A stretch of 64,000 nt of DNA from a virus, in the IMG/VR virus record IMGVR_UViG_3300043607_000009, positions 1-64,000 of that record. The stretch is one strand, 5' to 3'. Shown piece by piece: positions 1 through 64,000 of this stretch (its first letter is position 1; each line of letters begins with the position of its first letter). The notes under the pieces are model-generated. The model searched no databases. It was not told the origin of the DNA and saw only the letters and a program-made list of their open reading frames with translations. The translations under genes and the position numbers were made by a program.

Positions 1-23
1 GTCGAACATCATGACCGCCTCGC
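1..23. repeat. Terminal redundancy, left copy
   Basis: These 23 bases are identical to bases 63978-64000. A gene starting at ATG 63976 reads through the joint without a break, so the overlap indicates a circular or circularly permuted molecule of about 63,977 bp, or a window drawn past the end of a circular assembly. It is too short to be a physical terminal repeat of the virion. Confidence 0.9.
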
Positions 24-548
24 GCCAGTGGGCCACTCGTCCGTCGGACGAGCGCTTCTTGGATCTCAACGAGCTTCACAGCGCGACTCACGAGTCCCGT
101 AGGCTCTCCGCCGCGAAGGTTCTCTCGCATCGCGACCTTCCTCTTCGACTACGTGTGCATGAACCGCATCGTGTGGGGCGCCACGCAGTACAGCGAGATC
201 AAGATCCGCCACACGTCTGGCGCTCCGGCTCGCTTCATCGAAGAAGTTCTGCCGGCGATCAAGCGCTACGCGGCCGGCTCGGACACGTCGATCAAGGAGG
301 CGATCGAGAAGGCGCGCGCCGCGCGGATCGGCGACGAAGACAAGGTGCGTGACTTCCTCGCGAAGCGCTTCACGCGCACGCAGGCGGGCGCGATCATGAT
401 GGCCCACAAGAACGAGGAAGGCCGTCCGATCGAATCGCTCTGGGACGCGGCGGTCGGCGCCACTGCTTACGCCCGCGGCGTGCAGTACCAGAACGAGCGC
501 GTGGACCTCGAGCGCGAGGCCGGCAAGATCTTGGATCTCGCCAAGTAA
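1..548 (+). pseudogene. DUF932 family protein, internally deleted
   Basis: The gene begins at ATG 63976 and enters the window in the frame of the ATG at base 11. Its first ~38 residues (MTASRQWATRPSDER and on) look like the amino end of DUF932 / phage-plasmid-like proteins (TIGR03299). From about base 130 to the stop at 546-548, a different frame encodes the family's usual carboxyl end (FLFDYVC, IVWGAT, ARGVQYQNERVD). The middle of a normally ~300-residue protein is missing and the ends are joined out of frame somewhere between 105 and 140. It therefore looks like a remnant, unless the gap is an assembly error. The family's function is unknown. A rho-independent terminator follows directly. 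Confidence 0.75.
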
Positions 549-559
549 CTTCGGAGCAC

Positions 560-590
560 GGCGCGGGGGACTTACACCCCGCGCCTTTTT
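560..590 (+). terminator. Rho-independent terminator after DUF932 gene
   Basis: A perfect 9-bp GC stem, GGCGCGGGG (560-568) with CCCCGCGCC (577-585), encloses an 8-nt loop and is followed by TTTTT (586-590). It starts 12 nt after the DUF932 stop. It separates that gene from the next start at 610. Confidence 0.9.
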
Positions 591-609
591 CCGCAACCGG
601 AGAACACCC

Positions 610-824
610 ATGAGCAAGAACAAATACCACATGTCCAAGGCCGCCGCGCTGCGCGTCGCGTGCGAGATCGCCACGAGCGGCGAGACCTCGAGTACGCGAG
701 CGCCGTGGACGAGCTCCGCGCCAAGATCCGCGAGGCATACAACGCTTGCCGCGACGCGGGCCTCAAGTGCATTCGTGCGATCGGCGCCGAGCTCCGCGAG
801 AAGCTCCGCGGCTTGGAGCACTAA
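610..824 (+). pseudogene. Small helical protein, frameshifted
   Basis: ATG 610 has a GGAG ribosome binding site about 8 nt upstream. The first ~25 residues (MSKNKYHMSKAAALRV) are in one frame. From about 684 the protein-like, GC3-rich reading (EYASAVDELRAKIREAY up to the TAA at 822-824) is in the frame one base back. A single base appears to be missing near 680-690. I see no slippery heptamer that would favour programmed slippage, so decay or a sequencing error is more likely. Intact, it would be a ~71-residue, mostly helical protein of unknown role. Confidence 0.55.
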
Positions 825-825
825 G

Positions 826-1095
826 ATGCCAATCAGTTCCGGAGATCACGGTCCTTCGTACGAAGCTCCGCCGAAGTCGAGAGGCATAGAGCGCGTGAAC
901 CCCGACCGCATCCTCAACCACGCAGGCGCAATCGGCTTGCTCTGCGAGTTGAGCACGCGCATCCGCCCGACTCTCGAGAAGCAAGACGACCTCGATTCGA
1001 TCGAGCGTTGCGTGGCCGACTACTGCAAGGTCACGGGCGGCAGCTACCGTCGCGTGCTCGATCGCATCGAGTACACGCCTCCGAGGCCACGGTAA
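826..1095 (+). CDS. Hypothetical protein, 89 aa
   Basis: ATG 826 follows the preceding TAA by one base, and the stop TAA (1093-1095) overlaps the ATG of the next gene (TAATG), which suggests translational coupling. The protein starts MPISSGDHGPSYEAPP and then has a helical region (ILNHAGAIGLLCELSTRI, SIERCVADYCK). I do not recognise a domain. The same frame is open further upstream, but that part lies in the preceding gene, so the ATG after its stop is the better start. Confidence 0.65.
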   Translation: MPISSGDHGPSYEAPPKSRGIERVNPDRILNHAGAIGLLCELSTRIRPTLEKQDDLDSIERCVADYCKVTGGSYRRVLDRIEYTPPRPR

Positions 1096-1547
1096 TGGTC
1101 CGCGCACGCTACAAGGTCGATGCGAGTCCGCTCTTCCGCGCGATGAAGCGCGCGATCCGCAACGAAGTTGCCGAGCCCTTCTTCCGGATCGGGCCGTTCC
1201 AATTCACGTGGTGGGAATCGGCGCGCATGCGCGAGGGCGGGCGCATCCGCAAGGTGCCGATGATCCACGTCGCGTATCAAGGCAAGTACGTAGGCCGCAT
1301 CGAAGCCGATCGCTACCTCGCCGGTCCGAACGTATTCGACACCAAGGAGGCACGGCGCGAAGTCGCCGAGCAGATCAAGTTGATTGTCACGCACCCGCGG
1401 AAAGCGGCGGCAGCGGAAGCCGCAGTTACGCTCAAGGCGAGCGGCTCTCCGCGGTGTGCGTGTTGTGGCCGGCCGCTCGCTGGCGTCGAGGATCGACGCA
1501 GCGGCGTCGGCATGATGTGCTCGCGCAAGTGGGGTTTCGCAAGATGA
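1095..1547 (+). CDS. Zinc-binding hypothetical protein, 150 aa
   Basis: The start overlaps the previous stop (TAATG) and the stop TGA overlaps the following ATG (ATGA). The body (WWESARMREGGRIRKVPMIH; VAYQGKYVGRIEADRYL) is hydrophilic. The carboxyl end carries a treble-clef-like motif: CACCGRPL, then about 13 residues, then GVGMMC. Small phage proteins of the DUF6011 type carry the same CxxCGRxL..GxGxxC pattern. A structural zinc site is therefore likely, but no enzymatic role can be given. Confidence 0.7.
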   Translation: MVRARYKVDASPLFRAMKRAIRNEVAEPFFRIGPFQFTWWESARMREGGRIRKVPMIHVAYQGKYVGRIEADRYLAGPNVFDTKEARREVAEQIKLIVTHPRKAAAAEAAVTLKASGSPRCACCGRPLAGVEDRRSGVGMMCSRKWGFAR

Positions 1548-1696
1548 CCGAGCGTTGGCGCGTAATCCGAGGTTACGACTATGAGGTATCTGATCTCGGG
1601 CGCATTCGACATCATGTTACGAAACATGTCATATCCGATTTCGAGGGCATGTGCTCATGCTTGTTCAGTGGGCACAACTGCGAAGAATTAGCGTAG
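1544..1696 (+). pseudogene. NUMOD4 fragment of an HNH homing endonuclease
   Basis: ATG 1544 overlaps the preceding TGA. The first 20 residues (ERWRVIRGYDYEVSDLGRIR) match the NUMOD4 DNA-binding module found at the amino end of phage HNH homing endonucleases; the intact gene at 29878-30372 has the same module. The reading frame stops after 50 residues and no HNH catalytic region follows, so this is a truncated relic. It lies just upstream of the tRNA-like gene and the intein-bearing polymerase. Confidence 0.7.
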
Positions 1697-1771
1697 GCAC
1701 GCTACTTACTCGTTTTCGACGAGGCTGGAATACCAGACGCGCTTTGACGCAATCTGTCCAGAAGAAATCGC

Positions 1772-1875
1772 GCCGCGGTGGTGGAAACCGGAAGACACAC
1801 CCCATTTAACCAAGCGTGGGGCGAGGAGTGGGCGACCCCCTCGAATTGCACGTTCGAATCGTGCACGCGGCACCA
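1772..1875 (+). tRNA. tRNA-like gene, class II, probably Leu (UAA), irregular
   Basis: The T arm is perfect (GCACG TTCGAAT CGTGC, 1848-1864), the CCA end is encoded (1873-1875), and acceptor GCCGCG (1772-1777) pairs with CGCGGC (1866-1871). The D arm is GTG/CAC (1781-1783, 1796-1798) with GG in the loop. A long variable arm CGAGG...CCTCG (1822-1843) marks it as class II. The anticodon stem CCCCA/TGGGG (1800-1804, 1817-1821) encloses 12 nt (TTTAACCAAGCG) instead of 7; if read from the 5' side the anticodon is UAA. Position 7 of the acceptor is mismatched. It may be a decaying or unusual tRNA. TTTTT follows at 1876. Confidence 0.6.
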
Positions 1876-1888
1876 TTTTTCTAGGAAC

Positions 1889-1917
1889 GATTTACTCGGG
1901 AACGGTTTTGCTATAAC
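1889..1917 (+). promoter_or_regulatory. Putative extended -10 promoter for the polymerase gene
   Basis: TGCTATAAC (1909-1917) gives an extended -10 element. The -35 region is weak (TTTACT at 1891 with a short 15-bp spacer, or GATTTA at 1889 with 17 bp). It lies between the tRNA-like gene and the GTG at 1954, which has a purine-rich ribosome binding site (GGGGAAGGG, 1942-1950). Confidence 0.45.
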
Positions 1918-1953
1918 GTACCCCTCCCATACAAGAACAACGGGGAAGGGTTC

Positions 1954-4900
1954 GTGGGGAGCCTCAACCCGCACTGCCAGAAGTGCCCGCTACACGAGAC
2001 TAGCGACATCGTATGCCTTGCTGGCGAAGGTCGGCGCGGCGCCGAGGTCATGTTCGTTGGCGAAGCGCCCGGTGCGGAAGAAGAACGCGAAGAGCGACCG
2101 TTCGTCGGGCCGTCCGGCCGGCTGCTCCGTGATCAACTCAAACGCGCCGGCATCAAAGACGTGTTCATCACGAACACGGTCCGTTGCGTCGTGGGATCAA
2201 CGGCGGTAAGTTTTCCATCGCCCCCCACGGTAGGGTACAAACGCTATTACCAGGGCCTTCTCTTGACGATCAAGACGGCCTCGGGCAACGAGCTGGCCGT
2301 CACACCGAATCACCCGATACTCACGGCGCGTGGATGGGTTCGCGCTGAGGAGTTGCGCGGTCGAGATGACTACGTTCACTGCTTCGGGCGTAACTCTGGT
2401 ACAACGATTCAGCCACAAGTAGACGACCGCCCACTTCTCGCGGAGCAAGTATTCAGTACGCTTGCGCTTAGAAGCAGCTCGTGCCGGGTTGTTGGTCATC
2501 AAATGGATTTCCACGGCGACGGAACCGATCGCGAAGTCGAGATTGTAAGGGCCGACAGCGCATTGTTCTCGGAACACGACTTTTCTCTTGCGCAGTTCAG
2601 AAGCGAACCAACGATCAGTAGCTCCTTGTTTGCCCCTCGTCTGTTCGGCCGTTATTGCGCTAGTCTGCGCTCGTTTTTTGATCGCCTCAGGGCTCCACAG
2701 CCGTCGATTAGCATAGGCAGCTTGGCGCGCTGGCTCCGAGAGGGCCACACGTTCTTCAGTCGTGAGCTTGCTCCAATATTTTTTCAGAGTGCGCCCTGTA
2801 TCTGCGACCAAAGCAGCATCATGGTAGCTGCGGGCGTTGTAGCCGGCAGCCTTCAATCTAGCGGCAACAGTTCCATCACTAACCCCGAGAGCAACGGCGA
2901 TCTGGCAGAAAGATTCTCCGCGCTTAAAGCGCCCGACCAAATCATCGAGATCCAATCGCAGTTTTGGGCGGGCCATGTCTACAACTTCTCAACGCCGGGG
3001 GGGTGGTACATCTCGAACGGTATTATAACGCACAACTGCCGGCCACCGAGCAACCGACAACCGACTGCGACCGAGATCTCCGCGTGTCGTGGCTACCTCG
3101 CGGATGAGATCAAGCGTGTCAAGCCCAAGTATGTTGTGGCGCTTGGCGCAGTAGCCGCGAAGACGCTCTTCGTTGGCAAGTCCAAGGTCACGCAACACCA
3201 CGGCGCCTTCGTGGAGCCCACTGACAAGCACCCCTACCGCGGCTACGTCGCTTACCATCCTGCCTTCACGCTGCGCGACCCTAGCAAGTTGCCGGCGTTC
3301 ACTCAGGATCTAAAGCGATTGGCCCGTGCGGTCCACGGTGAAGAGCGAGCTCCCGAGGCGCCGTGGTCCCTACTGCGGCGCGGCAACCTGCGGAAGTTTC
3401 TGCGCGAGTTCATCGAAGCCCCGGAGTTCTCGTTCGACCTCGAGACCTCGGGCTACTTCATGCACGGGCCAGGCGGCTACATCAACGCGATGTCGATCGA
3501 CCTCCCGCACCGCACGTGGGTCGTGCCGTGCATGGACTACGATCCAATCAACAAGCGGCACAAGCACACTCCGTGGCGCCGCGGGAACGCCTTCCTCGAG
3601 CTCGTGAAGCTGTTGGTCAAGATCCAACGTGAGACTGCAAAGCGCTGCGTTGGCCACAACGGCAAGTTCGACAACCTCTGGCTCCGCCGTCTGACTGGCT
3701 TCTGGTTCAAGCTCACGTTCGACACGATGCTTGCGAGTCACACGCTGGACGAGAATCGCGAGCACGATCTCAAAACGCTCGCGCGCACCATCCTCGACGC
3801 GCCCGAGTACGACCTCACGCCAAAAGAGAAGAAGGGAATAGTTGTACCGCGCAAGCTCTACCGCTACGGCGCTTACGACGCCTATTACACGCGCAAGCTC
3901 AAGGAGATCTTCTACCGCGAGCTCCAAGACGAACCGGAGCTCCACCGGCTGTATCACAAGCTGATCATCCGCGTCGCGCGCTCGATGGAGAACCTCGAGA
4001 TGGTCGGCAAGACCGTGAATCTCGAGAAGTGGGACGCCACCACGATCGACGTGCAGTCCGAAGTCATCTTGCTCGAGATCGAGCTCAACAAGATGGTAGG
4101 AAAGACCATTAACTGGAATTCGCCGCCGCAGATCGGCCGGCTCTTGTTCGATGAGCTCGGACTCGAGGTCACGCAGTGGACCGACGGAGGGGCTCCGTCC
4201 ACGAGCGAAGAAGCGCTCTTCGATCTGCGCGACGAACACCCCGTCGTGAACAAGCTGCTCGAGTACCGCGAGCGCACCAAGTTCTTGGGCACATACCTGC
4301 ACGGTCTGCGCGAGTATATGGTGGGGCAAACGCTCTACATCCCCTACAAGATCCACGGCACGGTCGGCGGCCGCTACAGTTCGCCAATTCATTCGATTCC
4401 ACGCGACGGCACCATTCGCAACCTCGTCGAAGCACCGGACGGTTGGGATCTCTTCGTGGCCGACATCTCACAGGCGGAGCTCCGCTTCGCTGCACACTTG
4501 TCCGGCGATCTCGAGATGCGTCGCTGCTTCAAGAACAATATCGACATCCACTGGCGCACGCTCATGTACACGCTCGGCCAAGGCTACATCGGCACCGAAG
4601 AGTACGTGGATAACGTGTGGGGCACGGTGAAAGCTCTCGGCAAGCGTGTCAACTCTATCGGCGATGCGTGCGAGGTCTTGCTGCTCGCCGGCCACGATCG
4701 CTGCACCGAGATTTGGAAGGGCTGGAAGGAAGGTCGCTACCGCGCCAAGGCGCTGAACTTTGGGTTTTGCATCGCAGAAGGGCAACGTGTACTGACTCAC
4801 GTTGGTCTAGTACCAATCGAACAAGTGCAGGACTGGCACCTTGTATGGGATGGCGTAGAGTGGGTATCCCATAAAGGAGTTCAATTTAATGGCTACCAAG

Positions 4901-6102
4901 AAGTCATCGAATATCAAGGGCTCAAAGCAACCCCAGAACACGAAGTCTGGACGATGGGGGGGCAGAGGCTTCCCCTTTGGAGAGCGGCATCCGAAGGCCA
5001 TAGACTTGAGAAAACGGGAGCGGGACTTACAGCGTTTCCCTCTAGGGACACTAGTCGTTTTAGTGGGAACGATTCGTCGCGTCGAGAGATCGCGGTTAGT
5101 GATCGACGTTACTTGCACAGCATGCGAGAAACGACAGACGCTTCTCGTAGACAATTTATGGGCGAAGAAGACAACCAACTGTCGCTGTCAAAGAGCCAAG
5201 AAATACTTCGATCCTCGATCCGAAACTCTTGGAATGCGCTACGACACCATGATTCAGCGCTGCGAACGCGATACGCACGTTTCATCGAATCGCTACAAAG
5301 GGCGCGGAATCCAAGTGCTCTTCAAATCGCGAGAGGAGTTTATCCGTTGGGCGTTGAAGAAGTACCCCAACAGCGATTTCAAAGAATTGGTTTTCGATCG
5401 ACGGAACAACGACGGGAATTACTCCAAGGGCAATCTTCGCCTGACAACCTACAGCGTCAACAATCGAAACAGATTAAGGTCTACGATCTAATCGACGCGG
5501 GGCCACGTCACCGTTTCACAGTAGAAGACTGTCTCGTACACAACTGCTACGGGATGTTTGAAGACAAGTTCATCGAGCTTGCCAAGACCGACTACGAGTG
5601 GGAGCCCTCATGGGACGAAGCGCACTCGATGCGCCAAGGCTTCTTCGATCTCTACAGCGGACTCCCCAAGTGGCACGACAAAGAGAAGAAGATCGTGCGC
5701 AATAACGGCTTCGCACGGATCTTGTCGGGGCGTCGGCGCCGGCTGCCGGCGATCTACTCCAAGGAGAAGTGGATACGCGCAGAAGCCGAGCGCCAAGCGG
5801 TCAACATCCGCGTGCAGGGATTCATCGGCGACTACAAGTCCATGGCGCTCGTCGAAGCGGACGATCGGCTGAATCCGCACGAAGCGAAGCTCGTCGGCGA
5901 ACACCACGACGCGCTCCTCGGGATCGTGCGCAAGGACTGCCACGATGTGGTGCTGCCAGTGGTGCGCCAGATCATGAAGGCCCCCGCGCTGCTCCGCGCG
6001 TTCAACATCAAGCTCGACATCCCCATGAATTCGGACATCGAGCTCGGACGATGGGGCGCAGGCGTCAAATATCAAGACCCAGAACAAAGGAGAGCTGCGT
6101 GA
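1954..6102 (+). CDS. Uracil-DNA glycosylase / 3'-5' exonuclease / family A DNA polymerase with two inteins
   Basis: The 1,382-residue precursor splices to about 839 residues. Residues 1-77 and 362-460 form a family 4-like uracil-DNA glycosylase (CQKCPLH cysteines, GEAPGAEEE, PFVGPSGRLL, TNTVR joined to CRPPSNRQPT, HPAF). Residues ~490-620 are a DnaQ-like exonuclease (FDLET, GHNGKFDN). The polymerase domain has motif A (DISQAELR, ~836), motif B (RAKALNFGF, split by intein 2) and motif C (EHHDAL, ~1317). Inteins occupy residues 78-361 and 939-1197. It is presumably the replicative polymerase, and the fused glycosylase suggests that uracil in DNA is recognised during replication. The start is GTG 1954. 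The gene ends in a GTGA overlap with the next one. Confidence 0.92.
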   Translation: MGSLNPHCQKCPLHETSDIVCLAGEGRRGAEVMFVGEAPGAEEEREERPFVGPSGRLLRDQLKRAGIKDVFITNTVRCVVGSTAVSFPSPPTVGYKRYYQGLLLTIKTASGNELAVTPNHPILTARGWVRAEELRGRDDYVHCFGRNSGTTIQPQVDDRPLLAEQVFSTLALRSSSCRVVGHQMDFHGDGTDREVEIVRADSALFSEHDFSLAQFRSEPTISSSLFAPRLFGRYCASLRSFFDRLRAPQPSISIGSLARWLREGHTFFSRELAPIFFQSAPCICDQSSIMVAAGVVAGSLQSSGNSSITNPESNGDLAERFSALKAPDQIIEIQSQFWAGHVYNFSTPGGWYISNGIITHNCRPPSNRQPTATEISACRGYLADEIKRVKPKYVVALGAVAAKTLFVGKSKVTQHHGAFVEPTDKHPYRGYVAYHPAFTLRDPSKLPAFTQDLKRLARAVHGEERAPEAPWSLLRRGNLRKFLREFIEAPEFSFDLETSGYFMHGPGGYINAMSIDLPHRTWVVPCMDYDPINKRHKHTPWRRGNAFLELVKLLVKIQRETAKRCVGHNGKFDNLWLRRLTGFWFKLTFDTMLASHTLDENREHDLKTLARTILDAPEYDLTPKEKKGIVVPRKLYRYGAYDAYYTRKLKEIFYRELQDEPELHRLYHKLIIRVARSMENLEMVGKTVNLEKWDATTIDVQSEVILLEIELNKMVGKTINWNSPPQIGRLLFDELGLEVTQWTDGGAPSTSEEALFDLRDEHPVVNKLLEYRERTKFLGTYLHGLREYMVGQTLYIPYKIHGTVGGRYSSPIHSIPRDGTIRNLVEAPDGWDLFVADISQAELRFAAHLSGDLEMRRCFKNNIDIHWRTLMYTLGQGYIGTEEYVDNVWGTVKALGKRVNSIGDACEVLLLAGHDRCTEIWKGWKEGRYRAKALNFGFCIAEGQRVLTHVGLVPIEQVQDWHLVWDGVEWVSHKGVQFNGYQEVIEYQGLKATPEHEVWTMGGQRLPLWRAASEGHRLEKTGAGLTAFPSRDTSRFSGNDSSRREIAVSDRRYLHSMRETTDASRRQFMGEEDNQLSLSKSQEILRSSIRNSWNALRHHDSALRTRYARFIESLQRARNPSALQIARGVYPLGVEEVPQQRFQRIGFRSTEQRRELLQGQSSPDNLQRQQSKQIKVYDLIDAGPRHRFTVEDCLVHNCYGMFEDKFIELAKTDYEWEPSWDEAHSMRQGFFDLYSGLPKWHDKEKKIVRNNGFARILSGRRRRLPAIYSKEKWIRAEAERQAVNIRVQGFIGDYKSMALVEADDRLNPHEAKLVGEHHDALLGIVRKDCHDVVLPVVRQIMKAPALLRAFNIKLDIPMNSDIELGRWGAGVKYQDPEQRRAA
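2185..3036 (+). other. Intein 1, in the glycosylase domain, with an antisense endonuclease gene
   Basis: The 284-residue insertion interrupts the glycosylase motif exactly between TNTVR and CRPPSNR. Block A is CVVGSTAV, block B GNELAVTPNHPILTARGWV, block F GHVYNFST and block G NGIITHN followed by Cys, as in standard Cys1/Asn/Cys+1 inteins. Between the splicing halves (about 2400-2915) the intein frame encodes no LAGLIDADG or HNH motif; instead, the complementary strand there encodes an endonuclease-like protein (2197-2976). The host frame remains open throughout. The codon boundaries of the two strands coincide. Confidence 0.9.
2197..2976 (-). CDS. EDxHD/Vsr-like homing endonuclease nested antisense in intein 1
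   Basis: This 259-residue protein reads opposite to the polymerase. Residues ~8-45 form a helix-turn-helix (DDLVGRFKRGESFCQIAVAL, GVSDGTVAARLKAAG). Residues ~115-190 resemble the PD-(D/E)XK fold of Vsr-like EDxHD homing endonucleases (FREQCAVGPYNLDFAI, VAVEIH, a basic helix, then WAVVYLWLNR). That family was described as free-standing genes lying between the halves of split-intein genes. Here the gene lies wholly within one intein, and its last ~60 codons are complementary to intein blocks A and B, so the true functional end may be earlier. The ribosome binding site is weak (GAGAAG upstream of the ATG at 2976). The protein is likely real; its activity is untested. Confidence 0.75.
   Translation of the reverse strand: MARPKLRLDLDDLVGRFKRGESFCQIAVALGVSDGTVAARLKAAGYNARSYHDAALVADTGRTLKKYWSKLTTEERVALSEPARQAAYANRRLWSPEAIKKRAQTSAITAEQTRGKQGATDRWFASELRKRKVVFREQCAVGPYNLDFAIGSVAVEIHLMTNNPARAASKRKRTEYLLREKWAVVYLWLNRCTRVTPEAVNVVISTAQLLSANPSTRREYRVIRCDGQLVARGRLDRQEKALVIAFVPYRGGRWKTYRR
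4768..5544 (+). other. Intein 2, in polymerase motif B, with an out-of-frame endonuclease gene
   Basis: The 259-residue intein begins at Cys (CIAEGQRVLT, block A) directly after NFGF of polymerase motif B. Block B is LKATPEHEVWTMGG, block F IKVYDLIDAGPRHRF and block G EDCLVHN followed by Cys (CYGM). Motif B is essential, so the polymerase needs splicing to be active. The middle (~4960-5470) has no endonuclease motif in the intein frame, but the +1 frame of the same strand encodes an HNH-type endonuclease (4889-5491) with its own ribosome binding site. The intein frame has no stop through this stretch. Confidence 0.9.
4889..5491 (+). CDS. HNH-type homing endonuclease nested in the +1 frame of intein 2
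   Basis: The 200-residue protein starts at ATG 4889 behind a strong site, AAGGAG (4874-4879), 9 nt upstream, so it can be translated independently of the polymerase. It has a Cys-rich region (CTACEKR, NCRCQR) followed by the conserved core of a phage HNH-like family (RYDTMIQRCERD, YKGRGIQVLFKSREEFIRW, FDRRNNDGNYSKGNLRL). The same core occurs at 42064-42582 and 60069-60758. It lies entirely inside the intein DNA and shares it in another frame. It presumably mobilises the intein. Confidence 0.82.
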   Translation: MATKKSSNIKGSKQPQNTKSGRWGGRGFPFGERHPKAIDLRKRERDLQRFPLGTLVVLVGTIRRVERSRLVIDVTCTACEKRQTLLVDNLWAKKTTNCRCQRAKKYFDPRSETLGMRYDTMIQRCERDTHVSSNRYKGRGIQVLFKSREEFIRWALKKYPNSDFKELVFDRRNNDGNYSKGNLRLTTYSVNNRNRLRSTI

Positions 6103-6380
6103 GAGTCAATCTATACAGAGAAGAAATTACCGACCGCATGAAGATCGTGCGCAAAAGTACCGAAGCTGGCGACTTCATTGGCGTGCGCCTCTTCATCGAA
6201 ACCCCCGTGACACTTCACAACAAGCCGCAAGCAACGCAGATTGTGCGCGGGCCATACATGCGCACTGACGGGGATGACGATTCAAGCGCCGTGACCTTCT
6301 GGGCACTCGCGTCTGATACTCGAAAGCTCCGTGAGATGTTCTACAAGGCATGGAAGCTCCTCGAAGAAGAAGGCGCGTGA
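6099..6380 (+). CDS. Hypothetical protein, 93 aa
   Basis: GTG 6099 overlaps the polymerase stop (GTGA), which suggests coupling. AAAGGAGAGC lies just upstream. The protein (VNLYREEITDRMKIVRKS; TFWALASDTRKLREMFYKAW) has mixed strands and a helical carboxyl end. I do not recognise a family. Its coupling to the polymerase hints at an accessory role in replication, which is only inference. Confidence 0.65.
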   Translation: MRVNLYREEITDRMKIVRKSTEAGDFIGVRLFIETPVTLHNKPQATQIVRGPYMRTDGDDDSSAVTFWALASDTRKLREMFYKAWKLLEEEGA

Positions 6381-6381
6381 C

Positions 6382-6858
6382 TTGGGGTTTCCACGAACCG
6401 GAGCATGCGTAGATTGTTCGTCTTCTATACGACAGACATGCGGACGGCACCTGTACTGCGTCAAGTGCAAGTACAAGCGCCGGCTCAGAGCTCAATGGCG
6501 TTGGCGAGTCAGAACTGGTTCTATCAAAGACCCAACGAGGGGCGAGCCGCGCAAGAATCCGAAGAACTACCGCGGGGCGAAGAACCCCAACTGGCGTGGC
6601 GGCGGCATAGACTGGCAGCAACGACAGTTCAGAAAGAAGCGCTGCGATCGTTGCAAAAGTAAAAAGAAATTAGAGCTTCATCACAAAGACCGAAACCGAA
6701 GCAACTGGAAACCGAGTAACTTGGAGACGCTCTGCGAGAGTTGTCATCGTGACGAGCATCTCCCGTCCCGAGTCAAAGCAATCAAAAGTGCTGCTTCTCG
6801 AGGGCGCTACAGGAAAAACCTATGGCTGAACGCAATCACACATCTCAAAGCGAGATAA
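6382..6858 (+). CDS. HNH endonuclease (group I homing type)
   Basis: The protein has two amino-terminal cysteine pairs (CVDC, CVKC) and a classic HNH core: CDRCKSKKKLELHHKDRNRS, then WKPSNLETLCESCHRDEHLP. This is the family's metal-binding Cys2/His-His-Asn arrangement. The start is uncertain: TTG 6382, immediately after the previous stop, is used here; the frame is also open upstream inside the previous gene. The 3' end overlaps the next gene by 37 nt. Base composition is lower in GC than in the neighbours, as expected of a mobile insertion. Confidence 0.75.
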   Translation: MGFPRTGACVDCSSSIRQTCGRHLYCVKCKYKRRLRAQWRWRVRTGSIKDPTRGEPRKNPKNYRGAKNPNWRGGGIDWQQRQFRKKRCDRCKSKKKLELHHKDRNRSNWKPSNLETLCESCHRDEHLPSRVKAIKSAASRGRYRKNLWLNAITHLKAR

Positions 6859-7835
6859 CTCTAGGGCGACGCTGTAAAAGAGCGTGGAAGTACCGTTATC
6901 GCGATCGACTCCGCCGCAAACGGCCGTTCCGTGCGCCACTGATCGGCACCATCCTGCACGAGATGCTCGATCACTACGTGCGGGCGACGAACGACCCAAA
7001 GTTCGAGAGCGACCCGTGGAAGGTGTTCGCCAAGTACGAGAAGAAATACAGCGAGCTTTTCCGCGAAGAGCGCGAAGAGTACGGCGACATCCCGGCGACC
7101 GTGGAGGCCGTGTTCGAAGGCTACCTGCGACGCTGGAAGAACGACGATCTCATCTACGAATCGACCGAGGTCGAGATCGAAGCGGAGCTCATGAAGGGCG
7201 TCGCGCTGCGCTGCAAGCTGGACAAGATCGTTACGCAGCGCAAGAGCGGACTTCGGTTCCTCACTGATCACAAGTTCCATGCACGCATCCCCGACGCGCA
7301 GGATCGCTTTGCCGACATCCAAACGTTGCTGTATTTCTGGGCGTGGAATCTTACGCACTCGAAGGAGGATCGGCTCGCCGGCATCATCTGGGATTACGGC
7401 CGCATGAAGGCGCCCGCGATACCAGAGCTCTTGAAGGGGGGGGAGCTCACTCGTCGCTCGAACATCGACACTGATTCGTTCACATACATGCGCACTATCC
7501 GCGACAACGGTTTGAACGCACGCGACTACAAGGATATGCTCGAGTCCCTTCGGGGGAAGGAAAATACATTCTTCGAGCGCGTGACGCTTCCGTCACCGTC
7601 CAAAGCGTTGGTCGAGTCCGTCGTTGAAGATGCCAGGATCACGGTGCGTGAGCTCCGTGCGCTTCCTGACTACACACCACGCGATGGCATGTCCATGTTC
7701 AACTGCCGCGGATGCGAGTTTCGCGCCGTCTGTGAAGCGGAGCTTCGTGGGCTGGACTTCGAGTTCGTAAAAAAGCGCGACTACGTGATCCGTGACGAAG
7801 AGGAGAGGGAATTTGCCAACCAGGGGGCGGATTAG
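6822..7835 (+). CDS. PD-(D/E)XK nuclease, RecB/Cas4-like
   Basis: This is a 337-residue member of the PD-(D/E)XK superfamily (PDDEXK_1 type). Visible are a Cys near the amino end (RRCKRAWKY), GTILHEMLDHYV, the catalytic block GVALRCKLDKIV...FLTDHKF and a carboxyl-terminal cysteine cluster (CRGCEFRAVC). Together with the early Cys, this could hold an iron-sulfur cluster as in Cas4/AddB-type nucleases. It probably acts as an exonuclease or flap processor with the recombination genes immediately downstream. The ribosome binding site AGGAAAA precedes ATG 6822. Confidence 0.85.
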   Translation: MAERNHTSQSEITLGRRCKRAWKYRYRDRLRRKRPFRAPLIGTILHEMLDHYVRATNDPKFESDPWKVFAKYEKKYSELFREEREEYGDIPATVEAVFEGYLRRWKNDDLIYESTEVEIEAELMKGVALRCKLDKIVTQRKSGLRFLTDHKFHARIPDAQDRFADIQTLLYFWAWNLTHSKEDRLAGIIWDYGRMKAPAIPELLKGGELTRRSNIDTDSFTYMRTIRDNGLNARDYKDMLESLRGKENTFFERVTLPSPSKALVESVVEDARITVRELRALPDYTPRDGMSMFNCRGCEFRAVCEAELRGLDFEFVKKRDYVIRDEEEREFANQGAD

Positions 7836-8034
7836 ACGTAGAGGGCTATTCAAGTGGTACGCGGAAGTTGACGTGTACCACATCGACTACTCGACTAAGC
7901 CTCCGCGTCGGACTGACAGGCTTGCTCTCACAGCAATAGAAGGCCCGTTCTGGCGAAAACGTTTAGCCGAACGTGCTTCAGAGGAACTTGCAAAACATCA
8001 AGCTGCCTACGAATGGCGATTGGGAGTCATATGA
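7813..8034 (+). CDS. Hypothetical basic protein, 73 aa
   Basis: TTG 7813 is preferred because AGGAGAGGGA lies immediately upstream (7801-7810); GTG 7792 in the same frame is an alternative. The protein is basic (RIRRRGLFKWYAEVDVYHID) with a helical carboxyl half. Its stop overlaps ATG 8031 of the Sak4-like gene (ATGA), placing it in the recombination operon. The role is unknown. Confidence 0.6.
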   Translation: MPTRGRIRRRGLFKWYAEVDVYHIDYSTKPPRRTDRLALTAIEGPFWRKRLAERASEELAKHQAAYEWRLGVI

Positions 8035-8858
8035 AAAAAATCATCCGCAAAAAAGAAACGACCAAGCTCCCGCGCGTCGTGCGCAACATCTCCGACGTGG
8101 ACGACTTGAGTGAGAACCACGTGGCGCTCTTCTACGGTAAAGCCGGCCGCGGTAAGACCAAGACGGCCGCGTCGTATCCGAAGCCACTCTTGCTCCTCGA
8201 CATCAACAACGAGCGCGGCACCAAGACGGTGAAGACCGTGAAAGGGCTACGGATCGCACGCATCACGACGTGGGATGACTTCATCGACCTCTACTGGTGG
8301 CTGCGCGAGGGCCAGGACTACAAGTCCGTCGTACTTGATCAGATCACCGGCCTCCAAGATCTCGGCATGACCATGATCCGCGACAAGCACGGCAAGAGCG
8401 ACGACGACCTATTCACGCAGAAGAATTGGGGTGAGCTCTCCGGCGAGCTCAAGACGTGGCTCCAAAACTACCGCGAGCTCTCGGACCGCTACAACATCGT
8501 GTTCCTCGCGCACGAGCGGATCTTCGACGAAGACCAAGATGCCGAAGCTAGTGATCTTTCCCCGTCCGTCGGCGCGCGCGTGATGCCGAGCGTTGGCTCC
8601 TTCATCGACGGCGCCTGCGACATCATCGGCCAGAGCTTCGTGCACATGCGCAAAATCAAAGAGGGCGGCAAGACCGTGCACGATCCGCAATACTGCATGC
8701 GCATCGGACCGCACCCGAGTTACATCACCAAGATCAGGCGCCCGCCCGAAGCGGGGCCGCTCCCGCAATATATCGTCAACCCTTCCTACCAAAAGCTAGT
8801 TGCCATCGAGAATGGTGAGGAAGCATCTCAACCCTCGAAGCTGAAAAGGAGAAAGTAA
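8031..8858 (+). CDS. Sak4-like / AAA_24 recombination ATPase
   Basis: This is a 275-residue RecA-fold ATPase. It shows Walker A GKAGRGKTKT (residues ~38-47), a Walker B-like strand (YKSVVLDQITGL) and NIVFLAHERI. Phage AAA_24 proteins of this size include Sak4, which promotes single-strand annealing together with a DUF669-type ssDNA-binding partner. The partner candidate follows immediately (TAATG overlap). The start ATG 8031 is chosen over an upstream ATG because it overlaps the previous stop. Confidence 0.85.
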   Translation: MKKIIRKKETTKLPRVVRNISDVDDLSENHVALFYGKAGRGKTKTAASYPKPLLLLDINNERGTKTVKTVKGLRIARITTWDDFIDLYWWLREGQDYKSVVLDQITGLQDLGMTMIRDKHGKSDDDLFTQKNWGELSGELKTWLQNYRELSDRYNIVFLAHERIFDEDQDAEASDLSPSVGARVMPSVGSFIDGACDIIGQSFVHMRKIKEGGKTVHDPQYCMRIGPHPSYITKIRRPPEAGPLPQYIVNPSYQKLVAIENGEEASQPSKLKRRK

Positions 8859-9700
8859 TGGCAGTTCAGTCCCGCAGATCTTCAACCAAGAAGACGAGCA
8901 AACGCCGCGCGTCTCGATCGGTGGACTTCACCGATGTCGAGAGCGGTGGTCGAACCATCACCGATGGTTGGGCACGCGGCCGCGTCAAGGCCGCAGTCTG
9001 GAAGGAGTCGCAGTCGTCGGACAACGAGATGATCGAAGTCCAGTGGATGGCAGAGCGTGGCAAGGAGAAGGCGACCGTGTACGACAACATGGTCAACACG
9101 CCAAGTGCGCTGTGGAAGATGAAGACCATGCTCGAGGCGTGTGGCATCGAAGTGCCCGAAGGCGCGATGGATGTCGATGCCGGTGAGCTCGTCGATCTCG
9201 AGTGCGACATCGAAATCGTGAACGAAGAGTTCGACAACCGCGATCGGCCGCGGATCGTCGGCTTTGCCGAGACCGGCACGCACACCGAGGATGGCGGCTC
9301 GCCCAAGGAAGGCGCCGAAGACCCCGAGGCTGAGGAAGAGGAAGAGGCTCCGAAGCGCAAGCGCAAGACCTCCGAGAAGGAGGAGGAAGAGGAGGAGCCG
9401 GAAGAAGAGCCCGAAGAAGAGGAAGAAGAGGAGGAGAAACCTTCCCGCTCCAAGAAGCGTCGGACCCCCAAGGAAGAGGAGGAAGAAGAGCCGGAAGAAG
9501 AGGAAGAGGAGGAAGAAGAGGAGGAGGCGCCCAAAAAGAAAACCAAGTCCAAGATCCGCGCGGGCGCGAAGGTGAGTTTTCGCGATGGAAAAAAGACGCT
9601 CCGCGGCGTCGTCAAGTCGATCGAAGACGATCAAGTGCTCGTCGTGATGCCGAACAAGGACGAGTACGAGATGTCTTCAGAAGAGGTAACGTTGGCTTAA
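8858..9700 (+). CDS. DUF669-like ssDNA-binding protein with long acidic linker
   Basis: The 280-residue protein starts in a TAATG overlap with the Sak4-like gene. Residues ~25-140 (DGWARGRVKAAVWKESQSSD, TPSALWKMKTMLEACGIEVP) match the pattern of DUF669 proteins, phage ssDNA-binding partners of Sak4-like ATPases. Residues ~150-225 are an extreme low-complexity stretch of Glu with Lys/Pro, encoded by purine-only runs of GAAGAGGAGG type. Residues ~230-280 form a small beta domain resembling KOW/SH3 (AGAKVSFRDGKKTLRGVV). Acidic tails of SSBs commonly bind partners; this one is unusually long. Confidence 0.7.
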   Translation: MAVQSRRSSTKKTSKRRASRSVDFTDVESGGRTITDGWARGRVKAAVWKESQSSDNEMIEVQWMAERGKEKATVYDNMVNTPSALWKMKTMLEACGIEVPEGAMDVDAGELVDLECDIEIVNEEFDNRDRPRIVGFAETGTHTEDGGSPKEGAEDPEAEEEEEAPKRKRKTSEKEEEEEEPEEEPEEEEEEEEKPSRSKKRRTPKEEEEEEPEEEEEEEEEEEAPKKKTKSKIRAGAKVSFRDGKKTLRGVVKSIEDDQVLVVMPNKDEYEMSSEEVTLA

Positions 9701-9707
9701 CGGTATT

Positions 9708-10181
9708 ATGGGGCCTAAACCCAGATCCTTAAAAGTTCGGTTCTGGGCGAAGGTCCGCAAAACGCCAACATGTTGGCTTTGGACGGCGAGTCTGGCTCAT
9801 GGCTACGGTCAGATCTCGATTCGTCGCTCCAAAGCCGATTTTGCACATCGAGTCTCTTGGCAACTTCATTACGGGGAAATTCCCGAGGGGCTTTGTGTAT
9901 TGCACAAGTGCGATACCCCTAAATGCGTTCGACCAGAACATTTGTTCTTAGGCACACGAGCCGAGAACGTTTGGGACTGCCAACGCAAGGGTAGAATTCG
10001 GAGCGGGGGTGTTCAAGGCGAGAAAAATCACAACGCTAAACTAACGTCTATATCCGTTAGATACCTACGAAAAGAAATAGCCAAAGGTAGCACAATTAGC
10101 TCTCTTGCGAAGGAATTGCAAGTTGATTGGAACGCAATTAAAAGCGCAGCAACAAGGCGTACATGGAAGCACGTCGCATGA
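9708..10181 (+). CDS. HNH endonuclease with C-terminal HTH
   Basis: The 157-residue protein has an HNH_3-type core: CWLWTASLAHGYGQI, AHRVSWQLHYGEIPEG, LHKCDTPKCVRPEHLFLG. A helix-turn-helix follows (LAKELQVDWNAIKSAATR). The gene at 31457-31939 is a paralogue with the same core and tail layout. It sits between the ssDNA-binding and helicase genes, overlaps the helicase start and is AT-richer than either, as expected for a free-standing homing endonuclease. Confidence 0.85.
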   Translation: MGPKPRSLKVRFWAKVRKTPTCWLWTASLAHGYGQISIRRSKADFAHRVSWQLHYGEIPEGLCVLHKCDTPKCVRPEHLFLGTRAENVWDCQRKGRIRSGGVQGEKNHNAKLTSISVRYLRKEIAKGSTISSLAKELQVDWNAIKSAATRRTWKHVA

Positions 10182-11548
10182 TCCTAACGAAGCTGCGCAA
10201 GAATCAAAAAGAAGCGGTCGCTAAAGCGCTCAAGTACTACGGCTTTGCGATTTATTCACAACAGCGTGTGGGGAAATCTTTGGTCGCGCTTGCTATTGCA
10301 GACGAACGCAAGCCCGACATTTTATTTGTAATCTGCCCGAAGAAGGCGATCCAAGTCTGGCGCAAACAGCTAAAGGAACATCTCAAGATAGATTGGAAGT
10401 GCTCGGTCATCATCGTGCACTACGAGATGCTCTCCCGCGACGCGAAGGATCGCCGATGGTACAGACACAAGTTCCGTCATGAATGGCCCGACAAGACGAC
10501 CATGATCATCGTGGACGAAGGACATCGCATCAAACGCCGTGGCTCGATGCAGTCGCGCATGGTTCGTTCGCTCGGAATAATGTCCACGTGGCGTCTCCTA
10601 CTGAGTGGTACGCCGCTCGGCCAAGGCCGCGAAGACGTGTGGGCGCAGTTCGATTTCCTCGCGCCGGGGCTGCTCGAGTTCGAGTACGAAGACTTCCAAG
10701 ACGAATATCTCAAGCTCGGCGGCTACAAGAAGCGAGAGGTCGTCGGCTACAAGAACGTCGAGAAGTTCGACGCGATCTTTCACTCCCGATCGTTCCGGAT
10801 CACGCTCCGTGAAGCACAGATCGAGGCCGGCAAGAAGCCTTACCGTGTGCTGCGGCGGAAAGTCGAATTCGATTTGAAGCCCGAGACGCGCGTGATCTAC
10901 GACGAGCTCGAGAAGGAGCTTCGTGTCGTGGTGCGCAAGCGCAAGGTGAGCACGCCCCTCCTCATGACGCTCGTGCAGAAGCTACAACAAATCGCGGGCG
11001 GCTTCGTGATCCATACCGAGCAAGTTTACGACGAAGAGACCGGTGAGCCCAAGCTCACGCCCAAGGGCCATCCGGTCATGATCGAGGAGATCTTGACGGT
11101 CGGCCGCGAGAAGCTCGTGAAGCTTGGCCAACTCTTGGCCCTCGACGCCGTGTTTCGCACCGAAAAGTTCGTGATCTGCGCACGCTACACCCACGAGCTC
11201 GAGCGGATTGGGATACTCCTCGATCGTATGGGCTACACGTGGAAGCTCGTCTCCGGAGCCGGAGCCTTCGACGGCGAGTTCAACACCGATGCCGTGCTGT
11301 TACAGATCCAGATTGCCGAGGCGATCGACCTCGCGTTGGCGCCGAACTATATCTTCTACTCGTGGAATCATTCCTACATCAACTACGAGCAATCCAAATT
11401 CCGCGTGCTGAGCTTCGACACTAAGCTCGTGCGCTACTACTACCTGATCGCGCGTGACACCGTGGACGTGGACATCTACCACGTCGTAGCTGAGAAGATG
11501 AAGCTCTCGACGTACGTGTGTGACACGTACCGACGAAAAGCCGCGTGA
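10163..11548 (+). CDS. SNF2/DEAD-like superfamily 2 helicase
   Basis: The 461-residue protein has motif I QQRVGKSLVALAIA (~residue 35), motif Ia-like FVICPKKAIQVWRKQL, motif II IIVDEGHRIKRR, motif III LLLSGTPLGQG, and later a motif VI-like end (YEQSKFRVLSFDTK). This is the layout of phage SNF2-type ATPases acting in replication or recombination. Motif VI is not a canonical QxxGRxxR. ATG 10178 is an alternative start. The stop overlaps GTG 11545 (GTGA). Confidence 0.85.
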   Translation: MEARRMILTKLRKNQKEAVAKALKYYGFAIYSQQRVGKSLVALAIADERKPDILFVICPKKAIQVWRKQLKEHLKIDWKCSVIIVHYEMLSRDAKDRRWYRHKFRHEWPDKTTMIIVDEGHRIKRRGSMQSRMVRSLGIMSTWRLLLSGTPLGQGREDVWAQFDFLAPGLLEFEYEDFQDEYLKLGGYKKREVVGYKNVEKFDAIFHSRSFRITLREAQIEAGKKPYRVLRRKVEFDLKPETRVIYDELEKELRVVVRKRKVSTPLLMTLVQKLQQIAGGFVIHTEQVYDEETGEPKLTPKGHPVMIEEILTVGREKLVKLGQLLALDAVFRTEKFVICARYTHELERIGILLDRMGYTWKLVSGAGAFDGEFNTDAVLLQIQIAEAIDLALAPNYIFYSWNHSYINYEQSKFRVLSFDTKLVRYYYLIARDTVDVDIYHVVAEKMKLSTYVCDTYRRKAA

Positions 11549-11748
11549 TCACGGTCCAGAAAGCCTTGGTGGCGCTCCGCAAGGAGTTTGAGCAGCCGAT
11601 GCCACCGCCGAGAATTCCACCAGAGGAGAAAAAACGTCGTGTCAGAAAAAAGCGCAAAACCAAAGGTAAAGCTCATAAGCCTCGCGGATCTCATAAAGAG
11701 GTCGGCCCTCGACATCACGCCACACGCCGCAAGATTGCGGATGATTAA
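11545..11748 (+). CDS. Hypothetical basic protein, 67 aa
   Basis: GTG 11545 overlaps the helicase stop. The first ~40 residues (VQKALVALRKEFEQP, a Pro-rich linker, then Lys/Arg clusters) are protein-like. The last ~30 residues share DNA with the next gene in another frame, which suggests that one of the two is marginal. No domain is recognised. Confidence 0.4.
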   Translation: MITVQKALVALRKEFEQPMPPPRIPPEEKKRRVRKKRKTKGKAHKPRGSHKEVGPRHHATRRKIADD

Positions 11749-11839
11749 GCGTGGCATCAAACGCCCCGGCAAACAGTGGCGCTTCAAGCCGGGTTCGTCG
11801 GTGCTCGCGGCCGCAGCTAAGGCGATCAAGACTCCGTGA
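11639..11839 (+). CDS. Small HTH-like DNA-binding protein, 66 aa
   Basis: GTG 11639 lies 9 nt after AGAGGAG. Residues ~12-50 (LISLADLIKRSALDITPHAA, RLRMIKRGIKRPGKQWRF) have the look of an excisionase/MerR-type helix-turn-helix followed by a wing-like basic strand. The stop TGA overlaps GTG 11836. A small accessory DNA-binding protein is likely, but I cannot assign a target. Confidence 0.6.
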   Translation: MSEKSAKPKVKLISLADLIKRSALDITPHAARLRMIKRGIKRPGKQWRFKPGSSVLAAAAKAIKTP

Positions 11840-12264
11840 GCGAGAAGACGTTGTGGGGGTATTTGCGTGGGCTCGTGCCGATCGGCAAGTACACCCGCAT
11901 CGAGACCGGCGAAACAGGCCCCGGAGTCCCGGACGTGTACTACCGGCTGCAAGCGAAGAAGAACGGTTGGATGGAGCTCAAGGATTCGCGCACACCGAAC
12001 GCCGAGATCCCATTCAAGACCGAAGACGACGGCCTCCACACCACACAACTCGATTGGATTCGCGATGAAGTGCGAATGGGCGGCACGGTGTGGATCGTCG
12101 CGCGTGCCGGCACGCTCGTCTATTGGGTGCCGGGGCGTTTGGCCCCTCGCTTCAACGGCAATCCCAACCTGAGGCGGATCTCGTCGTGGGTGTTGAACGG
12201 TCGCACCATCCGCACCGAAGACACGTCCGCGATCCGTCGCATGCTCTGCGGAGAACTACAGTGA
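11836..12264 (+). CDS. VRR-NUC-like nuclease
   Basis: The 142-residue protein has a compact PD-(D/E)XK signature: GPGVPDVYYRL, then GWMELKDSR, then a helix reaching QLDWIRDEVRMGGTVWIVAR. This resembles phage VRR-NUC/Hjc-like resolvase proteins that finish replication or recombination operons. It starts at GTG 11836, which overlaps the previous stop, and ends overlapping GTG 12261. Confidence 0.75.
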   Translation: MSEKTLWGYLRGLVPIGKYTRIETGETGPGVPDVYYRLQAKKNGWMELKDSRTPNAEIPFKTEDDGLHTTQLDWIRDEVRMGGTVWIVARAGTLVYWVPGRLAPRFNGNPNLRRISSWVLNGRTIRTEDTSAIRRMLCGELQ

Positions 12265-12662
12265 GTGACATCGCGCTATGCCTCTACCGCCGCCCCAACG
12301 GCTCGTACGCCTGCACGGAGTGCGGCGCCGACCAACTCCTCTGCCAGTGCGCAGAGCCAGGCGACGCCGCGCACAAGCGGCTATGGTCTCGGGAGGGAAA
12401 GGTAGCGTCGGGGCTGTGGCGCCAGCTTCAGAACGAGATCTCGACGCACCCGTTCGCGCATGACTGGATGGCCGAAGCAACGTTGCGCATGGCGATGATA
12501 TTGCTCAAGCTACGCGAGCACAGCACCGTGCAAGGTACGACTTCGACCGACATCCACGAGGCGTGCGTCGCGGCAGCGAGCGCGTGCTTGATGCTCTCGC
12601 TCTACGGAGATCCGGCGTATCCGTACGAAGCAACGACCGTGCACGATCAAGAAGCCGGTTAG
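12261..12662 (+). CDS. Hypothetical protein with Cys cluster, 133 aa
   Basis: GTG 12261 overlaps the previous TGA. The amino end has a possible zinc site (CTECGADQLLCQC). The rest is helical (FAHDWMAEATLRMAMILLKL; EACVAAASACLMLSL). It is the last gene of the early plus-strand block, and its TAG (12660-12662) overlaps the stop of the convergent minus-strand gene, leaving no room for an intergenic terminator. Confidence 0.65.
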   Translation: MSDIALCLYRRPNGSYACTECGADQLLCQCAEPGDAAHKRLWSREGKVASGLWRQLQNEISTHPFAHDWMAEATLRMAMILLKLREHSTVQGTTSTDIHEACVAAASACLMLSLYGDPAYPYEATTVHDQEAG

Positions 12663-13189
12663 TCTTCGTCGGCTCCGGACGCGCTCATGAAGCGATTGCG
12701 ATCGAAGCGCTCGTTCGTGGTCTGCAAGTAGTCGGCCATGTCCTTGGCGATCTTCTTCGCTACGGGATCTTTCGCACCGGCTGCTTTGCCCGCGTCGATA
12801 TGGGACTTCATGATGTCGGCGATCGACTTGAAGTGCTTTCGCGTGAGTCCCCCCTTCGCGAACATCTGCACGCCGCCGCTCGGCCGCTTCGGAATCGCTT
12901 GGAGGCGATTCTGTGCATCGGCGAGTGAGCGATCGGCCACGTTGAGCGGATTGCCGAAGTTGCCAACGCCGCGCACCGGACGCCCCATTCCCGGACGAGC
13001 AGTCTTCGGCGCACGTGCCGTCATGCCGAGCGGTGCTACGGAACCGCCCATCGCCTTCTTCACTTTCTTTTTGTCGGCGTTCATGAACTCGCGTGCGACG
13101 GCGCGCGTCGGACCTTCGACGCGATCGGGCTTGAACCCGTGAGCAACAGCGCGCATGAACCGCGCCTGCTTCTTCGTCTTACTCGGCAT
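12659..13189 (-). CDS. Hypothetical virion-module protein, 176 aa
   Basis: The amino end (SKTKKQARFMRAVAHG..., VAREFMNADKKK) matches a widespread small phage protein type found beside structural genes. The carboxyl half has FAKGGLTRKHF, an AKGG/AEGG element that recurs in several proteins of this module (13179, 16539, 20512, 32025). The start overlaps the end of the upstream gene by 11 nt. It is the last gene of the minus-strand late unit. The function is unknown. Confidence 0.65.
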   Translation of the reverse strand: MPSKTKKQARFMRAVAHGFKPDRVEGPTRAVAREFMNADKKKVKKAMGGSVAPLGMTARAPKTARPGMGRPVRGVGNFGNPLNVADRSLADAQNRLQAIPKRPSGGVQMFAKGGLTRKHFKSIADIMKSHIDAGKAAGAKDPVAKKIAKDMADYLQTTNERFDRNRFMSASGADED

Positions 13190-16100
13190 CGGACCCCCCT
13201 AAAAGGTTGGCAATCATAGCTTGGTCGTCTTCGTCAGGCTCGGCCGACTCTTCGTCGTCGAGATCCATTGGTTGTTCACGTTGTGCGAGCTCGATCAAGA
13301 TGTCGGGCGGAAGTAGGTGCCGGCGTTCGCGCTCTTCCGGTGTCGCGGCCTCCCACGCCTCTACGCCGCGCTTCGCGACGCGCCACGGGTTGTCACGGTC
13401 CATGTGCTCGAGCACGGCTTCCGTCGCCTTGGGCAAGCCCATGGTGAGCGCGGTGCCCGCCGCGGTGCCGGTGAGGTAGTTGCCGAGCGACGGCTCAATC
13501 GTCGGCGAGAACCACTCCACGGCCGCGCCGGGGATCTTGCCGAGCTTCTTGAGCAATGCCGGCGCCTCCGGCAGCATCCGCGCCAGAGGCCCCAAGGCGC
13601 GCTCGGTGACGGCCTTGCCGACACCACCAGGGACGGGCACTTGAGCAAACATCGTGCCAAGGGCCTCCGCGGCGTAATCCTCGACGCCGGCAGGGTCGCC
13701 AATGCCTTCCTGAGCTCGCAACGCTACGTCCAGCGCTTGGGAGCGCTCGGAGGCCGCTGCCGAGGCGTCCGGCCCGTGGCCGAAGGTAAGGAGGTCCGGG
13801 AGGGCGATCGTCTCGTCCACGATCCCCGGCCGCACGGTGCGCGCCGGAGGGAGGTATTGCTGCGCCTCGGAGTTGAATTCCCACTGATCCTTCGGGGCAT
13901 CCCAATCGCTGTAGATCGCACTCTGTGGCTTGCCGGAGGGGTCGAGGCCCGTCCACTGCGTAGCGAAGCCGTGGCCCAAGTGCTTCACGAGATCTTGGAG
14001 GCTCGAGAGCTTCCGACGTGCCACGGGGGGCGGCCGATCGGGGCCGGCGATGTGCTCGGCGAGCTCGCGGCCGGGGTAGTCCACTTCGCCGCCCTCCGCG
14101 AACTTCGGCTCTTCGGCTTGGGCCTCGTCGTCGTGGCCACCAAGAAGCATCGCGCCTGCGGCCGCGCTCCACACCGGAACTCCCGTATCCAAGATCTTCT
14201 GACGGACTTCGGGCGTGAGCACGAGCGCCGGGAAAGTTTTCGGTTCGTTTAGCACTTCACTGCGGGAGCCGTTGTCTAGCTGATAACCGATCTCTTCCGA
14301 CATGTAGTTGATGATGTCGTTCCAACGATCAGTGAGATCTCCCTTCCCATAAGAGGGCGATCCGTGATCGCGCTTCCAATTAGAAATGGTGTCCCACAAA
14401 AACTCGTGATCCATGCCGCCGGGATCTACGAGCTTCGCAGTGCTCTCTAATGCTTCAATTTGTTCAGTGTCGATGTCGCCGGGATGTACCGGGGTCGTAA
14501 ACTTCCACGAATTGTAGAAATCAGCGGGAGTTTCGTACTCGGCCTCGCGCATCCACTCGGGGCGGCGGTCCTTAGACGAACCGACAGGCATTTTGATGTC
14601 GCGGACTTCCGTGCCGTACTGACGCGCGAGCGATTCGAGCTCGCTGCGATAGAGCTTGTCGTAGATGAACTGCATGCCACCGGCACTCTCGTCGTCTTCC
14701 CCCATGCCGTAGCGTTCCATCTGATCTTGACCACGCACGATCGCGAGGTAGTCTTCGCCATTCTTGGCCGCGTTCACGAGTTGCTTGCGAAGCTCGAGGC
14801 GACCGTACTCCTTCGGATCTTTGAACGGTGCATCGGGCGGCTTCTCTTCCTCGACGCCCATGCGGCGCACGAGGTCTTGCGCTTGAGAGAGCTTCTCGTC
14901 GTGCGTTTGGTACTCTCGAGAGTCACCAGACACCGAAGCATTCATCTCACCACGCACGGTCTCGTGCTGGCGCTTCAGATCGTCCAGCATTTCTTGCGAC
15001 CGATAGCCACGACGCGGCCGCGCATCGTACGCCTGGTTGACTAGCTCTTGACGCTCTTGCCCCAATTGGATAAGCAACGGCTCGATTTCGTCCCGCTCCT
15101 TGTTCGTGGCGCGCTCTTCCTGCGGCGTCAATACGCGATCGAATAGCTTCGTGCTCAGCGCTCCGCGTTGACGGTATAGATCCGCTTCTTGAAGCTCGAT
15201 CGAGCGGTATTTTTCCCAGAGGCCGGCGTCCTTCAATCCTTGACGAAGCCCGTGTTGCGATTTGAAGTCGCCAGTGCGCTCCGCCGCTTTTTCATGTAGA
15301 TCGGACTGGATCTCTTCGACGAGTCGCACTTTTCCTAGATCTGGAACATCATGTTGTGATGTACGGGACCACGACAAGGTGTTTTGAGCGAAGTGACTTG
15401 GATGAGCTAGTCCTTTCAGGTTAGTAATTGATTCGGCGTACTCCGAGTTAGGGGAGACATGTGACAGTCGTGCGTCTTCGTATTGCGAAGGGCTATACGC
15501 AGGGTTGTACGCCTGCACGCGGTTAGTCCCGAGATTGCGAAGCGTGTACCCTTCCTCGAGCAAGCGCCGATCCCCCGGCGCTAACGTGTTGATGTCGCCG
15601 AGAGCCTCGAGCTGCTCGATCGTGCGTGCACCTTTATCAGAGTCAGTCGCAAAGCCTAAGTGAAACTCCGGCCGCTGCGTTCGGATTGCTTCTAGGAGTT
15701 GTTCCTTCGTCAGTGACGCAGGTGGACCGTCAGTGCCAAAGGTCGTGCGCAGAGGCCCCTCGAGTGCGTATTGGAGCTCCTCCTTCTTCAACGGGAATTG
15801 CATACCGTTGCGCTTCAACATACGGCTGGGTTGCAGGAAGCCGCGCCACTGATCGACGGGAGCTCGCTCGAACGGCGCTTGCTGCACGAGCTCGTCGAGA
15901 GTGGAGAACATACCGCGCTGCGGCGCGAGTGCGTTCGCGTACTCCTTGAGCTCGTCCATCGCCGTGCGTGCGGCAGACGCTTTAACCTTTCCGCCTTTCG
16001 CGTAGCCAGGCTTCTTGCGTTCGTCGATCACGTACACGGGAACGGCGTCCATATCCTGCTCGAGCCACCACGCGAGACGATGGTTGCCGTCCGCGAGTTC

Positions 16101-16535
16101 GATCTTGCCCCTCGGATTCACACGCACCTTGAGCGGGGGAACACCACCGCCCCCCCGACTAGCCGCTTGGAGCTCCTCCCAATCGTAGCCGAGCTCGCTC
16201 GCGTCGAAGTCTTCGAGCTCCCCTTCATTCGGGGGCGCCGGCTCAGTGGACGGCCGCCCATGCTGAATGCCAGACCCTTTCGGTTGTGGTAGATCTGAAG
16301 GTTTCACCCAACGCATATAAACGGCGCCTTTGCCCCGTCCGTAGTCCTTCATGATACTTTCGTGCGTCGGTCGCTCCGAGTCTTGTAGGTCTCGGTTGTG
16401 CCAATCGACGTTAGGCGTGCGCGCGTCGGGCGGGGGATCGGCGTCGCCGAGCGGAGTGCCCCTCAAGAGATGCTTCACATCTTCCCGAAGTTGCCCGATA
16501 TTCGTACCCCATTTTGGTTTGCCGCCCTTTGCCAC
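13179..16535 (-). CDS. Very large polyvalent/internal virion-like protein, 1118 aa
   Basis: Residues ~150-185 (KIELADGNHRLAWWLEQDMD, AVPVYVID) resemble a ParB/sulfiredoxin-like fold. Around residue 400, VRLVEEIQSDLHEKA matches a motif widespread in large phage polyvalent proteins. A long Arg/Glu-rich coiled-coil stretch follows, and then an Ala/Pro-rich carboxyl third with hydrophobic GTAAGTALTMGLP. Large multidomain proteins at this position in short-tailed phages are usually ejected with the DNA. I infer that role from position and size only. Confidence 0.65.
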   Translation of the reverse strand: MAKGGKPKWGTNIGQLREDVKHLLRGTPLGDADPPPDARTPNVDWHNRDLQDSERPTHESIMKDYGRGKGAVYMRWVKPSDLPQPKGSGIQHGRPSTEPAPPNEGELEDFDASELGYDWEELQAASRGGGGVPPLKVRVNPRGKIELADGNHRLAWWLEQDMDAVPVYVIDERKKPGYAKGGKVKASAARTAMDELKEYANALAPQRGMFSTLDELVQQAPFERAPVDQWRGFLQPSRMLKRNGMQFPLKKEELQYALEGPLRTTFGTDGPPASLTKEQLLEAIRTQRPEFHLGFATDSDKGARTIEQLEALGDINTLAPGDRRLLEEGYTLRNLGTNRVQAYNPAYSPSQYEDARLSHVSPNSEYAESITNLKGLAHPSHFAQNTLSWSRTSQHDVPDLGKVRLVEEIQSDLHEKAAERTGDFKSQHGLRQGLKDAGLWEKYRSIELQEADLYRQRGALSTKLFDRVLTPQEERATNKERDEIEPLLIQLGQERQELVNQAYDARPRRGYRSQEMLDDLKRQHETVRGEMNASVSGDSREYQTHDEKLSQAQDLVRRMGVEEEKPPDAPFKDPKEYGRLELRKQLVNAAKNGEDYLAIVRGQDQMERYGMGEDDESAGGMQFIYDKLYRSELESLARQYGTEVRDIKMPVGSSKDRRPEWMREAEYETPADFYNSWKFTTPVHPGDIDTEQIEALESTAKLVDPGGMDHEFLWDTISNWKRDHGSPSYGKGDLTDRWNDIINYMSEEIGYQLDNGSRSEVLNEPKTFPALVLTPEVRQKILDTGVPVWSAAAGAMLLGGHDDEAQAEEPKFAEGGEVDYPGRELAEHIAGPDRPPPVARRKLSSLQDLVKHLGHGFATQWTGLDPSGKPQSAIYSDWDAPKDQWEFNSEAQQYLPPARTVRPGIVDETIALPDLLTFGHGPDASAAASERSQALDVALRAQEGIGDPAGVEDYAAEALGTMFAQVPVPGGVGKAVTERALGPLARMLPEAPALLKKLGKIPGAAVEWFSPTIEPSLGNYLTGTAAGTALTMGLPKATEAVLEHMDRDNPWRVAKRGVEAWEAATPEERERRHLLPPDILIELAQREQPMDLDDEESAEPDEDDQAMIANLLGGSDAE

Positions 16536-16538
16536 GGA

Positions 16539-19511
16539 TCACTCCTCGTCATCTCCGGCAAGTGCGGCCGCTGCGGCGCCGGCAGCCGCACCCAACGCGG
16601 CGGCGCCAGCACGACGGCCCGTGCGGTACTTCATGAATCGTGCGTGAGTGCCCGCACGGCGTGCGAAGTTCGCAAGCTCCACGGGATCGTTGCGGCGGAG
16701 CACTTCGAGCACGCGCTCTGCTTCTTTGTCGCTCATCTTCGGCCGATCCGCGATCACGCGCAGCGCCCATGCAGTCGGGACGCCCAACGGCGACACGAGC
16801 GCACGCACGCCAGATGCCGCCTTGTTCAGCATCTTGGAGCCCTCGCCCTCGGCCGCACGTGCTTCTATGCCACGCTCGCCGCGGGAGATCGCCACTTTGC
16901 TGCGTTCGAAGAGCTCCGCTTCACGCTCGAGCGCGGCCTTGAACACGCGGAACTCCCCCTTCGAATCGAAGAACGGTTCCAGCCGTGCCACCGTGGCCGG
17001 CGAGCCAATGATCTTGCGCGCGGTGTTGGCGTCCGTGGACGGTGCGGAGATGAGCTCGTGCAACCGTTGCGCCATGCCCGTGCGAAACGCATTGCGCTCG
17101 GCGAACGACATCGCCTTGGCTTGTGAGGCGAGTTCCTCAGGCTGGAATTGGTGGAACACGCGGCCTTCCTCGAGCGCGTCGCGCACTTCGAGATCTCCGG
17201 CGTATTGCTTGCGCGCCGCGCGGTACTCCTCCGGAGCCGCCGCATCCACCATCTCGACGTAGCGCTTGCGAGCTCGGCGCAGAGCTCGGCCATAGTCGGT
17301 AGGGCCGCCTTTCTCTTCGCCTTGAATCTGTTGATCCCACCCACGCTTCACGAGATCCAAAAATTGGAGCGACGGACTTGAGACCAATCCGATCGCGTCG
17401 GCTTTGCCGATCGGTGTGTTTTCGAGCTTGAGAATGCTCATCGCGTGAGCGATGGCCTTCTGGCCCTCGTCCGTCTCGAGGAGTTGCCGCATCTCCGGCG
17501 TCTCCTTGATCGCGGAGCCTTTCTCGTACGCAGCGTCGTAGAGCGGCTTCGCCTGCGTATAGAGGTTGTCGTTCAACTTGTCGAGATGTTCGAAGTAGCT
17601 GTAAGGCTTGAGGCCCTTGTTCACGCGCTCTTCGACGCGATCACGTCCCGAGTCATGCCGCTTCTGCATCGACTCGAGCTGACGGATCGCTTCTGCCGGC
17701 GACGCCGCGAGCAACGCTTCTTGCGAGAGCGCGCGTGTGTGCGGGCCGCCCATGTCGCCGAGCTCGAGCGGAACACCAGCACGTTGCCCACGTTTCAGAT
17801 CCGCGACGGCCGCGTTCGGGTCCACCATGTCGTTCTGAAGCGACCGGAGAACAGTGCGCTCGGACTTGCCCACGCCACTGCCAAGGCGCGCGGCCGCACG
17901 ACTGCCGAGCTCCTCGGCGCCTACGCCTGCGGCCGCACCGAGCGTGCCTCCGGAGAGCATCGGTAGCAACTGCATGAGCTGCTCGAGCATGTTGCGCGAC
18001 TGCGGCGCTTGTATGGCTGGCGCCTCTTCCTCCGGAGCGTCGGGCGTGACCACGGTGCCATCGCTGAGCACGACGCTGCCACCCGTCTGATAGTGCCGCT
18101 TGATGTGTCCGCCACGAGCGCGTTGCTGCGGAGCTCCTTGCTGTTGAATGAGTTGTTCGTACTCCGCCCGCTGCTCCGGCGAGAGTTGGTCCGGGGTCTT
18201 CGGCTTAGGACCGGCGTTGTTGCCTCCCTCGGGGAACAACGGATGCGCCGTCGCCCACTTGCCAAGCTCGTCGTAGAAGAACTCGTCGAACGTGCCGTGC
18301 GCCTTCTTGTATTCGCGCGCGAGCGCGGCGACCTCCATGTCCCGCTGCGAGAGCTTGGCAGCGGTCTCGAGGATCATCTTGCGGCCCTCGGGCGTTTGAC
18401 TGAGCCCCGGCGTCATCTGCGTCAAGAACTTGCGATCTGCATCCGACATGGCTCCCGGCATACCGGAGCCGCCCGATGGGTTGCGGTTCTGCAAGGCGAG
18501 TGAGCTCGCGATCGTGAGCGCCGCCTGTTTCTTGTCGAGATTGGGATCTACCTTGATCCCGAAGTAATCTAGCACGCTCGCGACATCGGTCATGATCGGC
18601 GTGAGCCGGCCCGTCTCGATCCCCTCGAGCAAGTCGCCCATGCGATCGAGCTGTGTCAATCGTTCCTGCGCCGGCAGCACCTTGTCTTGTAGCTCTACGT
18701 ATTGCTTACCGATGCCCGTGCCGATCGCCTCGGAACTCTTCTCGCCTTCCTTTGCGCCAAGCTCTTTGACGAGCGTGGAGAGCGGGATCTGTGCGCCTTC
18801 GACTTCTGCGCCTTCACTGTCGATGCCGACAAGCGTTGGCACGCCGTTCACCGTGCGTACGGTGTACTGGCCTGCACGGCTCTTGGTGCCCATCTTCACG
18901 CGCACCGCGCGGTCAATCTCCTCCGGAGTCATGTGCCCAAGATCAGCGAGTTTCTTGAACGCTTCGTAGTCCGCAGGGCTTCGCGCCGTCGATCCGGACA
19001 AGAGCTTCGCGAGCAGATTCACGCGGCCCGTCTTGTTGATCTTCTCGAGGCCGAGCTGCGCCGTCAGATAGTCTTTGTCGGCACCGGCCATTGCCGTATC
19101 GAGTTGCGAAAGCGAGTCGTCGCGGTTGCGATCGAACTCGCCCTTCTCGCCCGCGTACTTCGCGAGCGCCCCGGACATCTGGCCGAACGACTCGCCGATC
19201 TGCCCCGTGCGCGTCGGTGAGCCAAGCGCCGCGGATGCTGCGAGCAACGCCTGGCCGGGGTTGTAGCGCTCCGCCTGCAAGCGCTCCTTCGCCGTGCGCA
19301 GCGCCGCGCGGACTTGATCCGCCTGCGAGCGCATCTGGCCCATGATGGCCTTCTCGTTCTCGGACGGCTGCGAGAACTCGTTGAGAAGCTGTTGCGTAGG
19401 CGACGCCGTAGGCCCTGCCACTTCGTCGTCAGTAGTATCGTCGTCCGCGACGAGCTCCTCATCGTCGAGTCCCGCCAAACCCCCTTCTTGGAACTTACGC
19501 CGCACGCGCAT
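16539..19511 (-). CDS. Large internal virion-like protein, 990 aa
   Basis: It begins with a short basic RKFQEGGLAG segment and an acidic stretch, then a long helical region rich in Gln/Glu/Ala (residues ~40-430). Residues ~560-900 form a second helical block (LERTV..., MQKRHDSGRDRVEERVN, DYGRALRRARKRYVEMVDAA). The carboxyl end is Ala/Gly-rich with a weak membrane-like segment (AAALGAAAGAAAAALAG). Size, helicity and place between tail-hub and late genes suggest an ejection protein; no catalytic motif is visible. Confidence 0.6.
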   Translation of the reverse strand: MRVRRKFQEGGLAGLDDEELVADDDTTDDEVAGPTASPTQQLLNEFSQPSENEKAIMGQMRSQADQVRAALRTAKERLQAERYNPGQALLAASAALGSPTRTGQIGESFGQMSGALAKYAGEKGEFDRNRDDSLSQLDTAMAGADKDYLTAQLGLEKINKTGRVNLLAKLLSGSTARSPADYEAFKKLADLGHMTPEEIDRAVRVKMGTKSRAGQYTVRTVNGVPTLVGIDSEGAEVEGAQIPLSTLVKELGAKEGEKSSEAIGTGIGKQYVELQDKVLPAQERLTQLDRMGDLLEGIETGRLTPIMTDVASVLDYFGIKVDPNLDKKQAALTIASSLALQNRNPSGGSGMPGAMSDADRKFLTQMTPGLSQTPEGRKMILETAAKLSQRDMEVAALAREYKKAHGTFDEFFYDELGKWATAHPLFPEGGNNAGPKPKTPDQLSPEQRAEYEQLIQQQGAPQQRARGGHIKRHYQTGGSVVLSDGTVVTPDAPEEEAPAIQAPQSRNMLEQLMQLLPMLSGGTLGAAAGVGAEELGSRAAARLGSGVGKSERTVLRSLQNDMVDPNAAVADLKRGQRAGVPLELGDMGGPHTRALSQEALLAASPAEAIRQLESMQKRHDSGRDRVEERVNKGLKPYSYFEHLDKLNDNLYTQAKPLYDAAYEKGSAIKETPEMRQLLETDEGQKAIAHAMSILKLENTPIGKADAIGLVSSPSLQFLDLVKRGWDQQIQGEEKGGPTDYGRALRRARKRYVEMVDAAAPEEYRAARKQYAGDLEVRDALEEGRVFHQFQPEELASQAKAMSFAERNAFRTGMAQRLHELISAPSTDANTARKIIGSPATVARLEPFFDSKGEFRVFKAALEREAELFERSKVAISRGERGIEARAAEGEGSKMLNKAASGVRALVSPLGVPTAWALRVIADRPKMSDKEAERVLEVLRRNDPVELANFARRAGTHARFMKYRTGRRAGAAALGAAAGAAAAALAGDDEE

Positions 19512-20511
19512 ACGCCAACCTCAGTGGGCCACCACCCGCGTAGTGGATACGGCCGCCTCGCTTCAAATACCCGTACCCCGGATTCCCTCCGGCAGTCGCA
19601 TTGCTGCCGGTCTTCTTGCCACCGCCGAACAAGTTCACGAGGCCGGCGATCCCCGTCGCGAGCGAACCGGCTTGCGCGAGCGGCGACGGCCCCGACACCG
19701 TGCTCGGCCCCGTTTGAGAGGTCGTCGTCGTGCGATCGGTCTGAAGCCCCTGCAACAATTGCGCGAGCGCTCCGGCTTGTTGCATCGGGTAGTCGCGCTG
19801 TTGCGTGAAGTCTTGGTACGCGAGATCCGCCGAGCGCTGGTTCTGGTTTTGCTGCGTGGCGCCGATGTTCTCGAGTGCGGCTGCACCCGTGAGCCCCATC
19901 TGTTGCTGGATCTGCGCCAACGGGCCTTGCATGCCGGCGAGCTGCACGTTGCGCGACGCATCGTTGTTGAAGATGTTCGCCGCGTTGTTGTAGCCGGTGT
20001 CGAGAGCGGCCAAATTCTGCGCGTTCAAGCCTTCGGTGAGATCTCGCACGCCACGATCGACTTCGCCCCGGTAGGCAGACGAGCGCGTATCGTGGCCCAT
20101 CGCACCAAACTTCGACTCGACGGCCGGCATGAGCTTCTCGCGAAGCGCACGCTCGGTGAGCTGCGCGTTGCGATCGGTGACGTTCTGGGTGTATGGACTC
20201 ATGTACTCCGACGCTGCACCGGGGAACGTCTTGCCCGCCTGCGCGAGATACGGGGCGGCCATCGCCGTCGGACTCGGAGCGTTGGCGACTTGATCGCGCA
20301 CTTGGCCGAAGGCGCCCACTTGATCTGGCGTGAGGCCGGCGATCCTCGGTCCGGTGTACGGCTGGTACGGCTGCATGCCCGCCGCCATTCCTCCGGAGAG
20401 CAATTGCTGCACGTAGTCGGAGAGATATTGCGGCAGTCCTTGGACCGTCGATCCTGTCGTCGTCGATGCCGGAGGTTGGGTGCCCTCGAGCAAGAAATCC
20501 ATAACGCCCAT
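19495..20511 (-). CDS. Tail/ejection-module protein, 338 aa
   Basis: The segment SEYMSPYTQNVTDRNAQL, followed by LREKLMPAVESKFGAMG and a Gln/Asn-rich helical region, matches a common uncharacterised short-tailed phage protein found just before the ejection proteins. The carboxyl end is Gly-rich with LKRGGRIHYAGGG. It overlaps the following gene by 17 nt. A structural role is inferred from context. Confidence 0.65.
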   Translation of the reverse strand: MGVMDFLLEGTQPPASTTTGSTVQGLPQYLSDYVQQLLSGGMAAGMQPYQPYTGPRIAGLTPDQVGAFGQVRDQVANAPSPTAMAAPYLAQAGKTFPGAASEYMSPYTQNVTDRNAQLTERALREKLMPAVESKFGAMGHDTRSSAYRGEVDRGVRDLTEGLNAQNLAALDTGYNNAANIFNNDASRNVQLAGMQGPLAQIQQQMGLTGAAALENIGATQQNQNQRSADLAYQDFTQQRDYPMQQAGALAQLLQGLQTDRTTTTSQTGPSTVSGPSPLAQAGSLATGIAGLVNLFGGGKKTGSNATAGGNPGYGYLKRGGRIHYAGGGPLRLAYARAA

Positions 20512-22518
20512 TTATTCTCTCTCTAAGAGTTTCAAAGCCTCTGGATCTCGAAGCAACGGCTTCTTGTTGCGTTGCGCTGATTCGTAGCTTCGTAGCACGT
20601 CGGACTGCGGCTTGAGCTTGCGGAGCTCTTCGATGATCGACCGCACGCCCTCCGGATCGCCCGCGCGTTGTTTGAAGAAGTCGTCCACGAGCGACGGGAT
20701 CTTACCGCCCTTGGCGAAGCCTTCGCGAAGAAATTGCGCGCTTCCCGGTGCCGTCGTATTGAGCTGTTGCTCGAGCTCCGTCACACGAGCCCCACTATTG
20801 AGTACCGTCTCGAGTTCGCCTGCGAACTTCGTGAGCGATTCGACGGCACCGCCTCTCGACTTGACCACCGTGAGCTTCGGCGCACCGTCCGGCTTCTTCA
20901 TTGCGTCACGGAAACGTTGCACCGCGGCGAGTCGAGCCCGCTTCTCGACGTCGGTGAGCGGCGAACGAAGACCGCCTTCGCCCGTGACGATGCGTTCGAC
21001 CCAATCGCCACGGATGCGCCCCCCCTTGGCTTTGTGGATCGGCTCGCCCACGAGTTCGTCGATCTGTTGCTTCGCTTCCTCGAGCGTGCGCGGCGAAGAG
21101 ATGTGCGAGCCGTCCTTCGAAATGTAGAACTGCCCGTTCGGCCCCTGCATCGGCGCGTGCTTGATGAGGTAGCCGCGGTACGCCTGGCTCAAGTCGCCGC
21201 TCGGTGGCTTCACCTTACCGCCCTTCGCTTTGCGGAGATATTCCTCGGGGCGCTTTGCGTCGGCCGAGAACTTCCCTTTCGCGAGTTGTTGGCCCTTGTG
21301 CTTGCGGATGTTCGAACGGAGCTCGTCGAGGCGGCGTGCGCCTTCCTCCGGAGAGCCATCGCCGAGGAGTGCGACGGTCTCGGCGTCCATCACGTATTCG
21401 TCGTTCGAGAGCTTCGCGTCGATGTCGTCCGATCGACCCGAGCCTATGCCCTTGATGTAGTGTCCCCCGCGGCGCATCGGCGGCAGCGCGTTGTCGCTGA
21501 AGAATTGGTGCTCGCCGCCGTTCTGCCCGTACGTGAAGTAGTCCTCCGGTGACGGGAGCCCCGTCACGGTCCTATTGAGCGGCAGGCGCCGTAGCGGCGG
21601 CGACGCGAGAGCGGTAGGCCCTTGCGTCGGCCGCTCGCCGTGCGAGCCTCCTAGAAGAGCCAAGGCACCCGCCCCGGCGCCGGCAATGCGCCCCCACGCC
21701 GGAGCTCCGGTGTCCGGGTTGGTGAAGATGTTCTTGATCCCACCCCACAGCCCTCCGCCACCGCCGCCTCCACTGCCGCTCGGTGGGCCTCCGCCGCCCC
21801 CAGGGATGAACCCGCCGATGTCGCTCGCAGTGCTCAGCACGTTTTGCGCGTCGCTGCCTTCGGGCATGAGTTGCGAAAGCGCCCCCGCACCTTTGGCACC
21901 CAACGACAACGTGTTCATGAGACTGCTCCCGCCCCCGCCTCCTCCACCTCCGATGATGCTGCTCAGCCAACCGGGCGTGGACGCTGCGGCCGCGGTAGGA
22001 GCTGCCGCTGCGGCAGGAATGCTTCCGGAGACGCTCCCAAGACTCTGCCATCCTTGCCCAAGGAGATTCCCAACTCCGGTGCCGCCACTGGTGGCGCCGC
22101 CGCCTACAGCACTCAACCCGCCACCGCCGCCGCCCGCACCCGCGCCGAACGCTCCCATCGCGCCGGCTATGGCAAGAGGCGCGAGCAAGATCGCGGGGTG
22201 CTCCGCGGTGTAGTTGCCGATGCGACTGATATGTTCCGTGATCCACGGCGAAGAGTGCGCCGTCTCGGCGTTCCGTTCATTCATGAACGCGGTCCAATCT
22301 TCAGCCGGAATTCCATTCTCGACGGCAAGATCTTGTGCGAGCTGTGATTGGCCCCCGAAGTTCAAGTTGCTCAAAAAGTCGCCAAGCGGATCGCCCGCTT
22401 GTGGGACGCCTTGTGGGAACAAAGACTGACCCATCATGTTGGCGTTCTGTTCTTGCGCCGCAAGACGATCGGCGAGATCTTGCGAGACCGCGTAGTTGTT
22501 GTAGTTACTCGGCATCAC
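20512..22518 (-). CDS. Gly-rich virion-module protein, 668 aa
   Basis: The first ~330 residues are rich in Gly/Ala/Ser/Pro with membrane-like Ala stretches (AILLAPLAIAGAMGAFGAGA). A conserved block follows at ~355-440 (GSGRSDDIDAKLSNDEYVMD, AETVALLGDGS, NIRKHKGQQLAKGKFS), which is a recognisable phage domain of unknown function. AKGG elements recur. It lies between the tail hub and ejection genes. Several long Gly codon runs make the DNA locally repetitive. Confidence 0.65.
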   Translation of the reverse strand: MMPSNYNNYAVSQDLADRLAAQEQNANMMGQSLFPQGVPQAGDPLGDFLSNLNFGGQSQLAQDLAVENGIPAEDWTAFMNERNAETAHSSPWITEHISRIGNYTAEHPAILLAPLAIAGAMGAFGAGAGGGGGGLSAVGGGATSGGTGVGNLLGQGWQSLGSVSGSIPAAAAAPTAAAASTPGWLSSIIGGGGGGGGSSLMNTLSLGAKGAGALSQLMPEGSDAQNVLSTASDIGGFIPGGGGGPPSGSGGGGGGGLWGGIKNIFTNPDTGAPAWGRIAGAGAGALALLGGSHGERPTQGPTALASPPLRRLPLNRTVTGLPSPEDYFTYGQNGGEHQFFSDNALPPMRRGGHYIKGIGSGRSDDIDAKLSNDEYVMDAETVALLGDGSPEEGARRLDELRSNIRKHKGQQLAKGKFSADAKRPEEYLRKAKGGKVKPPSGDLSQAYRGYLIKHAPMQGPNGQFYISKDGSHISSPRTLEEAKQQIDELVGEPIHKAKGGRIRGDWVERIVTGEGGLRSPLTDVEKRARLAAVQRFRDAMKKPDGAPKLTVVKSRGGAVESLTKFAGELETVLNSGARVTELEQQLNTTAPGSAQFLREGFAKGGKIPSLVDDFFKQRAGDPEGVRSIIEELRKLKPQSDVLRSYESAQRNKKPLLRDPEALKLLERE

Positions 22519-22745
22519 TTCACCATCGACATGACTTGGTTGAACCGATCAGCCCACACGCGCCAATCGGCGAACTGATACGGATCAGGAACCTCCGGCT
22601 GCGCGCGCCGTGCGTTCGCCGCCCAATCGCGCCAAAGGTCGATGTCTAGCAGCGTGAACGGAGGAATGAGCTCCGCCATGATCTGCGTAGTACGATCGAA
22701 CCACTCGAGGCCGTCCATCTCTTCCGGAGCGATCGTCGTTGTCAC
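22515..22745 (-). CDS. Hypothetical small protein, 76 aa
   Basis: It is coupled at both ends: its start overlaps the stop of the tail-hub gene and its stop overlaps the ATG of the next gene by 4 nt. The protein is rich in Trp, Asp and Pro (LDIDLWRDWAANARRA, FADWRVWADRFNQVM). It may be an assembly chaperone or connector for the tail hub; this is context only. Confidence 0.65.
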   Translation of the reverse strand: MTTTIAPEEMDGLEWFDRTTQIMAELIPPFTLLDIDLWRDWAANARRAQPEVPDPYQFADWRVWADRFNQVMSMVK

Positions 22746-24259
22746 TGCGTCACTCTCGAGTCGGTGGGCTCAACATGTCCAAACGTCTCACCCATCTGGA
22801 AGTTCCCATCTAGTTCGTTAGTAGAGAATTTGAAGCTCATGAGCCGACGATTCTCTTTGAGGGGCACCGTTTGTTGACCGGCATTAGCTGCGGTCTCTGG
22901 AATCGTAAAGACCTCGCTGTCGTAGACCGTAGAGCGTGAGTTCGCACGGCCCCGCACGGTGAGTTGTAAGTTTCCCGCTTGTACGAAATCCGGCTCCATG
23001 CGCTCGATCCGAAGTTGCTTGTTCTCCGCGCTCTCATCCGAACCAACCACCGAGAACTCGTGCGTCTCGAAGTGCGCCGGGATCGGCTGAGTGCTCGCCA
23101 ACCGGACGCGATTGTAGCCGGTCTCGTGTTGCCACAGATCGAAACCGTCCGGCCCCTCATCGACGCCCGTCATGAACGGCTTGTTGTAGACCTTCGCGTA
23201 GATCCCGTCGGTGCGGCCGCCGTCCGGAAGCACGGTGTCGTACCACGAGTTCTCGCGAACGTTGTAGACGACGGCATGTGTGCACTCGGTGGCGTCGCCG
23301 AATGGGAAGCACCACCAAATCTCGCCGTACCGCGGCACCTTGTAGGCGTAAACCTTCTGTCGCTGTTGGAAGTTGAGGTTGTCGAAGAAGTAGTTGACGT
23401 TGAGGTTGTTCGCGATCTCTCGCACGACACCGTTGTACATCAAGAACCGATCGACACCGGGCCAGTAGAAGATCCCGTCGTACTCGACCACTCCTCGACT
23501 CGAGAGAATCGAAGTGTCGTCAGTGATGGTGTCAAAGTCCCACAAAGGGAAGTCACCCCCATCCACTCCCTGGAACGTCATCTGCAAGAGCGAATCTAGC
23601 GACCACAGAAGCGCTGAAGGTACGCCACTGCCCCTAATTCTTTTACCGACGATAATTTTCTGTTGCGTGAAGTTGCCCCCCGCCTCGGGGGGGATTACGG
23701 CGTTCTCTTTGCCCCATCCGACGAAGCCTCCGTTGCCGAAGGATACGAGGTAGTTGCCGACGACGATGACTCCACCACTGACTTGATCCCGCCCCGTATC
23801 CGCGAGGATACCGCCCCCGGTGATGTCTCCGTACCAGATATTGGCGTTCGTTTGATTCGATATATCCACGTTCTCGGCCGCGTGAGCAACCAGAACGGTA
23901 GAGCTCGTCGCTGTATTCCAGATTGCATCGAACTGCCAGATGTTAGCGGCGCTCGCGACGAGCCCCGCGGGAGTACGATCGTTGTCCGCCGTGACGGCGC
24001 CCATCGAGTTGAGAACGCGCTGTGCAAGCTGCGATGCGCTGCCAAGATGAAAGTATTGTTGCGCGTTCGCCGAGAACGAGTGGATTCCGTACACGAGCTC
24101 CGGAAGGTCTCTAGCTACGGAGAGGTAGCCGCCCATCTTGCGCGGTAGCCCGCGTTGGAAGCGCGTCCACTGCGCATCGACGTAGTAGTCCCCCTCGAGC
24201 CGCGTGCCGTCACGCTTCACGCCGGGGAGCGAGCGGATCTTGATGGGCTTCGCTGCCAT
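22742..24259 (-). CDS. Tail hub / packaged-DNA stabilisation-like protein
   Basis: The 505-residue beta-rich protein opens with GVKRDGTRLEGDYYVDAQWT and RGLPRKMGGY, and its body has repeated beta-propeller-like strands (DGIFYWPGVDRFLMYNGVV; HAVVYNVRENSWYDT). This is the pattern of P22 gp10-like hub (nozzle) proteins in short-tailed phages, which sit below the adaptor and plug the DNA channel. It lies near the adaptor genes. The assignment rests on the fold-like pattern and synteny. Confidence 0.65.
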   Translation of the reverse strand: MAAKPIKIRSLPGVKRDGTRLEGDYYVDAQWTRFQRGLPRKMGGYLSVARDLPELVYGIHSFSANAQQYFHLGSASQLAQRVLNSMGAVTADNDRTPAGLVASAANIWQFDAIWNTATSSTVLVAHAAENVDISNQTNANIWYGDITGGGILADTGRDQVSGGVIVVGNYLVSFGNGGFVGWGKENAVIPPEAGGNFTQQKIIVGKRIRGSGVPSALLWSLDSLLQMTFQGVDGGDFPLWDFDTITDDTSILSSRGVVEYDGIFYWPGVDRFLMYNGVVREIANNLNVNYFFDNLNFQQRQKVYAYKVPRYGEIWWCFPFGDATECTHAVVYNVRENSWYDTVLPDGGRTDGIYAKVYNKPFMTGVDEGPDGFDLWQHETGYNRVRLASTQPIPAHFETHEFSVVGSDESAENKQLRIERMEPDFVQAGNLQLTVRGRANSRSTVYDSEVFTIPETAANAGQQTVPLKENRRLMSFKFSTNELDGNFQMGETFGHVEPTDSRVTQ

Positions 24260-26467
24260 TTAGTTCGTCGCCGCAACGAAGGAAAACGCTTGGTCACTCG
24301 CCGTGCCGGCGCCCGCATCGGTGATGCCGATGAAGAATTGGTTGCCGTCGTTAGCCGAAGTCGAGTAGCCCGTTCGATTGCCGGCCGAAGCGAATACCGA
24401 CATGCCAATCGACAAGCGCGTCCCGTCCGCAAGCCCAAGGTTGTGTGTGACCGTGTACGCCCCGGTGCCCGTGCGTGCAGCCGACCATCCTGCGTGCGAG
24501 AAGCGATTCCCCGTCGTGCCGTCTGCACCGACGTAGCCGCGATAGAGGATGTTGGAGACGACCGTCGGCGGTGCGTCGGTGACGAGCAACCACAGTTGCG
24601 AGAGCACCTTGATCACGTAGCCGCTGTAACCCGGTGGGATGACGATGAAGTCGCCCGTACCCGTGGCATTACCGTGTCCGGTTATATTGTCCGGCCCCCC
24701 GATCGCGATCGTCAGAGCTCCGGAGGCACTCGGGTTGCAGAAGCCGATGTACGTACCGATCTCGAACGCCGTCGTGCCGTTTGCCGGAATCGTCAGGCGA
24801 TGCGGCGTCACGCTGTCGTGGTACGCGATGCGCCAGCTATCGCCAAGAACGAGCGTGTAATCTGCGGAGAACTGCACGTTGCCGGTGAACTGCGGCGTGA
24901 GCCAATTGGGGTTGTTGACGCCTCCGCCGTTGTTCGCCAAGAACTTCAAACCCGACGCGCTGTTCTTCGGAAGTCGTGACCACAGATTCGCCGCGGAGCC
25001 GTAGAGGAGATCTCCTTGCGCGACTGCACTCTGATCAGTGCCACCGTTGACGGCGCCAAGCACGCCCGTCACGGCTGCCGACATCGCGAGGTTCACGGCG
25101 CCGAACGCAAGTGCGTTGCCGGCGTCGTTGATGCGTAGCACTTGGCTTGCAGCCCCCACGATGGAAGCCACGTTGGCAACGGCGGCTCCGGCCACACCGA
25201 GCACGGAGAGCGCGGAGCCTTGTGCGAGGTTCGCGTACGGCAAGCGCCCGGTCACACCATTCGTGAGATCGACTTGCGCCCACGCAGGATTGTTGCTCGC
25301 GCCCGTATTGGAGATGTAGCGCGTCGCGTTGGTGTCCTTCGCAAGGATCGAGTAGACGTTCGCGGCGGAGCCGTACGGGATGCCCCCTTGCGCCACAGCC
25401 GTAAGCCCCAAGCCACCAAGCGGCACGGGGATGACGCCGGTCGTCGGATCTCCTTCCCACGCTACGACGTTGGTGCCGTCGCACGAGAGGATCAGCGCGT
25501 AGCCTTGTGGCACGACGACGCCCGTGCCGGCGAGCGTCTTCACCGTGAGAGCGAACGCGCCGTTCGTCTGGTTGTTGCACCAATACTCTTGCACGCTCGC
25601 CGGTACGACGACGTTGCGGGCTCCGCTGAGCGCCCCGGTGAAGCGATACGACTTCCGATCGAGCTCGGTGCCGGCGAGCACGTAGTTGCCGGTGCCGGCG
25701 ACGTTGATCGACGTGTAGTCGAACTCGCCCGTGGTGCCACTGACGAAGCCGATCGTGTAGTAGTTGGTGCCGTCCGTGATGATGATCGACGAGTCACCGG
25801 GGGCATAGACAAGCGACGCGGCGCCGTTGATCAGCCCCGCGGCCGGCGTAAGCGTGAGATTGCCGGTGCCGCCGTTGCGTACGTAGGTGAACCAATCGGA
25901 GCCTACCGTCGCAGGGTTCGGAAGTGACCATGCTCCGACGCCACCCGTGAAGACGAACGCTTCGGCACGATCAGCATTCAAGATCGCAAGCGGCGTCGTG
26001 GGCGTGACGGTCGGTGCGATCTTGACGTTCAACGTGGTCGTGATCGCCTTCAGACCCGCGCCTGCGAGCGCGGCCGCAACCGCAGACGACGAACCGGCGC
26101 CGAACTCGAACGTGCGCCACGTGCCGCCTTGCGTCGTGTTGTCTTGCAAGTAGAACTGCCAGATTTCGCCCGACGCGACCGAACCGATGTTGTTGCCCTC
26201 GTTGTCGAGGATCGAGACGGTCTGTGCGCCGACGTTGTTGATCAGTGTCGATTGTCCGTTGCTCGCGTTGCGTGCGTCGGGCATCGTAATCGAGAGCCCC
26301 GCCGTCGCCGTGACTTCGATGATGTCGGCGAACACGTCCGCGTCCGGGAGCGCTTGTTCTACCGGCCATTGGAGCCCCACATTCTCGGCGATGTCGAGAA
26401 TCAGTAGCGTGAGCTGCGCGGGGAAGATGTTCTGCCCGCCGAATACGTCGCTGTAGCTCCCCGTCAC
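24260..26467 (-). CDS. Tail fibre / virion surface protein, 735 aa
   Basis: The protein is long and made of short beta repeats rich in Gly, Thr, Asn and Ala (GGVGAWSLPNPATVGSDWF, VRNGGTGNLTLTP, QGGIPYGSAANVYSILAKD repeated with variation near QGDLLYGSAANLWSRLPKN). Such repeats are typical of trimeric fibres. No enzymatic motif is seen. The carboxyl domain (~600-735) is less repetitive and may bind the receptor. Confidence 0.7.
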   Translation of the reverse strand: MTGSYSDVFGGQNIFPAQLTLLILDIAENVGLQWPVEQALPDADVFADIIEVTATAGLSITMPDARNASNGQSTLINNVGAQTVSILDNEGNNIGSVASGEIWQFYLQDNTTQGGTWRTFEFGAGSSSAVAAALAGAGLKAITTTLNVKIAPTVTPTTPLAILNADRAEAFVFTGGVGAWSLPNPATVGSDWFTYVRNGGTGNLTLTPAAGLINGAASLVYAPGDSSIIITDGTNYYTIGFVSGTTGEFDYTSINVAGTGNYVLAGTELDRKSYRFTGALSGARNVVVPASVQEYWCNNQTNGAFALTVKTLAGTGVVVPQGYALILSCDGTNVVAWEGDPTTGVIPVPLGGLGLTAVAQGGIPYGSAANVYSILAKDTNATRYISNTGASNNPAWAQVDLTNGVTGRLPYANLAQGSALSVLGVAGAAVANVASIVGAASQVLRINDAGNALAFGAVNLAMSAAVTGVLGAVNGGTDQSAVAQGDLLYGSAANLWSRLPKNSASGLKFLANNGGGVNNPNWLTPQFTGNVQFSADYTLVLGDSWRIAYHDSVTPHRLTIPANGTTAFEIGTYIGFCNPSASGALTIAIGGPDNITGHGNATGTGDFIVIPPGYSGYVIKVLSQLWLLVTDAPPTVVSNILYRGYVGADGTTGNRFSHAGWSAARTGTGAYTVTHNLGLADGTRLSIGMSVFASAGNRTGYSTSANDGNQFFIGITDAGAGTASDQAFSFVAATN

Positions 26468-26469
26468 GC

Positions 26470-27123
26470 TTAGGTCTCCTTACGAGTGTCGGAATTGTCG
26501 ATCTGCCCTTGCAAGTCCTGAGCTCCGAGCGACTTGAGCTGATCGCTGTACATCGTGACCCACCGCTGAAACTCAGCGTCGTCCTTTAAGAACGGCGCCG
26601 CTTGAATCAGCGCGCCATAGAGCAGCACTTGCGGCGCGTAGTCGGTCCAGAAGTTCTGTTGGTTCTCGTCGCTGAGCAACGGCAAGAGTTGCCAATACAA
26701 GACCTCGAACGAATAGCTTGCGACCGGCGTCGGTACGATGATCCAGTGCTGGTAGTCGTAGTCTCCGTAGAAGAGTGGCACGTCGCGCTCGTCGCGGTTT
26801 GGCCAATACATGTTGCAGTATTCGTACGAACGCGGATAAAGCGGCGTGCGATTCTGAAGCGGTGGTGTGCCGACGCCGAAATTGAAAGAGCACGTCTCGC
26901 GCCAACGATCGGGCTTTGCGTAGACGGCCGTGCCGGCGACCATCGCCGACGTGACGACGTTCTTGTTGCCCAAGATCTTGAGCTTGGTCGCGAGATCCCG
27001 CTCCGTGAGGTTGATCAAGCTCGGAAGCTGCTCGTAGACCTCCGTGTCTTCTACGGAGCCACGCTCGAGGTAACGGCGCATGTCCGTGAGCAGCGAATCG
27101 AACGTCATTGCAGTGGCGGGCAC
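26470..27123 (-). CDS. Head-to-tail adaptor protein
   Basis: The 217-residue protein has the pattern of the SU10/P22-like phage adaptor family: a helical amino end (LLTDMRRYLERGS, LINLTERDLATKLKIL), then a beta region (PDRWRETCSFNFG, YPRSYEYCNMYWPN, DYDYQHWIIVPTP) and a helical end (FWTDYAPQVLLYGALIQAAP). Adaptors bind the portal and the tail hub. A tail fibre gene and the lysis genes flank it. Confidence 0.7.
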   Translation of the reverse strand: MPATAMTFDSLLTDMRRYLERGSVEDTEVYEQLPSLINLTERDLATKLKILGNKNVVTSAMVAGTAVYAKPDRWRETCSFNFGVGTPPLQNRTPLYPRSYEYCNMYWPNRDERDVPLFYGDYDYQHWIIVPTPVASYSFEVLYWQLLPLLSDENQQNFWTDYAPQVLLYGALIQAAPFLKDDAEFQRWVTMYSDQLKSLGAQDLQGQIDNSDTRKET

Positions 27124-27132
27124 GACTAGCTC

Positions 27133-27525
27133 CTACTGCTTCAGCGTCGTCGATCGAGCGCCAAAGGGATTCAGATCCGATACCGAATTCGCTGCGAACC
27201 CTATCAGCGTCGCCGACATGAAGTTGAGCGTGCCGCTGTGGACGAGCGAGAGGAACGCATAGCTGTTGATCGCGAGCGTGGTCAAGATCTCTTGGCCGTG
27301 CGAAAGATACGTTTTGATCGTCGTCTCCGAGCCCTCCATCTTCGCGACCCCCCACTGCTTCAGCCCCGAAATAATCGAGCCGAGCAGCATGAGCACGAAG
27401 AGTACGATCGGGTTGTCGAGCCAGCCTTTCATCTGTTCGTTCGTCTGCGCCACTGCGGGGACGGCAATCGCGAGTGCGTAGAGCACCAAACACACGAACA
27501 GGACCGAAACGAGTCGCTTCTGCAT
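27133..27525 (-). CDS. Holin-like membrane protein, 130 aa
   Basis: ATG 27525 has GGGAGGA 5 nt upstream; an open frame further upstream lies within the endolysin gene. Three hydrophobic segments are visible: VLFVCLVLYALAIAVPAVA (~8-26), IVLFVLMLLGSIISG (~43-58) and one near AINSYAFLSLV...LIGFAANS. The next gene is an M15-type endolysin, so a holin role is likely. The first segment could also be a signal anchor. Confidence 0.65.
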   Translation of the reverse strand: MQKRLVSVLFVCLVLYALAIAVPAVAQTNEQMKGWLDNPIVLFVLMLLGSIISGLKQWGVAKMEGSETTIKTYLSHGQEILTTLAINSYAFLSLVHSGTLNFMSATLIGFAANSVSDLNPFGARSTTLKQ

Positions 27526-27535
27526 GGCATCCTCC

Positions 27536-27961
27536 CTATCGAACAATTTCCACATGCGGTGCGTCCAAGAACGTTTCTCCCGGATCTCGGCCGGCGCTTC
27601 GGAAGTCGCCGTCCCAATCGAGGCCGAAGCGCAACTTCGTGCCGCGGTCGAACGCGATAGCCTGTATGATGCCCATGATCCGGCCGAAAGCGATGTAGTC
27701 ACTCCAATCTATGGCGCGCTTGTTCGCCTCGAAGTACACGGGGCCTATGTCCACGGCGACGGAAGGCATCTGGTTGTGCTTGCCCTCTGGCCAGTGGAGC
27801 TTCGTCTTGCCTTCGACGAACGCCTTCTCTTGCGCCACGCGACCGCGGAAGCCCTCGATCACCATGAACGGAACGATCCGAATCCCCTGGTGCAGGATGC
27901 TCACGAGCTCCGGATCGATCGAGCTGAGCTTCTCAAGATCGCTTGTAGTGAACTGCGGCAT
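27536..27961 (-). CDS. Endolysin, M15-type L-alanyl-D-glutamate/DD-peptidase
   Basis: The 141-residue protein carries the LAS-type peptidase metal signature: GKHNQMPSVAVDIGPV (His...Asp) in the middle and a downstream His (FLDAPHVEIV), with the LRFGLDWDGDFRS loop. Size and layout match phage M15 endolysins (T5-like). It lacks a signal peptide, so it would be released by the adjacent holin candidate. Confidence 0.8.
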   Translation of the reverse strand: MPQFTTSDLEKLSSIDPELVSILHQGIRIVPFMVIEGFRGRVAQEKAFVEGKTKLHWPEGKHNQMPSVAVDIGPVYFEANKRAIDWSDYIAFGRIMGIIQAIAFDRGTKLRFGLDWDGDFRSAGRDPGETFLDAPHVEIVR

Positions 27962-28321
27962 TTACTTTTGATTCAGTGCCGCAAGTACCGACTCCGCCGT
28001 GCGTAGCTTTCGCTCGGCCGTGTCGAGGTCGAGTTGATCGCGCTGCTCCCAACACATCGGCCGTGGGGAGCAATTGTCCCGTTTGTAGCGCAGTGCCGAG
28101 ATGCTAGTGACCAAGCTGTCGATCGTGCTCTCGGTGGAGATCTTCAACGCTTCGTTGATGGGCGTGAGCTTCGCTTCCATCTTCTTGTCGATCTCACCGG
28201 CCAACGCGCGTTCGGCCAGTGGCGCAGCCATCGCCCACACGGCCAGCAACGATCCCGCGACCGATGCGAGCGTCGAGAGCGATACCGTCAAACCCTGGTC
28301 CTTCGTCAATCGAACCCCCAC
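27962..28321 (-). CDS. Probable i-spanin (Rz-like)
   Basis: A single amino-terminal membrane segment (SLSTLASVAGSLLAVWAMAA) is followed by a Lys/Glu-rich helical region and another helix (DLDTAERKLRTAESVLAAL). It sits directly upstream of the endolysin in the lysis cassette. Type II topology plus coiled coil fits an inner-membrane spanin; I did not identify a separate Rz1-like lipoprotein. Two cysteines (NCSPRPMCW) are unusual. Confidence 0.5.
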   Translation of the reverse strand: MGVRLTKDQGLTVSLSTLASVAGSLLAVWAMAAPLAERALAGEIDKKMEAKLTPINEALKISTESTIDSLVTSISALRYKRDNCSPRPMCWEQRDQLDLDTAERKLRTAESVLAALNQK

Positions 28322-28333
28322 GTTCGTATTCCT

Positions 28334-29551
28334 TTAAGGAATGGTGTAGTTGAAGCGCCAACCGGCAGTAATGCCGCAGTCCGATCCGGTCATGCCCTCG
28401 AACGTGTTGTAGCCACTGCCGGTGTCCGGCAGCGCGCGACGCAAAATGATTTGCGTGTTCGCCCGATCCGTAGTCGCGCTGCCGATCGCCTGCGTACCGC
28501 CAGTGACGATCGGAACGATCTGGTTGACCACGTTGCCGGTGTTGGCGGCTGGCAGACACACGGCCGGGATGTTCTTGAGCAAGATCTCATCGAGCGGACT
28601 TACGCTGATCGTTGCCGAAGAAGTCTGTCGGTACTGAAGTGAAACCCACGTTCCAGCGATGACCGTGTAGTTGATCGTGACATCTAAGAACGGAGCCCCG
28701 CCGGACTTCGTGATCCGGCACGTGAAGCTGCCAGTCACGATGTCGGCAAGCTGCTTCGACACGCCATTGATCCGCGCGAAGACTGCCGCCACGGTGTTCC
28801 ACAAGTCTCCATCCTCGAAGACGGTCGGTGCGGTCCCCACACCCAAGTTGAACCCGGCTCGTCCCGAAGCCGTGACGTTGGACGATCGCGCGTAGAATTT
28901 CGCTCCTTGAGTGGCGACTACGTTCTCGGTTCCGTCGTTGGCTACCGAGAACGCCGGAATCACGTCGTTCTCGAGATCGTTGGACATGTCGATGCTGTCG
29001 CTAACTACGAGCCTCAGCAGATCGTTGAACGAGAACCCAAGCGCCGAGCCGAACGCGAGCAACATGCCCGCGTTTGGGAGATTCGCGAACGAATAGCTAG
29101 GCGCGGTCGGATCACCATCCGGAGCGAGCAACGGGAACGAAGCCGATCCACCGGCCGGCGCCCACGTTCCATCCGCCCGCAGGAAGTTCGTGGTGCCGCC
29201 GCCCGATGCCGGTACGCCACCCCCAAGGATCGACGTGAAGGCGGTGATCAGTGCTGTGAGCTGCGCCTGCGTGAGATCTTGAGGCTTACCCGTGCCGGCG
29301 CCGGCCGCACGGCCCTTTACCGTCGCTTGCGCCATGTCCGCGAGGTTGGCATTCGTGACTGGCACGATCGCGGCAATCGCTGCGGCCGTCGCAGCGGGAA
29401 CAATGACACCAGATGCTAACGTAACGAAGGCGCCACTCGTCGTTTGCTTGACGGCTCCGGCAACGCCTTGTGCGACCGGGACGAGCTCGTCGCCGGTCAG
29501 AGCGGTAGCCGCGGGGAGCGCAGCGATCGGGATACCTACTACCGTAGCCAC
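28334..29551 (-). CDS. Tail fibre-like protein, 405 aa
   Basis: The amino end has a common fibre-attachment pattern (GIPIAALPAATALTGDELVP, VAQGVAGAVKQTT), then Ala-rich helical repeats, the motif TTNFLRADGTWAPAG seen in many fibres, and a beta carboxyl domain (GDLWNTVAAVFARINGVSK). That last motif is shared with the fibre at 32757-34793 (GDVWTTTAGLFARINGA), so the two share a module. Confidence 0.7.
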   Translation of the reverse strand: MATVVGIPIAALPAATALTGDELVPVAQGVAGAVKQTTSGAFVTLASGVIVPAATAAAIAAIVPVTNANLADMAQATVKGRAAGAGTGKPQDLTQAQLTALITAFTSILGGGVPASGGGTTNFLRADGTWAPAGGSASFPLLAPDGDPTAPSYSFANLPNAGMLLAFGSALGFSFNDLLRLVVSDSIDMSNDLENDVIPAFSVANDGTENVVATQGAKFYARSSNVTASGRAGFNLGVGTAPTVFEDGDLWNTVAAVFARINGVSKQLADIVTGSFTCRITKSGGAPFLDVTINYTVIAGTWVSLQYRQTSSATISVSPLDEILLKNIPAVCLPAANTGNVVNQIVPIVTGGTQAIGSATTDRANTQIILRRALPDTGSGYNTFEGMTGSDCGITAGWRFNYTIP

Positions 29552-29552
29552 T

Positions 29553-29876
29553 CTAAACTCCTATCACAGTGAGGCCGACACCGGGTTCGACCTCGAGATA
29601 CGTGAGCGTGCTCGTGCCAATCAGGAAGAGCACGGCGGTATTGGGCGCCACGGTGTCGAGGGGCGTATCGGGGCGAACGAACGGAAGCGTGATGTCTTCC
29701 GTCTGCCGCGCCGGCAAACGATATGGATCGAGCTCGTCGAGATCCGGTCCGCACACCATGAGCCCCGGCGAGTTCGGGTCCGGCTGTAATTCCGCAAGCG
29801 GGAACTTCTGCGAACAGCGCGCACAGATGCCGATGCCGAAGGTTGGCTGGCCGGTGGGGTCGATGAAAATCGGCAT
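29553..29876 (-). CDS. Zinc-ribbon virion-module protein, 107 aa
   Basis: A zinc knuckle (CARC...) and PGLMVCGPDLDELDPYRLP followed by an RPD motif match a small, widely distributed phage structural-module protein. The beta carboxyl end (TAVLFLIGTSTLTYLEV) suggests a connector or decoration part. It lies two bases from the preceding HNH gene. Confidence 0.65.
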   Translation of the reverse strand: MPIFIDPTGQPTFGIGICARCSQKFPLAELQPDPNSPGLMVCGPDLDELDPYRLPARQTEDITLPFVRPDTPLDTVAPNTAVLFLIGTSTLTYLEVEPGVGLTVIGV

Positions 29877-29877
29877 G

Positions 29878-30372
29878 TTACTTCGTGCTGGCGCGGTGCT
29901 TACCGCTCAAAATTTCAGAGACGTAGCCTTGGGTACAGCCAATCCTCTTCGCGATGTCTTTTTGGAACATTCCTTTCTTTCGTAGTGAACGTGCCTTCCT
30001 CACAGCACCATCCGTGATGTAAGTGCCACGATGATCCCCAATGTTCTCAGCCTGAGTACCCCACCGAAGGTTAGAGAGTTTGCAGTTCGTCCTAGTTGAA
30101 TCGGGGAAGTGTCGAGCCTTATACCCCTCCGAGGGCGGCCCAACGAATGTCCTGAGCACGAGATCATGTACGTAGCGCTTCTCGCTCTCCTTTCCATCCC
30201 GCAAAGATACCGCCGGGTAGCCCATGACTAGCGCAGGTTCCAAAACCTTTCCGGGCCAATGGCGCAGTCCATGAGGCCCTCCGACTGTACGTGGCAGCGA
30301 TCTGACCCTACCTATGTTGCTTACTTCGTACATACCTTCGTACTTGAGAATCGCACGCCATTTCTCTGCCAT
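29878..30372 (-). CDS. HNH homing endonuclease with NUMOD4 and HTH
   Basis: NUMOD4 (KWRAILKYEGMYEVSNIGRV) is followed by a degenerate HNH core (YVHDLVLRTFVGPPSEG, HFPDSTRTNCKLSNLRWGT) and a helix-turn-helix (MFQKDIAKRIGCTQGYVSEI). It is inserted between two virion genes, has lower GC content, and its upstream gap contains a palindromic AGTATACT that may be its -10 region. Confidence 0.85.
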   Translation of the reverse strand: MAEKWRAILKYEGMYEVSNIGRVRSLPRTVGGPHGLRHWPGKVLEPALVMGYPAVSLRDGKESEKRYVHDLVLRTFVGPPSEGYKARHFPDSTRTNCKLSNLRWGTQAENIGDHRGTYITDGAVRKARSLRKKGMFQKDIAKRIGCTQGYVSEILSGKHRASTK

Positions 30373-30411
30373 GAGCTTCTCCGTTGCTGGATATTGCTCA
30401 TAGTATACTAA

Positions 30412-31467
30412 CTAGCGAGTGTACATTCCGATTCTAGGCATCAACGTAGTGCGCGAGCCATCGGACTGCCCGTCCCATGCTTTGAGCCACTCGCGCTCGC
30501 CAACACCATCGAGAGTCGCGGCAAGAGTCGGATCTACATCTTCGTCCGTGATCGCGAGATCTCCGGCGAGCCGTGCGACCATCGCCATGTACCACGACTG
30601 CGGTATCTCGAGCTCTTGAGAGAGTGAACCCACGTCTTGCACGTAGCGGTGCACGTAGCAGACGAGTTGCCAGAACGTGTACGCCTCACCCGGCGCCGGC
30701 CACAAGCGCATGTAGGGCTGCGGGATCTGTTTGTCGTACCAATATTGAACGGGTCGGCCGAGGAATGATTTGTTCGGCAGATCCGAATATTGATCACGGT
30801 TGAGCGCCGCGCACGGGATCTCGCTCGGCATGTTCGCGATCACGAATTCCGTGACATTCAGGATCGTGCCGTCGGTCGCTTGCAGGCGGAAGAACTCCCA
30901 CGCCTGCATGCCCTCGATGTCCCACCACTGCCACTCACCATCGACTACGGCGAGCTCTTCCGCGGTGTAGAAGGTCTCCCACGTTGCGCCGTCGTCAGAG
31001 CCTTGGACTTCGAAGCTCCACGTGCCAGTAGCATTTGGCATCAAGCCGAAGTTCGTTGCCTGCGTCGCGCTCTCGAGCTCGAGGTCTATGTTGCCGTCCG
31101 GCAGCGTTTGGATGCACGCCGTTTGCAGATCGTTGTCGAACGCATTTTCCGCGTCGCCTTCCGATGCCGACGCCGTACCGGAGAAGCGTTGGAGCTGCCG
31201 AAGGTTGACGTTCAAGAGATCGACGGAGCCTAGCGGCAGTGGCACCGAGAATGTGCCGGCGTAGAGCGGCAAGATTTCCTTCTGCACGGCCCACAATGCG
31301 ATGCCGTTGTTCGCCATCGCGGAGAGCCGCAAGAAGAGAATATCGAGCGCCGTCTGCACGCGCTCGGGGCCGAGCGCTTGGGGACGAATGCGGCAACGAC
31401 GATAGGCTTCTTCGACGACCTTCCTAGTCTTGAAGACCGTCGTCGAAACTGTTCCGCTAGTGGGCAT
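30412..31467 (-). CDS. Head-tail connector with inserted discoidin-like domain
   Basis: Residues 1-90 (RKVVEEAYRRCRIRPQAL, DILFLRLSAMANNGIALW) and ~225-351 (LNRDQYSDLPNKSFLGRP, MRLWPAPGEAYTFWQLV) match a short-tailed phage connector/tail-tube-A-like protein. Between them, residues ~95-220 form a separate beta domain like F5/8-type discoidin (NAFDNDLQTACIQTLPDG, WSFEVQGSDDGATWETFY, FFRLQATDG). Such domains bind carbohydrate and could decorate the neck. The module boundary is clear, but the function is inferred. Confidence 0.65.
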   Translation of the reverse strand: MPTSGTVSTTVFKTRKVVEEAYRRCRIRPQALGPERVQTALDILFLRLSAMANNGIALWAVQKEILPLYAGTFSVPLPLGSVDLLNVNLRQLQRFSGTASASEGDAENAFDNDLQTACIQTLPDGNIDLELESATQATNFGLMPNATGTWSFEVQGSDDGATWETFYTAEELAVVDGEWQWWDIEGMQAWEFFRLQATDGTILNVTEFVIANMPSEIPCAALNRDQYSDLPNKSFLGRPVQYWYDKQIPQPYMRLWPAPGEAYTFWQLVCYVHRYVQDVGSLSQELEIPQSWYMAMVARLAGDLAITDEDVDPTLAATLDGVGEREWLKAWDGQSDGSRTTLMPRIGMYTR

Positions 31468-31939
31468 CTCTCCTCCAATAAGATTCTAGGGCTACGCGCA
31501 ATGGCGTATATTTTTTGATTGCCCGATAAACAGTATGACTACAAACCCCCCAGCGGTTCGCTAGCTTGTGAATGGACTCAGTGGTATGCAAAGCCTCTGC
31601 GATTTGAGGCATTGTAAGACGACTTTTAGTAGCAGATCGCCCTTTAGCAGAGCGGTCTTTATTGTTTTCTGAGACCGTCCCTATAAAAAGGTGCTCCGGT
31701 CTAACGCACTTGGGATTATCACATTTGTGCAATACACACATTCCCGCAGGAATGGCACCAAAATGAAGAATCCATGAGAAGCGATGTGCGCGAATATCCT
31801 TGCCGTTTAAAGTAGTTTTTCCCTTTCCGCCGTGGCACAACGCCGCAGCCCATTCCCAGCAATTTTTTGTTTTGCGGACATGAGTCCAGAAGCGATGCGC
31901 TTCAGAAGGGCTTACCACAGCCGCATTCAGGCACAGCAC
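31457..31939 (-). CDS. HNH endonuclease with C-terminal HTH
   Basis: GTG 31939 is chosen because AGGAG lies 7 nt upstream. The core CWEWAAAL, AHRFSWILHFGAIPAG, LHKCDNPKCVRPEHLFIG is very close to that of the gene at 9708-10181, so the two are paralogues in distant parts of the genome. The tail (LANRWGVCSHTVYRAIKK) is a helix-turn-helix. The 3' end overlaps the connector gene by 11 nt. GC content is low for this genome. Confidence 0.85.
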   Translation of the reverse strand: MLCLNAAVVSPSEAHRFWTHVRKTKNCWEWAAALCHGGKGKTTLNGKDIRAHRFSWILHFGAIPAGMCVLHKCDNPKCVRPEHLFIGTVSENNKDRSAKGRSATKSRLTMPQIAEALHTTESIHKLANRWGVCSHTVYRAIKKYTPLRVALESYWRRDAH

Positions 31940-32024
31940 GCACCTACTCCTATAAGAAGAAAAGCGCCTACTCTTGCCAGCGGGCCCGACAGGGGGGTGT
32001 ACTACTTGAAAACCGGACCCGAAC

Positions 32025-32648
32025 TTACTTGCGGCGCATCTTACCCGAAGGCGCACACATCGTGCCGCCCTTCTTCGCTTTGACCGGGCCGCCGATCGCG
32101 CGTTTCGTTTTGCCGCCGCTCTTGAAGCCAGGACGCAGCGGCGTGCGGCCCCCCGACTCGGCATCAAGCTCGTTGGTCGGCTTCGAGCGACGCTCGAGCG
32201 CAGAGCCCTCGTCCAAGTCGTTCGAGTACACGATGCCGCCTTTCGCGTAGGCACGCCCCTTCGGTTTGGCGACGCCGCCGCGCGCGAGCCCGTTCTCGCG
32301 CATGCGCTTCTCGAGCGCGACTTGGCCGACGCCCTTCAAGCCACTCAGCGGACCTGCGGGTGCCGGTGCCGGTGCCGCCGCAGGCGGCGGCGTGTGATCC
32401 TGCATGATCGGGATCGACGCCCTCGTGTCGTTGTAGTCGTCCACGAGCTTTTGTTCTGCCGGTGTGCGCATGCTCGGACGCTTGTCCAAGATCTTCGCGA
32501 TCGACGACGGCACGGAGCCTCCTTCGGCGAAGCGAAGCGGGCGAGCGCGCTCGTGCGATTTGACCGTCGTCGTAGCACGATCGGCGGACGAGCCGGTGAA
32601 GCCGAAGTCACTCGGAAACGAGAAGTTATCGACGTACTTTACGCCCAT
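32025..32648 (-). CDS. Virion-module protein with GFTG amino motif, 207 aa
   Basis: ATG 32648 is preferred because GAGGAA lies 6 nt upstream. The first residues (GVKYVDNFSFPSDFGFTGSS) repeat those of the tiny gene just upstream (32660-32755). The rest is Pro/Ala-rich with several AKGG/SGGK elements and a basic end. Similar AKGG proteins occur elsewhere in the late region. The function is unknown. Confidence 0.6.
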   Translation of the reverse strand: MGVKYVDNFSFPSDFGFTGSSADRATTTVKSHERARPLRFAEGGSVPSSIAKILDKRPSMRTPAEQKLVDDYNDTRASIPIMQDHTPPPAAAPAPAPAGPLSGLKGVGQVALEKRMRENGLARGGVAKPKGRAYAKGGIVYSNDLDEGSALERRSKPTNELDAESGGRTPLRPGFKSGGKTKRAIGGPVKAKKGGTMCAPSGKMRRK

Positions 32649-32659
32649 GTTCATTTCCT

Positions 32660-32755
32660 CTAGTTGAGGGTATAAGACCAACTGTTGGCGGAGGCCGCGC
32701 CGGTGAACCCCGCGCTGCGCGGAAACTTGAAGTCTTTGACGTACTTGACAGCCAT
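32660..32755 (-). CDS. Short GFTG-motif protein, 31 aa
   Basis: ATG 32755 to TAG 32660 encodes AVKYVKDFKFPRSAGFTGAA and ten more residues. It is nearly a duplicate of the amino end of the following gene (VKYV..F.FP...GFTG..A). Its stop provides part of the ribosome binding site of that gene. It may be a functional micro-protein or the leftover of a partial tandem duplication. Confidence 0.55.
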   Translation of the reverse strand: MAVKYVKDFKFPRSAGFTGAASANSWSYTLN

Positions 32756-32756
32756 T

Positions 32757-34793
32757 TTAGCGTGCCTCCAACTCTTCTACTCGAGCTTTCAGTTCCTTGA
32801 CACTGTTAACCAATGCCGCGATGATCGCACGATCATCGACGGACCGTAGCCCGTCAGCCCCGTGGCCTACGGCTTCCGGAAAAGACTCCTCAAGATCTTG
32901 AGCCGAGAATGCCGCGTAGTCATTCTTGGTTTGGTCTAGTCCTGACTCTTTCGTGTACCCGAAGAGGATGGGATCAATAGTCTCTACCTCCTTAAGACCT
33001 TTACGGTACGGGCGGATGTTGCGTTTCACCCGCTCATCTGAGACCGCCGTAAGATTGCCGCTTGCGTCTGACGTGATAGCGCCTGACCCGTAACCGACGA
33101 ACTGTACCCCAGTACTAGCTGACTTAGAGCCATCGAGTGCGATACGTTGCGTACCGCCGGACTGAATTCGAATGATCCCCGTACCCCCGCTCGACGCGAT
33201 GAGGTCTACCGCGCAGCCCGCCCCCTGACAAGTGACCCCAACATTACCTCCATTTCCCCCTCCCGCCCCTTGTCCACTCCGAATGGTGATAGAGCCCCCA
33301 GTTCCAGAGGTAGTCGCCGATCCAGCATCAATTAAAATATTCTTCCCGTTGCCACTAGATACTGTACCTACGGTGATCGTACCTCCGCCGCCGGTAGTTA
33401 CCCCATCTGTTCCGAGTTGAAGAGTGCTCGTACCTGCATTTCCGGCTCCTACTGTTGTTGAAGTATTCACCCCGCTCTCGGCGTACGTGAACCGGGAGCT
33501 TCCAGTCAGCGCGTTGGCCCCACTCCCAAACCCGACCTGTGTAGAAGTGAGCGCCGCTCCGCCGGCACTGTACGGCCCTACAGTCGCGCCGTTGATCCGC
33601 GCGAATAGTCCGGCTGTCGTAGTCCAAACATCGCCGTTGACGGGAGACGTAGGAGCGGTACCGGCTGGAACGTTGAGCCCTGCCCCGCCGGTGGCTGAGG
33701 CTGGTGTCTGAACTAGTCCCGTAGTGGTTAGAGTTCCGTTGATCGTCAGGGCGTTGGTATCGAACCGACCAAAGATGAGAGGAGTTGTCGTGTTCGAATT
33801 GTCAATGTAAAGACGGCTGCTATTCGTCTCCTGATTTCCGGCCTCAGCCCCGATAAATACTGAACGATCGCCGTTGTAGGTACTAGACCCGTCGACTCCT
33901 GATCCGATGATTACGTTACCGTTACCGTCGATGATCGAGGTTCCTGTGGCCCAACCTACGAGGGTATTGTCTATTCCATGTCGAAGGGCCAGTCCCGACT
34001 CCTCACCAAGAGCGATATTCTGCCCGCCGTCTGCATTGGCAACCTCGGCCAATGAGCCCATGCCGGCCCTTGATCCGATATAGAGTGAATCGTACCCTCT
34101 GTTGAATTGCCCCGCCTGCGTTCCAATGAGCACGAGATCGTTCGAGTCAGTCGTCGCATTACCGGCGAGCGCGCCTATAGCAAGAACGCCATGTCCAGTC
34201 GTCTGTGATGTCAGCGCCCCATCGCCGATCCCGACATTCAGTGTACCCAGCCCTCCGAAAGTGGGGTTGGTCAGGTTGGTCAATGATGGAGGCTTCTCGG
34301 TGCCTAGATAAATAGATCCAGAGCGTACGTTCGAAGCCGCGGTATAGTTCGCGCCGTCAAGCACCGGCGTGAATCCGGCCTGTCCGTTGGCATTAGGGAT
34401 CTGGAGAGTGCCGTAGGTCGGTGCAGAAGTTCCGGACTTGAGCCCGAGTTGATATGCCCCGTAGACGTTGAGGGCATCCGTTGAAGAACTGTAGTTGAAC
34501 GCCGCCTCAGCCCCGAACGCTCCAGCGTTGTTGTACTGGACTTGCGTCGTTGACCCGGCTGGAGTTCCGCCCGCCGCCTGGAAAGTCGGCGCCGAGCCTG
34601 CGCCGTTCGACGTGAGCACTTGCCCCGACGTGCCAGGTCCGGCGCCGCCGAACGACGTGCCGTTGAGCTTGAACTGCGTCGAGTTGGTCGCGCCTCCCGG
34701 TAATCCGGTGCCGCTCTGTTGCGCCGTGACGTAGGTTACGGCTGCGGCCGCGATGAGGATCGCCGCAGCGATAACACCGATGTACTTCTTCAT
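32757..34793 (-). CDS. Tail fibre with signal-like amino end and Peptidase_S74 chaperone
   Basis: The 678-residue protein starts with an apparent Sec signal (KKYIGVIAAAILIAAAAVTY, VTAQQ). The shaft has head-like YadA repeats (GDGALTSQTTGHG, VLIGTQAGQFNRGYDS, SVFIGAEAG) and Gly/Thr-rich repeats. The carboxyl end has the intramolecular chaperone signature (SDERVKRNIRPY, LFGYTKESG, AFSAQDLEESFPEAV) that trims itself after trimerisation. It is AT-richer than its neighbours around 33.0-34.4 kb. A signal peptide on a phage fibre is odd; it could also be a hydrophobic anchor. Confidence 0.75.
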   Translation of the reverse strand: MKKYIGVIAAAILIAAAAVTYVTAQQSGTGLPGGATNSTQFKLNGTSFGGAGPGTSGQVLTSNGAGSAPTFQAAGGTPAGSTTQVQYNNAGAFGAEAAFNYSSSTDALNVYGAYQLGLKSGTSAPTYGTLQIPNANGQAGFTPVLDGANYTAASNVRSGSIYLGTEKPPSLTNLTNPTFGGLGTLNVGIGDGALTSQTTGHGVLAIGALAGNATTDSNDLVLIGTQAGQFNRGYDSLYIGSRAGMGSLAEVANADGGQNIALGEESGLALRHGIDNTLVGWATGTSIIDGNGNVIIGSGVDGSSTYNGDRSVFIGAEAGNQETNSSRLYIDNSNTTTPLIFGRFDTNALTINGTLTTTGLVQTPASATGGAGLNVPAGTAPTSPVNGDVWTTTAGLFARINGATVGPYSAGGAALTSTQVGFGSGANALTGSSRFTYAESGVNTSTTVGAGNAGTSTLQLGTDGVTTGGGGTITVGTVSSGNGKNILIDAGSATTSGTGGSITIRSGQGAGGGNGGNVGVTCQGAGCAVDLIASSGGTGIIRIQSGGTQRIALDGSKSASTGVQFVGYGSGAITSDASGNLTAVSDERVKRNIRPYRKGLKEVETIDPILFGYTKESGLDQTKNDYAAFSAQDLEESFPEAVGHGADGLRSVDDRAIIAALVNSVKELKARVEELEAR

Positions 34794-35071
34794 TGTTGCC
34801 CCTCCGGAGGATCTTGATCGTCGTTTTCACCGCCCTCTTCCGCGGGGGGCGGAGTCGGGAAAATCTGTTCGCCACACTCGGTGACGGGCTCGAGTTGCCA
34901 TTCGTCGGTGCGATCGACGGGCATCTGCGTGAGGTACGGAACTCCGTTGTCGTCGATGACGGTGGCGCGGAGCTCGTTGTTCACCCACAGGAACGAGAGT
35001 GCGAGGTAGCAAGCGTCCTTCGTGACGGAGCCGCCCTCGCCTCTGCCGACATACTTCAACTTCGTGATCAT
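34790..35071 (-). CDS. Hypothetical protein, 93 aa
   Basis: ATG 35071 overlaps the end of the upstream gene, and the stop overlaps the ATG of the fibre gene (ATGA). The body (YLALSFLWVNNELRATVIDD) is beta-like and the end is acidic (EEGGENDDQDPPEG). It may be a fibre-assembly or connector part; there is no domain match I can name. Confidence 0.6.
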   Translation of the reverse strand: MITKLKYVGRGEGGSVTKDACYLALSFLWVNNELRATVIDDNGVPYLTQMPVDRTDEWQLEPVTECGEQIFPTPPPAEEGGENDDQDPPEGQQ

Positions 35072-35406
35072 GAAACGGCGCCTCCTTGGACGATGCGCAA
35101 GATTGTTTGGTCGGCCGGATCGCCCACGGCGGTCTGGCGTATTCGAAATGCTCGCAAGGGCTCGTCGAACGTTGCCGTTGCATCGGCCACTGCGTTCTCC
35201 ATGCCGGCGACCGCGTTCCACTCGGAGCTCCCGGCGTTGGGATCATATCCCACGGCCCAGATGTCGTCTTGCGTCCACTCGACGGTGTACGTCGGCGTGC
35301 CCGTGATCTTGGTCTGCAAGCTCACCGAGAACGGGTTCAGATAGATGTCTACCGGAATGACGGCCGAGTCTGCGACGCCAACGACTGTCTTGGTGATCGG
35401 ACGCAT
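35068..35406 (-). CDS. Hypothetical beta-rich protein, 112 aa
   Basis: The protein (YLNPFSVSLQTKITGTPTYT, VEWTQDDIWAVGYD) is beta-rich, and similar small proteins are common beside capsid genes. It follows a possible hairpin terminator (35426-35447) and is coupled to the next gene by a 4-nt overlap. Confidence 0.6.
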   Translation of the reverse strand: MRPITKTVVGVADSAVIPVDIYLNPFSVSLQTKITGTPTYTVEWTQDDIWAVGYDPNAGSSEWNAVAGMENAVADATATFDEPLRAFRIRQTAVGDPADQTILRIVQGGAVS

Positions 35407-35425
35407 GTGCTCTCCTCGAGAAGGA

Positions 35426-35447
35426 GGGGGAGTGGAAGTCCTCCCCC
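35426..35447 (-). terminator. Hairpin after the beta-helix gene
   Basis: GGGGGAG (35426-35432) pairs with CTCCCCC (35441-35447) around an 8-nt loop; on the minus strand the stem is followed by a pyrimidine-rich run (TCCTTCTC) without a strict T tract. It lies in the 49-nt gap after the stop at 35456. A leaky terminator or RNA-stabilising stem is plausible. Confidence 0.35.
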
Positions 35448-35455
35448 GCCGAACG

Positions 35456-36424
35456 TTACGCCGGGTCTGCGGACGTGAAGCCCGCCGAGCTCGCGTTGCC
35501 GTACCAGTTGTCGCCGGCCCCGCCCACTCGATACCCGCCCGCGATCGAGTAGGTGCCCGAGAGATTGTTGCGCGTGACTTGGTTCGTCCCGGTGCCTCCG
35601 GTGAGGTCGATACCTCCGGTGTTGCCGCCCGACACGGTGAATGCGCCGAAGGAATTTCCCCGGATGAGGAAGTTCAGCGCAGGCATCGTGATCTGGTTGG
35701 TGTTCGCCGCGAAGAAGTTGTCGTGGATGAACCATTGGTTGCACTGGATCGCCGCCAACATTGCGTAGGTCATGTTGTCGAACTGCGAGTAGCCAACCTC
35801 GACGTTGAACGGGATCTCCGTGAAGAGCCCCGCGACGCCACCGCGAATGCCGATGCCGGCGCCGCTGAACCGCATGCCCAAGAACTGAGCATGCGATGCG
35901 TCGCGCTCGAGATCTCCCGCGCCGGCATTCCTCACGATCTCCACGCACGCGGCGTTCGCATCGACCGCCGTAAACAGGAAGTTAGAGAAGCGCCAACCTT
36001 GCTGAAGAACTCGAAGCGAAGCCGTAGCCGCAGTCAGCCCCGTCGCGCTCCATTGAGATGCGGCGTACTGGCCCCCGACCGGCGTCGCGTCCGCGTGGCG
36101 CGGACGATTGCCGAGGCCGTTGATCCATACGTCGAACACGTTCACCGGGGTCACGAGCTGTTCGTTGATCTTCCCCCGGAAGTTGATCACATCGCCGGAG
36201 CTGAGCGTTTGGAACGCTCGAGCCATGGTCGCGAAGGGCGTCTGCGGCGAGCTTCCGTCGTTGCCGTTGCCGCCGTAGACCGTATCCACGAACCAAGTGT
36301 TGCCGATGACGCTGATCGCGCCAACTGACTTGCCTGGTGCGCCGCTCGCGACCCGACCCGGACCGCCCCCGAAGAGGGGGATACCGAACGACGTTAGTCC
36401 GTTCGGAAAGTTGGTCGTAGTCAT
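35456..36424 (-). CDS. Parallel beta-helix virion protein, 322 aa
   Basis: The central ~200 residues show the short repeating strands of a right-handed beta-helix (WFVDTVYGGNGNDGSSPQTP, FATMARAFQTLSSGDVINF, then AGIGIRGGVAGLF, IHDNFFAANTNQITMPALN, GIDLTGGTGTNQVTRNNL). It follows the major capsid gene, so a head-fibre or decoration protein is likely. No catalytic residues are evident. Confidence 0.65.
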   Translation of the reverse strand: MTTTNFPNGLTSFGIPLFGGGPGRVASGAPGKSVGAISVIGNTWFVDTVYGGNGNDGSSPQTPFATMARAFQTLSSGDVINFRGKINEQLVTPVNVFDVWINGLGNRPRHADATPVGGQYAASQWSATGLTAATASLRVLQQGWRFSNFLFTAVDANAACVEIVRNAGAGDLERDASHAQFLGMRFSGAGIGIRGGVAGLFTEIPFNVEVGYSQFDNMTYAMLAAIQCNQWFIHDNFFAANTNQITMPALNFLIRGNSFGAFTVSGGNTGGIDLTGGTGTNQVTRNNLSGTYSIAGGYRVGGAGDNWYGNASSAGFTSADPA

Positions 36425-36475
36425 AGAACCGTATCTCCTCTGGAAGTTTTAGACGCCGTGCGGGGAACCGAGGTC

Positions 36476-37393
36476 TTACGACCCCGGAGTACCCCACACC
36501 GAGCGAGGATCGGTCCAGCCCTCTTTGTAGCGCTCGGTGCTCTTGTAGCGCATGGAGTCGGTTTCGAAGTCGCCCTCCATGCTCTTCTGGATGCGCCGAC
36601 GCATCATGAGCTGCAAGCCCTTCGGAGCGTTCGTCTGAATCCACCACGCTGTCGTGCTCGTGATGCGAGCCAGGTTCGCTTGCCCCTCCGACAACAGTCC
36701 CATCGACTTGACGGGGTTGATGTCGTTGTTCGCCGCGCCCGTGCGCAAGACGGACTTCAAGATGACCTCCGCCTGGAACACGTTGCTCGGCCCCGTCACG
36801 AGCTTCAGCGGGTTGAGCCGGATGCGCTTGCCGTTGTTGTCTACGGCGTTGCGGATCTGGATCAACATCTGCTCCACGGAGGTCTGCGACATGGCCGCCG
36901 ACTGCGTGAGCAGATTCGAGAACGTTCCGCCGACGATCGGATGCGACGCCGAGTTGAGCGGTTGACCATCGCCGCCGAGATACGAGCCGTTGAACGCGCG
37001 GTTCATGACGTTCGCGCACAACGTCTCCTTGGTCTCGATCATCGACTGAGCGAGCCCTTCGGAGTAGATCGTACCGATGCGGATGTGGTCACCGTCTTCG
37101 ACGAGGATCTTCGTCAACGCGAAGGCCAAGCCGTACACGCGGTACACGTACCGCTGCACGAAGAGCTCGCCGCCCGCGTCGTAGGTGACGGGAGTGCCGT
37201 CCGGAATCTCGGGCGCCACGCCGAAGGCGTAGAGCACGGGCTCCTCGTGGTAAGCGCGCGGAGTGCCGTTGCGCTCCTTGAAGATCTGCTTCCACTCGTC
37301 GGCGCGTTGGTCGTAAATGCCGTCGTAGACCTCGTTCAGGATCGGTTCGACAACCGACCGGAAGTCGGTACTACGCATGGGTGCCGTAGGCAT
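36476..37393 (-). CDS. Major capsid protein (HK97-type)
   Basis: The 305-residue protein has the E-loop/P-domain style of podovirus capsid proteins (FRSVVEPILNEVYDGIYDQR, an amino helical start; MSQTSVEQMLIQIRNAVDNN; NPLKLVTGPSNVFQAEVILK; WWIQTNAPKGLQLMMRRRI). Its place between the putative stabiliser and decoration genes, downstream of the scaffold and portal, supports this. No delta domain or internal protease is seen, in line with a separate scaffold. Confidence 0.8.
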   Translation of the reverse strand: MPTAPMRSTDFRSVVEPILNEVYDGIYDQRADEWKQIFKERNGTPRAYHEEPVLYAFGVAPEIPDGTPVTYDAGGELFVQRYVYRVYGLAFALTKILVEDGDHIRIGTIYSEGLAQSMIETKETLCANVMNRAFNGSYLGGDGQPLNSASHPIVGGTFSNLLTQSAAMSQTSVEQMLIQIRNAVDNNGKRIRLNPLKLVTGPSNVFQAEVILKSVLRTGAANNDINPVKSMGLLSEGQANLARITSTTAWWIQTNAPKGLQLMMRRRIQKSMEGDFETDSMRYKSTERYKEGWTDPRSVWGTPGS

Positions 37394-37420
37394 GTTTGCT
37401 TCCTCCTAGTAGGTTGTGGG

Positions 37421-37975
37421 TTACACCGACGCGCGGTCGGCGACGTACTGGTGCTCGGACGGTTGCACCAGAACGATCGGGAAGAGGTCTCCCCAGTTGT
37501 TGTCGGGGCCGGGAGCGAGACCGATGACGCGCATACCGGCGTTCGCGGCGGCCGAGGCGACGTTGAGACCCATCGTCGCGAGGCCGGTGACGCTGTTTCC
37601 GGAAAGCGCTTCCCAGTCGTACTGTTGCCCGATCGCAGCGACCGACAGAGTGGCGTTCGCTTGGATCTGGTAGACCATCGCCGGATCGAGCGTGTAGTAC
37701 GCCTGCACTTCCGTTGCGACGGTGTTCTCGAGCCAACGGTTGTAGTACGTGGGTTTGTTGAGCGCGTCTCGGTATTCGACTCCCGAGAACGCACCGAGCC
37801 AACGATCGCCAGCGGCGGCCGCCACCATGAAGCCAGCGGCACTCACGCCGACGGGGTAGCCGTTGTAAACGTTGACTGCGTAGGCCGACTCGATAGCCGG
37901 AGTCGGACCCATGGGGCGCAGCGTGCCGGACAAACTGTATGCCGGTCGCAGCCCAAAGGGCGCGTACGTCTGCAT
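37421..37975 (-). CDS. Capsid-stabilising/decoration protein, 184 aa
   Basis: The amino end (APFGLRPAYSLSGTLRP) is a recognisable signature of a small protein encoded just before the major capsid protein in many short-tailed phages. The rest is Ala/Gly-rich beta. It is likely a capsid accessory protein. A palindrome lies between it and the upstream gene (37992-38008). Confidence 0.65.
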   Translation of the reverse strand: MQTYAPFGLRPAYSLSGTLRPMGPTPAIESAYAVNVYNGYPVGVSAAGFMVAAAAGDRWLGAFSGVEYRDALNKPTYYNRWLENTVATEVQAYYTLDPAMVYQIQANATLSVAAIGQQYDWEALSGNSVTGLATMGLNVASAAANAGMRVIGLAPGPDNNWGDLFPIVLVQPSEHQYVADRASV

Positions 37976-37991
37976 GATGCAAGCACTCCTA

Positions 37992-38008
37992 GTTCAGTAA
38001 TACTGAAC
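37992..38008 (-). promoter_or_regulatory. 17-bp dyad upstream of capsid genes
   Basis: GTTCAGTA and TACTGAAC flank a single base. As RNA it could form a 6-bp stem with a 5-nt loop about 5 nt before the AGGAG of the decoration gene; as DNA it could be an operator. I see no clear -35/-10 here, so a translational or RNA-processing role is more likely. Confidence 0.35.
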
Positions 38009-38025
38009 CCGGAGCCTTGCCGTCG

Positions 38026-38592
38026 TTACGCTTCGCCAGTGGCCTTCGCGAATGACGGGGGCTTCCGGGACTTGCCCAAATCGCCCATGCCTTCCGCCAG
38101 TTCGACTTCAATCCCTTCGTTGCCGCTCGAAGCGAGGCCCGCGGCCTCTGCCTTCATCTGTTCCACGCGCTCACGGATCGCCGCTTCGTCTTCGAGCGGC
38201 CGGTCGTGATGGACATGACGCATCATCTCTTCCCAGAGATGCAATGGAATCTTGTAGGCGACCATCTCGTTGATCCCGATGACGCCCTCGTTGGCCCCGG
38301 TCTTCAGGGAGACGTGTTCCCATCCGGGGTGATCTTCAGCGCGCATCGGCTCGTAGCCAATCAACATCCGTTTGTGAACGGAGTCTTGGGGATTGTTCGT
38401 CGTCAACCAGCAGACATGGTATCCCGGTATCTTGGGCAGATCCGGGAGCACGTCTTTCTGTAATTGCTTGCGAAACTCATCCAGCCGTTCGCTGTCACTG
38501 AACGTGCGATCTTCCGACACTACTCGGTCTAGTGCCCGATCACGACGTGCGGTGCCTGCCAGCTTCGCGCCTCGATTCACTTTGCGTACCAT
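38026..38592 (-). CDS. Capsid-module hypothetical protein, 188 aa
   Basis: The protein (FRKQLQKDVLPDLPKIPGYH, WLTTNNPQDSVHKRMLIGYE, INEMVAYKIPLHLWEEMMRH) has the pattern of a conserved protein encoded between scaffold and capsid genes in podovirus-like phages. Its carboxyl end is disordered. The function is unknown. Confidence 0.65.
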   Translation of the reverse strand: MVRKVNRGAKLAGTARRDRALDRVVSEDRTFSDSERLDEFRKQLQKDVLPDLPKIPGYHVCWLTTNNPQDSVHKRMLIGYEPMRAEDHPGWEHVSLKTGANEGVIGINEMVAYKIPLHLWEEMMRHVHHDRPLEDEAAIRERVEQMKAEAAGLASSGNEGIEVELAEGMGDLGKSRKPPSFAKATGEA

Positions 38593-38606
38593 CTAGCCCA
38601 CTCCCT

Positions 38607-39728
38607 TCAGCGAGCGTTCTTCGGATCGCGATCGTGATCGCGATACCGCTTCAAAAGTCGTTTGCCCTGCGGCGAGTCGATCTCGATGCCGGCCTCGGCC
38701 ATGGCCTCGAGTCGATCGCGGCTCAGATAAACCTCGTTGTTGCCGAGCTCGCGATCTGCTCCGCCTTGGCGAAACCGCGGACCCGTGCCGTTCATGCGAC
38801 GACCATTGCCGTTGCCTTTCCCGTTGCTGCCGCCCCCCTTGTCCTTGTCGCCGCGCACGTCGTCGTCCGCTTCGTCGTCTTCGCGGTCGCGTCCGTTCGT
38901 CATACGCTTCTTCAAGTGTGAGAGTTTCTTGGCGATGCGGCGATCGAGCTCGTCCCAGTACGCATCGGTAGAGGGCTCGAGCCTACGTTCGCGCATGAGC
39001 GTGTCGTCCAAGGCACCGACAAGAGCGGAGTCTTCGTCGCTACGCCGCGGATCGAACCACGGGTTGTCGGAGAGCCACTCCTTGGTGCGCGCTACTACGC
39101 GCGGGTCTGGCTTGTTCTTGCCGTCGTCGTCGGCCGCTTCGCCGCGGGCTTCCTGCTCGGCCTTGTAGTTCTCGAGCTGGCCGAGCTTGTCTCGCAAGTC
39201 GTCGCGGATGCGTGTGGCCTCGACATTGGCCGTGCCGTCCTTGTCATCGACCGCAGCAGCCATCGTGGCCTCTGCCTGTCGGATCGCGGCTTTGAACTGG
39301 TTGATCCGACCATCAACGGTCGTGACCTCGAGCTGATCGACGCGACGCGCGAGCTCGGACGTTGAGCGCTCGAGGGTCTCGTTGCGCGTCGAGAGGAAGC
39401 GGTTCTCGCGCTCGAGCTCGATGCGACGCGCCTCGTTGCGGCGTCGCTTCTCGGAGCGTGACTTCCGTTCCTTGCGACGGTTCTCGCGAATCGCATCGCG
39501 ATCCTCGTCTTCGCTTTCGCCGGCCCGCGCGTCATCGCGGTCCGTGTCGTCGCGATCGTCGTCGCTCTCGCGATCGTCGTCGCTTTCCTCCCCGGCCGCT
39601 TCCTTGCGCTTGCCCTTCTTGCTGAGACCATCGTCGTCGGCGTGTTCGTCGAGCATACGCACGTCGTCGGTGACGATCGTGATCTCGTCTTCTTTGTCTT
39701 TGCCGTCGTTGTCTTTCTTGTCCGCCAT
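38607..39728 (-). CDS. Putative scaffolding protein, 373 aa
   Basis: The first ~120 residues are dominated by Asp/Glu/Arg/Lys (DDDRESDDDRDDTDRDD), followed by a long coiled coil (~115-215: ERSTSELARRVDQLEVT, RDDLRDKLGQLENYKAEQE) and a basic, Gly-rich segment. Scaffolding proteins have this charged, helical, low-complexity make-up, and it lies directly upstream of the capsid genes. The DNA of the acidic stretch is repetitive. Confidence 0.65.
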   Translation of the reverse strand: MADKKDNDGKDKEDEITIVTDDVRMLDEHADDDGLSKKGKRKEAAGEESDDDRESDDDRDDTDRDDARAGESEDEDRDAIRENRRKERKSRSEKRRRNEARRIELERENRFLSTRNETLERSTSELARRVDQLEVTTVDGRINQFKAAIRQAEATMAAAVDDKDGTANVEATRIRDDLRDKLGQLENYKAEQEARGEAADDDGKNKPDPRVVARTKEWLSDNPWFDPRRSDEDSALVGALDDTLMRERRLEPSTDAYWDELDRRIAKKLSHLKKRMTNGRDREDDEADDDVRGDKDKGGGSNGKGNGNGRRMNGTGPRFRQGGADRELGNNEVYLSRDRLEAMAEAGIEIDSPQGKRLLKRYRDHDRDPKNAR

Positions 39729-39754
39729 TGGTCCGCCCGTTTACGGGATTGTTT

Positions 39755-40216
39755 TCACTTCAGATAAGCGACGTGTGTGAGGGGGTCGCCTTCGATGAGC
39801 CCGGCAAGATCGCTGTCTCGGAACAACACGAAGAGCGCAGAATCCGGCGAGTTCGGGACGGGGACTTCCCATCGGTCCCCGCCGTACTTGGGGCAACGTA
39901 CGAAGTCCCCGACATCGCACCAAGCGCCTTCCGGCCAGGGCTTGTTGGTATCGCGGTCTTTGAAAGCGCCGGGTCCGAGCGCGATGACTTTCGCGACCTG
40001 AGTGTTCCAGAGCTCGGTCTCGCGGGTTTCCTCTGGAAGATGGATACCCGTTTTCGTCCGCGTCATTGGCGTCCGGATCTGCACAAGCACTCGAAAACCA
40101 AACGGTTTGACTCCGGCCGGAGCCACCGGGAAGGCGTGCTCGATGGAGTCGTATGCCAACGTCGATCTGGGAAGATCCCGGACCGAGAGAGAACGCGGGT
40201 TACTTTCTTTCGTCAT
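39755..40216 (-). CDS. GroES/Cpn10-like phage protein
   Basis: The 153-residue protein has the Cpn10 pattern: FGFRVLVQIRTPMTRTKTGI (mobile-loop side), IALGPGAFKD, VGDFVRCPKYGGDRW and FVLFRDSDLAGLI. Phage co-chaperonins such as T4 gp31 assist capsid folding, and this gene is next to the scaffold gene. It could instead be a virion protein that uses the GroES fold. Confidence 0.6.
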   Translation of the reverse strand: MTKESNPRSLSVRDLPRSTLAYDSIEHAFPVAPAGVKPFGFRVLVQIRTPMTRTKTGIHLPEETRETELWNTQVAKVIALGPGAFKDRDTNKPWPEGAWCDVGDFVRCPKYGGDRWEVPVPNSPDSALFVLFRDSDLAGLIEGDPLTHVAYLK

Positions 40217-40451
40217 TCTCGGTTTTCAGCACTTCCGCCAACAACTGCTCGGCGCGTAACAAGCCAGCCTGAACTCCGCATCGCTCGCCGTATTCGAACG
40301 CATCGCGCTCTCGCGGCTCTCGCAACGCTTCAAGTGCATGGTCAGCTTGAATACCCCAAAGCCCTGACAGGTAGCGGTCGAGAACTCTACTCCCCGTCCC
40401 AAGTTTTGTAAAAGGGGAACCCTTCGGCGGCTTCGTGATCGGTGCGGACAC
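40200..40451 (-). CDS. Hypothetical protein, 83 aa
   Basis: The 83-residue helical protein (YGERCGVQAGLLRAEQLLAE) overlaps the start of the GroES-like gene by 17 nt. No family is recognised. Its coupling suggests an accessory role in the same module. Confidence 0.6.
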   Translation of the reverse strand: MSAPITKPPKGSPFTKLGTGSRVLDRYLSGLWGIQADHALEALREPRERDAFEYGERCGVQAGLLRAEQLLAEVLKTENDERK

Positions 40452-40461
40452 GGGAACGGTT

Positions 40462-40638
40462 TTAGTAGTTCGGCCGTTCCGGAGCGTCGCCGCGACCGCC
40501 CTTGTCCTTGATCGCCGGAGGAGCGGATTTCGACTTCTGATCCGTGGGCTTACCCGTGGCGCCGGCCTTGCCGTCCGGGATCTCTTGGCCGAGCAAACCC
40601 GTCATCGCGAGCTTCTTGTGCTGTGGCAGAAAACCCAT
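40462..40638 (-). CDS. Small hypothetical protein, 58 aa
   Basis: ATG 40638 to TAA 40462, with GGAGATC upstream. The sequence (GFLPQHKKLAMTGLLGQEIP, then Lys/Pro/Gly-rich) resembles small disordered phage proteins near the capsid module. Confidence 0.55.
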   Translation of the reverse strand: MGFLPQHKKLAMTGLLGQEIPDGKAGATGKPTDQKSKSAPPAIKDKGGRGDAPERPNY

Positions 40639-40695
40639 GGTGATCTCCGTTTAGTGGGGAAGTCGGCGGCGAGTCTACACCCGCCGCCGCGCAGT

Positions 40696-40917
40696 TCACC
40701 ATCCCTCGGCTCGAGCTTGGATCAGCGCTTGGCGCCCGAGCTCGGTGGCTTGAATGGGTTGTCCGTTGATGAGGTTCCCCGTGTAGACGGCTAAGCCCTT
40801 GCGTACGAGAGCGTCGCCTGCCTGGCCGCAGCGCGCGCCTTTGTGGTTGTTTACCATCCTCGAGAGGCGTCGAAGTTGCGCGTCGGTGAGTTTGTGCGTA
40901 GTGTATTTCGTGCTCAT
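40696..40917 (-). CDS. Hypothetical protein, 73 aa
   Basis: The protein (KLTDAQLRRLSRMVNNHKGA, LVRKGLAVYTGNLINGQ, IQATELGRQALIQARA) looks like a small winged-helix/AAA-less DNA-binding fold in which the T..G...L pattern ends a wing. It is the first gene after the promoter and structured leader at 40934-41017. The ribosome binding site is AAGGAG. Confidence 0.6.
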   Translation of the reverse strand: MSTKYTTHKLTDAQLRRLSRMVNNHKGARCGQAGDALVRKGLAVYTGNLINGQPIQATELGRQALIQARAEGW

Positions 40918-40933
40918 GGTTTCTCCTTAATCG

Positions 40934-41017
40934 TTGTTCGAGAGTGCGGGACCTCCGGGGAGTTGACGCTCCCCGGAGTACCTTTCGAGACTTACCGTCC
41001 CGAACAACATTATACCA
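40934..41017 (-). promoter_or_regulatory. Extended -10 promoter with structured leader
   Basis: On the minus strand, TGGTATAAT (complement of 41009-41017) is a strong extended -10; the -35 is poor. Downstream, nested inverted repeats can fold: GTTGTTC (41008-41002) with GAACAAC (40940-40934), GGGAC with GTCCC, and a perfect 10-bp stem CTCCGGGGAG/CTCCCCGGAG (40978-40953) with a 6-nt loop. The start of the 73-aa gene follows 36 nt later. This may be a regulatory 5' leader for the capsid transcript, or the outermost repeat may act as a DNA operator. Confidence 0.55.
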
Positions 41018-41035
41018 CAAACAAGAAAACTTTAT

Positions 41036-42067
41036 TTACGGCTCGAACTGCGCGAGCTGATCGAACGGCACGCGGAATCCCGCGGCGTTATTGTGACCGC
41101 CACCACCATACTCTGCCGCGATCATGCCCACGTCGGCCCCGCCCTCGCGTGAGCGCAGAGAGAAGTTGCGGCCGTCCGGAGAGTCGTAGAAGCAGCCGGC
41201 AAACGCATGCGAGTAGCGCAACGGATTGATGTCGGAGTCCACGGTGTTCGGCAGCGGATGCCCCTTCACATTGCGCTCGCAGAGCATGTGCCCCGCGTCC
41301 GACGACAAGGTGTATGGCAAGTTCGCAATCGGCACGACCATGAACCCTAGATCCGCAGCCGTAGGACCATCGAGCCACGGAGCTCGGAATTTCATTGGCC
41401 GAGTGACGACGCGCGCGAGCTCGTCGATGTCCTTGAAGTGCTTGCGCTCGATCGCCTCACCGTTCGCCGCGAACACGTCGCGGTACGGAGCGCTCGCTTC
41501 GAACTCTCGTACGAGATCGCTCCATACCGAGAAGTTGTATGGGAACGAGAACAAGTTTGCTTGAATCTCGCGAGTGTACGGCAGCTTGAAGCGCCAAAGA
41601 TCTCGATCCTCGACGTGATTGAGCAACATCGGCCGCGCGACGCCGGGATTGAAGAAATCCCACGCGAGGCCGGCGCCCGAGCGCTCCAAGTCGTAGATCG
41701 TGTAGATGCCGCCTGTCGAGTCTTCGTCGAGCGTATCCAAGAACGTTTCCCATGACACGTCCTTTGGGTTCGGCGCGGCGAAGATCCGATCCGCTTTGTC
41801 GGGTGCCAAGTCATCACGCGCCGTCTTGTGGTGATCGAGCACAAGCACGATGTTGCGGTTCAACGCGATCGACTTCATCACGTGGCGCTTGTACGCAAAG
41901 TCCACGAAGATGACGATCGAGTCGTAGATCTCGGGCGGCGGCCGCTGATACACGCTGGCATGGAACTCGGGACGACCGCCCTTCCGGTCCTTGAGTGCTT
42001 GGTTCACGACCCATGCGGCGCCGAAGCCATCCGCGCACGGATAATGAAAAATACAATGCACTTTCAT
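41036..42067 (-). CDS. DHH-family phosphoesterase
   Basis: ATG 42067 follows AAGGAAAAA; an open frame upstream lies in the HNH gene. The 343-residue protein has DHH motifs: FHYPCADGFGAAW, IVIFVDFAY, LVLDHHKTA (DHH), HVEDRDLWRF, and a DHHA1-like end AEYGGGGHNNAAGF. DHH/DHHA1 proteins cleave short oligonucleotides or cyclic dinucleotides; a phage copy could recycle nanoRNA or disarm cyclic-nucleotide defence. The choice between them is not visible here. Confidence 0.85.
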   Translation of the reverse strand: MKVHCIFHYPCADGFGAAWVVNQALKDRKGGRPEFHASVYQRPPPEIYDSIVIFVDFAYKRHVMKSIALNRNIVLVLDHHKTARDDLAPDKADRIFAAPNPKDVSWETFLDTLDEDSTGGIYTIYDLERSGAGLAWDFFNPGVARPMLLNHVEDRDLWRFKLPYTREIQANLFSFPYNFSVWSDLVREFEASAPYRDVFAANGEAIERKHFKDIDELARVVTRPMKFRAPWLDGPTAADLGFMVVPIANLPYTLSSDAGHMLCERNVKGHPLPNTVDSDINPLRYSHAFAGCFYDSPDGRNFSLRSREGGADVGMIAAEYGGGGHNNAAGFRVPFDQLAQFEP

Positions 42068-42582
42068 TTGTTTTTCCTTTCTTGTTTGTAACCTTTGCGA
42101 TTCTGAAGAAGATGTTCTACTTGTTGTTCTCGAGTCGCCCATCTACAGTTCGTCGGCGTGTAGTTTCCACGACGATTGGGATACCGATCCAACTCGTGCT
42201 CCTCTGAAGGGCATTCTCCCATATCCTTCAAAAAAGTTTCGTAACTGTTCCAGCGGGGGCAGATACGAACGTTCTTGTAGTGTTTGTAGTCACGTCGTTT
42301 GGTGTTCTTAGACAGACATCGTGCTCGCATAGAGCGCCAAATGCGATAACTCCGAGGAAACTTACCCTTGCGTGCGGCTCCATGAGATCGTGCAGGTCGA
42401 TTTGAAAAAGCGCATCGACGGCATTGGGTCGAAGCGCCATTGCGCAGATGAGTAGCTGACACAACATGCTTCTGCCCACAAGCACATCGACAAAGCCATT
42501 GAGTAAAGGGACTAGTTCTAACTAGCTTGATGACTATCCACTGGCTGAACGATTGCCCTCTAAGATTCTGGAAAGTAGGCAT
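42064..42582 (-). CDS. HNH-like homing endonuclease
   Basis: Residues 1-60 (LRGQSFSQWIVIKLV, LCRCACGQKHVVSATHLRNG, CRRC) are the zinc-binding module and residues ~85-155 the catalytic core (YRIWRSMRARCLSKNTKRRD, YKHYKNVRICPRW, LDRYPNRRGNYTPTNCRWAT) of a phage family also seen inside intein 2 and in the chimera at 60069. The stop overlaps the ATG of the DHH gene. It is AT-rich and inserted between the portal and DHH genes. Confidence 0.8.
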   Translation of the reverse strand: MPTFQNLRGQSFSQWIVIKLVRTSPFTQWLCRCACGQKHVVSATHLRNGASTQCRRCAFSNRPARSHGAARKGKFPRSYRIWRSMRARCLSKNTKRRDYKHYKNVRICPRWNSYETFLKDMGECPSEEHELDRYPNRRGNYTPTNCRWATREQQVEHLLQNRKGYKQERKNK

Positions 42583-42658
42583 AGTACAAGGGTATCACTA
42601 CACTTGTGCTGAGAGATAGGGCGAATCGAAGGGAAAAGGGGTATTCCTACCTTTGCAG

Positions 42659-45430
42659 TCAGCGTTGCCTCGAACCTGACGGGTTGGGGTTATTCCCCGT
42701 GCCAGTCGATTGAGGCACCTTATCCCCCGATTCGATCTCGGCAGCCGCAATCCGGACCGCGGTCACATTGTCGCCAATGTTGCGACGTTCCAGAGAGTCG
42801 AGTTCAGCGGCCGCACGCTCATCCTCGCCGCGCTCACGCTGTGCAAGCTCTTGGAGCCGAGCAGCGATCTCCGCAGTTTGCCGTGCGTCGTCTTGTGCAG
42901 CTTTGATAGCAGCCTGCCGCTCCGCTGCCGAAAGTTTTGCGAAATCGACCTCCGTGATTGCCTGTCGCTCTTCGCGACGAGCTTGGAGGTCGATGACCTT
43001 CTCTTGCGTACGCGACTGGATCTTCTTGTCTTCGGTCTGCGCACGGAGTTGGTCGCCCTCGCGCTTCGCTTGAACCGCAGCCATCTTGTTCGGATCGGAC
43101 GGCATGCCCATGTTGGGCGGTGCGAGCTGCGAGAGGAATTGTTGGGCCTTCTGAATGATCGGTGGGAGCTGCTTCCACACTTCTTCGGCGCGCTTCATGA
43201 TCCGACTCGAAGCAGCCTCGAGCGTTTGATCGAGCTCTCGACGGGCGCCCACGTCCTGCTCGGACATGATCGTCTTCATCTGCTCCTCGTCCGCGTCGGC
43301 CGCTTGCATTACGAGCTCGTAGAACTCGTTCGCGTACCAGTAGACCAAGTGCTCCTTCAAGTGCCCGAGCGCGGCGCTCAGGAAGGTCGGTGCGATGATG
43401 ATGTTCTGCCCAAAGATGGGAGATTCCATAAAGTCCACGAGCACTTGGATGTGCGCGAGCTGATCTTGATCCGGGAACGCGGCTACCGGCCGACCGAGCG
43501 TCATCGCGACGTTCTCGTTGACTTGGTTCATCCGCTGCGGCTTGGGCACCGGAATGAGCAAGCGGTCGCGGTTCGGGATCTTGGCGCGCTCGAGGAGCAT
43601 GAGCTCCGCCTCGCGTTGGTCGTAGAGCGCCGGCATGGTCGCGGCGCGATCGGCCACGATCTGCGCTTGCGCGATCCGCTGCACGTCGGAGAAGACCTCC
43701 GGGTCGGCGACGGGGATGCAGTCTAGCGGGCCCTCGAAGTCTTCGCGGTACGCGAGCACTTCACCGATGTCGTTCAACATCTCCTCTTCGGTGACGTACA
43801 TGCGGTCGATCCGGTGGAGCACGTTGATGACGTACTCCATCGAGTGGTAGAGCCGCAGATGGATCGCCGCTTGGACCCGCATGCCCTCCTCGATCAGCGC
43901 GAGCGTAGTGCCCACGGGCATGTCCGCACTGCCCTCGGAGAGCTTCTCCATTGCGATATGGATCGCGTTCTGGCCGGCGTCGGTGAGGAAGCCGAGCAGC
44001 TTGAAGAGCGTCTCCGACGGGCCGGGGAACGGGATGTGCATCAAGAGCTCGCGAATGTCCTTCGTGCCCGTGACGCCGCCCTCGATCTCGAGCACTTGCG
44101 TCGGGTCGATCGCGGCTTGCTGGCCCGTGAAGTTGGTGCCCTTGAGCTTGGCGAGCACTTGTGAGTTCTGGATCAGTGCAGCATCGAGCAGCGCGCGTAA
44201 AGCTCCGGTCGCGGCTCCTGCCAACGAGCCAATGAGTTGGCCCAAGCCAATGTGGTAGGCGCCGCGCCACGGGATCATCCCGAACGACACCATCCACTGC
44301 ATGCGCTCGAAGTCTTCGTCTTCCTGTTCCCAATTGCGGACGATCGACACGATCTTGTGCGACGGTCCGTCGATCGAGATCAGGTACGGAGCGGAACCCT
44401 TCTGCGACTCGGCGTCTTGCTCGAAGCTCTCGAAGCACGAGCATTCGTGCACGATCTTGAGCCCGTCCTTGTTGTAGCCAGAATCTTCCTTGCCTTCGAT
44501 CTTCTCGGTCGCGGCTTGTGGCTTGGTGGGCTCGGGCATCTGCGACGACGTGTCCGGACCGATGTCGCGGTACATGCCCTCATCGACGCGCTTGCGAAAC
44601 TCGTAGCGCGTCATCGGCTCGTGGTACGTCTGCCGCTCGGCCGAGTAGAAGTTCGCGGCCGCAAACGGGATCGACACTTCGTCGATCGGCACGCAGCGCG
44701 GCACGGGACGACGACGACGCTTGGCGTAGTCGGGCGTGAGCCGTAGATACTGCTCGCCGGCCAACGGTAGTTGCGTGAGGAGCTTCTCGAGCTCGGAGCG
44801 GAACTCCGGCATCTGCTTCACGAACTGCCAGTTCATGTATGCCTTCTTGCGCTCGGCCTTCTTCATCCGATCCGCAGAGGGGTTGTCGCCGGGGACGAAC
44901 ATCCGCACCGGGCCATTGGGCGGCATGAGCTCCTTGATCGCGCGCGCTTCGAAGTCCACCGACGACTGCGCGATCATCGGGTGCACGGCCTTGCTCGCAC
45001 CTTCGAACGAGGCGCCGCCCGGTGCTTCTTTCCCGAGTCCAGTACGTTTGATGGCTTCGGCGTACTGATCGTCGCGCTTTTTGCGTGACTCCTTGTCGAG
45101 GTCGATCGACTCGAGCAGCCGCGTCGAGAGGGAGTCCAAGAACGGCTCGTCGAAGAGATCTACGATGTTGTCGTAGAAGTCTCCGACCTCGGTGGCGGCC
45201 TTGTCGTCTTCCTCGAGCCGGATGATCGCGCCACCGTCGTCGGTGTTCTCGATCTTCATGCCCTTCTTGTCGTCGTCGCCGAGCACTTCCGCGATGAGCG
45301 GTTCGGTGTCGGGATCTCCGCCGAGCTTGACGCGCTTCGCATCCAATGGGATGCGATGACGATCCTCCGGCAGCGCGAAACGGTTCGGATCTTCTTCGTC
45401 TTGTGGGATAAGCGGATCGAAGCCCGTCAT
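42659..45430 (-). CDS. Portal protein
   Basis: The 923-residue protein has the pattern of large P22/SU10-like portals: DDQYAEAIKRTGLGKEAPG, FEARAIKELMPPNGPVRMF, LPLAGEQYLRL, FERMQWMVSFGMIPWRGAYH, LIGSLAGAATGALRALLDAA, then PALYDQREAELMLLE. The last ~120 residues are a Gln/Glu/Arg/Ala coiled coil, as in the barrel of P22-type portals. It lies next to the large terminase, as usual. Confidence 0.85.
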   Translation of the reverse strand: MTGFDPLIPQDEEDPNRFALPEDRHRIPLDAKRVKLGGDPDTEPLIAEVLGDDDKKGMKIENTDDGGAIIRLEEDDKAATEVGDFYDNIVDLFDEPFLDSLSTRLLESIDLDKESRKKRDDQYAEAIKRTGLGKEAPGGASFEGASKAVHPMIAQSSVDFEARAIKELMPPNGPVRMFVPGDNPSADRMKKAERKKAYMNWQFVKQMPEFRSELEKLLTQLPLAGEQYLRLTPDYAKRRRRPVPRCVPIDEVSIPFAAANFYSAERQTYHEPMTRYEFRKRVDEGMYRDIGPDTSSQMPEPTKPQAATEKIEGKEDSGYNKDGLKIVHECSCFESFEQDAESQKGSAPYLISIDGPSHKIVSIVRNWEQEDEDFERMQWMVSFGMIPWRGAYHIGLGQLIGSLAGAATGALRALLDAALIQNSQVLAKLKGTNFTGQQAAIDPTQVLEIEGGVTGTKDIRELLMHIPFPGPSETLFKLLGFLTDAGQNAIHIAMEKLSEGSADMPVGTTLALIEEGMRVQAAIHLRLYHSMEYVINVLHRIDRMYVTEEEMLNDIGEVLAYREDFEGPLDCIPVADPEVFSDVQRIAQAQIVADRAATMPALYDQREAELMLLERAKIPNRDRLLIPVPKPQRMNQVNENVAMTLGRPVAAFPDQDQLAHIQVLVDFMESPIFGQNIIIAPTFLSAALGHLKEHLVYWYANEFYELVMQAADADEEQMKTIMSEQDVGARRELDQTLEAASSRIMKRAEEVWKQLPPIIQKAQQFLSQLAPPNMGMPSDPNKMAAVQAKREGDQLRAQTEDKKIQSRTQEKVIDLQARREERQAITEVDFAKLSAAERQAAIKAAQDDARQTAEIAARLQELAQRERGEDERAAAELDSLERRNIGDNVTAVRIAAAEIESGDKVPQSTGTGNNPNPSGSRQR

Positions 45431-45434
45431 AGTG

Positions 45435-48155
45435 TCACCCGTATGGAGAGTCGCGGCTCTTGAGCTTGAGTTGTTTGGCGCGCTCGATCTGCGCCTTGAG
45501 CTTCTCGGCCTCGGGATCTTTGGGGATTGTGAGTGCGCCGATGAAGTTATCCATCAACGTTTTGAGACCTTGCGTAGAAGTGTCGAGTAGATCGTCATGC
45601 TTGAGCGAACCTTCGCCCGAGTACGTACATACCTGCGAGATAACAGGCTCGGCCCAATTGCGGAACTCCCGAGGCTTTTGATCTGACTCGATGGCCCACA
45701 CCCGGCCATGCGACCACAGCGGCGATACTACGTGAAGACGAGCGAGCTTGTCCAAATCGCCTGGATCGTAGCCTTCGGCCAAGATCTCTTCGGCGGCCAA
45801 CGACTGAATCAGCGAGATCCCGGAGCTCTTCGTCTCGATCAGGATCACGTCGATCTTCTTGCCTTGAGGGCTGCGCTTGTACGGCCCGACGATCATCGGC
45901 TTGCCGCGGAACGAGTGCACGTTCACTGGCTCGCCGTAGCGACGAAGCCGTTCGGTCTTCACGCGCTTGATGAGCTGCGGAAAACCAAGCCATTCTTGCC
46001 ACGCATCGAGCAGCATCACGTGGTAGACGGGCGGCGTGCCGTACTTGAAGAGGCCCCACACTGTGCACGCGGACGGATCGTTCTCTTGCGAGCGCTCGCG
46101 AACTTCGTTCTTCTGGCGCACCGCGCGTACGCGCCGGCCCTTGTCGTGCTGCTCCTCGGTGAACGCGGTGTCGAGTGACATGAGCACGAACTGGAACTTC
46201 GGCAACGCTCTGTCGTTCGGCCACATGCGCCACTGCGAGCGCTTCACCCACCCGGACTCTTCCGGATCGAGCACTTCGCCGTGGATCTCTTGTCGGCCGA
46301 TCTTGGTGCCTTCGTACTTGGCAACGTTCTTAAAGTAGGAAGCAGTCAAGTTCTCGCGGTTCTCGTACGTGGAACCGACCGTGATGATCACGTCGGTCCG
46401 CTTCATGAGATCCCGGATGAAGATCGAGGGCTTCGGCGTGCCCGTCACGCACAAGCGCGGGTGCGGCCCGAGGCGTAAGCCAAACTGCAAGTTGTCCCAC
46501 GCATCGTCGGGGTACATCCACGACGCGATCTCGTCGAGCCAACCGGCTGCGTGCTGCGGACCACGAAGTCGCTCCGGTGCGTCGCCTGCGAAGCCGCGGA
46601 TGATCGAGCCGTTCCACAGCGTGATCGACGGCAACGCAAGGTTCTTGTCCACGATCAGTTGCGGCGGCACGACGGCGTAGAGTCCGGTCGGACCTTCGAA
46701 GCACGTATAGCGCACGTCGTCTTTGGTGGGTGCCACGACGCAGTACATCGACGGGTAGGTGGCGCCCTCGATACCCAACCAATTCGCGCCCGCGAGGGTA
46801 TTGTGCGTAGGGATTAGTCCTTCGCCTAGCAAGTACAACGAATGGGGCGAATCTACTGAAATGCATCGCATGGGTTTAGATGCGATACGTTCGAAACCCA
46901 CGATCATTCGATGATGATTCCTACTTCCTTGAGATCCTTCTTCCAATCGCACTAGGGCTGCTTTTCGTTTCAGTCGAAAACATTGAATAGTAGGGCGCCA
47001 AGTTACTCTCCACTTCGGGCCGCAATCCCGACCATAGATAGTTGCACGCCCCTCGACTGTTTTGGGCTTTTGCCCTAACGAACGGGCGATTTCTACGACT
47101 GCGTCAACCAACCGTTTATTAGTATTCGTGAACTCTACGTAGCCCCTCACAGGGCTGATAAAGCCGTCCGAATCTAAAAGTCCTTGAAGAAGAGCTATGC
47201 GTTGCTCTATAGACGTCAGTAGATAAATCGCAGGAACGTGTTTGTTCTTTATCAGTCCACAGGCTTTGAGCAGCCCCCGCAACCCCACAAAACGGACCAA
47301 AATTGCTTGAGATCGTTTGTCATACCCCAAGCTTTTAACTTCATAGGGGACATACGATGCTTCTTCTTGCCATTCCCTCTTATGACAAGTTATCCCGCCG
47401 TGCAAGCTATCCCCGTCGCCCAGCCAGAGGCCCAACGTGTAGGGGTCGATCGGTAAATCTTTTCGCGGGAAAACTAGTGCCTTACACAGGGGGATGGAAT
47501 GATTCGTATCTTTTCGGTTTCCGTAAGTAAATGTCCGAATCAGAGTATTCGTTGAGATCGTCTGGGGCCCAGCCCCCCTACCCGAGCGCCATACAGGCCA
47601 GTCTTCAGAAAACGTTCCTGAGGTCTCAGGAACTGCGCGGTTATACGCTTGACGTGCAGCATGAGTCCACGTTGTCCACTGATGGTCTCCGCAGCAATCG
47701 ATATACAACCCGTCCGAAAAATACAATCGATAGGCTTCCGCAGGATTAGGTACTTCGAATGTACCTGTCACATTGCAGGGACTCCCGGCCGCATCAAAAA
47801 CCCGATCCCCTATAACTAAGTCCGCAAGACGCTTCCAACCCTCGGGCGTACAGACGGGAGTTTCAATGTCGGCCGCCTTACCGAACCCTCGGCCGGAACG
47901 GATGATCCAGATGTCCTTCAGGAATTGGTCGAATTCCTTCGGCGGGAGTTGTTTCTGACGCGCGAGCGACTTCCACACCATGCGCCATCGCAGGTATTGG
48001 AGTTCCTCGGGCGTGAACGACTCTAGGTCCGAACGGAATTGCTGAAGCGGCTTGGGGAGTTTCTCTAGATCGAGCTCGTAATTGAACTCGACCTTCCGAT
48101 GAAGCGAGGAGAAATTCACGCTCACCACTTGATTCGTAATCATAAGTGGCGCCAA
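45435..48155 (-). CDS. terL: Terminase large subunit with class 3-like intein
   Basis: The 906-residue precursor yields about 547 residues after splicing. The P-loop reads SGRGFGK, then the intein (residues 94-452), then TLAGANW. Walker B is AAGWLDEIA; the RNase H-like nuclease has LMSLDTAF, VILIETKSSGISL and HDDLLDT. It packages DNA with the portal, whose gene lies downstream. Because the intein splits the ATPase P-loop, packaging requires splicing. Confidence 0.9.
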   Translation of the reverse strand: MAPLMITNQVVSVNFSSLHRKVEFNYELDLEKLPKPLQQFRSDLESFTPEELQYLRWRMVWKSLARQKQLPPKEFDQFLKDIWIIRSGRGFGKAADIETPVCTPEGWKRLADLVIGDRVFDAAGSPCNVTGTFEVPNPAEAYRLYFSDGLYIDCCGDHQWTTWTHAARQAYNRAVPETSGTFSEDWPVWRSGRGAGPQTISTNTLIRTFTYGNRKDTNHSIPLCKALVFPRKDLPIDPYTLGLWLGDGDSLHGGITCHKREWQEEASYVPYEVKSLGYDKRSQAILVRFVGLRGLLKACGLIKNKHVPAIYLLTSIEQRIALLQGLLDSDGFISPVRGYVEFTNTNKRLVDAVVEIARSLGQKPKTVEGRATIYGRDCGPKWRVTWRPTIQCFRLKRKAALVRLEEGSQGSRNHHRMIVGFERIASKPMRCISVDSPHSLYLLGEGLIPTHNTLAGANWLGIEGATYPSMYCVVAPTKDDVRYTCFEGPTGLYAVVPPQLIVDKNLALPSITLWNGSIIRGFAGDAPERLRGPQHAAGWLDEIASWMYPDDAWDNLQFGLRLGPHPRLCVTGTPKPSIFIRDLMKRTDVIITVGSTYENRENLTASYFKNVAKYEGTKIGRQEIHGEVLDPEESGWVKRSQWRMWPNDRALPKFQFVLMSLDTAFTEEQHDKGRRVRAVRQKNEVRERSQENDPSACTVWGLFKYGTPPVYHVMLLDAWQEWLGFPQLIKRVKTERLRRYGEPVNVHSFRGKPMIVGPYKRSPQGKKIDVILIETKSSGISLIQSLAAEEILAEGYDPGDLDKLARLHVVSPLWSHGRVWAIESDQKPREFRNWAEPVISQVCTYSGEGSLKHDDLLDTSTQGLKTLMDNFIGALTIPKDPEAEKLKAQIERAKQLKLKSRDSPYG
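46800..47876 (-). other. Intein 3 in the terminase P-loop, LAGLIDADG, class 3-like
   Basis: The 359-residue intein starts with Ala (AADIETPVCTPEGW) rather than Cys or Ser. Block B contains GDHQW, block F RCISVDSPHSLYL and block G IPTHN followed by Thr. This Trp/Cys/Thr set is the WCT signature of class 3 inteins, which use a block F cysteine nucleophile. Both LAGLIDADG helices are present in frame (LGLWLGDGDS and LLQGLLDSDGF). Thus its endonuclease is conventional, unlike those of the two polymerase inteins. It is AT-richer than the terminase exteins. Confidence 0.88.
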
Positions 48156-48236
48156 TTCTCCCCTGCGTACGAGTACGCTCGCGACTGCATCACAGCCACG
48201 GGAGTTTACGCTAGTGCAGGTCGTCTCGGGGTGGCG

Positions 48237-48653
48237 TTACTCGGAAGCCTTGTCCACGGTCGCGGGCTCCGGCTCGATACCGAAGAAGGCCCGCACGATC
48301 GCGACGAACATGTTCCCTTTGCCCTTGTGATAGGCGCCGAGCATGTCCCACGGCAGTAATGCCGGATGTCGCTTCGCCTTGGCGTCCAAGATCGGACCGA
48401 GCGTGTAGCCGATCTTCGCCATGATCGAGAGCCACTTGTTGTGGTGTTCCTCGGCCGTGGCTTCGCGGTTCTCGATCACGGCCTTCACGCCCTTGATCGC
48501 CGCCTGCTTCGCTTCGTCGGTGAGCGCTGCCCACGGATCGCGGTGCTCGTTCTGCGCCGCGGAGTAGGCGACGATTGCCTGGTGCGCTATCTTCGCAGCC
48601 ATTTCGATGTTCTCGTCGGTGATAGCACGTCGGAGTGTCTTCGCCATGATCAT
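48237..48653 (-). CDS. RyR-domain protein, 138 aa
   Basis: The protein matches the RyR domain pattern: KIAHQAIVAYSAAQNEHRD, PWAALTDEAKQAAIKGVKAV, HHNKWLSIMAKIGYTLGPIL, HPALLPWDML, FVAIVRAFFG. RyR domains occur in bacterial and phage proteins of unknown ligand specificity. It stands between the terminase and secreted-protein genes, not fused to anything. The start overlaps the upstream gene by 4 nt. Confidence 0.7.
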   Translation of the reverse strand: MIMAKTLRRAITDENIEMAAKIAHQAIVAYSAAQNEHRDPWAALTDEAKQAAIKGVKAVIENREATAEEHHNKWLSIMAKIGYTLGPILDAKAKRHPALLPWDMLGAYHKGKGNMFVAIVRAFFGIEPEPATVDKASE

Positions 48654-48883
48654 CCCCCGTAAGGTTGAATCGGTTGATTGGGCGGACTAGTGAACCACTT
48701 CTGTTGAGCGCGCGCCACGTGAAGCTGGTAGAGCACGTACTCCCGCGGCGGTTGGATCACTTCGTTGGGCGGCGGAAGCTGCGCGCCGTGAAGCGTCGGC
48801 ACGAGCGACTCCGTGCTGCGCATGCCGATCCACACGCCGATCGCGTGCTTGGTCGGCTGCGTGGTGATGCTATCGCGGGGCAC
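48650..48883 (-). CDS. Hypothetical protein, 77 aa
   Basis: GTG 48883 to 48650. The protein is Pro-rich (LHGAQLPPPNEVIQPPREY). The segment before it holds a 16-codon open frame (48920-48870; KFSTRELNVPKRAPR) that has its own AGGA site and overlaps this start, so it may be a leader peptide coupling translation. The function is unknown. Confidence 0.5.
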   Translation of the reverse strand: MPRDSITTQPTKHAIGVWIGMRSTESLVPTLHGAQLPPPNEVIQPPREYVLYQLHVARAQQKWFTSPPNQPIQPYGG

Positions 48884-48945
48884 GTTTCGGGACGTTGAGC
48901 TCGCGAGTTGAGAACTTCATTGTTGTTATTCCTGAGAGTGAGAGC

Positions 48946-48965
48946 GAGCGGGCCGAAGCCCGCTC
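48946..48965 (-). other. UUCG tetraloop hairpin
   Basis: On the minus strand GAGCGGGC TTCG GCCCGCTC forms a perfect 8-bp stem with the very stable C(UUCG)G loop. No T run follows, so it is not a standard terminator; it may stabilise or punctuate the late mRNA between 49021 and 48883. Confidence 0.6.
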
Positions 48966-49020
48966 ACCTAGTGAAACAACCGTCGAAGGAAATCGACGAT
49001 CGCCTTTACCGCCCTCCTGA

Positions 49021-49335
49021 TTAGTTCCAGGACGGAGCGGCCGGGGCCACCAGATCCAAAGGGACGCCCGCCTTGACCACGAAGTCGGACTCGTTGCCGG
49101 CCGCGTCCAGCGCGGTCAGGTAGAGGTCCGCGACGAAACCGTCCGGGGGCGTGCCGCCGCCCAAGCCGGCGATCTCGGCCGAGTCCACGACGCCATCGAC
49201 GCCCACGGCGCTGAACGGCGCCGCGTAGACCTCGTTCGCCGTCACGACTTGACCGGCCGGGAACGCACGAAGCCGATGCTCCACTGCCCCCGGCGTCGGG
49301 TTGAACGATAGATTCGTGAAATTGATCTTTGCCAT
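49021..49335 (-). CDS. Hypothetical FN3/Ig-like protein, 104 aa
   Basis: ATG 49335 to 49021. The protein is beta-like (FTNLSFNPTPGAVEHRLRA; ADLYLTALDAAGNESDFVVK), resembling half of a fibronectin type III fold. It directly follows the secreted FN3-like gene, so the two may act together at the cell or virion surface. Confidence 0.6.
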   Translation of the reverse strand: MAKINFTNLSFNPTPGAVEHRLRAFPAGQVVTANEVYAAPFSAVGVDGVVDSAEIAGLGGGTPPDGFVADLYLTALDAAGNESDFVVKAGVPLDLVAPAAPSWN

Positions 49336-49355
49336 GAGAACTCCCTTGTGGTGGT

Positions 49356-50033
49356 TTAGAACGTCGGAGGCTTGATCCAGAAGTGCAGCCAATACCCCTT
49401 GTCGATCGACGAGAGCCACGCGCTGCACCCGATCGCGTTGCACGCACGCACGCGCGGGGTCCAATGCCCGTTGCGTGTCGCAGTGAAGAGTCGCGTCGGC
49501 ACCGTGGTCGTGGTCGCATCGACGACTTTGTTCTCGTAGTGGGTGAGCTCCCATTCGTAGCGCGTCGCCGTCGGAACGGCCGGTGTCGCGAGCACCATCG
49601 AGTCGCCGAGGTAGCCGATCCGCGTCGAGAGAACGGTCGTAAACGTCGCCGGGGGCATCGGTGTAGTCGTGATGTCGGTCGGGCGCGCAGGCGCCGTGGG
49701 CTCGGCCGAGATCGTCTTCGTCGCGACGTTCGAGAACGCGCTCTCGACGGCCGCTGCGTTGTATGCCGTGACGACGAAGAACCATACGCCCGCGCACAAG
49801 TTGGTCACTTGGTACGAAGCGGCCGCAGGGTTGGTGATCTGTTGGTTGTTCGGGTAGTTGCCTTGCGCGAGGCCCCAATAGGCTTTGAAGCCCGCGAGGT
49901 TCGTAAGCGCCGTGCCATCGGTGTTCTGCGTCGGCGGGTTCCACGTGAGCAACGCCGAGCCCATGCACGATTGCGCGTGCGCGAGCGACGAGCAGAGCAA
50001 CGCGAGAGCGAACGCGAAGAGGTAGCGGAACAA
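49356..50033 (-). CDS. Secreted FN3-domain protein, 225 aa
   Basis: A clear signal peptide (FRYLFAFALALLCSSLAHA) is followed by two fibronectin type III-like repeats: LTWNPPTQNTDGTALTNLAG ... FFVVTAYNAAAVESAFSNV, and APARPTDITTT ... RVRACNAIGCSAW. It would be exported by the host. Phages rarely encode signal-bearing FN3 proteins outside tail fibres; roles in adhesion, exclusion or lysis are possible but not visible. Confidence 0.7.
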   Translation of the reverse strand: MFRYLFAFALALLCSSLAHAQSCMGSALLTWNPPTQNTDGTALTNLAGFKAYWGLAQGNYPNNQQITNPAAASYQVTNLCAGVWFFVVTAYNAAAVESAFSNVATKTISAEPTAPARPTDITTTPMPPATFTTVLSTRIGYLGDSMVLATPAVPTATRYEWELTHYENKVVDATTTTVPTRLFTATRNGHWTPRVRACNAIGCSAWLSSIDKGYWLHFWIKPPTF

Positions 50034-50085
50034 GGAGGGGGCCTCGTATTTTTCGGCGATGCTACACCCGGCCGCGGGGCGGACG

Positions 50086-50325
50086 CTAGCTTCGGTTGGA
50101 GAACGTTACCGTGTAAGCGTCGTACCCCTCGGCGGGGTTGATCGTGATCGTGATCGTGTCGTAGCCTTGCTCGTGGACCGGCTCGTGGACGTGCTCGAGC
50201 TCCTCGAGCGTGGTGTGCGTGATCAGGAACGTTCGTAGTGGGGGGCGGATCGACGCCGCTCCCATCACAACCGACGGGACTACCGCGGTCGTTAAAGCGC
50301 CGGTTAGGAACGAGCGTCGATCCAT
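50086..50325 (-). CDS. Small protein with Tat-like signal, 79 aa
   Basis: The amino end DRRSFLTGALTTAVVPSVVM has the twin-arginine pattern RRxFL followed by a hydrophobic stretch and a small-residue cleavage region. The remaining ~50 residues contain a His/Glu-rich helix (LEELEHVHEPVHEQGYD) and a beta hairpin. It is a candidate Tat-exported phage protein; a plain Sec or membrane anchor cannot be excluded. Confidence 0.55.
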   Translation of the reverse strand: MDRRSFLTGALTTAVVPSVVMGAASIRPPLRTFLITHTTLEELEHVHEPVHEQGYDTITITINPAEGYDAYTVTFSNRS

Positions 50326-50340
50326 GCGCGCAATCTACGC

Positions 50341-50640
50341 CTAGATGTCGAGAATGTGAATGGGGCGGATCTCGAGCCGGCACATCGTAGGGTCGTGGCT
50401 CTCGGCGAACCAGCACAAGACCCAACCACGGTACTGCGGCCGCGGATCGTAGCGCTTCCACGCCTTGCCCTCGTACACGCCTGTCGGGTTGGTACCTGAG
50501 TAGTCCATCAACGCGAGGAATTCACGCGGCGAAAGGATCGCGACTCCGCGCTCGATCATGAGCCGCTTCGGCTGATCCCAACTGCGGCCGAGCGGGTCCG
50601 TGATCGGCGGAAGTCGTTCCGGGAGTGAGAAGCCAATCAT
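50341..50640 (-). CDS. Hypothetical protein, 99 aa
   Basis: ATG 50640 overlaps the stop of the HerA-like gene (ATGA). The protein (WDQPKRLMIERGVAILSPRE, YDPRPQYRGWVLCWFAES) is mixed alpha/beta. I recognise no family. Its coupling to the ATPase suggests it works with it. Confidence 0.6.
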   Translation of the reverse strand: MIGFSLPERLPPITDPLGRSWDQPKRLMIERGVAILSPREFLALMDYSGTNPTGVYEGKAWKRYDPRPQYRGWVLCWFAESHDPTMCRLEIRPIHILDI

Positions 50641-52361
50641 TCGAAGAGATACGACGCAGCCATCGCATTCCCGTTGTCGAGAGTGATGAGCTTGCGCGCG
50701 CGAAGCTCCTTCAACGTCTGGTACGTGGTCGTAGTCTTGTAACCGGTCTGCTCTGCGATTGTGCTCTTGTGCACGTACTCGGGGTACGCATCCACGATGA
50801 CTGAGAAGATCTTGGAGCCGCCCGCCCCGAGTGTGCGATACCAATAGTCGATCAGCGCACGTCCGGTCGGAAGCTGCGCGTAGTCGCCGAGCACGTCGAG
50901 GCCCTCTTGCGTTGGCAGCCACTTGTCACCATCACGCTTCGCGTAGCCCGCCGCGCGCAACTCCTTCAACGTTTGGTAGCGCGTGGTGGCCTTGTAGCCG
51001 GTGATGATCGCGATCTGCGTCTCGTCTGCGCCGTCGTACTGCGCGAGCACGGTCAAGACCTTGCGATGGCCCTTGCCGAGCTTCACGTCGATCGCGTCGC
51101 GTGCGAGCTTCTTCATCTGCGGACCGAGCACCTTCGCGAACTGCGCCGGCCGAGGGGCACCCGTCACGCGCCCCGGTCCACCAGGCTGCAAGATCGGCTT
51201 CAGTTCGGTGAGCAGCGCTTCGACGTTGGTCTCGTTGAGCTCGTCGGGCGTGACGGAGATCTTGTTGATCGACGCGAGGCGCCGACGCAGCAAGTGGTTC
51301 TGCGTGCGCAAGCCGCTGCGTTCCTTCGCAACGGCCTTGAGATTTTCGCGGAGTTTGTTGTGCCTCTCACGCCACGAGGCGTACGTGCGCGTTTCCTTCG
51401 CTGCGGCCGGTGCCTTCTTGCCGAGCTCCTTCGTGAGCCGCTTCACTTCTGCGCGGAGCGACTCGACGGTCTCGGCCACGACTGGCGTCTTCAGTTGCGA
51501 TTGCAAGCGTTCGACGAACGCACCGACGTTGGCGATCTTGCCCGCGCGCTTGGCGAGCTCGGGCCGGCGCCGATCCGGATGGTAGGTCTTGATCTTACCC
51601 GCCTGCACCCGCTTCACGTCGTTCTCGTCGCCGCGGAACACCCACGCTTCGCCGGCATCCATGTTCGGCATGGAGTTGGTGATCTCGGTGCTCATCGCAG
51701 GCGTTACGCGGTCGATCCACTTCGAGAGCGCGTCGATCGCGTGCGAGCCGCGCTGCTTCATGAGCACGAGGTTCTCGCACATCTCAAGCACGGCCTTGTT
51801 CACTTCCTGCGAGCGCTGATTGATGAGCGTGATGCCAATCGACTGGTTGCCGCCCATGCGCACGATCTTCTCGATCTCGGCGTAGGTCTCGCCATCCAAG
51901 ATCCGCTGCGGCACGAACTCGGCCGCCTCTTCGAGGAAGATGTGCCGCACGCCCTTGTTCTCGTAGTGCAGCACGCGGAAGCACTCGCGGACGATCGTCC
52001 GCCACGCGGCCTTGGAGAGTTTCTTGTCGTAGAGATCGAAGACTATTGGGATGTTCTCGGTAATGGCCGAACGCATGATGAGCGGCGCGGTTGCAGGCGT
52101 GAGCTCGAGATCTGGCTCTACGCCACCAGCCACCACGATCGGGTAGCCCTTGCCGCCCTTCGTTGCGGAGCGGCGCAAATGACGCCACACGCCAGTCGGA
52201 TCGAACACGACGGGTGGGATGCGTGCATCCAAGAGCTGCTCGGCGATGCCTTTCGCGAGCGTGGTCTTGCCGGTGCCGCGGATGCCTAGAATCGCGTTCG
52301 CTTGGATCGCGTAATCCTCGTCGCGGATCTGCGCCGAGCCAATCTTGATCGTGCTAGCCAT
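50637..52361 (-). CDS. HerA-like ATPase with tandem winged-helix repeats
   Basis: Residues 1-280 are a HerA/DUF87-type ATPase: Walker A GIRGTGKTTLAKGIAEQ (~26), Walker B-like HIFLEEAAEFVPQ, sensor-like IGITLINQRSQEVNK and an arginine-finger region. A coiled coil (~295-370) leads to two homologous winged-helix repeats (~440-480 ITGYKATTRYQTLKELRAAG; ~535-570 QTGYKTTTTYQTLKELRARK). HerA enzymes pump or translocate DNA; this one could feed packaging, recombination or defence. It stands alone without a NurA-like nuclease. Confidence 0.8.
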   Translation of the reverse strand: MASTIKIGSAQIRDEDYAIQANAILGIRGTGKTTLAKGIAEQLLDARIPPVVFDPTGVWRHLRRSATKGGKGYPIVVAGGVEPDLELTPATAPLIMRSAITENIPIVFDLYDKKLSKAAWRTIVRECFRVLHYENKGVRHIFLEEAAEFVPQRILDGETYAEIEKIVRMGGNQSIGITLINQRSQEVNKAVLEMCENLVLMKQRGSHAIDALSKWIDRVTPAMSTEITNSMPNMDAGEAWVFRGDENDVKRVQAGKIKTYHPDRRRPELAKRAGKIANVGAFVERLQSQLKTPVVAETVESLRAEVKRLTKELGKKAPAAAKETRTYASWRERHNKLRENLKAVAKERSGLRTQNHLLRRRLASINKISVTPDELNETNVEALLTELKPILQPGGPGRVTGAPRPAQFAKVLGPQMKKLARDAIDVKLGKGHRKVLTVLAQYDGADETQIAIITGYKATTRYQTLKELRAAGYAKRDGDKWLPTQEGLDVLGDYAQLPTGRALIDYWYRTLGAGGSKIFSVIVDAYPEYVHKSTIAEQTGYKTTTTYQTLKELRARKLITLDNGNAMAASYLFE

Positions 52362-52525
52362 TCAAGGTCTCCAACTTATGCACCTAGCCAAGGAAGATCC
52401 CACAACCAGCCGCGTTTTTGTTCCGGCGTGTATGCGCAGCGTCTACGACGCCGCACGAGCGCAAGGTGCCAACGAATTGAACGGTGACTGCATGCGGCAG
52501 AGCCATGCAGGCTTCGTCTTCATCA

Positions 52526-52675
52526 CTACTCCACCGCCAATTCGGTTGGGGCTCGCGGAGGCGCGCGGTGTTGCACGATCTCGTAGACGTAGCCCGCGAC
52601 GTAGAAGCACGTCAACAGCACGATCACGACGACCACGATCAACGCGACCATGGAGCCGTTGTTCTTGTTAGCCAC
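52526..52675 (-). CDS. Single-pass membrane micro-protein, 49 aa
   Basis: GTG 52675 to TAG 52526; AGGAG lies just upstream. Residues ~9-30 (MVALIVVVVIVLLTCFYVAG) form a strong transmembrane helix, followed by a Pro/Arg tail. It stands ahead of the HerA-like gene. It may be a lysis or superinfection factor; no family can be named. The remaining gap 52362-52525 shows no convincing gene. Confidence 0.55.
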   Translation of the reverse strand: MANKNNGSMVALIVVVVIVLLTCFYVAGYVYEIVQHRAPPRAPTELAVE

Positions 52676-52684
52676 TGAGGTCTC

Positions 52685-52915
52685 CTAAAACGGAATTTCG
52701 TCGTCCCATTCGGGGTCGTAACGCACGGGCTTCGACGAGGCATCGCCCACAATAGGCTCTAAGAAGTCGAACGCGAACTGTTGCTCGCGTCGCTTGCTCT
52801 TGTCGAAGAGCGGCACGTCATGCTTCGTCGAACGCGAACGCTTGCGGTCGTCAAAGTTTACGCGCCGCTTGTTGCCCCCAGACTTCACCTTGCGCACGGT
52901 CATTGGCTGCCCCAA
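52685..52915 (-). CDS. KRRVNF-motif small protein A, 76 aa
   Basis: The basic amino half (KSGGNKRRVNFDDRKRSRST) and acidic end (DPEWDDEIPF) resemble those of the neighbouring gene 52900-53097 (DKRRVNFAESTHRRSTSR; EWDDFDEI). The two are tandem paralogues overlapping by 16 nt. The function is unknown. Confidence 0.55.
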   Translation of the reverse strand: MGQPMTVRKVKSGGNKRRVNFDDRKRSRSTKHDVPLFDKSKRREQQFAFDFLEPIVGDASSKPVRYDPEWDDEIPF

Positions 52916-53097
52916 TTGCCAAAATTGCCGAGGATCTCGTCGAAGTCATCCCACTCGCCGTAGGCGCACGTCGAGCCTCGAGGGACGTCTCCGCCCATAC
53001 GCGATGTCGAACGCCGGTGCGTTGATTCAGCGAAGTTGACGCGCCGCTTATCCGATCGGGAGCGCGGGGTCTTCTTCGTCGGCCGCTTCTTCGCCAT
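52900..53097 (-). CDS. KRRVNF-motif small protein B, 65 aa
   Basis: Paralogue of the following gene: it shares KRRVNF, a basic Ser/Thr/Arg patch and EWDD near the end. It overlaps the upstream Cys-rich gene by 50 nt, which is long for this genome, so one of the two ends may be misjudged. Confidence 0.5.
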   Translation of the reverse strand: MAKKRPTKKTPRSRSDKRRVNFAESTHRRSTSRMGGDVPRGSTCAYGEWDDFDEILGNFGNWGSQ

Positions 53098-53209
53098 CGT
53101 CTGCCTCGTACATCACGCACATGCAGTCATCGGCTTCGCACTCGCGCGATTCGTCACGGTGTTCTTCGACCGAGTGCCCGCACATGCACGGACGGAGCTC
53201 CGTAGTCAC
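53048..53209 (-). CDS. Cys-rich zinc-binding small protein, 53 aa
   Basis: GTG 53209 overlaps the stop of the upstream micro-gene (GTGA). The pattern CMCGHSVEEH...CEADDCMC is a compact zinc-site motif found in many small phage proteins; the end is acidic. A regulatory or inhibitor role is possible. Confidence 0.6.
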   Translation of the reverse strand: MTTELRPCMCGHSVEEHRDESRECEADDCMCVMYEADDGEEAADEEDPALPIG

Positions 53210-53289
53210 CGCTGCTCCAAGATCTCGACGAGCTCGCCGAGGAGGAAGAGGGCCGTGAGTGCCAACCAACACGCGATCAAGATGCTCAT
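53206..53289 (-). CDS. Membrane micro-peptide, 27 aa
   Basis: ATG 53289 to TGA 53206 encodes SILIACWLALTALFLLGELV plus an acidic tail, a single hydrophobic helix. Its stop overlaps the GTG of the zinc-binding gene, and this coupling supports its reality. Confidence 0.5.
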   Translation of the reverse strand: MSILIACWLALTALFLLGELVEILEQR

Positions 53290-53293
53290 CGGC

Positions 53294-53830
53294 TTACGAC
53301 TTCTTCTTCGAGACCGTCTTGGCGCCCGTGACTTTCTTCACGGCCGGCTTGCCGGTTGGCGTGCCGTTCAACTTGTGCAGGTTCTTCGCGACCAAGCGTT
53401 GCTTGCGCCGGTCGTTCGGGTCGTCCTTGTACGTGAGCCAATCGTTGTTGAAGAGATCGAACGCGAGCCGCGAGACGGTCGAGATCGGCATGCCGCAGTC
53501 GCGTGCCACGTCGTTGATGGTCGGCGGCGTCGGGCACGAGGCGACGTAGAAGAGGATCGCCGCGCCGTTCAACGTGTTGATGTTCGACTTCGCGATCTTC
53601 GCGAGCAGATCCCGCGACGTGATGATTTCTGACTTGTCCATGATTACTCCGTGAGAATGGATATACCGAGGGCAAGTGTATCGCGTAGCCGAGGCGTTTG
53701 CACGCTCTTGTTTCCGTAAATGAGGGCATTTCGCCCACGTACACAAGCAATGTCGCGTCTGGCAACGACGACACCACACCTTGCGGCCATAGCACGCAGA
53801 GCAGTATTGCGCGTAGGCCGAAGGGCTCAC
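53294..53830 (-). CDS. MarR-like winged-helix regulator with Cys-rich amino domain
   Basis: GTG 53830 overlaps the preceding stop. Residues 1-60 have many cysteines (YCSACYGRKVWCRRCQTRHC, LCTWAKC), suggesting zinc binding. Residues ~70-150 are a winged helix (LNGAAILFYVASCPTPPTIN, DVARDCGMPISTVSRLAFDL, DDPNDRRKQRLVAKNL), as in MarR proteins; the tail is Lys-rich. ATG 53641, with GGAG ahead, is an internal alternative start giving only the winged helix. It probably controls late or regulatory transcription. Confidence 0.65.
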   Translation of the reverse strand: MSPSAYAQYCSACYGRKVWCRRCQTRHCLCTWAKCPHLRKQERANASATRYTCPRYIHSHGVIMDKSEIITSRDLLAKIAKSNINTLNGAAILFYVASCPTPPTINDVARDCGMPISTVSRLAFDLFNNDWLTYKDDPNDRRKQRLVAKNLHKLNGTPTGKPAVKKVTGAKTVSKKKS

Positions 53831-54129
53831 ACCGAGGGCTTACCCTGCTCGTGCGCGAGCTTCGCTTTCGTCCAGCCTTGGTAGTACGCCCATGGCTTGC
53901 CTCGTTCGGCTCGGCCGCGGTGTGTAAGGTTACGAGGGGGCTTGGGCTCGCCGCGATGGTATGCACGCCAGCCCTTAGCCATCATGCCGTTGAACGGGCA
54001 CTTGGTCTTCGGCCGCGCCTTGTCGCCGCCTCGGTAGCGGCCCGCACGGAAGCGTTCGTTTAATGCTGCCGTTGACCCCGGCTTCGGCGGAGCTCCGCGC
54101 CTAGTCATTGCGGCTCCGCGCCTAGTCAT
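53827..54129 (-). CDS. Small basic protein with duplicated start region, 100 aa
   Basis: ATG 54129 overlaps the stop of the upstream gene. A 21-bp tandem repeat (54092-54138) repeats the first seven codons, so TRRGAA occurs twice and a second ATG (54108) exists. The body (KGWRAYHRGEPKPPRN, WAYYQGWTKAKLAH) weakly resembles ribosome modulation factor (RMF)-type proteins seen in phages; this is tentative. Confidence 0.5.
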   Translation of the reverse strand: MTRRGAAMTRRGAPPKPGSTAALNERFRAGRYRGGDKARPKTKCPFNGMMAKGWRAYHRGEPKPPRNLTHRGRAERGKPWAYYQGWTKAKLAHEQGKPSV

Positions 54130-54138
54130 TGCGGCTCC
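54092..54138. repeat. 21-bp tandem repeat at a stop/start junction
   Basis: Two perfect copies of a 21-bp unit (54092-54112, 54113-54133) plus 5 bp. Each unit contains ATGACTAG in the minus direction, i.e. the start of one gene and the stop of the previous one. The length is a multiple of three, so neither frame is disturbed. Confidence 0.9.
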
Positions 54139-54709
54139 TATCGCGATCGAGCTCGGTGCCGTAGCTAGCGGCCGCTTGTCCTTCGTTGTCGTCCGGATCA
54201 TCCGGCAGCGTCGGCTTCAAGAAGTTCTCGGCGGTTGTGACAAGCTCGTTCACCGAGTCATACGCCTTCACGTAGAGCTCGTAGAGCTTCGGCGCGCAGA
54301 GGAACTTGATCGTGCGGGGCCAGTTCCCCCACGGCCGCACGTCCAGCTTCTCGTTGCCGGTCGGCACGGCGCTGTGCGCGACTTGCGAGATCACGATGTG
54401 CCACTCCGCACCGATGCGCGTGAAGCCTAAGAACGTCTCGTGAAGGCGCGCATCGACTTGCAGCGACACTTCGAGGTTCACGCGGCGCAGCTCCATCTCC
54501 ATGTTGCGGTAGCGCTCGTTGATCAAATCGCACAATTGATCGAGCCGTTGCACCGCAGTCGGCATGCGCAACAGCATGTCGGAGAGCGGCAGCATCGGCG
54601 GAGGCGGAGCAGGGACTTCGACGCGCGCGGGGGCTTTCCTCCGCTTGTACTTCAACGATGTCATGCGAGCAGGACGAGGCGGCGCTTCGCGGACTTTCTT
54701 CACGGCCAT
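54122..54709 (-). CDS. Hypothetical protein, 195 aa
   Basis: The basic amino end (ARMTSLKYKRRKAPA) is followed by a coiled coil (LDQLCDLINERYRNMEMELR) and an alpha/beta part (WHIVISQVAHSAVP, LYELYVKAYDSVNELVTTAE). It heads a coupled series of regulators and small proteins. No family is recognised. Confidence 0.6.
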   Translation of the reverse strand: MAVKKVREAPPRPARMTSLKYKRRKAPARVEVPAPPPPMLPLSDMLLRMPTAVQRLDQLCDLINERYRNMEMELRRVNLEVSLQVDARLHETFLGFTRIGAEWHIVISQVAHSAVPTGNEKLDVRPWGNWPRTIKFLCAPKLYELYVKAYDSVNELVTTAENFLKPTLPDDPDDNEGQAAASYGTELDRDRSRND

Positions 54710-54876
54710 GCTAGTTCTCCTTGGTGCCGGCTAGGCACTCGTTTGTTAGCTGGCCTAACGAGTTACGAGTTCAGAGCCCGCGGAGATGTGTAGGGATGGA
54801 CCGTGGGGACCGAGAGCACCAACGCCGCAACTCGTAGGCCAGTCGGTACGCTAGCCGAATGCGCGTACCGAATCAA

Positions 54877-55029
54877 CTAGCTCCGCTGCGCGGGCAAGGT
54901 TGTTGGCACCAGTGAGGCGCGAAGATGCTCGTCCGTGATCGCTTTGAGCTTGACATACAGAGGGTCATCGTGGGCGAGCTCGCGGCCGCGCTTATCCCAG
55001 ATCCGGCAAAGGCCATAGGTCCGATGCAC
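54877..55029 (-). CDS. Hypothetical small protein, 50 aa
   Basis: GTG 55029 begins one base after the stop of the LuxR-like gene (55031-55033). The protein (YGLCRIWDKRGRELAHDD, ITDEHLRASLVPT) is compact and mixed. The open frame upstream shares DNA with the LuxR-like gene and is not used. The function is unknown. Confidence 0.5.
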   Translation of the reverse strand: MHRTYGLCRIWDKRGRELAHDDPLYVKLKAITDEHLRASLVPTTLPAQRS

Positions 55030-55030
55030 G

Positions 55031-55252
55031 TTAGCGCTCGGTCGTAGGGAGCTGAAGCGTAGCGAGATCCACGGCGCCGGACTTGAGCGCTCGAACCACC
55101 AGCCCCACACGGTTGCGAGCATAGAAACGTCTCATCAACGATTCCAAATGAGCGCGCACTGTGGAGCATGAGATCCCGAGCACGTGTCCGATCTCCTTGT
55201 CGATGAGCCCGCGACAGAGCTGCTCGAGAACTTGTGCCTCGCGGTCCGTCAT
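55031..55252 (-). CDS. LuxR/GerE-type HTH regulator, 73 aa
   Basis: ATG 55252 overlaps the stop of the upstream gene (ATGA); a longer frame to 55330 is less likely. The protein is almost only a GerE domain: TDREAQVLEQLCRGLIDKEI, GHVLGISCSTVRAHLESLMR, then a basic recognition end. Domain-only LuxR-type proteins bind DNA constitutively and control phage or host promoters. Confidence 0.8.
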   Translation of the reverse strand: MTDREAQVLEQLCRGLIDKEIGHVLGISCSTVRAHLESLMRRFYARNRVGLVVRALKSGAVDLATLQLPTTER

Positions 55253-55377
55253 CCGCCGCGTTGTTTCCGCCGTGCCTTGCGGGCGGCCTTCGACTTGCTC
55301 TTGCTGAGTTGTTTCTTCTTCACGAACCATGGAAGCGGTCCTGTATAGCCTGCGGGTCTCGGAGCTTTGTTAGCCAT
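55249..55377 (-). CDS. Basic small protein, 42 aa
   Basis: ATG 55377 to TGA 55249. The sequence (PAGYTGPLPWFVKKKQLSKS and an Arg/Lys-rich tail) is a short cationic peptide coupled to the LuxR-like gene by a 4-nt overlap. It may be a leader or a nucleic-acid binding peptide. Confidence 0.5.
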   Translation of the reverse strand: MANKAPRPAGYTGPLPWFVKKKQLSKSKSKAARKARRKQRGG

Positions 55378-55378
55378 G

Positions 55379-55951
55379 CTATTCATCTGGGTCTGGCTTG
55401 GGCTTTATCAAGTTCAAGATCGAATTGATCACTTCGAGCTTGGTCTCATCGCGCATGCCGATCGGCTGCCCACCAGGGATGCCGCCATGCTCGTGCTTCT
55501 GCGGTTGATCCCATCCGAGCTCGGGCTGGCGCACCGCGAGCCATCGAAGTGCTGCCGCGGTGTCGGGCGGGTAGTGACGCTTGGTCCGCACCCGCACGAC
55601 CTTGCCGTCCGTCCAACGTGTTTCCGGGTGCGAGAAGATCTTCTCCTCGGTGTGCGTGTAGCCGGTCGCGCGATGGAACAGCGCACCGGCCACTGCACCA
55701 TCGGCCGCGAGCTTGCCCGCCTCGAGCGCCGCCTTGAACGCCGGGAACTTGGTGCGCCACATGTGGTACGTGGCTTCGGCGATCCCGAGTGCTTCGCAGA
55801 TCTGCGCCACCTTGGCGCCGAGCATCGCGAGGTTGCGTGCGGTCGCGGGCGTGCGCGTCGGCGAATAGATCGGCGGCCGCCCGCCTTTGGAGATCGCGTC
55901 GGACTCCGGATCGTGGTCGCCTCGGTGGCGGATTCGTTTGCGAACGGCCAT
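55379..55951 (-). CDS. Terminase small subunit-like protein
   Basis: The 190-residue protein has a helix-turn-helix (KVAQICEALGIAEATYHMWR), then AFKAALEAGKLAADGAVAGA, LFHRATGYTHTEEKIF and PPDTAAALRWLAVRQPELG. This is the pattern of phage small terminase/TerS-like proteins that recognise the packaging site. It is 7 kb from the large terminase, which is unusual but not unknown. Confidence 0.7.
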   Translation of the reverse strand: MAVRKRIRHRGDHDPESDAISKGGRPPIYSPTRTPATARNLAMLGAKVAQICEALGIAEATYHMWRTKFPAFKAALEAGKLAADGAVAGALFHRATGYTHTEEKIFSHPETRWTDGKVVRVRTKRHYPPDTAAALRWLAVRQPELGWDQPQKHEHGGIPGGQPIGMRDETKLEVINSILNLIKPKPDPDE

Positions 55952-55985
55952 GCGCGCGCGAGTCTATCACTTGAGCTCGGGCAAC

Positions 55986-56417
55986 TCACGATGCTGCGTG
56001 CGAGGCCCGGCCCACCGAGCGGGCGAGTGCGCTCGGTAGTAGCATCGGCGTTCCCCAAAACGCGCGCCAAGCGTTGCTTGGCATCGAGCGGATCTTGCCG
56101 GCGAGCGCAATCTCTTCGAGCGTCGCGAGTCGCTTGCGGTAGACCGCGATCACGTAGTCTTCGCTGCGCACGTAGTCTTCGTACTGCACGATCTGCGACA
56201 CGAGCTCGCACGTGCGCACGCGCCGATCGTACGCGGGGCCACGCACGACGTTCGGTCGTTGGCCTTGATCGAACATCGGTACGACTTCGAAGGCGTAGTT
56301 GAACCAACAGCACCAACACACTTCGTGCGTATTGGGTGCCCCGAGCTTGAGGCGGAACTCTGCGATGTGCACGTGCTCGTGCCCGCGGTTCTTGCACAGC
56401 GTGCAGTAGCGAATCAA
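55986..56417 (-). CDS. Zinc-binding hypothetical protein, 143 aa
   Basis: The amino end has YCTLCKNRGHEHVHIAEF and EVCWCCWFN, a probable zinc ribbon, then charged helices (DYVIAVYRKRLATLEEIALA). The start overlaps the preceding stop. No family is recognised. Confidence 0.55.
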   Translation of the reverse strand: MIRYCTLCKNRGHEHVHIAEFRLKLGAPNTHEVCWCCWFNYAFEVVPMFDQGQRPNVVRGPAYDRRVRTCELVSQIVQYEDYVRSEDYVIAVYRKRLATLEEIALAGKIRSMPSNAWRAFWGTPMLLPSALARSVGRASHAAS

Positions 56418-56605
56418 CGTCGTTTCCTCAAGCGGATTGGTGACGACCCCACACAGGCGATTGGCCGATCTCGATCTGTAGTGTCTCGAGCGATTCGCTT
56501 CGCATCCGCGGGCGAAAGATCCGCTGCCATAAGCTGCGCCACCACGGCGTTACTTGCGGATGCTTCGCAGACTTCAGTGCTACGCCGTCGTCGTTCATGT
56601 GTCAT
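56414..56605 (-). CDS. Hypothetical small protein, 63 aa
   Basis: ATG 56605 overlaps the stop of the upstream gene (ATGA). The middle (VVAQLMAADLSPADAKRIAR) is helical, the ends basic. Another frame of the same DNA (ATG at about 56597) is also open for 56 codons; the coupling favours the frame given. Confidence 0.45.
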   Translation of the reverse strand: MTHERRRRSTEVCEASASNAVVAQLMAADLSPADAKRIARDTTDRDRPIACVGSSPIRLRKRR

Positions 56606-56958
56606 CTCCCTCGTTTCACCAAACGTACCGTCGAAGGAGCGGCGAATCTCTTCACGAGCTCGCGCTCCATCCAACGCACCAAAGTCTTTGCGCTCGGATC
56701 GTAATTGATCAGCGTTCCTTGATCGCGTACACGAGCGAAGCGCTGCGCCTGACTGTTCCACGCGAGCCAGTAGTTCGCTTTGTGCATGCGCTTGCGCACT
56801 GAGATTAACTTCAGCGCGATCCACGGCGGATTGCTGGCGCGAGAGCGCTCCCACAACTGCCAGTGGTTGAAGCCTGCGGTGCCTTGCGAGAGTTCGAGCT
56901 CCGCGATGAGCACACCGTGATCCGGAACATGTCCTTTCCATCCAGTCGTGCGTCCCAA
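56602..56958 (-). CDS. Hypothetical protein, 118 aa
   Basis: The protein (LIAELELSQGTAGFNHWQLW, IALKLISVRKRMHKANYWLA) is basic and rich in Trp. It is the first gene downstream of the repeat-rich region 56959-57294, so its promoter must lie there. No family is recognised. Confidence 0.55.
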   Translation of the reverse strand: MGRTTGWKGHVPDHGVLIAELELSQGTAGFNHWQLWERSRASNPPWIALKLISVRKRMHKANYWLAWNSQAQRFARVRDQGTLINYDPSAKTLVRWMERELVKRFAAPSTVRLVKRGR

Positions 56959-57310
56959 ACCGATTTCTCCACATTATGAGCACTCCTTCAGCGCTCTCCC
57001 TTGTAAGGATATATCAATAACCTCTGCCGCAACTGCCGATTTAACCCTTCCAAGCATCTCGAGCGAACGTCCGGCCTAGACGTTCACGACGGGGTGAACG
57101 CTGCGAACGCCGGGGTGGTAGATCCCTTGTAAGGATCTACCCCCGCCGCCGACGTTCGGTAGCAGCGCTACACACACTCCCCGTCGCGAAGCGTCTACGG
57201 CTTGCGCCTCTGGGCCGCCGCCGGACGTACGTTCGCATCTCGATTGAATGCCGAACGCTCCCCGAACGTTGCGTTCGAAACGTTCGCACAACGTTCACGC
57301 GGCGTTCGCT
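56959..57310. repeat. GAACG-repeat region, possible replication origin
   Basis: This 336-nt gene-free gap and the adjacent end of the primase gene hold twelve copies of GAACG/CGTTC between 57064 and 57308, several as AACGTTCG or CGAACGTT dyads, clustered near 57252-57308. By chance fewer than one would be expected in this length. CCCTTGTAAGGAT occurs twice (57000-57012, 57125-57137), the second inside a perfect hairpin GGTAGATCC/GGATCTACC that may end transcription of the primase gene. Iterons beside a primase/helicase gene suggest an origin. Confidence 0.6.
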
Positions 57311-59136
57311 CTGCGCACGGTCGATTTGCGCGCCTCGGAGGGCCTTACAGGGGGTACACGCTTCGCAATCACCTTGCCTTCAGGCGTCAGTGACACGCGG
57401 CCTTTGCGAGCGAGCGACACGAGTGCTTGATTCACGCGCTGGCGCAACATCTTCAACTTCACGCACCGATCGCGGATCTCCGAGCGCGACTTGCCCGAGA
57501 GCTTCAAGCACACGTCGTACACCTTCTGCTCGTTCGCGCCGAGCGGGGCAGATTTCGCGGCATCGTTGCGCGCCACATCGGCCGGCTTCGGCACTTCATC
57601 GAGCACCACCGACCACACGGTCTTGCCTTCACGGCGGGTGCGCGTGGCGACGCGCTTCAACTTGAAGTATTTCGGCGCGCAGAGCTCACCATCCTTCTGC
57701 TTCGTGTTCTCCAAACACCGCACGGTCTGCATCGACGGCGCCGCGCCTTCGGGCACGTCCACCGACAACACGAATTCCGTATCCACTGCCTGCACCCATG
57801 CGGACGAACCACGGCCGCGCTTCGCATCCATGTGCCCGGTGTGATGCAGCACCAACCGCGCGATGCCGCCGCACTGCTCGGCCAACGCGCCGAAGAAGGC
57901 ATAGAGATCGCCCGAGGCATTTTCGTCCGCGTCGCGCCCCAAGTAACGCGAGAACGTGTCCACGATGATCAGCGCGGGCAACCCGCCGTAGCGTTCCTCG
58001 AATTCGTCGAGCGCTTCACCGATCTCGGGGCCGCCCATATCGAACGCCTGCGGCAGCACGGCGAACGGCACGCCAGTCGTCTTGATCCCGCGGGCGAGCG
58101 CGAGCGCTTGGAAGCGTCGCCGAATACCTCCGGCGCCCTCACCACAGAGGTAGAGCACTGGACCCGCATGCGTCTTGTGCCCGAAGAACCTTCGCCCCAC
58201 CGACACCGAGAGGCCGAGCTCGAGCACGAGCAGCGACTTTGCGGCGCCGGCCGGTCCAATCACCGAGGCTTCCGTGTCCTGCTCGAGCAAACCCTCCACC
58301 AACTGCGCGGGGAGCTCTTGCCGCTCGAAGAGGAGCTCGGCCGGGAGCAGCATGCCGTCGATCGACTTCGTGCGCGCGCGCTGCTCGCGTGGCGCGTGCT
58401 CTTCGTCGTAATACTTGCGCACCGACTTGAGCACGGTCTTCTCGAGCTCCTCCTCATCGAACGGCGGCCGGCAGCGGTCGCCCTCGTAGCGGAGCTTCTT
58501 CTCGATCTTCTTCCACGACCAATGCTGCGACACCCACGCGCCACCCATGCGGATGAGCCGATCGGAGCGCTCGCCCTCTTCGGGGTGCGCCTCGTCGAAG
58601 CGCACGCGCCGCTTCTCACTCGCCGCACGCAGTGCACGGGGAACCGGCCCGTACGGACCGAGCGCGGGGGTATCACCGTAGAAGACGACGTAGCCGCCCT
58701 CGCCACGCACGTCCACACCGGGCGCGATCATGGACGCCGAATTAGCGATCGGCCGGCTCTTGCCGTCGGCTTTGGGTGCGCGGTAGTAAAGATGCTTGCC
58801 GCCGCTAGGCGTGTCGATCTCGTACGGTGAGCCGAGGGCATCGCCTTGCGCGCGCTGCGCGTCGTACCATGCGCCGCCTCCGTGCCGCGGATCGACATCA
58901 ATCACGACCAAGCCGGACTCGCCCGTCGCAACACCTATTCTCGCATCTGGGAACTTGTCGAAGACACGAGCGACGACTGCTACGTCGTCGGATGCGGACC
59001 ATCGGGCATCGGAGAATTGCCCCCGTTCGGTGACGGGCTTCTTGCTTTTTGAATTGACCGGGAAAACCCACAGCCCTTGCTTGGCGAGCGCAATGGCCCT
59101 TGCACGCGCCGAAGCGCGTGTGTCGGATGACCCCAC
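57295..59136 (-). CDS. Primase-polymerase / RepA-type helicase
   Basis: Residues ~10-190 are a bifunctional primase-polymerase (PF09250-like): VVIDVDPRHGG (DxD), TPSGGKHLYYRAPK, MIAPGVDVRGEGGYVV. Residues ~270-530 are an AAA_25/RepA-type hexameric helicase: Walker A VIGPAGAAKSLL, ALIIVDTFSRYLG (Walker B), LVLHHTGHMDAKRGRGSSAW. A winged-helix-like tail follows (SEIRDRCVKLKMLRQRVNQA). It primes and unwinds DNA for the family A polymerase. The start is GTG 59136. Confidence 0.88.
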   Translation of the reverse strand: MGSSDTRASARARAIALAKQGLWVFPVNSKSKKPVTERGQFSDARWSASDDVAVVARVFDKFPDARIGVATGESGLVVIDVDPRHGGGAWYDAQRAQGDALGSPYEIDTPSGGKHLYYRAPKADGKSRPIANSASMIAPGVDVRGEGGYVVFYGDTPALGPYGPVPRALRAASEKRRVRFDEAHPEEGERSDRLIRMGGAWVSQHWSWKKIEKKLRYEGDRCRPPFDEEELEKTVLKSVRKYYDEEHAPREQRARTKSIDGMLLPAELLFERQELPAQLVEGLLEQDTEASVIGPAGAAKSLLVLELGLSVSVGRRFFGHKTHAGPVLYLCGEGAGGIRRRFQALALARGIKTTGVPFAVLPQAFDMGGPEIGEALDEFEERYGGLPALIIVDTFSRYLGRDADENASGDLYAFFGALAEQCGGIARLVLHHTGHMDAKRGRGSSAWVQAVDTEFVLSVDVPEGAAPSMQTVRCLENTKQKDGELCAPKYFKLKRVATRTRREGKTVWSVVLDEVPKPADVARNDAAKSAPLGANEQKVYDVCLKLSGKSRSEIRDRCVKLKMLRQRVNQALVSLARKGRVSLTPEGKVIAKRVPPVRPSEARKSTVRRANAA

Positions 59137-59393
59137 GATTACTACCCCACGGGTCTTTTATCGAACGCGGATGGTCTCGCGAAGAACCCCCCACCGCAAG
59201 CGGCTAGGGGACAATTACTTCGAATTACTTCGTGAGAATTACACCGTTCACTCCACCGCCTCCGTTACGTCAAATCGAGAGCGATGATTGAAATAGCACT
59301 TGACTCCACCGGAGACGTGGAGTAATCTACATACACGGTCGAGATACGACCTGACTGGCGCCTCGCAGGAATACAGGGGCGACTGGAGACACC
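59137..59393. promoter_or_regulatory. Divergent control region with two ACTCCACCG operators
   Basis: The gap between the divergent primase-helicase gene (minus) and the first early gene (plus, 59394) holds ACTCCACCG at 59250-59258 and again at 59303-59311. Direct repeats of AATTACTTCG lie near 59213-59232. The second ACTCCACCG is half of a dyad inside the plus-strand promoter. One repressor could therefore control both directions. Confidence 0.55.
59300..59328 (+). promoter_or_regulatory. Early promoter with dyad operator
   Basis: TTGACT (59300-59305), 17-bp spacer, TAATCT (59323-59328). The dyad ACTCCAC (59303-59309)/GTGGAGT (59317-59323) fills the spacer and touches both hexamers, the usual arrangement for repression. 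It drives 59394 and the genes after it. Confidence 0.75.
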
Positions 59394-59771
59394 ATGACGA
59401 CGACGACCAAGACCCTCCGTTACGGCAAAGGCTACTCGGGCAAGCTCGGCAACAAGTGCTGGATTGCCGAAATTACCGGCACCGACGACAAATACGGTCT
59501 CAAGCGCGTATTTCTCGAACCTTCCACGGTCGAGCGCGAGCACTTCAATCGCTCGCGCACGATCGTCAATTTCTCGTATGAGCTGGGGACCAACGGCCTG
59601 TACGAGCTGAGCGAAGGAGGCGAGCGCCAGTTCGTCGGCATGTTCGCCGACGAGGACTCCGGTGCCGTCAAATGGATGCAGCTGTCTGACGCGCGCGTGA
59701 AAGCGTGGGCTGCGGCGCTCGACGAAGGCAAATCCGACAGTGAGGCTCGCGTTGCGAGCGAGGGGCTCTAG
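59394..59771 (+). CDS. Early hypothetical protein, 125 aa
   Basis: GGAG lies 8 nt before ATG 59394. The protein (TLRYGKGYSGKLGNKCWIAE, RVFLEPSTVEREHFNRS, NGLYELSEGGERQFV) is beta-rich with a helical end. It is the first gene behind the strong early promoter, a place often used by host-takeover proteins. No family is recognised. Confidence 0.65.
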   Translation: MTTTTKTLRYGKGYSGKLGNKCWIAEITGTDDKYGLKRVFLEPSTVEREHFNRSRTIVNFSYELGTNGLYELSEGGERQFVGMFADEDSGAVKWMQLSDARVKAWAAALDEGKSDSEARVASEGL

Positions 59772-59774
59772 TAC

Positions 59775-60065
59775 ATGACCAATCACCCGCGACGTTCCCG
59801 CGCACGCCTGGCTCGATACGGAGCCAGACTGCGCACCGTCGACGGCGAGCGTGTCGTCGAAATGGTTGACCCGAACGACAACGCACGCCGCCGCTACCAG
59901 TACCGCGCGACCGGCGGCGGCACGCTCGAAACACGCATTCTTCGTGCGGACGGATCGCCGATGCTCGAAGGGTCTGCGTGGGAGGCATACGCAGACAACG
60001 AGCTTGCGGCGCTGCGCGGCGTCCGCGGCACGTATCACCCGATACTTGATCCGCTCGGGCTCTGA
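59775..60065 (+). CDS. Early hypothetical protein, 96 aa
   Basis: ATG 59775 lies three bases after the preceding stop. The protein is very basic at the start (RRSRARLARYGARLRTVDGE) and has a WD/strand-like middle (RYQYRATGGGTLETRIL). It is the second early gene. The function is unknown. Confidence 0.6.
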   Translation: MTNHPRRSRARLARYGARLRTVDGERVVEMVDPNDNARRRYQYRATGGGTLETRILRADGSPMLEGSAWEAYADNELAALRGVRGTYHPILDPLGL

Positions 60066-60068
60066 AGC

Positions 60069-60758
60069 ATGAACGACGACATCAGCACGTTTCAGCTCAT
60101 GGAGCTGTTCCCGGACGAGATCGACGCGCGCGCGTACCTCGAAAAACGCCGATGGGGTGACGCGCCGTGGTGCCCGCGGTGCAGCGACGAACGGATCACG
60201 ACGCGCGGCGGAGATCGTGTCGGCTATTACCGCTGCGGCGCGTGCTCGCTCGAATTCACCGTGCGCAGCGGGACGCTGATGGACCGCAGCCATGTGCCGT
60301 TGGCCGGCTGGCTCGCGGCTCTGATGTATCGCGATCAGTCGATCTCTGACATGGCGCGCGCGCTCGACGTCACTCGCAACTCTGCTGCCAGGCTGCGCGA
60401 TGTGCTGACTGCCGCTCCCACGGCGCTCGACGCGGCCGTTGGCAAACTCGTCGAGACCGTGGCGACGCCGCGCGGGACGCCTGCCCCGCCGAAGCGCTAC
60501 CGTGTAATGCGCGATCCGGTGCTCAGCGTTTGGAGCGGCATGCTTTCGCGCTGTACGAATCCGCGCAGCTCCTCGTATCGCAACTACGGCGGCAGGGGGA
60601 TCACCGTCTGTAAGCGCTGGCGAGTGTTTGCGCATTTCCGCAGCGATATGAGTCCGCGACCGCCGGGTACGACGCTCGATCGCTACCCGAACAACGACGG
60701 TGACTACGAGCCGGGCAACTGCCGCTGGATCAGCGGTGGAAGTACCGCGGCGTGGTGA
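60069..60758 (+). CDS. IS1595-type zinc ribbon/HTH fused to an HNH endonuclease core
   Basis: Residues 1-130 match the amino half of an IS1595 transposase: ISTFQLMELFPDEIDARAYL, CPRC...CGAC zinc ribbon, TVRSGTLMDRSHVPLAGWLA, a helix-turn-helix. The same elements occur in the transposase at 62181. Instead of the DDE domain, residues ~150-225 are a phage HNH-like core (SVWSGMLSRCTNPRSSSYRN, YGGRGITVCKRW, LDRYPNNDGDYEPGNCRWIS). A tail in the next frame (60731-60847; KYRGVVTTPNGPLFVFEE) may be the remnant of a former carboxyl end. It may be a new targeting nuclease or an endonuclease that invaded a domesticated transposase. Confidence 0.7.
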   Translation: MNDDISTFQLMELFPDEIDARAYLEKRRWGDAPWCPRCSDERITTRGGDRVGYYRCGACSLEFTVRSGTLMDRSHVPLAGWLAALMYRDQSISDMARALDVTRNSAARLRDVLTAAPTALDAAVGKLVETVATPRGTPAPPKRYRVMRDPVLSVWSGMLSRCTNPRSSSYRNYGGRGITVCKRWRVFAHFRSDMSPRPPGTTLDRYPNNDGDYEPGNCRWISGGSTAAW

Positions 60759-60850
60759 CGACTCCGAACGGTCCGCTCTTTGTCTTCGAAGAGCCGGCCG
60801 ACGCGCAGTCGACGCTCCTCGTTCCCAGCCGCACCGCGCGAGCGTGACAC

Positions 60851-61111
60851 ATGCCGATGGCACACAACGGCCTCGCGAAGCTCGTTGAAGAGAGCGGCGA
60901 GCTCTCGCAAGTCGCGGGCAAGCTCCTTCAGTATCCGCACGGCGAGCACCCTGACGGCCAAGGCCCGTTGCTCCACCGCCTCGAGCTCGAGATGGGTGAC
61001 GTTCTCGCGGCGCTTCGCTTCGTCGCGCAGAAGCACCAGATCGACTCCTCGCGCGTGAACTTCTACGCCGCGTCGAAACTCGAACTATTCAACAAGTGGG
61101 ACAAAGAATGA
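60851..61111 (+). CDS. MazG-like nucleotide pyrophosphohydrolase
   Basis: The 86-residue protein has the MazG metal motif: KLVEESGELSQV (ExxE) and LELEMGDVLAALRFV (ExxD), with the four-helix pattern of MazG/HisE proteins. It would hydrolyse (d)NTPs or alarmones such as ppGpp. Its stop overlaps the ATG of the ThyX remnant. ATG 60857 is an alternative start. Confidence 0.75.
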   Translation: MPMAHNGLAKLVEESGELSQVAGKLLQYPHGEHPDGQGPLLHRLELEMGDVLAALRFVAQKHQIDSSRVNFYAASKLELFNKWDKE

Positions 61112-61310
61112 AAGCCGACTTGCTCGATCACGGTTACGTTCGCATGGTGTCGTACACGCAGCCGGTGCCAGAGGAAGGCGAGACAACGTTCACGCATGGA
61201 ATGCTCTATCGCCCCGCGAGATCCGTGTGTACGCCGAAGCGATGATCGACATGCTCGCGGCGGTCTGCCCGATTGCGGTTAGTGCGTTCAAAGAGCACAT
61301 GCCGCTATGA
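61108..61310 (+). pseudogene. thyX: ThyX (FAD-dependent thymidylate synthase) remnant
   Basis: ATG 61108 (KADLLDHGYVRMVSYTQPV) is like the start of ThyX. From 61215 a different frame encodes the ThyX carboxyl end (REIRVYAEAMIDMLAAVCPI, AVSAFKEH) up to the TGA at 61308-61310. The central ~150-200 residues, including the RHRxxSxNExSxRY-type motif, are absent and the frames do not match. The product cannot be functional unless the gap is an assembly fault. Confidence 0.7.
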
Positions 61311-61522
61311 CGACCGACGCGACACCGCCGCCACCCGTCGAGATCCTCTATCGCGATTGGCAGAACGCAGAGCAACCAATGGTGCAGATCCAACAAGTCG
61401 CGGGGCACTTGGACGTGAAGCAGTTCTTGGCCGTGCAACAGTGGATCAAGACCGCCTTCGTCGCCGGCTCCGGTCTCACGGCCGAGGCCATCAAGACCCA
61501 CGCCTTCGATCCGGGGGATTGA
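61307..61522 (+). CDS. Hypothetical protein, 71 aa
   Basis: ATG 61307 overlaps the stop of the ThyX remnant (ATGA), and its stop directly precedes the DUF1643 start. The helical middle (QVAGHLDVKQFLAVQQWIKT) is unassigned. Confidence 0.6.
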   Translation: MTTDATPPPPVEILYRDWQNAEQPMVQIQQVAGHLDVKQFLAVQQWIKTAFVAGSGLTAEAIKTHAFDPGD

Positions 61523-61649
61523 TGTTGCGCGTTGCGCTCTCCGTTCAAGACTTCGATACGACGGGCGCGACGCTCTCGGCATGTGGCCTCTATCGCTTCG
61601 CACTGTGGCGCCAAGTGCAGCACCCCGGCATCGGGGACGGCCATCGAAG
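61522..61649 (+). pseudogene. DUF1643 gene, 5' part, split by the IS element
   Basis: ATG 61522 encodes LRVALSVQDFDTTGATLSAC, GLYRFALWRQVQHPGIGDGH. Joining this to 63288 after removing the IS and one copy of CATCGAAG restores an unbroken frame (...GDGHRSMLFLMNNPSTADA). DUF1643 proteins are uncharacterised and common in phages and mobile DNA. The interruption makes the gene non-functional. Confidence 0.85.
61642..61649. repeat. Target site duplication, left copy
   Basis: CATCGAAG directly precedes the left inverted repeat and recurs at 63280-63287 directly after the right one. Eight bases is the size made by IS1595-family elements. Confidence 0.9.
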
Positions 61650-61673
61650 GGGAATTATATACATGAGTCCCTT
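61650..61673. repeat. IS left inverted repeat
   Basis: 24 bp, exactly complementary to 63256-63279. It begins GGGAATTATATACATGAG. Confidence 0.95.
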
Positions 61674-61700
61674 GACACGGCCGAGGGAGTCAAGTACATT
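61672..61700 (+). promoter_or_regulatory. Promoter at the left end of the IS
   Basis: TTGACA (61672-61677), 17-bp spacer, TACATT (61695-61700). CTTGAC/GTCAAG form a dyad across the -35 and spacer. It overlaps the inner edge of the inverted repeat, so transposase binding to the end could repress it. Confidence 0.7.
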
Positions 61701-61734
61701 GGAACCGTCGAAACCACCAACCCCGGAGACTCCA

Positions 61735-61926
61735 ATGAACAAAGTAGGCTTCACGATCTACGCCGCAACGCTCAAGGCTGATGGCATCCCCGACGTGCGG
61801 GCCACCGTCCCGGACGAGACGAGCGCGCGTCGCCTTGGCCGCCTACTGCTGGCTGACGGGTTCACGGACGTTCGGGTGCATACCTGGAACGATCGCGCCG
61901 AGGAATACAGTGAGCTGGTGCTGTGA
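61735..61926 (+). CDS. IS passenger protein, 63 aa
   Basis: CGGAG precedes ATG 61735. The protein (KVGFTIYAATLKADGIPDVR, SARRLGRLLLADGFTDVRV) is a small alpha/beta fold. Its stop overlaps the next start (TGATG). The function is unknown. Confidence 0.65.
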   Translation: MNKVGFTIYAATLKADGIPDVRATVPDETSARRLGRLLLADGFTDVRVHTWNDRAEEYSELVL

Positions 61927-62177
61927 TGCCGCGTCTTAGCTTCCACCAACTGCACACGCTTGTGCACTATGCCAAGTTCAACCATGGCCGTGGCGCCGAG
62001 CTTCGCAAAAGTCGTGGCACCACGATGTTCGCGCTGCGTGAAAAAGGGCTGATTGAGTTCGTCGATGCGCGCGGTACTTTCGTCCCAACCGCGCGCGGAG
62101 AGAAGGCGTTGGATGAGCACGGGTATGAAGCAAACGGCGAATGGCGCGGCTCCAATCAGCCGCGGAAGTACGGGTGA
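61926..62177 (+). CDS. IS passenger, winged-helix-like protein, 83 aa
   Basis: ATG 61926 overlaps the previous TGA. The pattern HQLHTLVHYAKFNHGRG, TTMFALREKGLIEFVDARG, FVPTARGEKALDEHG fits a small winged helix with a T..G...L wing. It may regulate the element. Confidence 0.65.
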   Translation: MPRLSFHQLHTLVHYAKFNHGRGAELRKSRGTTMFALREKGLIEFVDARGTFVPTARGEKALDEHGYEANGEWRGSNQPRKYG

Positions 62178-62180
62178 GCT

Positions 62181-63050
62181 ATGGAAGATCACGTCACCAT
62201 CAGCACGTTCCAACTGTTCCAGTTGTTCCCCGACCAGGAGTCCGCGCGCGACTACCTCGAAGCGCGCTTGTGGCCGAACGGCGCAACGTGCCCGGTCTGC
62301 GCCAAGGGCGACCGGATCACGACGCGCAAGGCTGTCGGCTTCTACCGTTGCAATCGCTGCAAAGAGGACTTCACCGTTCGCACTGGCACGATCTTCGAGC
62401 GGTCCAAGGTGCCGTTGCACAAGTGGCTCTATGCCATGTACCTGCTCGTGACGGCTCGCAAAGGCATCAGCAGCCTGCAACTGTCGAAGCAGATCGGCAT
62501 CACGCAGAAGTCCGCGTGGTTCGTGCTGCACCGGCTGCGCGAGGCGGTCGGCGGTGAAATGGACAAGCTGCGCGGCATCGTCGAGATCGACGAGACGTAC
62601 TTCGGCGGCAAGGAGGCGAACAAGCACAGCGGAAAAAAACTTCGGGCCGGGCGCGGCGCAGTCGGTAAGGCTGCGGTGCTCGGCCTGCGGGAGCGCGGTG
62701 GCCGCACTCGCGCCCTGCCGATCGAGAGCACCGACCGCGACACGCTGCACCGGGCGATCCACGCCAACGTCGAAGTCGGCTCGGTCATTCACAGCGACGA
62801 GGCTACGGCCTACGACGGCATCGGCGGGCTGTTCTTCGGTCACAGCATCGAGAGCGTTTTTGCCGTCATGAAGCGCGGCGTGCTCGGCGTCTACCACCAC
62901 ACGAGCAAGAAGCACCTTGGCCGATACGTCGATGAGTTCGCGTTCCGGCTGAACGAAGGCAACGTCAAGCAGCACACGCTGGCGCGCCTGGATGCGCTGG
63001 TAGACGCGACGGTCGGCAAGCGCCTCACCTACGCGGGGTTGATCTCGTGA
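62181..63050 (+). CDS. IS1595 family transposase, incomplete DDE domain
   Basis: The 289-residue protein has a zinc ribbon (CPVC...CNRC), a helix-turn-helix (LQLSKQIGITQKSAWFVLHR), and the ISXO2-like domain (VEIDETYFGGKE, HSDEATAYDG, IESVFAVMKRGVLGVYHHTS, YVDEFAFRLNEG). Family members have about 20 residues (NHS...GEYV...HTN) between the second Asp block and IES; here GHS runs straight into IES, so the third catalytic region is shortened. The gap is in frame. Activity is doubtful. Confidence 0.85.
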   Translation: MEDHVTISTFQLFQLFPDQESARDYLEARLWPNGATCPVCAKGDRITTRKAVGFYRCNRCKEDFTVRTGTIFERSKVPLHKWLYAMYLLVTARKGISSLQLSKQIGITQKSAWFVLHRLREAVGGEMDKLRGIVEIDETYFGGKEANKHSGKKLRAGRGAVGKAAVLGLRERGGRTRALPIESTDRDTLHRAIHANVEVGSVIHSDEATAYDGIGGLFFGHSIESVFAVMKRGVLGVYHHTSKKHLGRYVDEFAFRLNEGNVKQHTLARLDALVDATVGKRLTYAGLIS

Positions 63051-63250
63051 GAAGCCGAGACGAGATCGACTACGACAACCACGTTTCGGTTCCGAAGCAG
63101 TGCGGACCAGGCTGCGAGTTCTGCAAGCACGAACGCGAACAGGCGAAGGCACTCGACGCCATCGCAGACGTGGTGCTGCGCTACAAGCCGAAGCCAAAGA
63201 GCGAGGCCGGGAAGGCCCGCAAGCGGAAAGCCCGGAAGGCGCGCCGCTAA
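63047..63250 (+). CDS. IS passenger, basic Cys-containing protein, 67 aa
   Basis: GTG 63047 overlaps the transposase stop. The protein has CGPGCEFC, a helix (EREQAKALDAIADVVLRYKP) and a Lys/Arg-rich tail. It ends six bases before the right inverted repeat. Confidence 0.65.
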   Translation: MRSRDEIDYDNHVSVPKQCGPGCEFCKHEREQAKALDAIADVVLRYKPKPKSEAGKARKRKARKARR

Positions 63251-63255
63251 TGGCT

Positions 63256-63279
63256 AAGGGACTCATGTATATAATTCCC
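63256..63279. repeat. IS right inverted repeat
   Basis: 24 bp, the exact inverse complement of 61650-61673. Confidence 0.95.
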
Positions 63280-63714
63280 CATCGAAGCATGCTGTTCTTG
63301 ATGAACAACCCGAGCACCGCGGACGCGCGCGAAGATGACTCCACTATTCGGCGCGTGAAGGGCTTCGCGTGGGAGTGGGGCTTCCACCGCGTGTACGTCG
63401 GCAACACCAATCCGACGCGCGGCACCGATCCCAAAGCCGTGAAGCTCGCCGAGGAACCGTGGTTGTTCGAGAACGATCGCCAGCTACGCAGGCTCGCTGC
63501 GCGCGTGGAGACCATCATCGCTGCATGGGGCAACGATGCCGATCGAGAGCTCGCGAAGCGTGCATACCTCGTGGTTCGAGACATCAAGCCCGTGCACGTG
63601 CTCGGGCTCACCAAGCTCGGCGCTCCGAAGCATCCGCTATACTTAGCCGCCAACACCAAGCCGAAGGTATGGATACCCAAAGAGGAGCAACTTAGAAATG
63701 CCCGTTCCGTCTGA
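63280..63714 (+). pseudogene. DUF1643 gene, 3' part, with right target duplication
   Basis: CATCGAAG (63280-63287) is the right target duplication. The frame then continues MLFLMNNPSTADAREDDSTI, RRVKGFAWEWGFHRVYVGN, the signature of DUF1643, and ends at TGA 63712-63714. Read with 61522-61649 it rebuilds the whole gene. Confidence 0.85.
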
Positions 63715-63871
63715 ACTGCGCGCGAAGGTCTCGCGCCGCTATCGAAAGAACTCCCGTAAACGGGGACTTACCGAGGTTCGCGTGTGGGTGCCCGAGGGGC
63801 AAGAGCCCATCATCCGCGACCAGGCGGCCAAAATGCGCCGCGATTTCGAAGGAGCGCCCAACATTAAGTGA
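63698..63871 (+). CDS. Ribbon-helix-helix-like small protein, 57 aa
   Basis: ATG 63698 overlaps the end of DUF1643 by 17 nt. The pattern SRRYRKNSRKRGLTEVRVW, VPEGQEPIIRDQAAKMRRDF (basic start, strand, two helices) fits an Arc/MetJ-type ribbon-helix-helix protein, often an autorepressor. A promoter and a dyad follow it, upstream of the DUF932 gene, and could be its target. Confidence 0.6.
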   Translation: MPVPSELRAKVSRRYRKNSRKRGLTEVRVWVPEGQEPIIRDQAAKMRRDFEGAPNIK

Positions 63872-63879
63872 AATAGGGC

Positions 63880-63908
63880 TTGCATGTAGGAATGCGCGCA
63901 TTCATACT
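63880..63908 (+). promoter_or_regulatory. Promoter of the DUF932 gene
   Basis: TTGCAT (63880-63885), 17-bp spacer, CATACT (63903-63908). Directly downstream, ACGGGC AAG GCCCGT (63916-63930) is a 6-bp dyad that could be an operator or leader hairpin. GGAAGGAG precedes ATG 63976. Confidence 0.6.
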
Positions 63909-63977
63909 CTCTTCCACGGGCAAGGCCCGTAACGCGCGGGGACTGCGGAACGTCCTCACCGGAAGGAGTACGAAAAT

Positions 63978-64000
63978 GTCGAACATCATGACCGCCTCGC
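63978..64000. repeat. Terminal redundancy, right copy
   Basis: Identical to bases 1-23; it marks the circular junction inside the DUF932 reading frame. Confidence 0.9.

Follow-up and report, generated by a model that had tools for sequence, protein, structure and literature searches.

A chimeric gene and its surroundings

The window, by which is meant the whole stretch of 64,000 nucleotides that was analysed, represents nearly the entire IMG/VR virus record of 64,682 bases and carries an open reading frame (ORF) at 60069–60758 in which modules of a transposase and of a nuclease are joined. The ORF, its parts, and the related features of the window are as follows:

60069..60758, + strand: chimeric ORF, 229 aa and open, with an IS1595-type zinc ribbon and helix-turn-helix (HTH) joined to a 3'-truncated HNH core
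60069..60311, + strand: N-terminal helices and zinc ribbon (C35, C38, C56, C59), to W81 (Pfam PF12760, E 3.4e-8; AlphaFold2 model)
60312..60416, + strand: HTH bundle, shorter and more diverged than transposase HTHs (alignments; model helices 78-86, 92-99, 103-115)
60417..60497, + strand: linker of no recognisable homology (AAPTALDAAVGKLVETVATPRGTPAPP...; no library match, pLDDT low from residue 122)
60498..60728, + strand: HNH core with the family-conserved W, RC, YGGRGI, C, W, LDR, and PxNCRW (PHROG 8790/374/3377, E ~1e-30; alignment)
60729..60758, + strand: aberrant end ISGGSTAAW and stop, in place of the near-invariant ATxxEQxxN helix of the ββα-metal site (alignment of relatives)
60729..60849, + strand: tail coding in another frame (DQRWKYRGVVTTPNGPLFVFEEPADAQSTLLVPSRTARA, then stop), probably what is left of a former gene's 3' end, or else a small ORF beginning at GTG 60752
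61650..63279, + strand: intact IS1595-type insertion sequence (IS) of 1,630 bp with terminal repeats GGGAATTATATACATGAGTC, outside the chimera
62181..63050, + strand: IS1595 transposase, 289 aa (zinc ribbon and DDE), 1.4 kb beyond the chimera
42064..42582, − strand: resident HNH endonuclease of the same family, with the final helix motif present (NCRWATREQQ)

The two domains of the chimera were aligned separately, as a mixed alignment of the whole protein paired the domain sets wrongly. Residues 15–60 correspond to Zn_ribbon_IS1595 (Pfam; E 3.4e-8, 33.8 bits against a cut-off of 25.4), and residues 1–~115 can be aligned over their whole length with the N-terminal part of the IS1595 transposase encoded in the window (47% identity), the two proteins sharing an ISTFQL…LFPD start motif, four zinc-binding cysteines, and FTVRxGT…VPLxxWL. 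Structure prediction, proposed as a check by the initial annotation, yields a ribbon and an HTH bundle for this front end (AlphaFold2, pLDDT ~79–92 at residues 11–110). Residues 144–222 match PHROG families of HNH endonucleases (E ~1e-30), no DDE domain was found in the chimera (no match to PF12762 or NF033547), and a search of a defence-system library gave no match. Codon usage in both modules fits that of the phage, and the coding signal is positive along the ORF and coherent across the junction. The chimera is a genuine and unusual fusion of two modules, far beyond what chance would produce. The fusion of IS1595 zinc ribbon and HTH with an HNH core described in the initial annotation is therefore present, both modules being there and the DDE domain not, though its HTH is shortened and diverged and its HNH part lacks the last helix.

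The full IS1595 transposase that had also been reported nearby, comprising a zinc ribbon and a DDE domain, belongs to the intact element at 61650–63279, whose ends are identical 20-base repeats and which is bordered by an 8-bp duplication, CATCGAAG, at 61642-61649 and 63280-63287. This element interrupts a DUF1643 gene, whose joined flanks form one frame with a full-length PF07799 match (E 6.9e-30). The chimera has neither flanking terminal inverted repeats nor an 8-bp target duplication; no long inverted repeat was found around it, and within the window the terminal repeats of the clade occur only at the ends of the neighbouring IS.

Relatives of the chimera's front end were found in more than 80 IMG/VR loci, and 11 of the fetched loci, including two that come from the window, have the exact IS end sequence. 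Several members of this phage IS clade (L096, L118, L119, L121, and L140) have lost the DDE domain, including a short element, L096, still bounded by both terminal repeats. The clade occurs on many phage contigs (L090-L173), where the transposase is often followed by a small ORF rich in lysine (…ADVVLxYRPKxK…KRKK). L096 and L121 have lost the DDE domain through an internal deletion, and their zinc ribbon and HTH (Zn-HTH) read into a tail of this lysine-rich type. The possibility that the chimera is a recent duplicate of the neighbouring transposase was rejected, as the latter groups with L113 and L163 (92% identical to L113); the chimera has a long branch of its own, placed in or close to that IS clade, and no DNA stretch longer than 15 bases is common to it and the rest of the window. 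Judged from these sequences, the clade of the neighbouring IS is phage-borne and repeatedly loses its DDE domain, and the neighbouring element is not the recent source of the chimera.

The truncated nuclease core and the change of frame

Relatives of the HNH part share the pattern W…RC.NP…YGGRGI.VC.RW…LDR…G.Y.P.NCRW, followed by ATxxEQxxN. The conserved core, including the second strand (LDR … PxNCRW), is present in the chimera, and nearly all conserved residues outside the final helix are intact, the D204/R205 and N217 positions being kept. The chimera ends in NCRWISGGSTAAW and a stop codon, with a threonine (T226) at the ninth position after the conserved asparagine (+9), no helix, and the stop three residues on, at 229. 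Among 95 relatives from the fetched loci, the +9 position is occupied by Q in 89, N in five, and R in one, and even the shortest HNH relatives, which extend two residues beyond the end of the chimera, retain the motif. The final HNH helix, with its +9 metal-ligand residue, is absent from the chimera, and no EQxxN was found in the other two frames past its core.

The family profile places the +9 position opposite N96 of I-HmuI, a weak match (hmmsearch, 1u3e; E 0.43) in which D74-H75 and N87 are in register. The catalytic residues of I-HmuI are D74, H75, and N96 (PMC12724721). In the HNH enzyme of phage GVE2, H118 is the counterpart of this residue, likewise at +9 (from N109) and on the last helix, and an H118A substitution abolishes 83% of nicking (PMC5304195). 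The position of the final helix was taken from L005, a complete relative modelled with AlphaFold2 (mean pLDDT 89), and related to the chimera by alignment; the L005 model has strands at 126–129 and 142–145, followed by a helix at 147–153. The structure that best matches residues 67–155 of L005 is that of PacI, an HNH restriction enzyme (3ldy; Z 5.8, rmsd 2.4, 73 residues), a modest score, yet above those of unrelated entries, which matched another part of the model. Foldseek searches against the PDB returned nothing significant for either model, which is not a sign of a new fold. As the helix and the +9 metal-ligand position are missing from the chimera, its nuclease is probably inactive. Since the HNH core is nearly intact elsewhere, the ORF remains open, and codon usage in both modules fits the phage, any decay must be of very recent date unless the protein is retained for some purpose.

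The initial annotation had noted an out-of-frame tail, and the codon signal indeed exits the chimera frame at ~60729 and proceeds in a different one as far as the stop codon at 60847–60849, although the stretches of frame signal are short and the switch is indicative only. One base separates this stop from a MazG-like gene that starts at 60851. Phage records gave no significant homologue for the tail (60729–60849). A possible 32-codon ORF with a GTG start (60752-60849, + strand) overlaps the stop of the chimera (GTGGTGA) and ends just before the MazG-like gene; no relatives of it were found. No promoter-like site was found near the chimera, though phage promoters may differ.

Searches for related fusions and neighbouring modules

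The domain pair was sought in other genomes, as the initial annotation had proposed, and no second in-frame fusion was found. No place covering 80% of the chimeric protein was recovered from 50,697 phage records or 72,556 plasmids, and a whole-protein scan of ~85,000 prokaryote genomes returned six loci, none of which has both modules. The Zn-HTH part alone gave only two matches among phage records, a stand-alone Zn-HTH gene (L088) and a transposase with a DDE domain (L089); exact 8-residue patterns from this part revealed no close relatives in IMG/VR. Related zinc-module ORFs from the fetched loci, mostly IMG/VR, carry a DDE domain in the same ORF in 81 of 91 cases and lack it in the other 10, and 0/91 carry an HNH domain. 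Spacing patterns from the zinc to the HNH module had no match in IMG/VR (TACCG), in ~85,000 genomes (GGCAC), or with GGTAC; the GGCAC pattern in IMG/VR matched once, on the L067 contig. Because these patterns fix certain codons and a spacing range, and thus sample rather than exclude, and because searches may omit records nearly identical to the window, what emerges for the collections searched is the rarity of the full-length fusion and not its uniqueness.

A related phage with the locus as it stood before the event was likewise not found. Relatives of the primase-like gene, sought as a guide to a syntenic phage, were absent, no close relative of the phage was found, and around the MazG-like gene neither Stenotrophomonas phage Bhz59 nor Pseudomonas phage PaMx25 was seen to share gene order with the site. 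Longer alignments of HNH relatives that reached into the HTH of the chimera (e.g. L029 and L176) were rejected, as the HTH homology was unconvincing.

The nearest parallel to the chimera's arrangement in these searches, L067 (IMGVR_UViG_3300032163_000886), carries a Zn-HTH and an HNH module that match those of the chimera in family and order and are spaced similarly. Unlike in the chimera, the two are encoded by overlapping ORFs in different frames, with the end of the Zn-HTH ORF (4968–5486) overlapping the start of a complete HNH gene (5317–5856; NCVWIPFAEQAKN), and the Zn-HTH is ~28% identical to that of the chimera. This overlap might reflect co-expression or a product of frameshifting, or else a Zn-HTH gene with a homing gene at its end. 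At another locus, L122:2332-2511 (− strand), an IS of the clade has its left end directly against part of an HNH endonuclease gene (NYRHYGGRGITMCER), which suggests insertion of the IS into a homing-type nuclease gene; as this fragment belongs to the HNH family of the chimera, genes of the two kinds do come into contact in phage genomes. The window itself holds, besides the resident HNH gene on the minus strand, a further and more diverged gene of this kind at 4889–5491 (+ strand).

Origin of the chimera and comparison with known systems

The explanation that we favour, to which we give slightly better than an even chance, is that the chimera is a composite created by illegitimate recombination in a phage genome, consisting of a Zn-HTH without DDE and a truncated HNH core, which may bind DNA and should not cut it. 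An IS1595-type phage transposase that had already lost its DDE domain would have supplied the zinc ribbon and HTH; this module would have been joined in frame, via the linker, to an HNH core from a phage endonuclease of the homing type, replacing the nuclease's own N-terminal module; and the 3' end of the nuclease would have been cut in the same or a later event, such that the last active-site helix was lost and the gene ran into another frame. The order of these events is a reconstruction, and by the same reasoning the Zn-HTH part would still bind DNA while the chimera would not cut it. The chimera is most likely a recent relic in which nuclease function is not maintained, and gene shuffling most likely gave rise to it as a one-off and not as a new targeting enzyme. 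Of the two origins put forward in the initial annotation, the union of a homing core with a transposase relic is a better fit than a new targeting nuclease, which the findings do not support. The relic is consistent with the DDE-less state also seen in clade members and with the frame break that follows the core, though no sign of a clean homing insertion was seen, neither a restored flanking reading frame nor an empty allele being demonstrable. The exchange of domains that the initial annotation had envisaged is supported by the position of the IS1595 Zn-HTH, which stands where many HNH relatives carry their own N-terminal module.

An unlikely though credible alternative is that the protein is a useful DNA-binder with a dead nuclease, its Zn-HTH acting on a site in the phage or at an IS end as a repressor or competitor and the HNH remnant adding only DNA affinity. 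The zinc ligands and HTH fold are retained with good model confidence, the coding signal is positive along the chimeric ORF, a stand-alone Zn-HTH gene exists in L088, and a precedent in kind exists, as the DNA-binding part of homing endonucleases gave rise to CapR, a satellite repressor (PMC10448857). However, no orthologue shows selection, and no promoter-like site was found nearby, although the promoters of the phage may be of another type. A broader view, which the chimera and the L067 pair bring to mind, would have IS1595 transposases and HNH homing endonucleases exchange their DNA-binding modules in phages and thereby yield new site-specific binders or nucleases; we consider it distinctly unlikely.

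Insertion of a homing gene into a stand-alone Zn-HTH gene, with later fusion, differs from the favoured recombination only in route, the out-of-frame tail then being a remnant of the flanking gene. The overlap in L067 (4968–5486 and 5317–5856) is the arrangement expected soon after such an insertion, but this route is improbable given that the tail shows no significant resemblance to the phage genes searched, no empty allele was found, and both parts of the chimera lie in a single frame. It is quite improbable that the chimera works as a homing or targeting nuclease whose DNA-binding module has been exchanged: a binding part and a nuclease at opposite ends is the usual order in homing endonucleases (PMC10448857) and the D204/R205 and N217 positions are intact, yet the final catalytic helix is missing together with the +9 residue, which is Q or N in 94 of 95 relatives, and no recurrent in-frame fusion was found. 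An assembly or sequencing artefact, conceivable in that the chimera is known from one metagenomic contig, is highly improbable, for the coding signal is coherent through the junction and local copies cannot have been mis-joined, as the chimera has at most 15 consecutive bases in common with the rest of the window and its protein identity is 47–50% to the local transposase and 40% to the local HNH gene.

In homing endonucleases, a single nuclease core is found with DNA-binding modules of various kinds. A module taken from a transposase would add to the sources of such modules and would link two kinds of selfish DNA. As the nuclease is probably dead, the present case illustrates how such fusions arise and fail, not a working enzyme; should the side-by-side ORFs of L067 prove to be co-expressed, the idea of module exchange would become directly testable.

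Among known systems, the PacI/I-HmuI-like phage HNH endonucleases (PHROG 374, 3377, and 8790) have the same core pattern as the chimera. Many relatives of the chimera's HNH part possess their own N-terminal module (GxxFGxLxV…CxCG), which in the chimera is swapped for the IS1595 Zn-HTH, and the ATxxEQxxN helix of these endonucleases is missing. With IS1595-family transposases (ISXO2-like; PF12760 and PF12762) the chimera shares N-terminal helices, zinc ribbon, and HTH, as well as the motif of the phage-borne clade, ISTFQL…FPD…CPxC…YRCxxC…FTVRxGT; unlike them, it lacks the DDE domain, its gene is not flanked by terminal inverted repeats, and its HTH is shortened. The DDE-less members of that clade (L096, L118, L119, L121, and L140) resemble the chimera in retaining the transposase front end after loss of the catalytic domain but are without an HNH match, and where their tail can be read, in L096 and L121, it resembles the small ORF found downstream in the IS itself.
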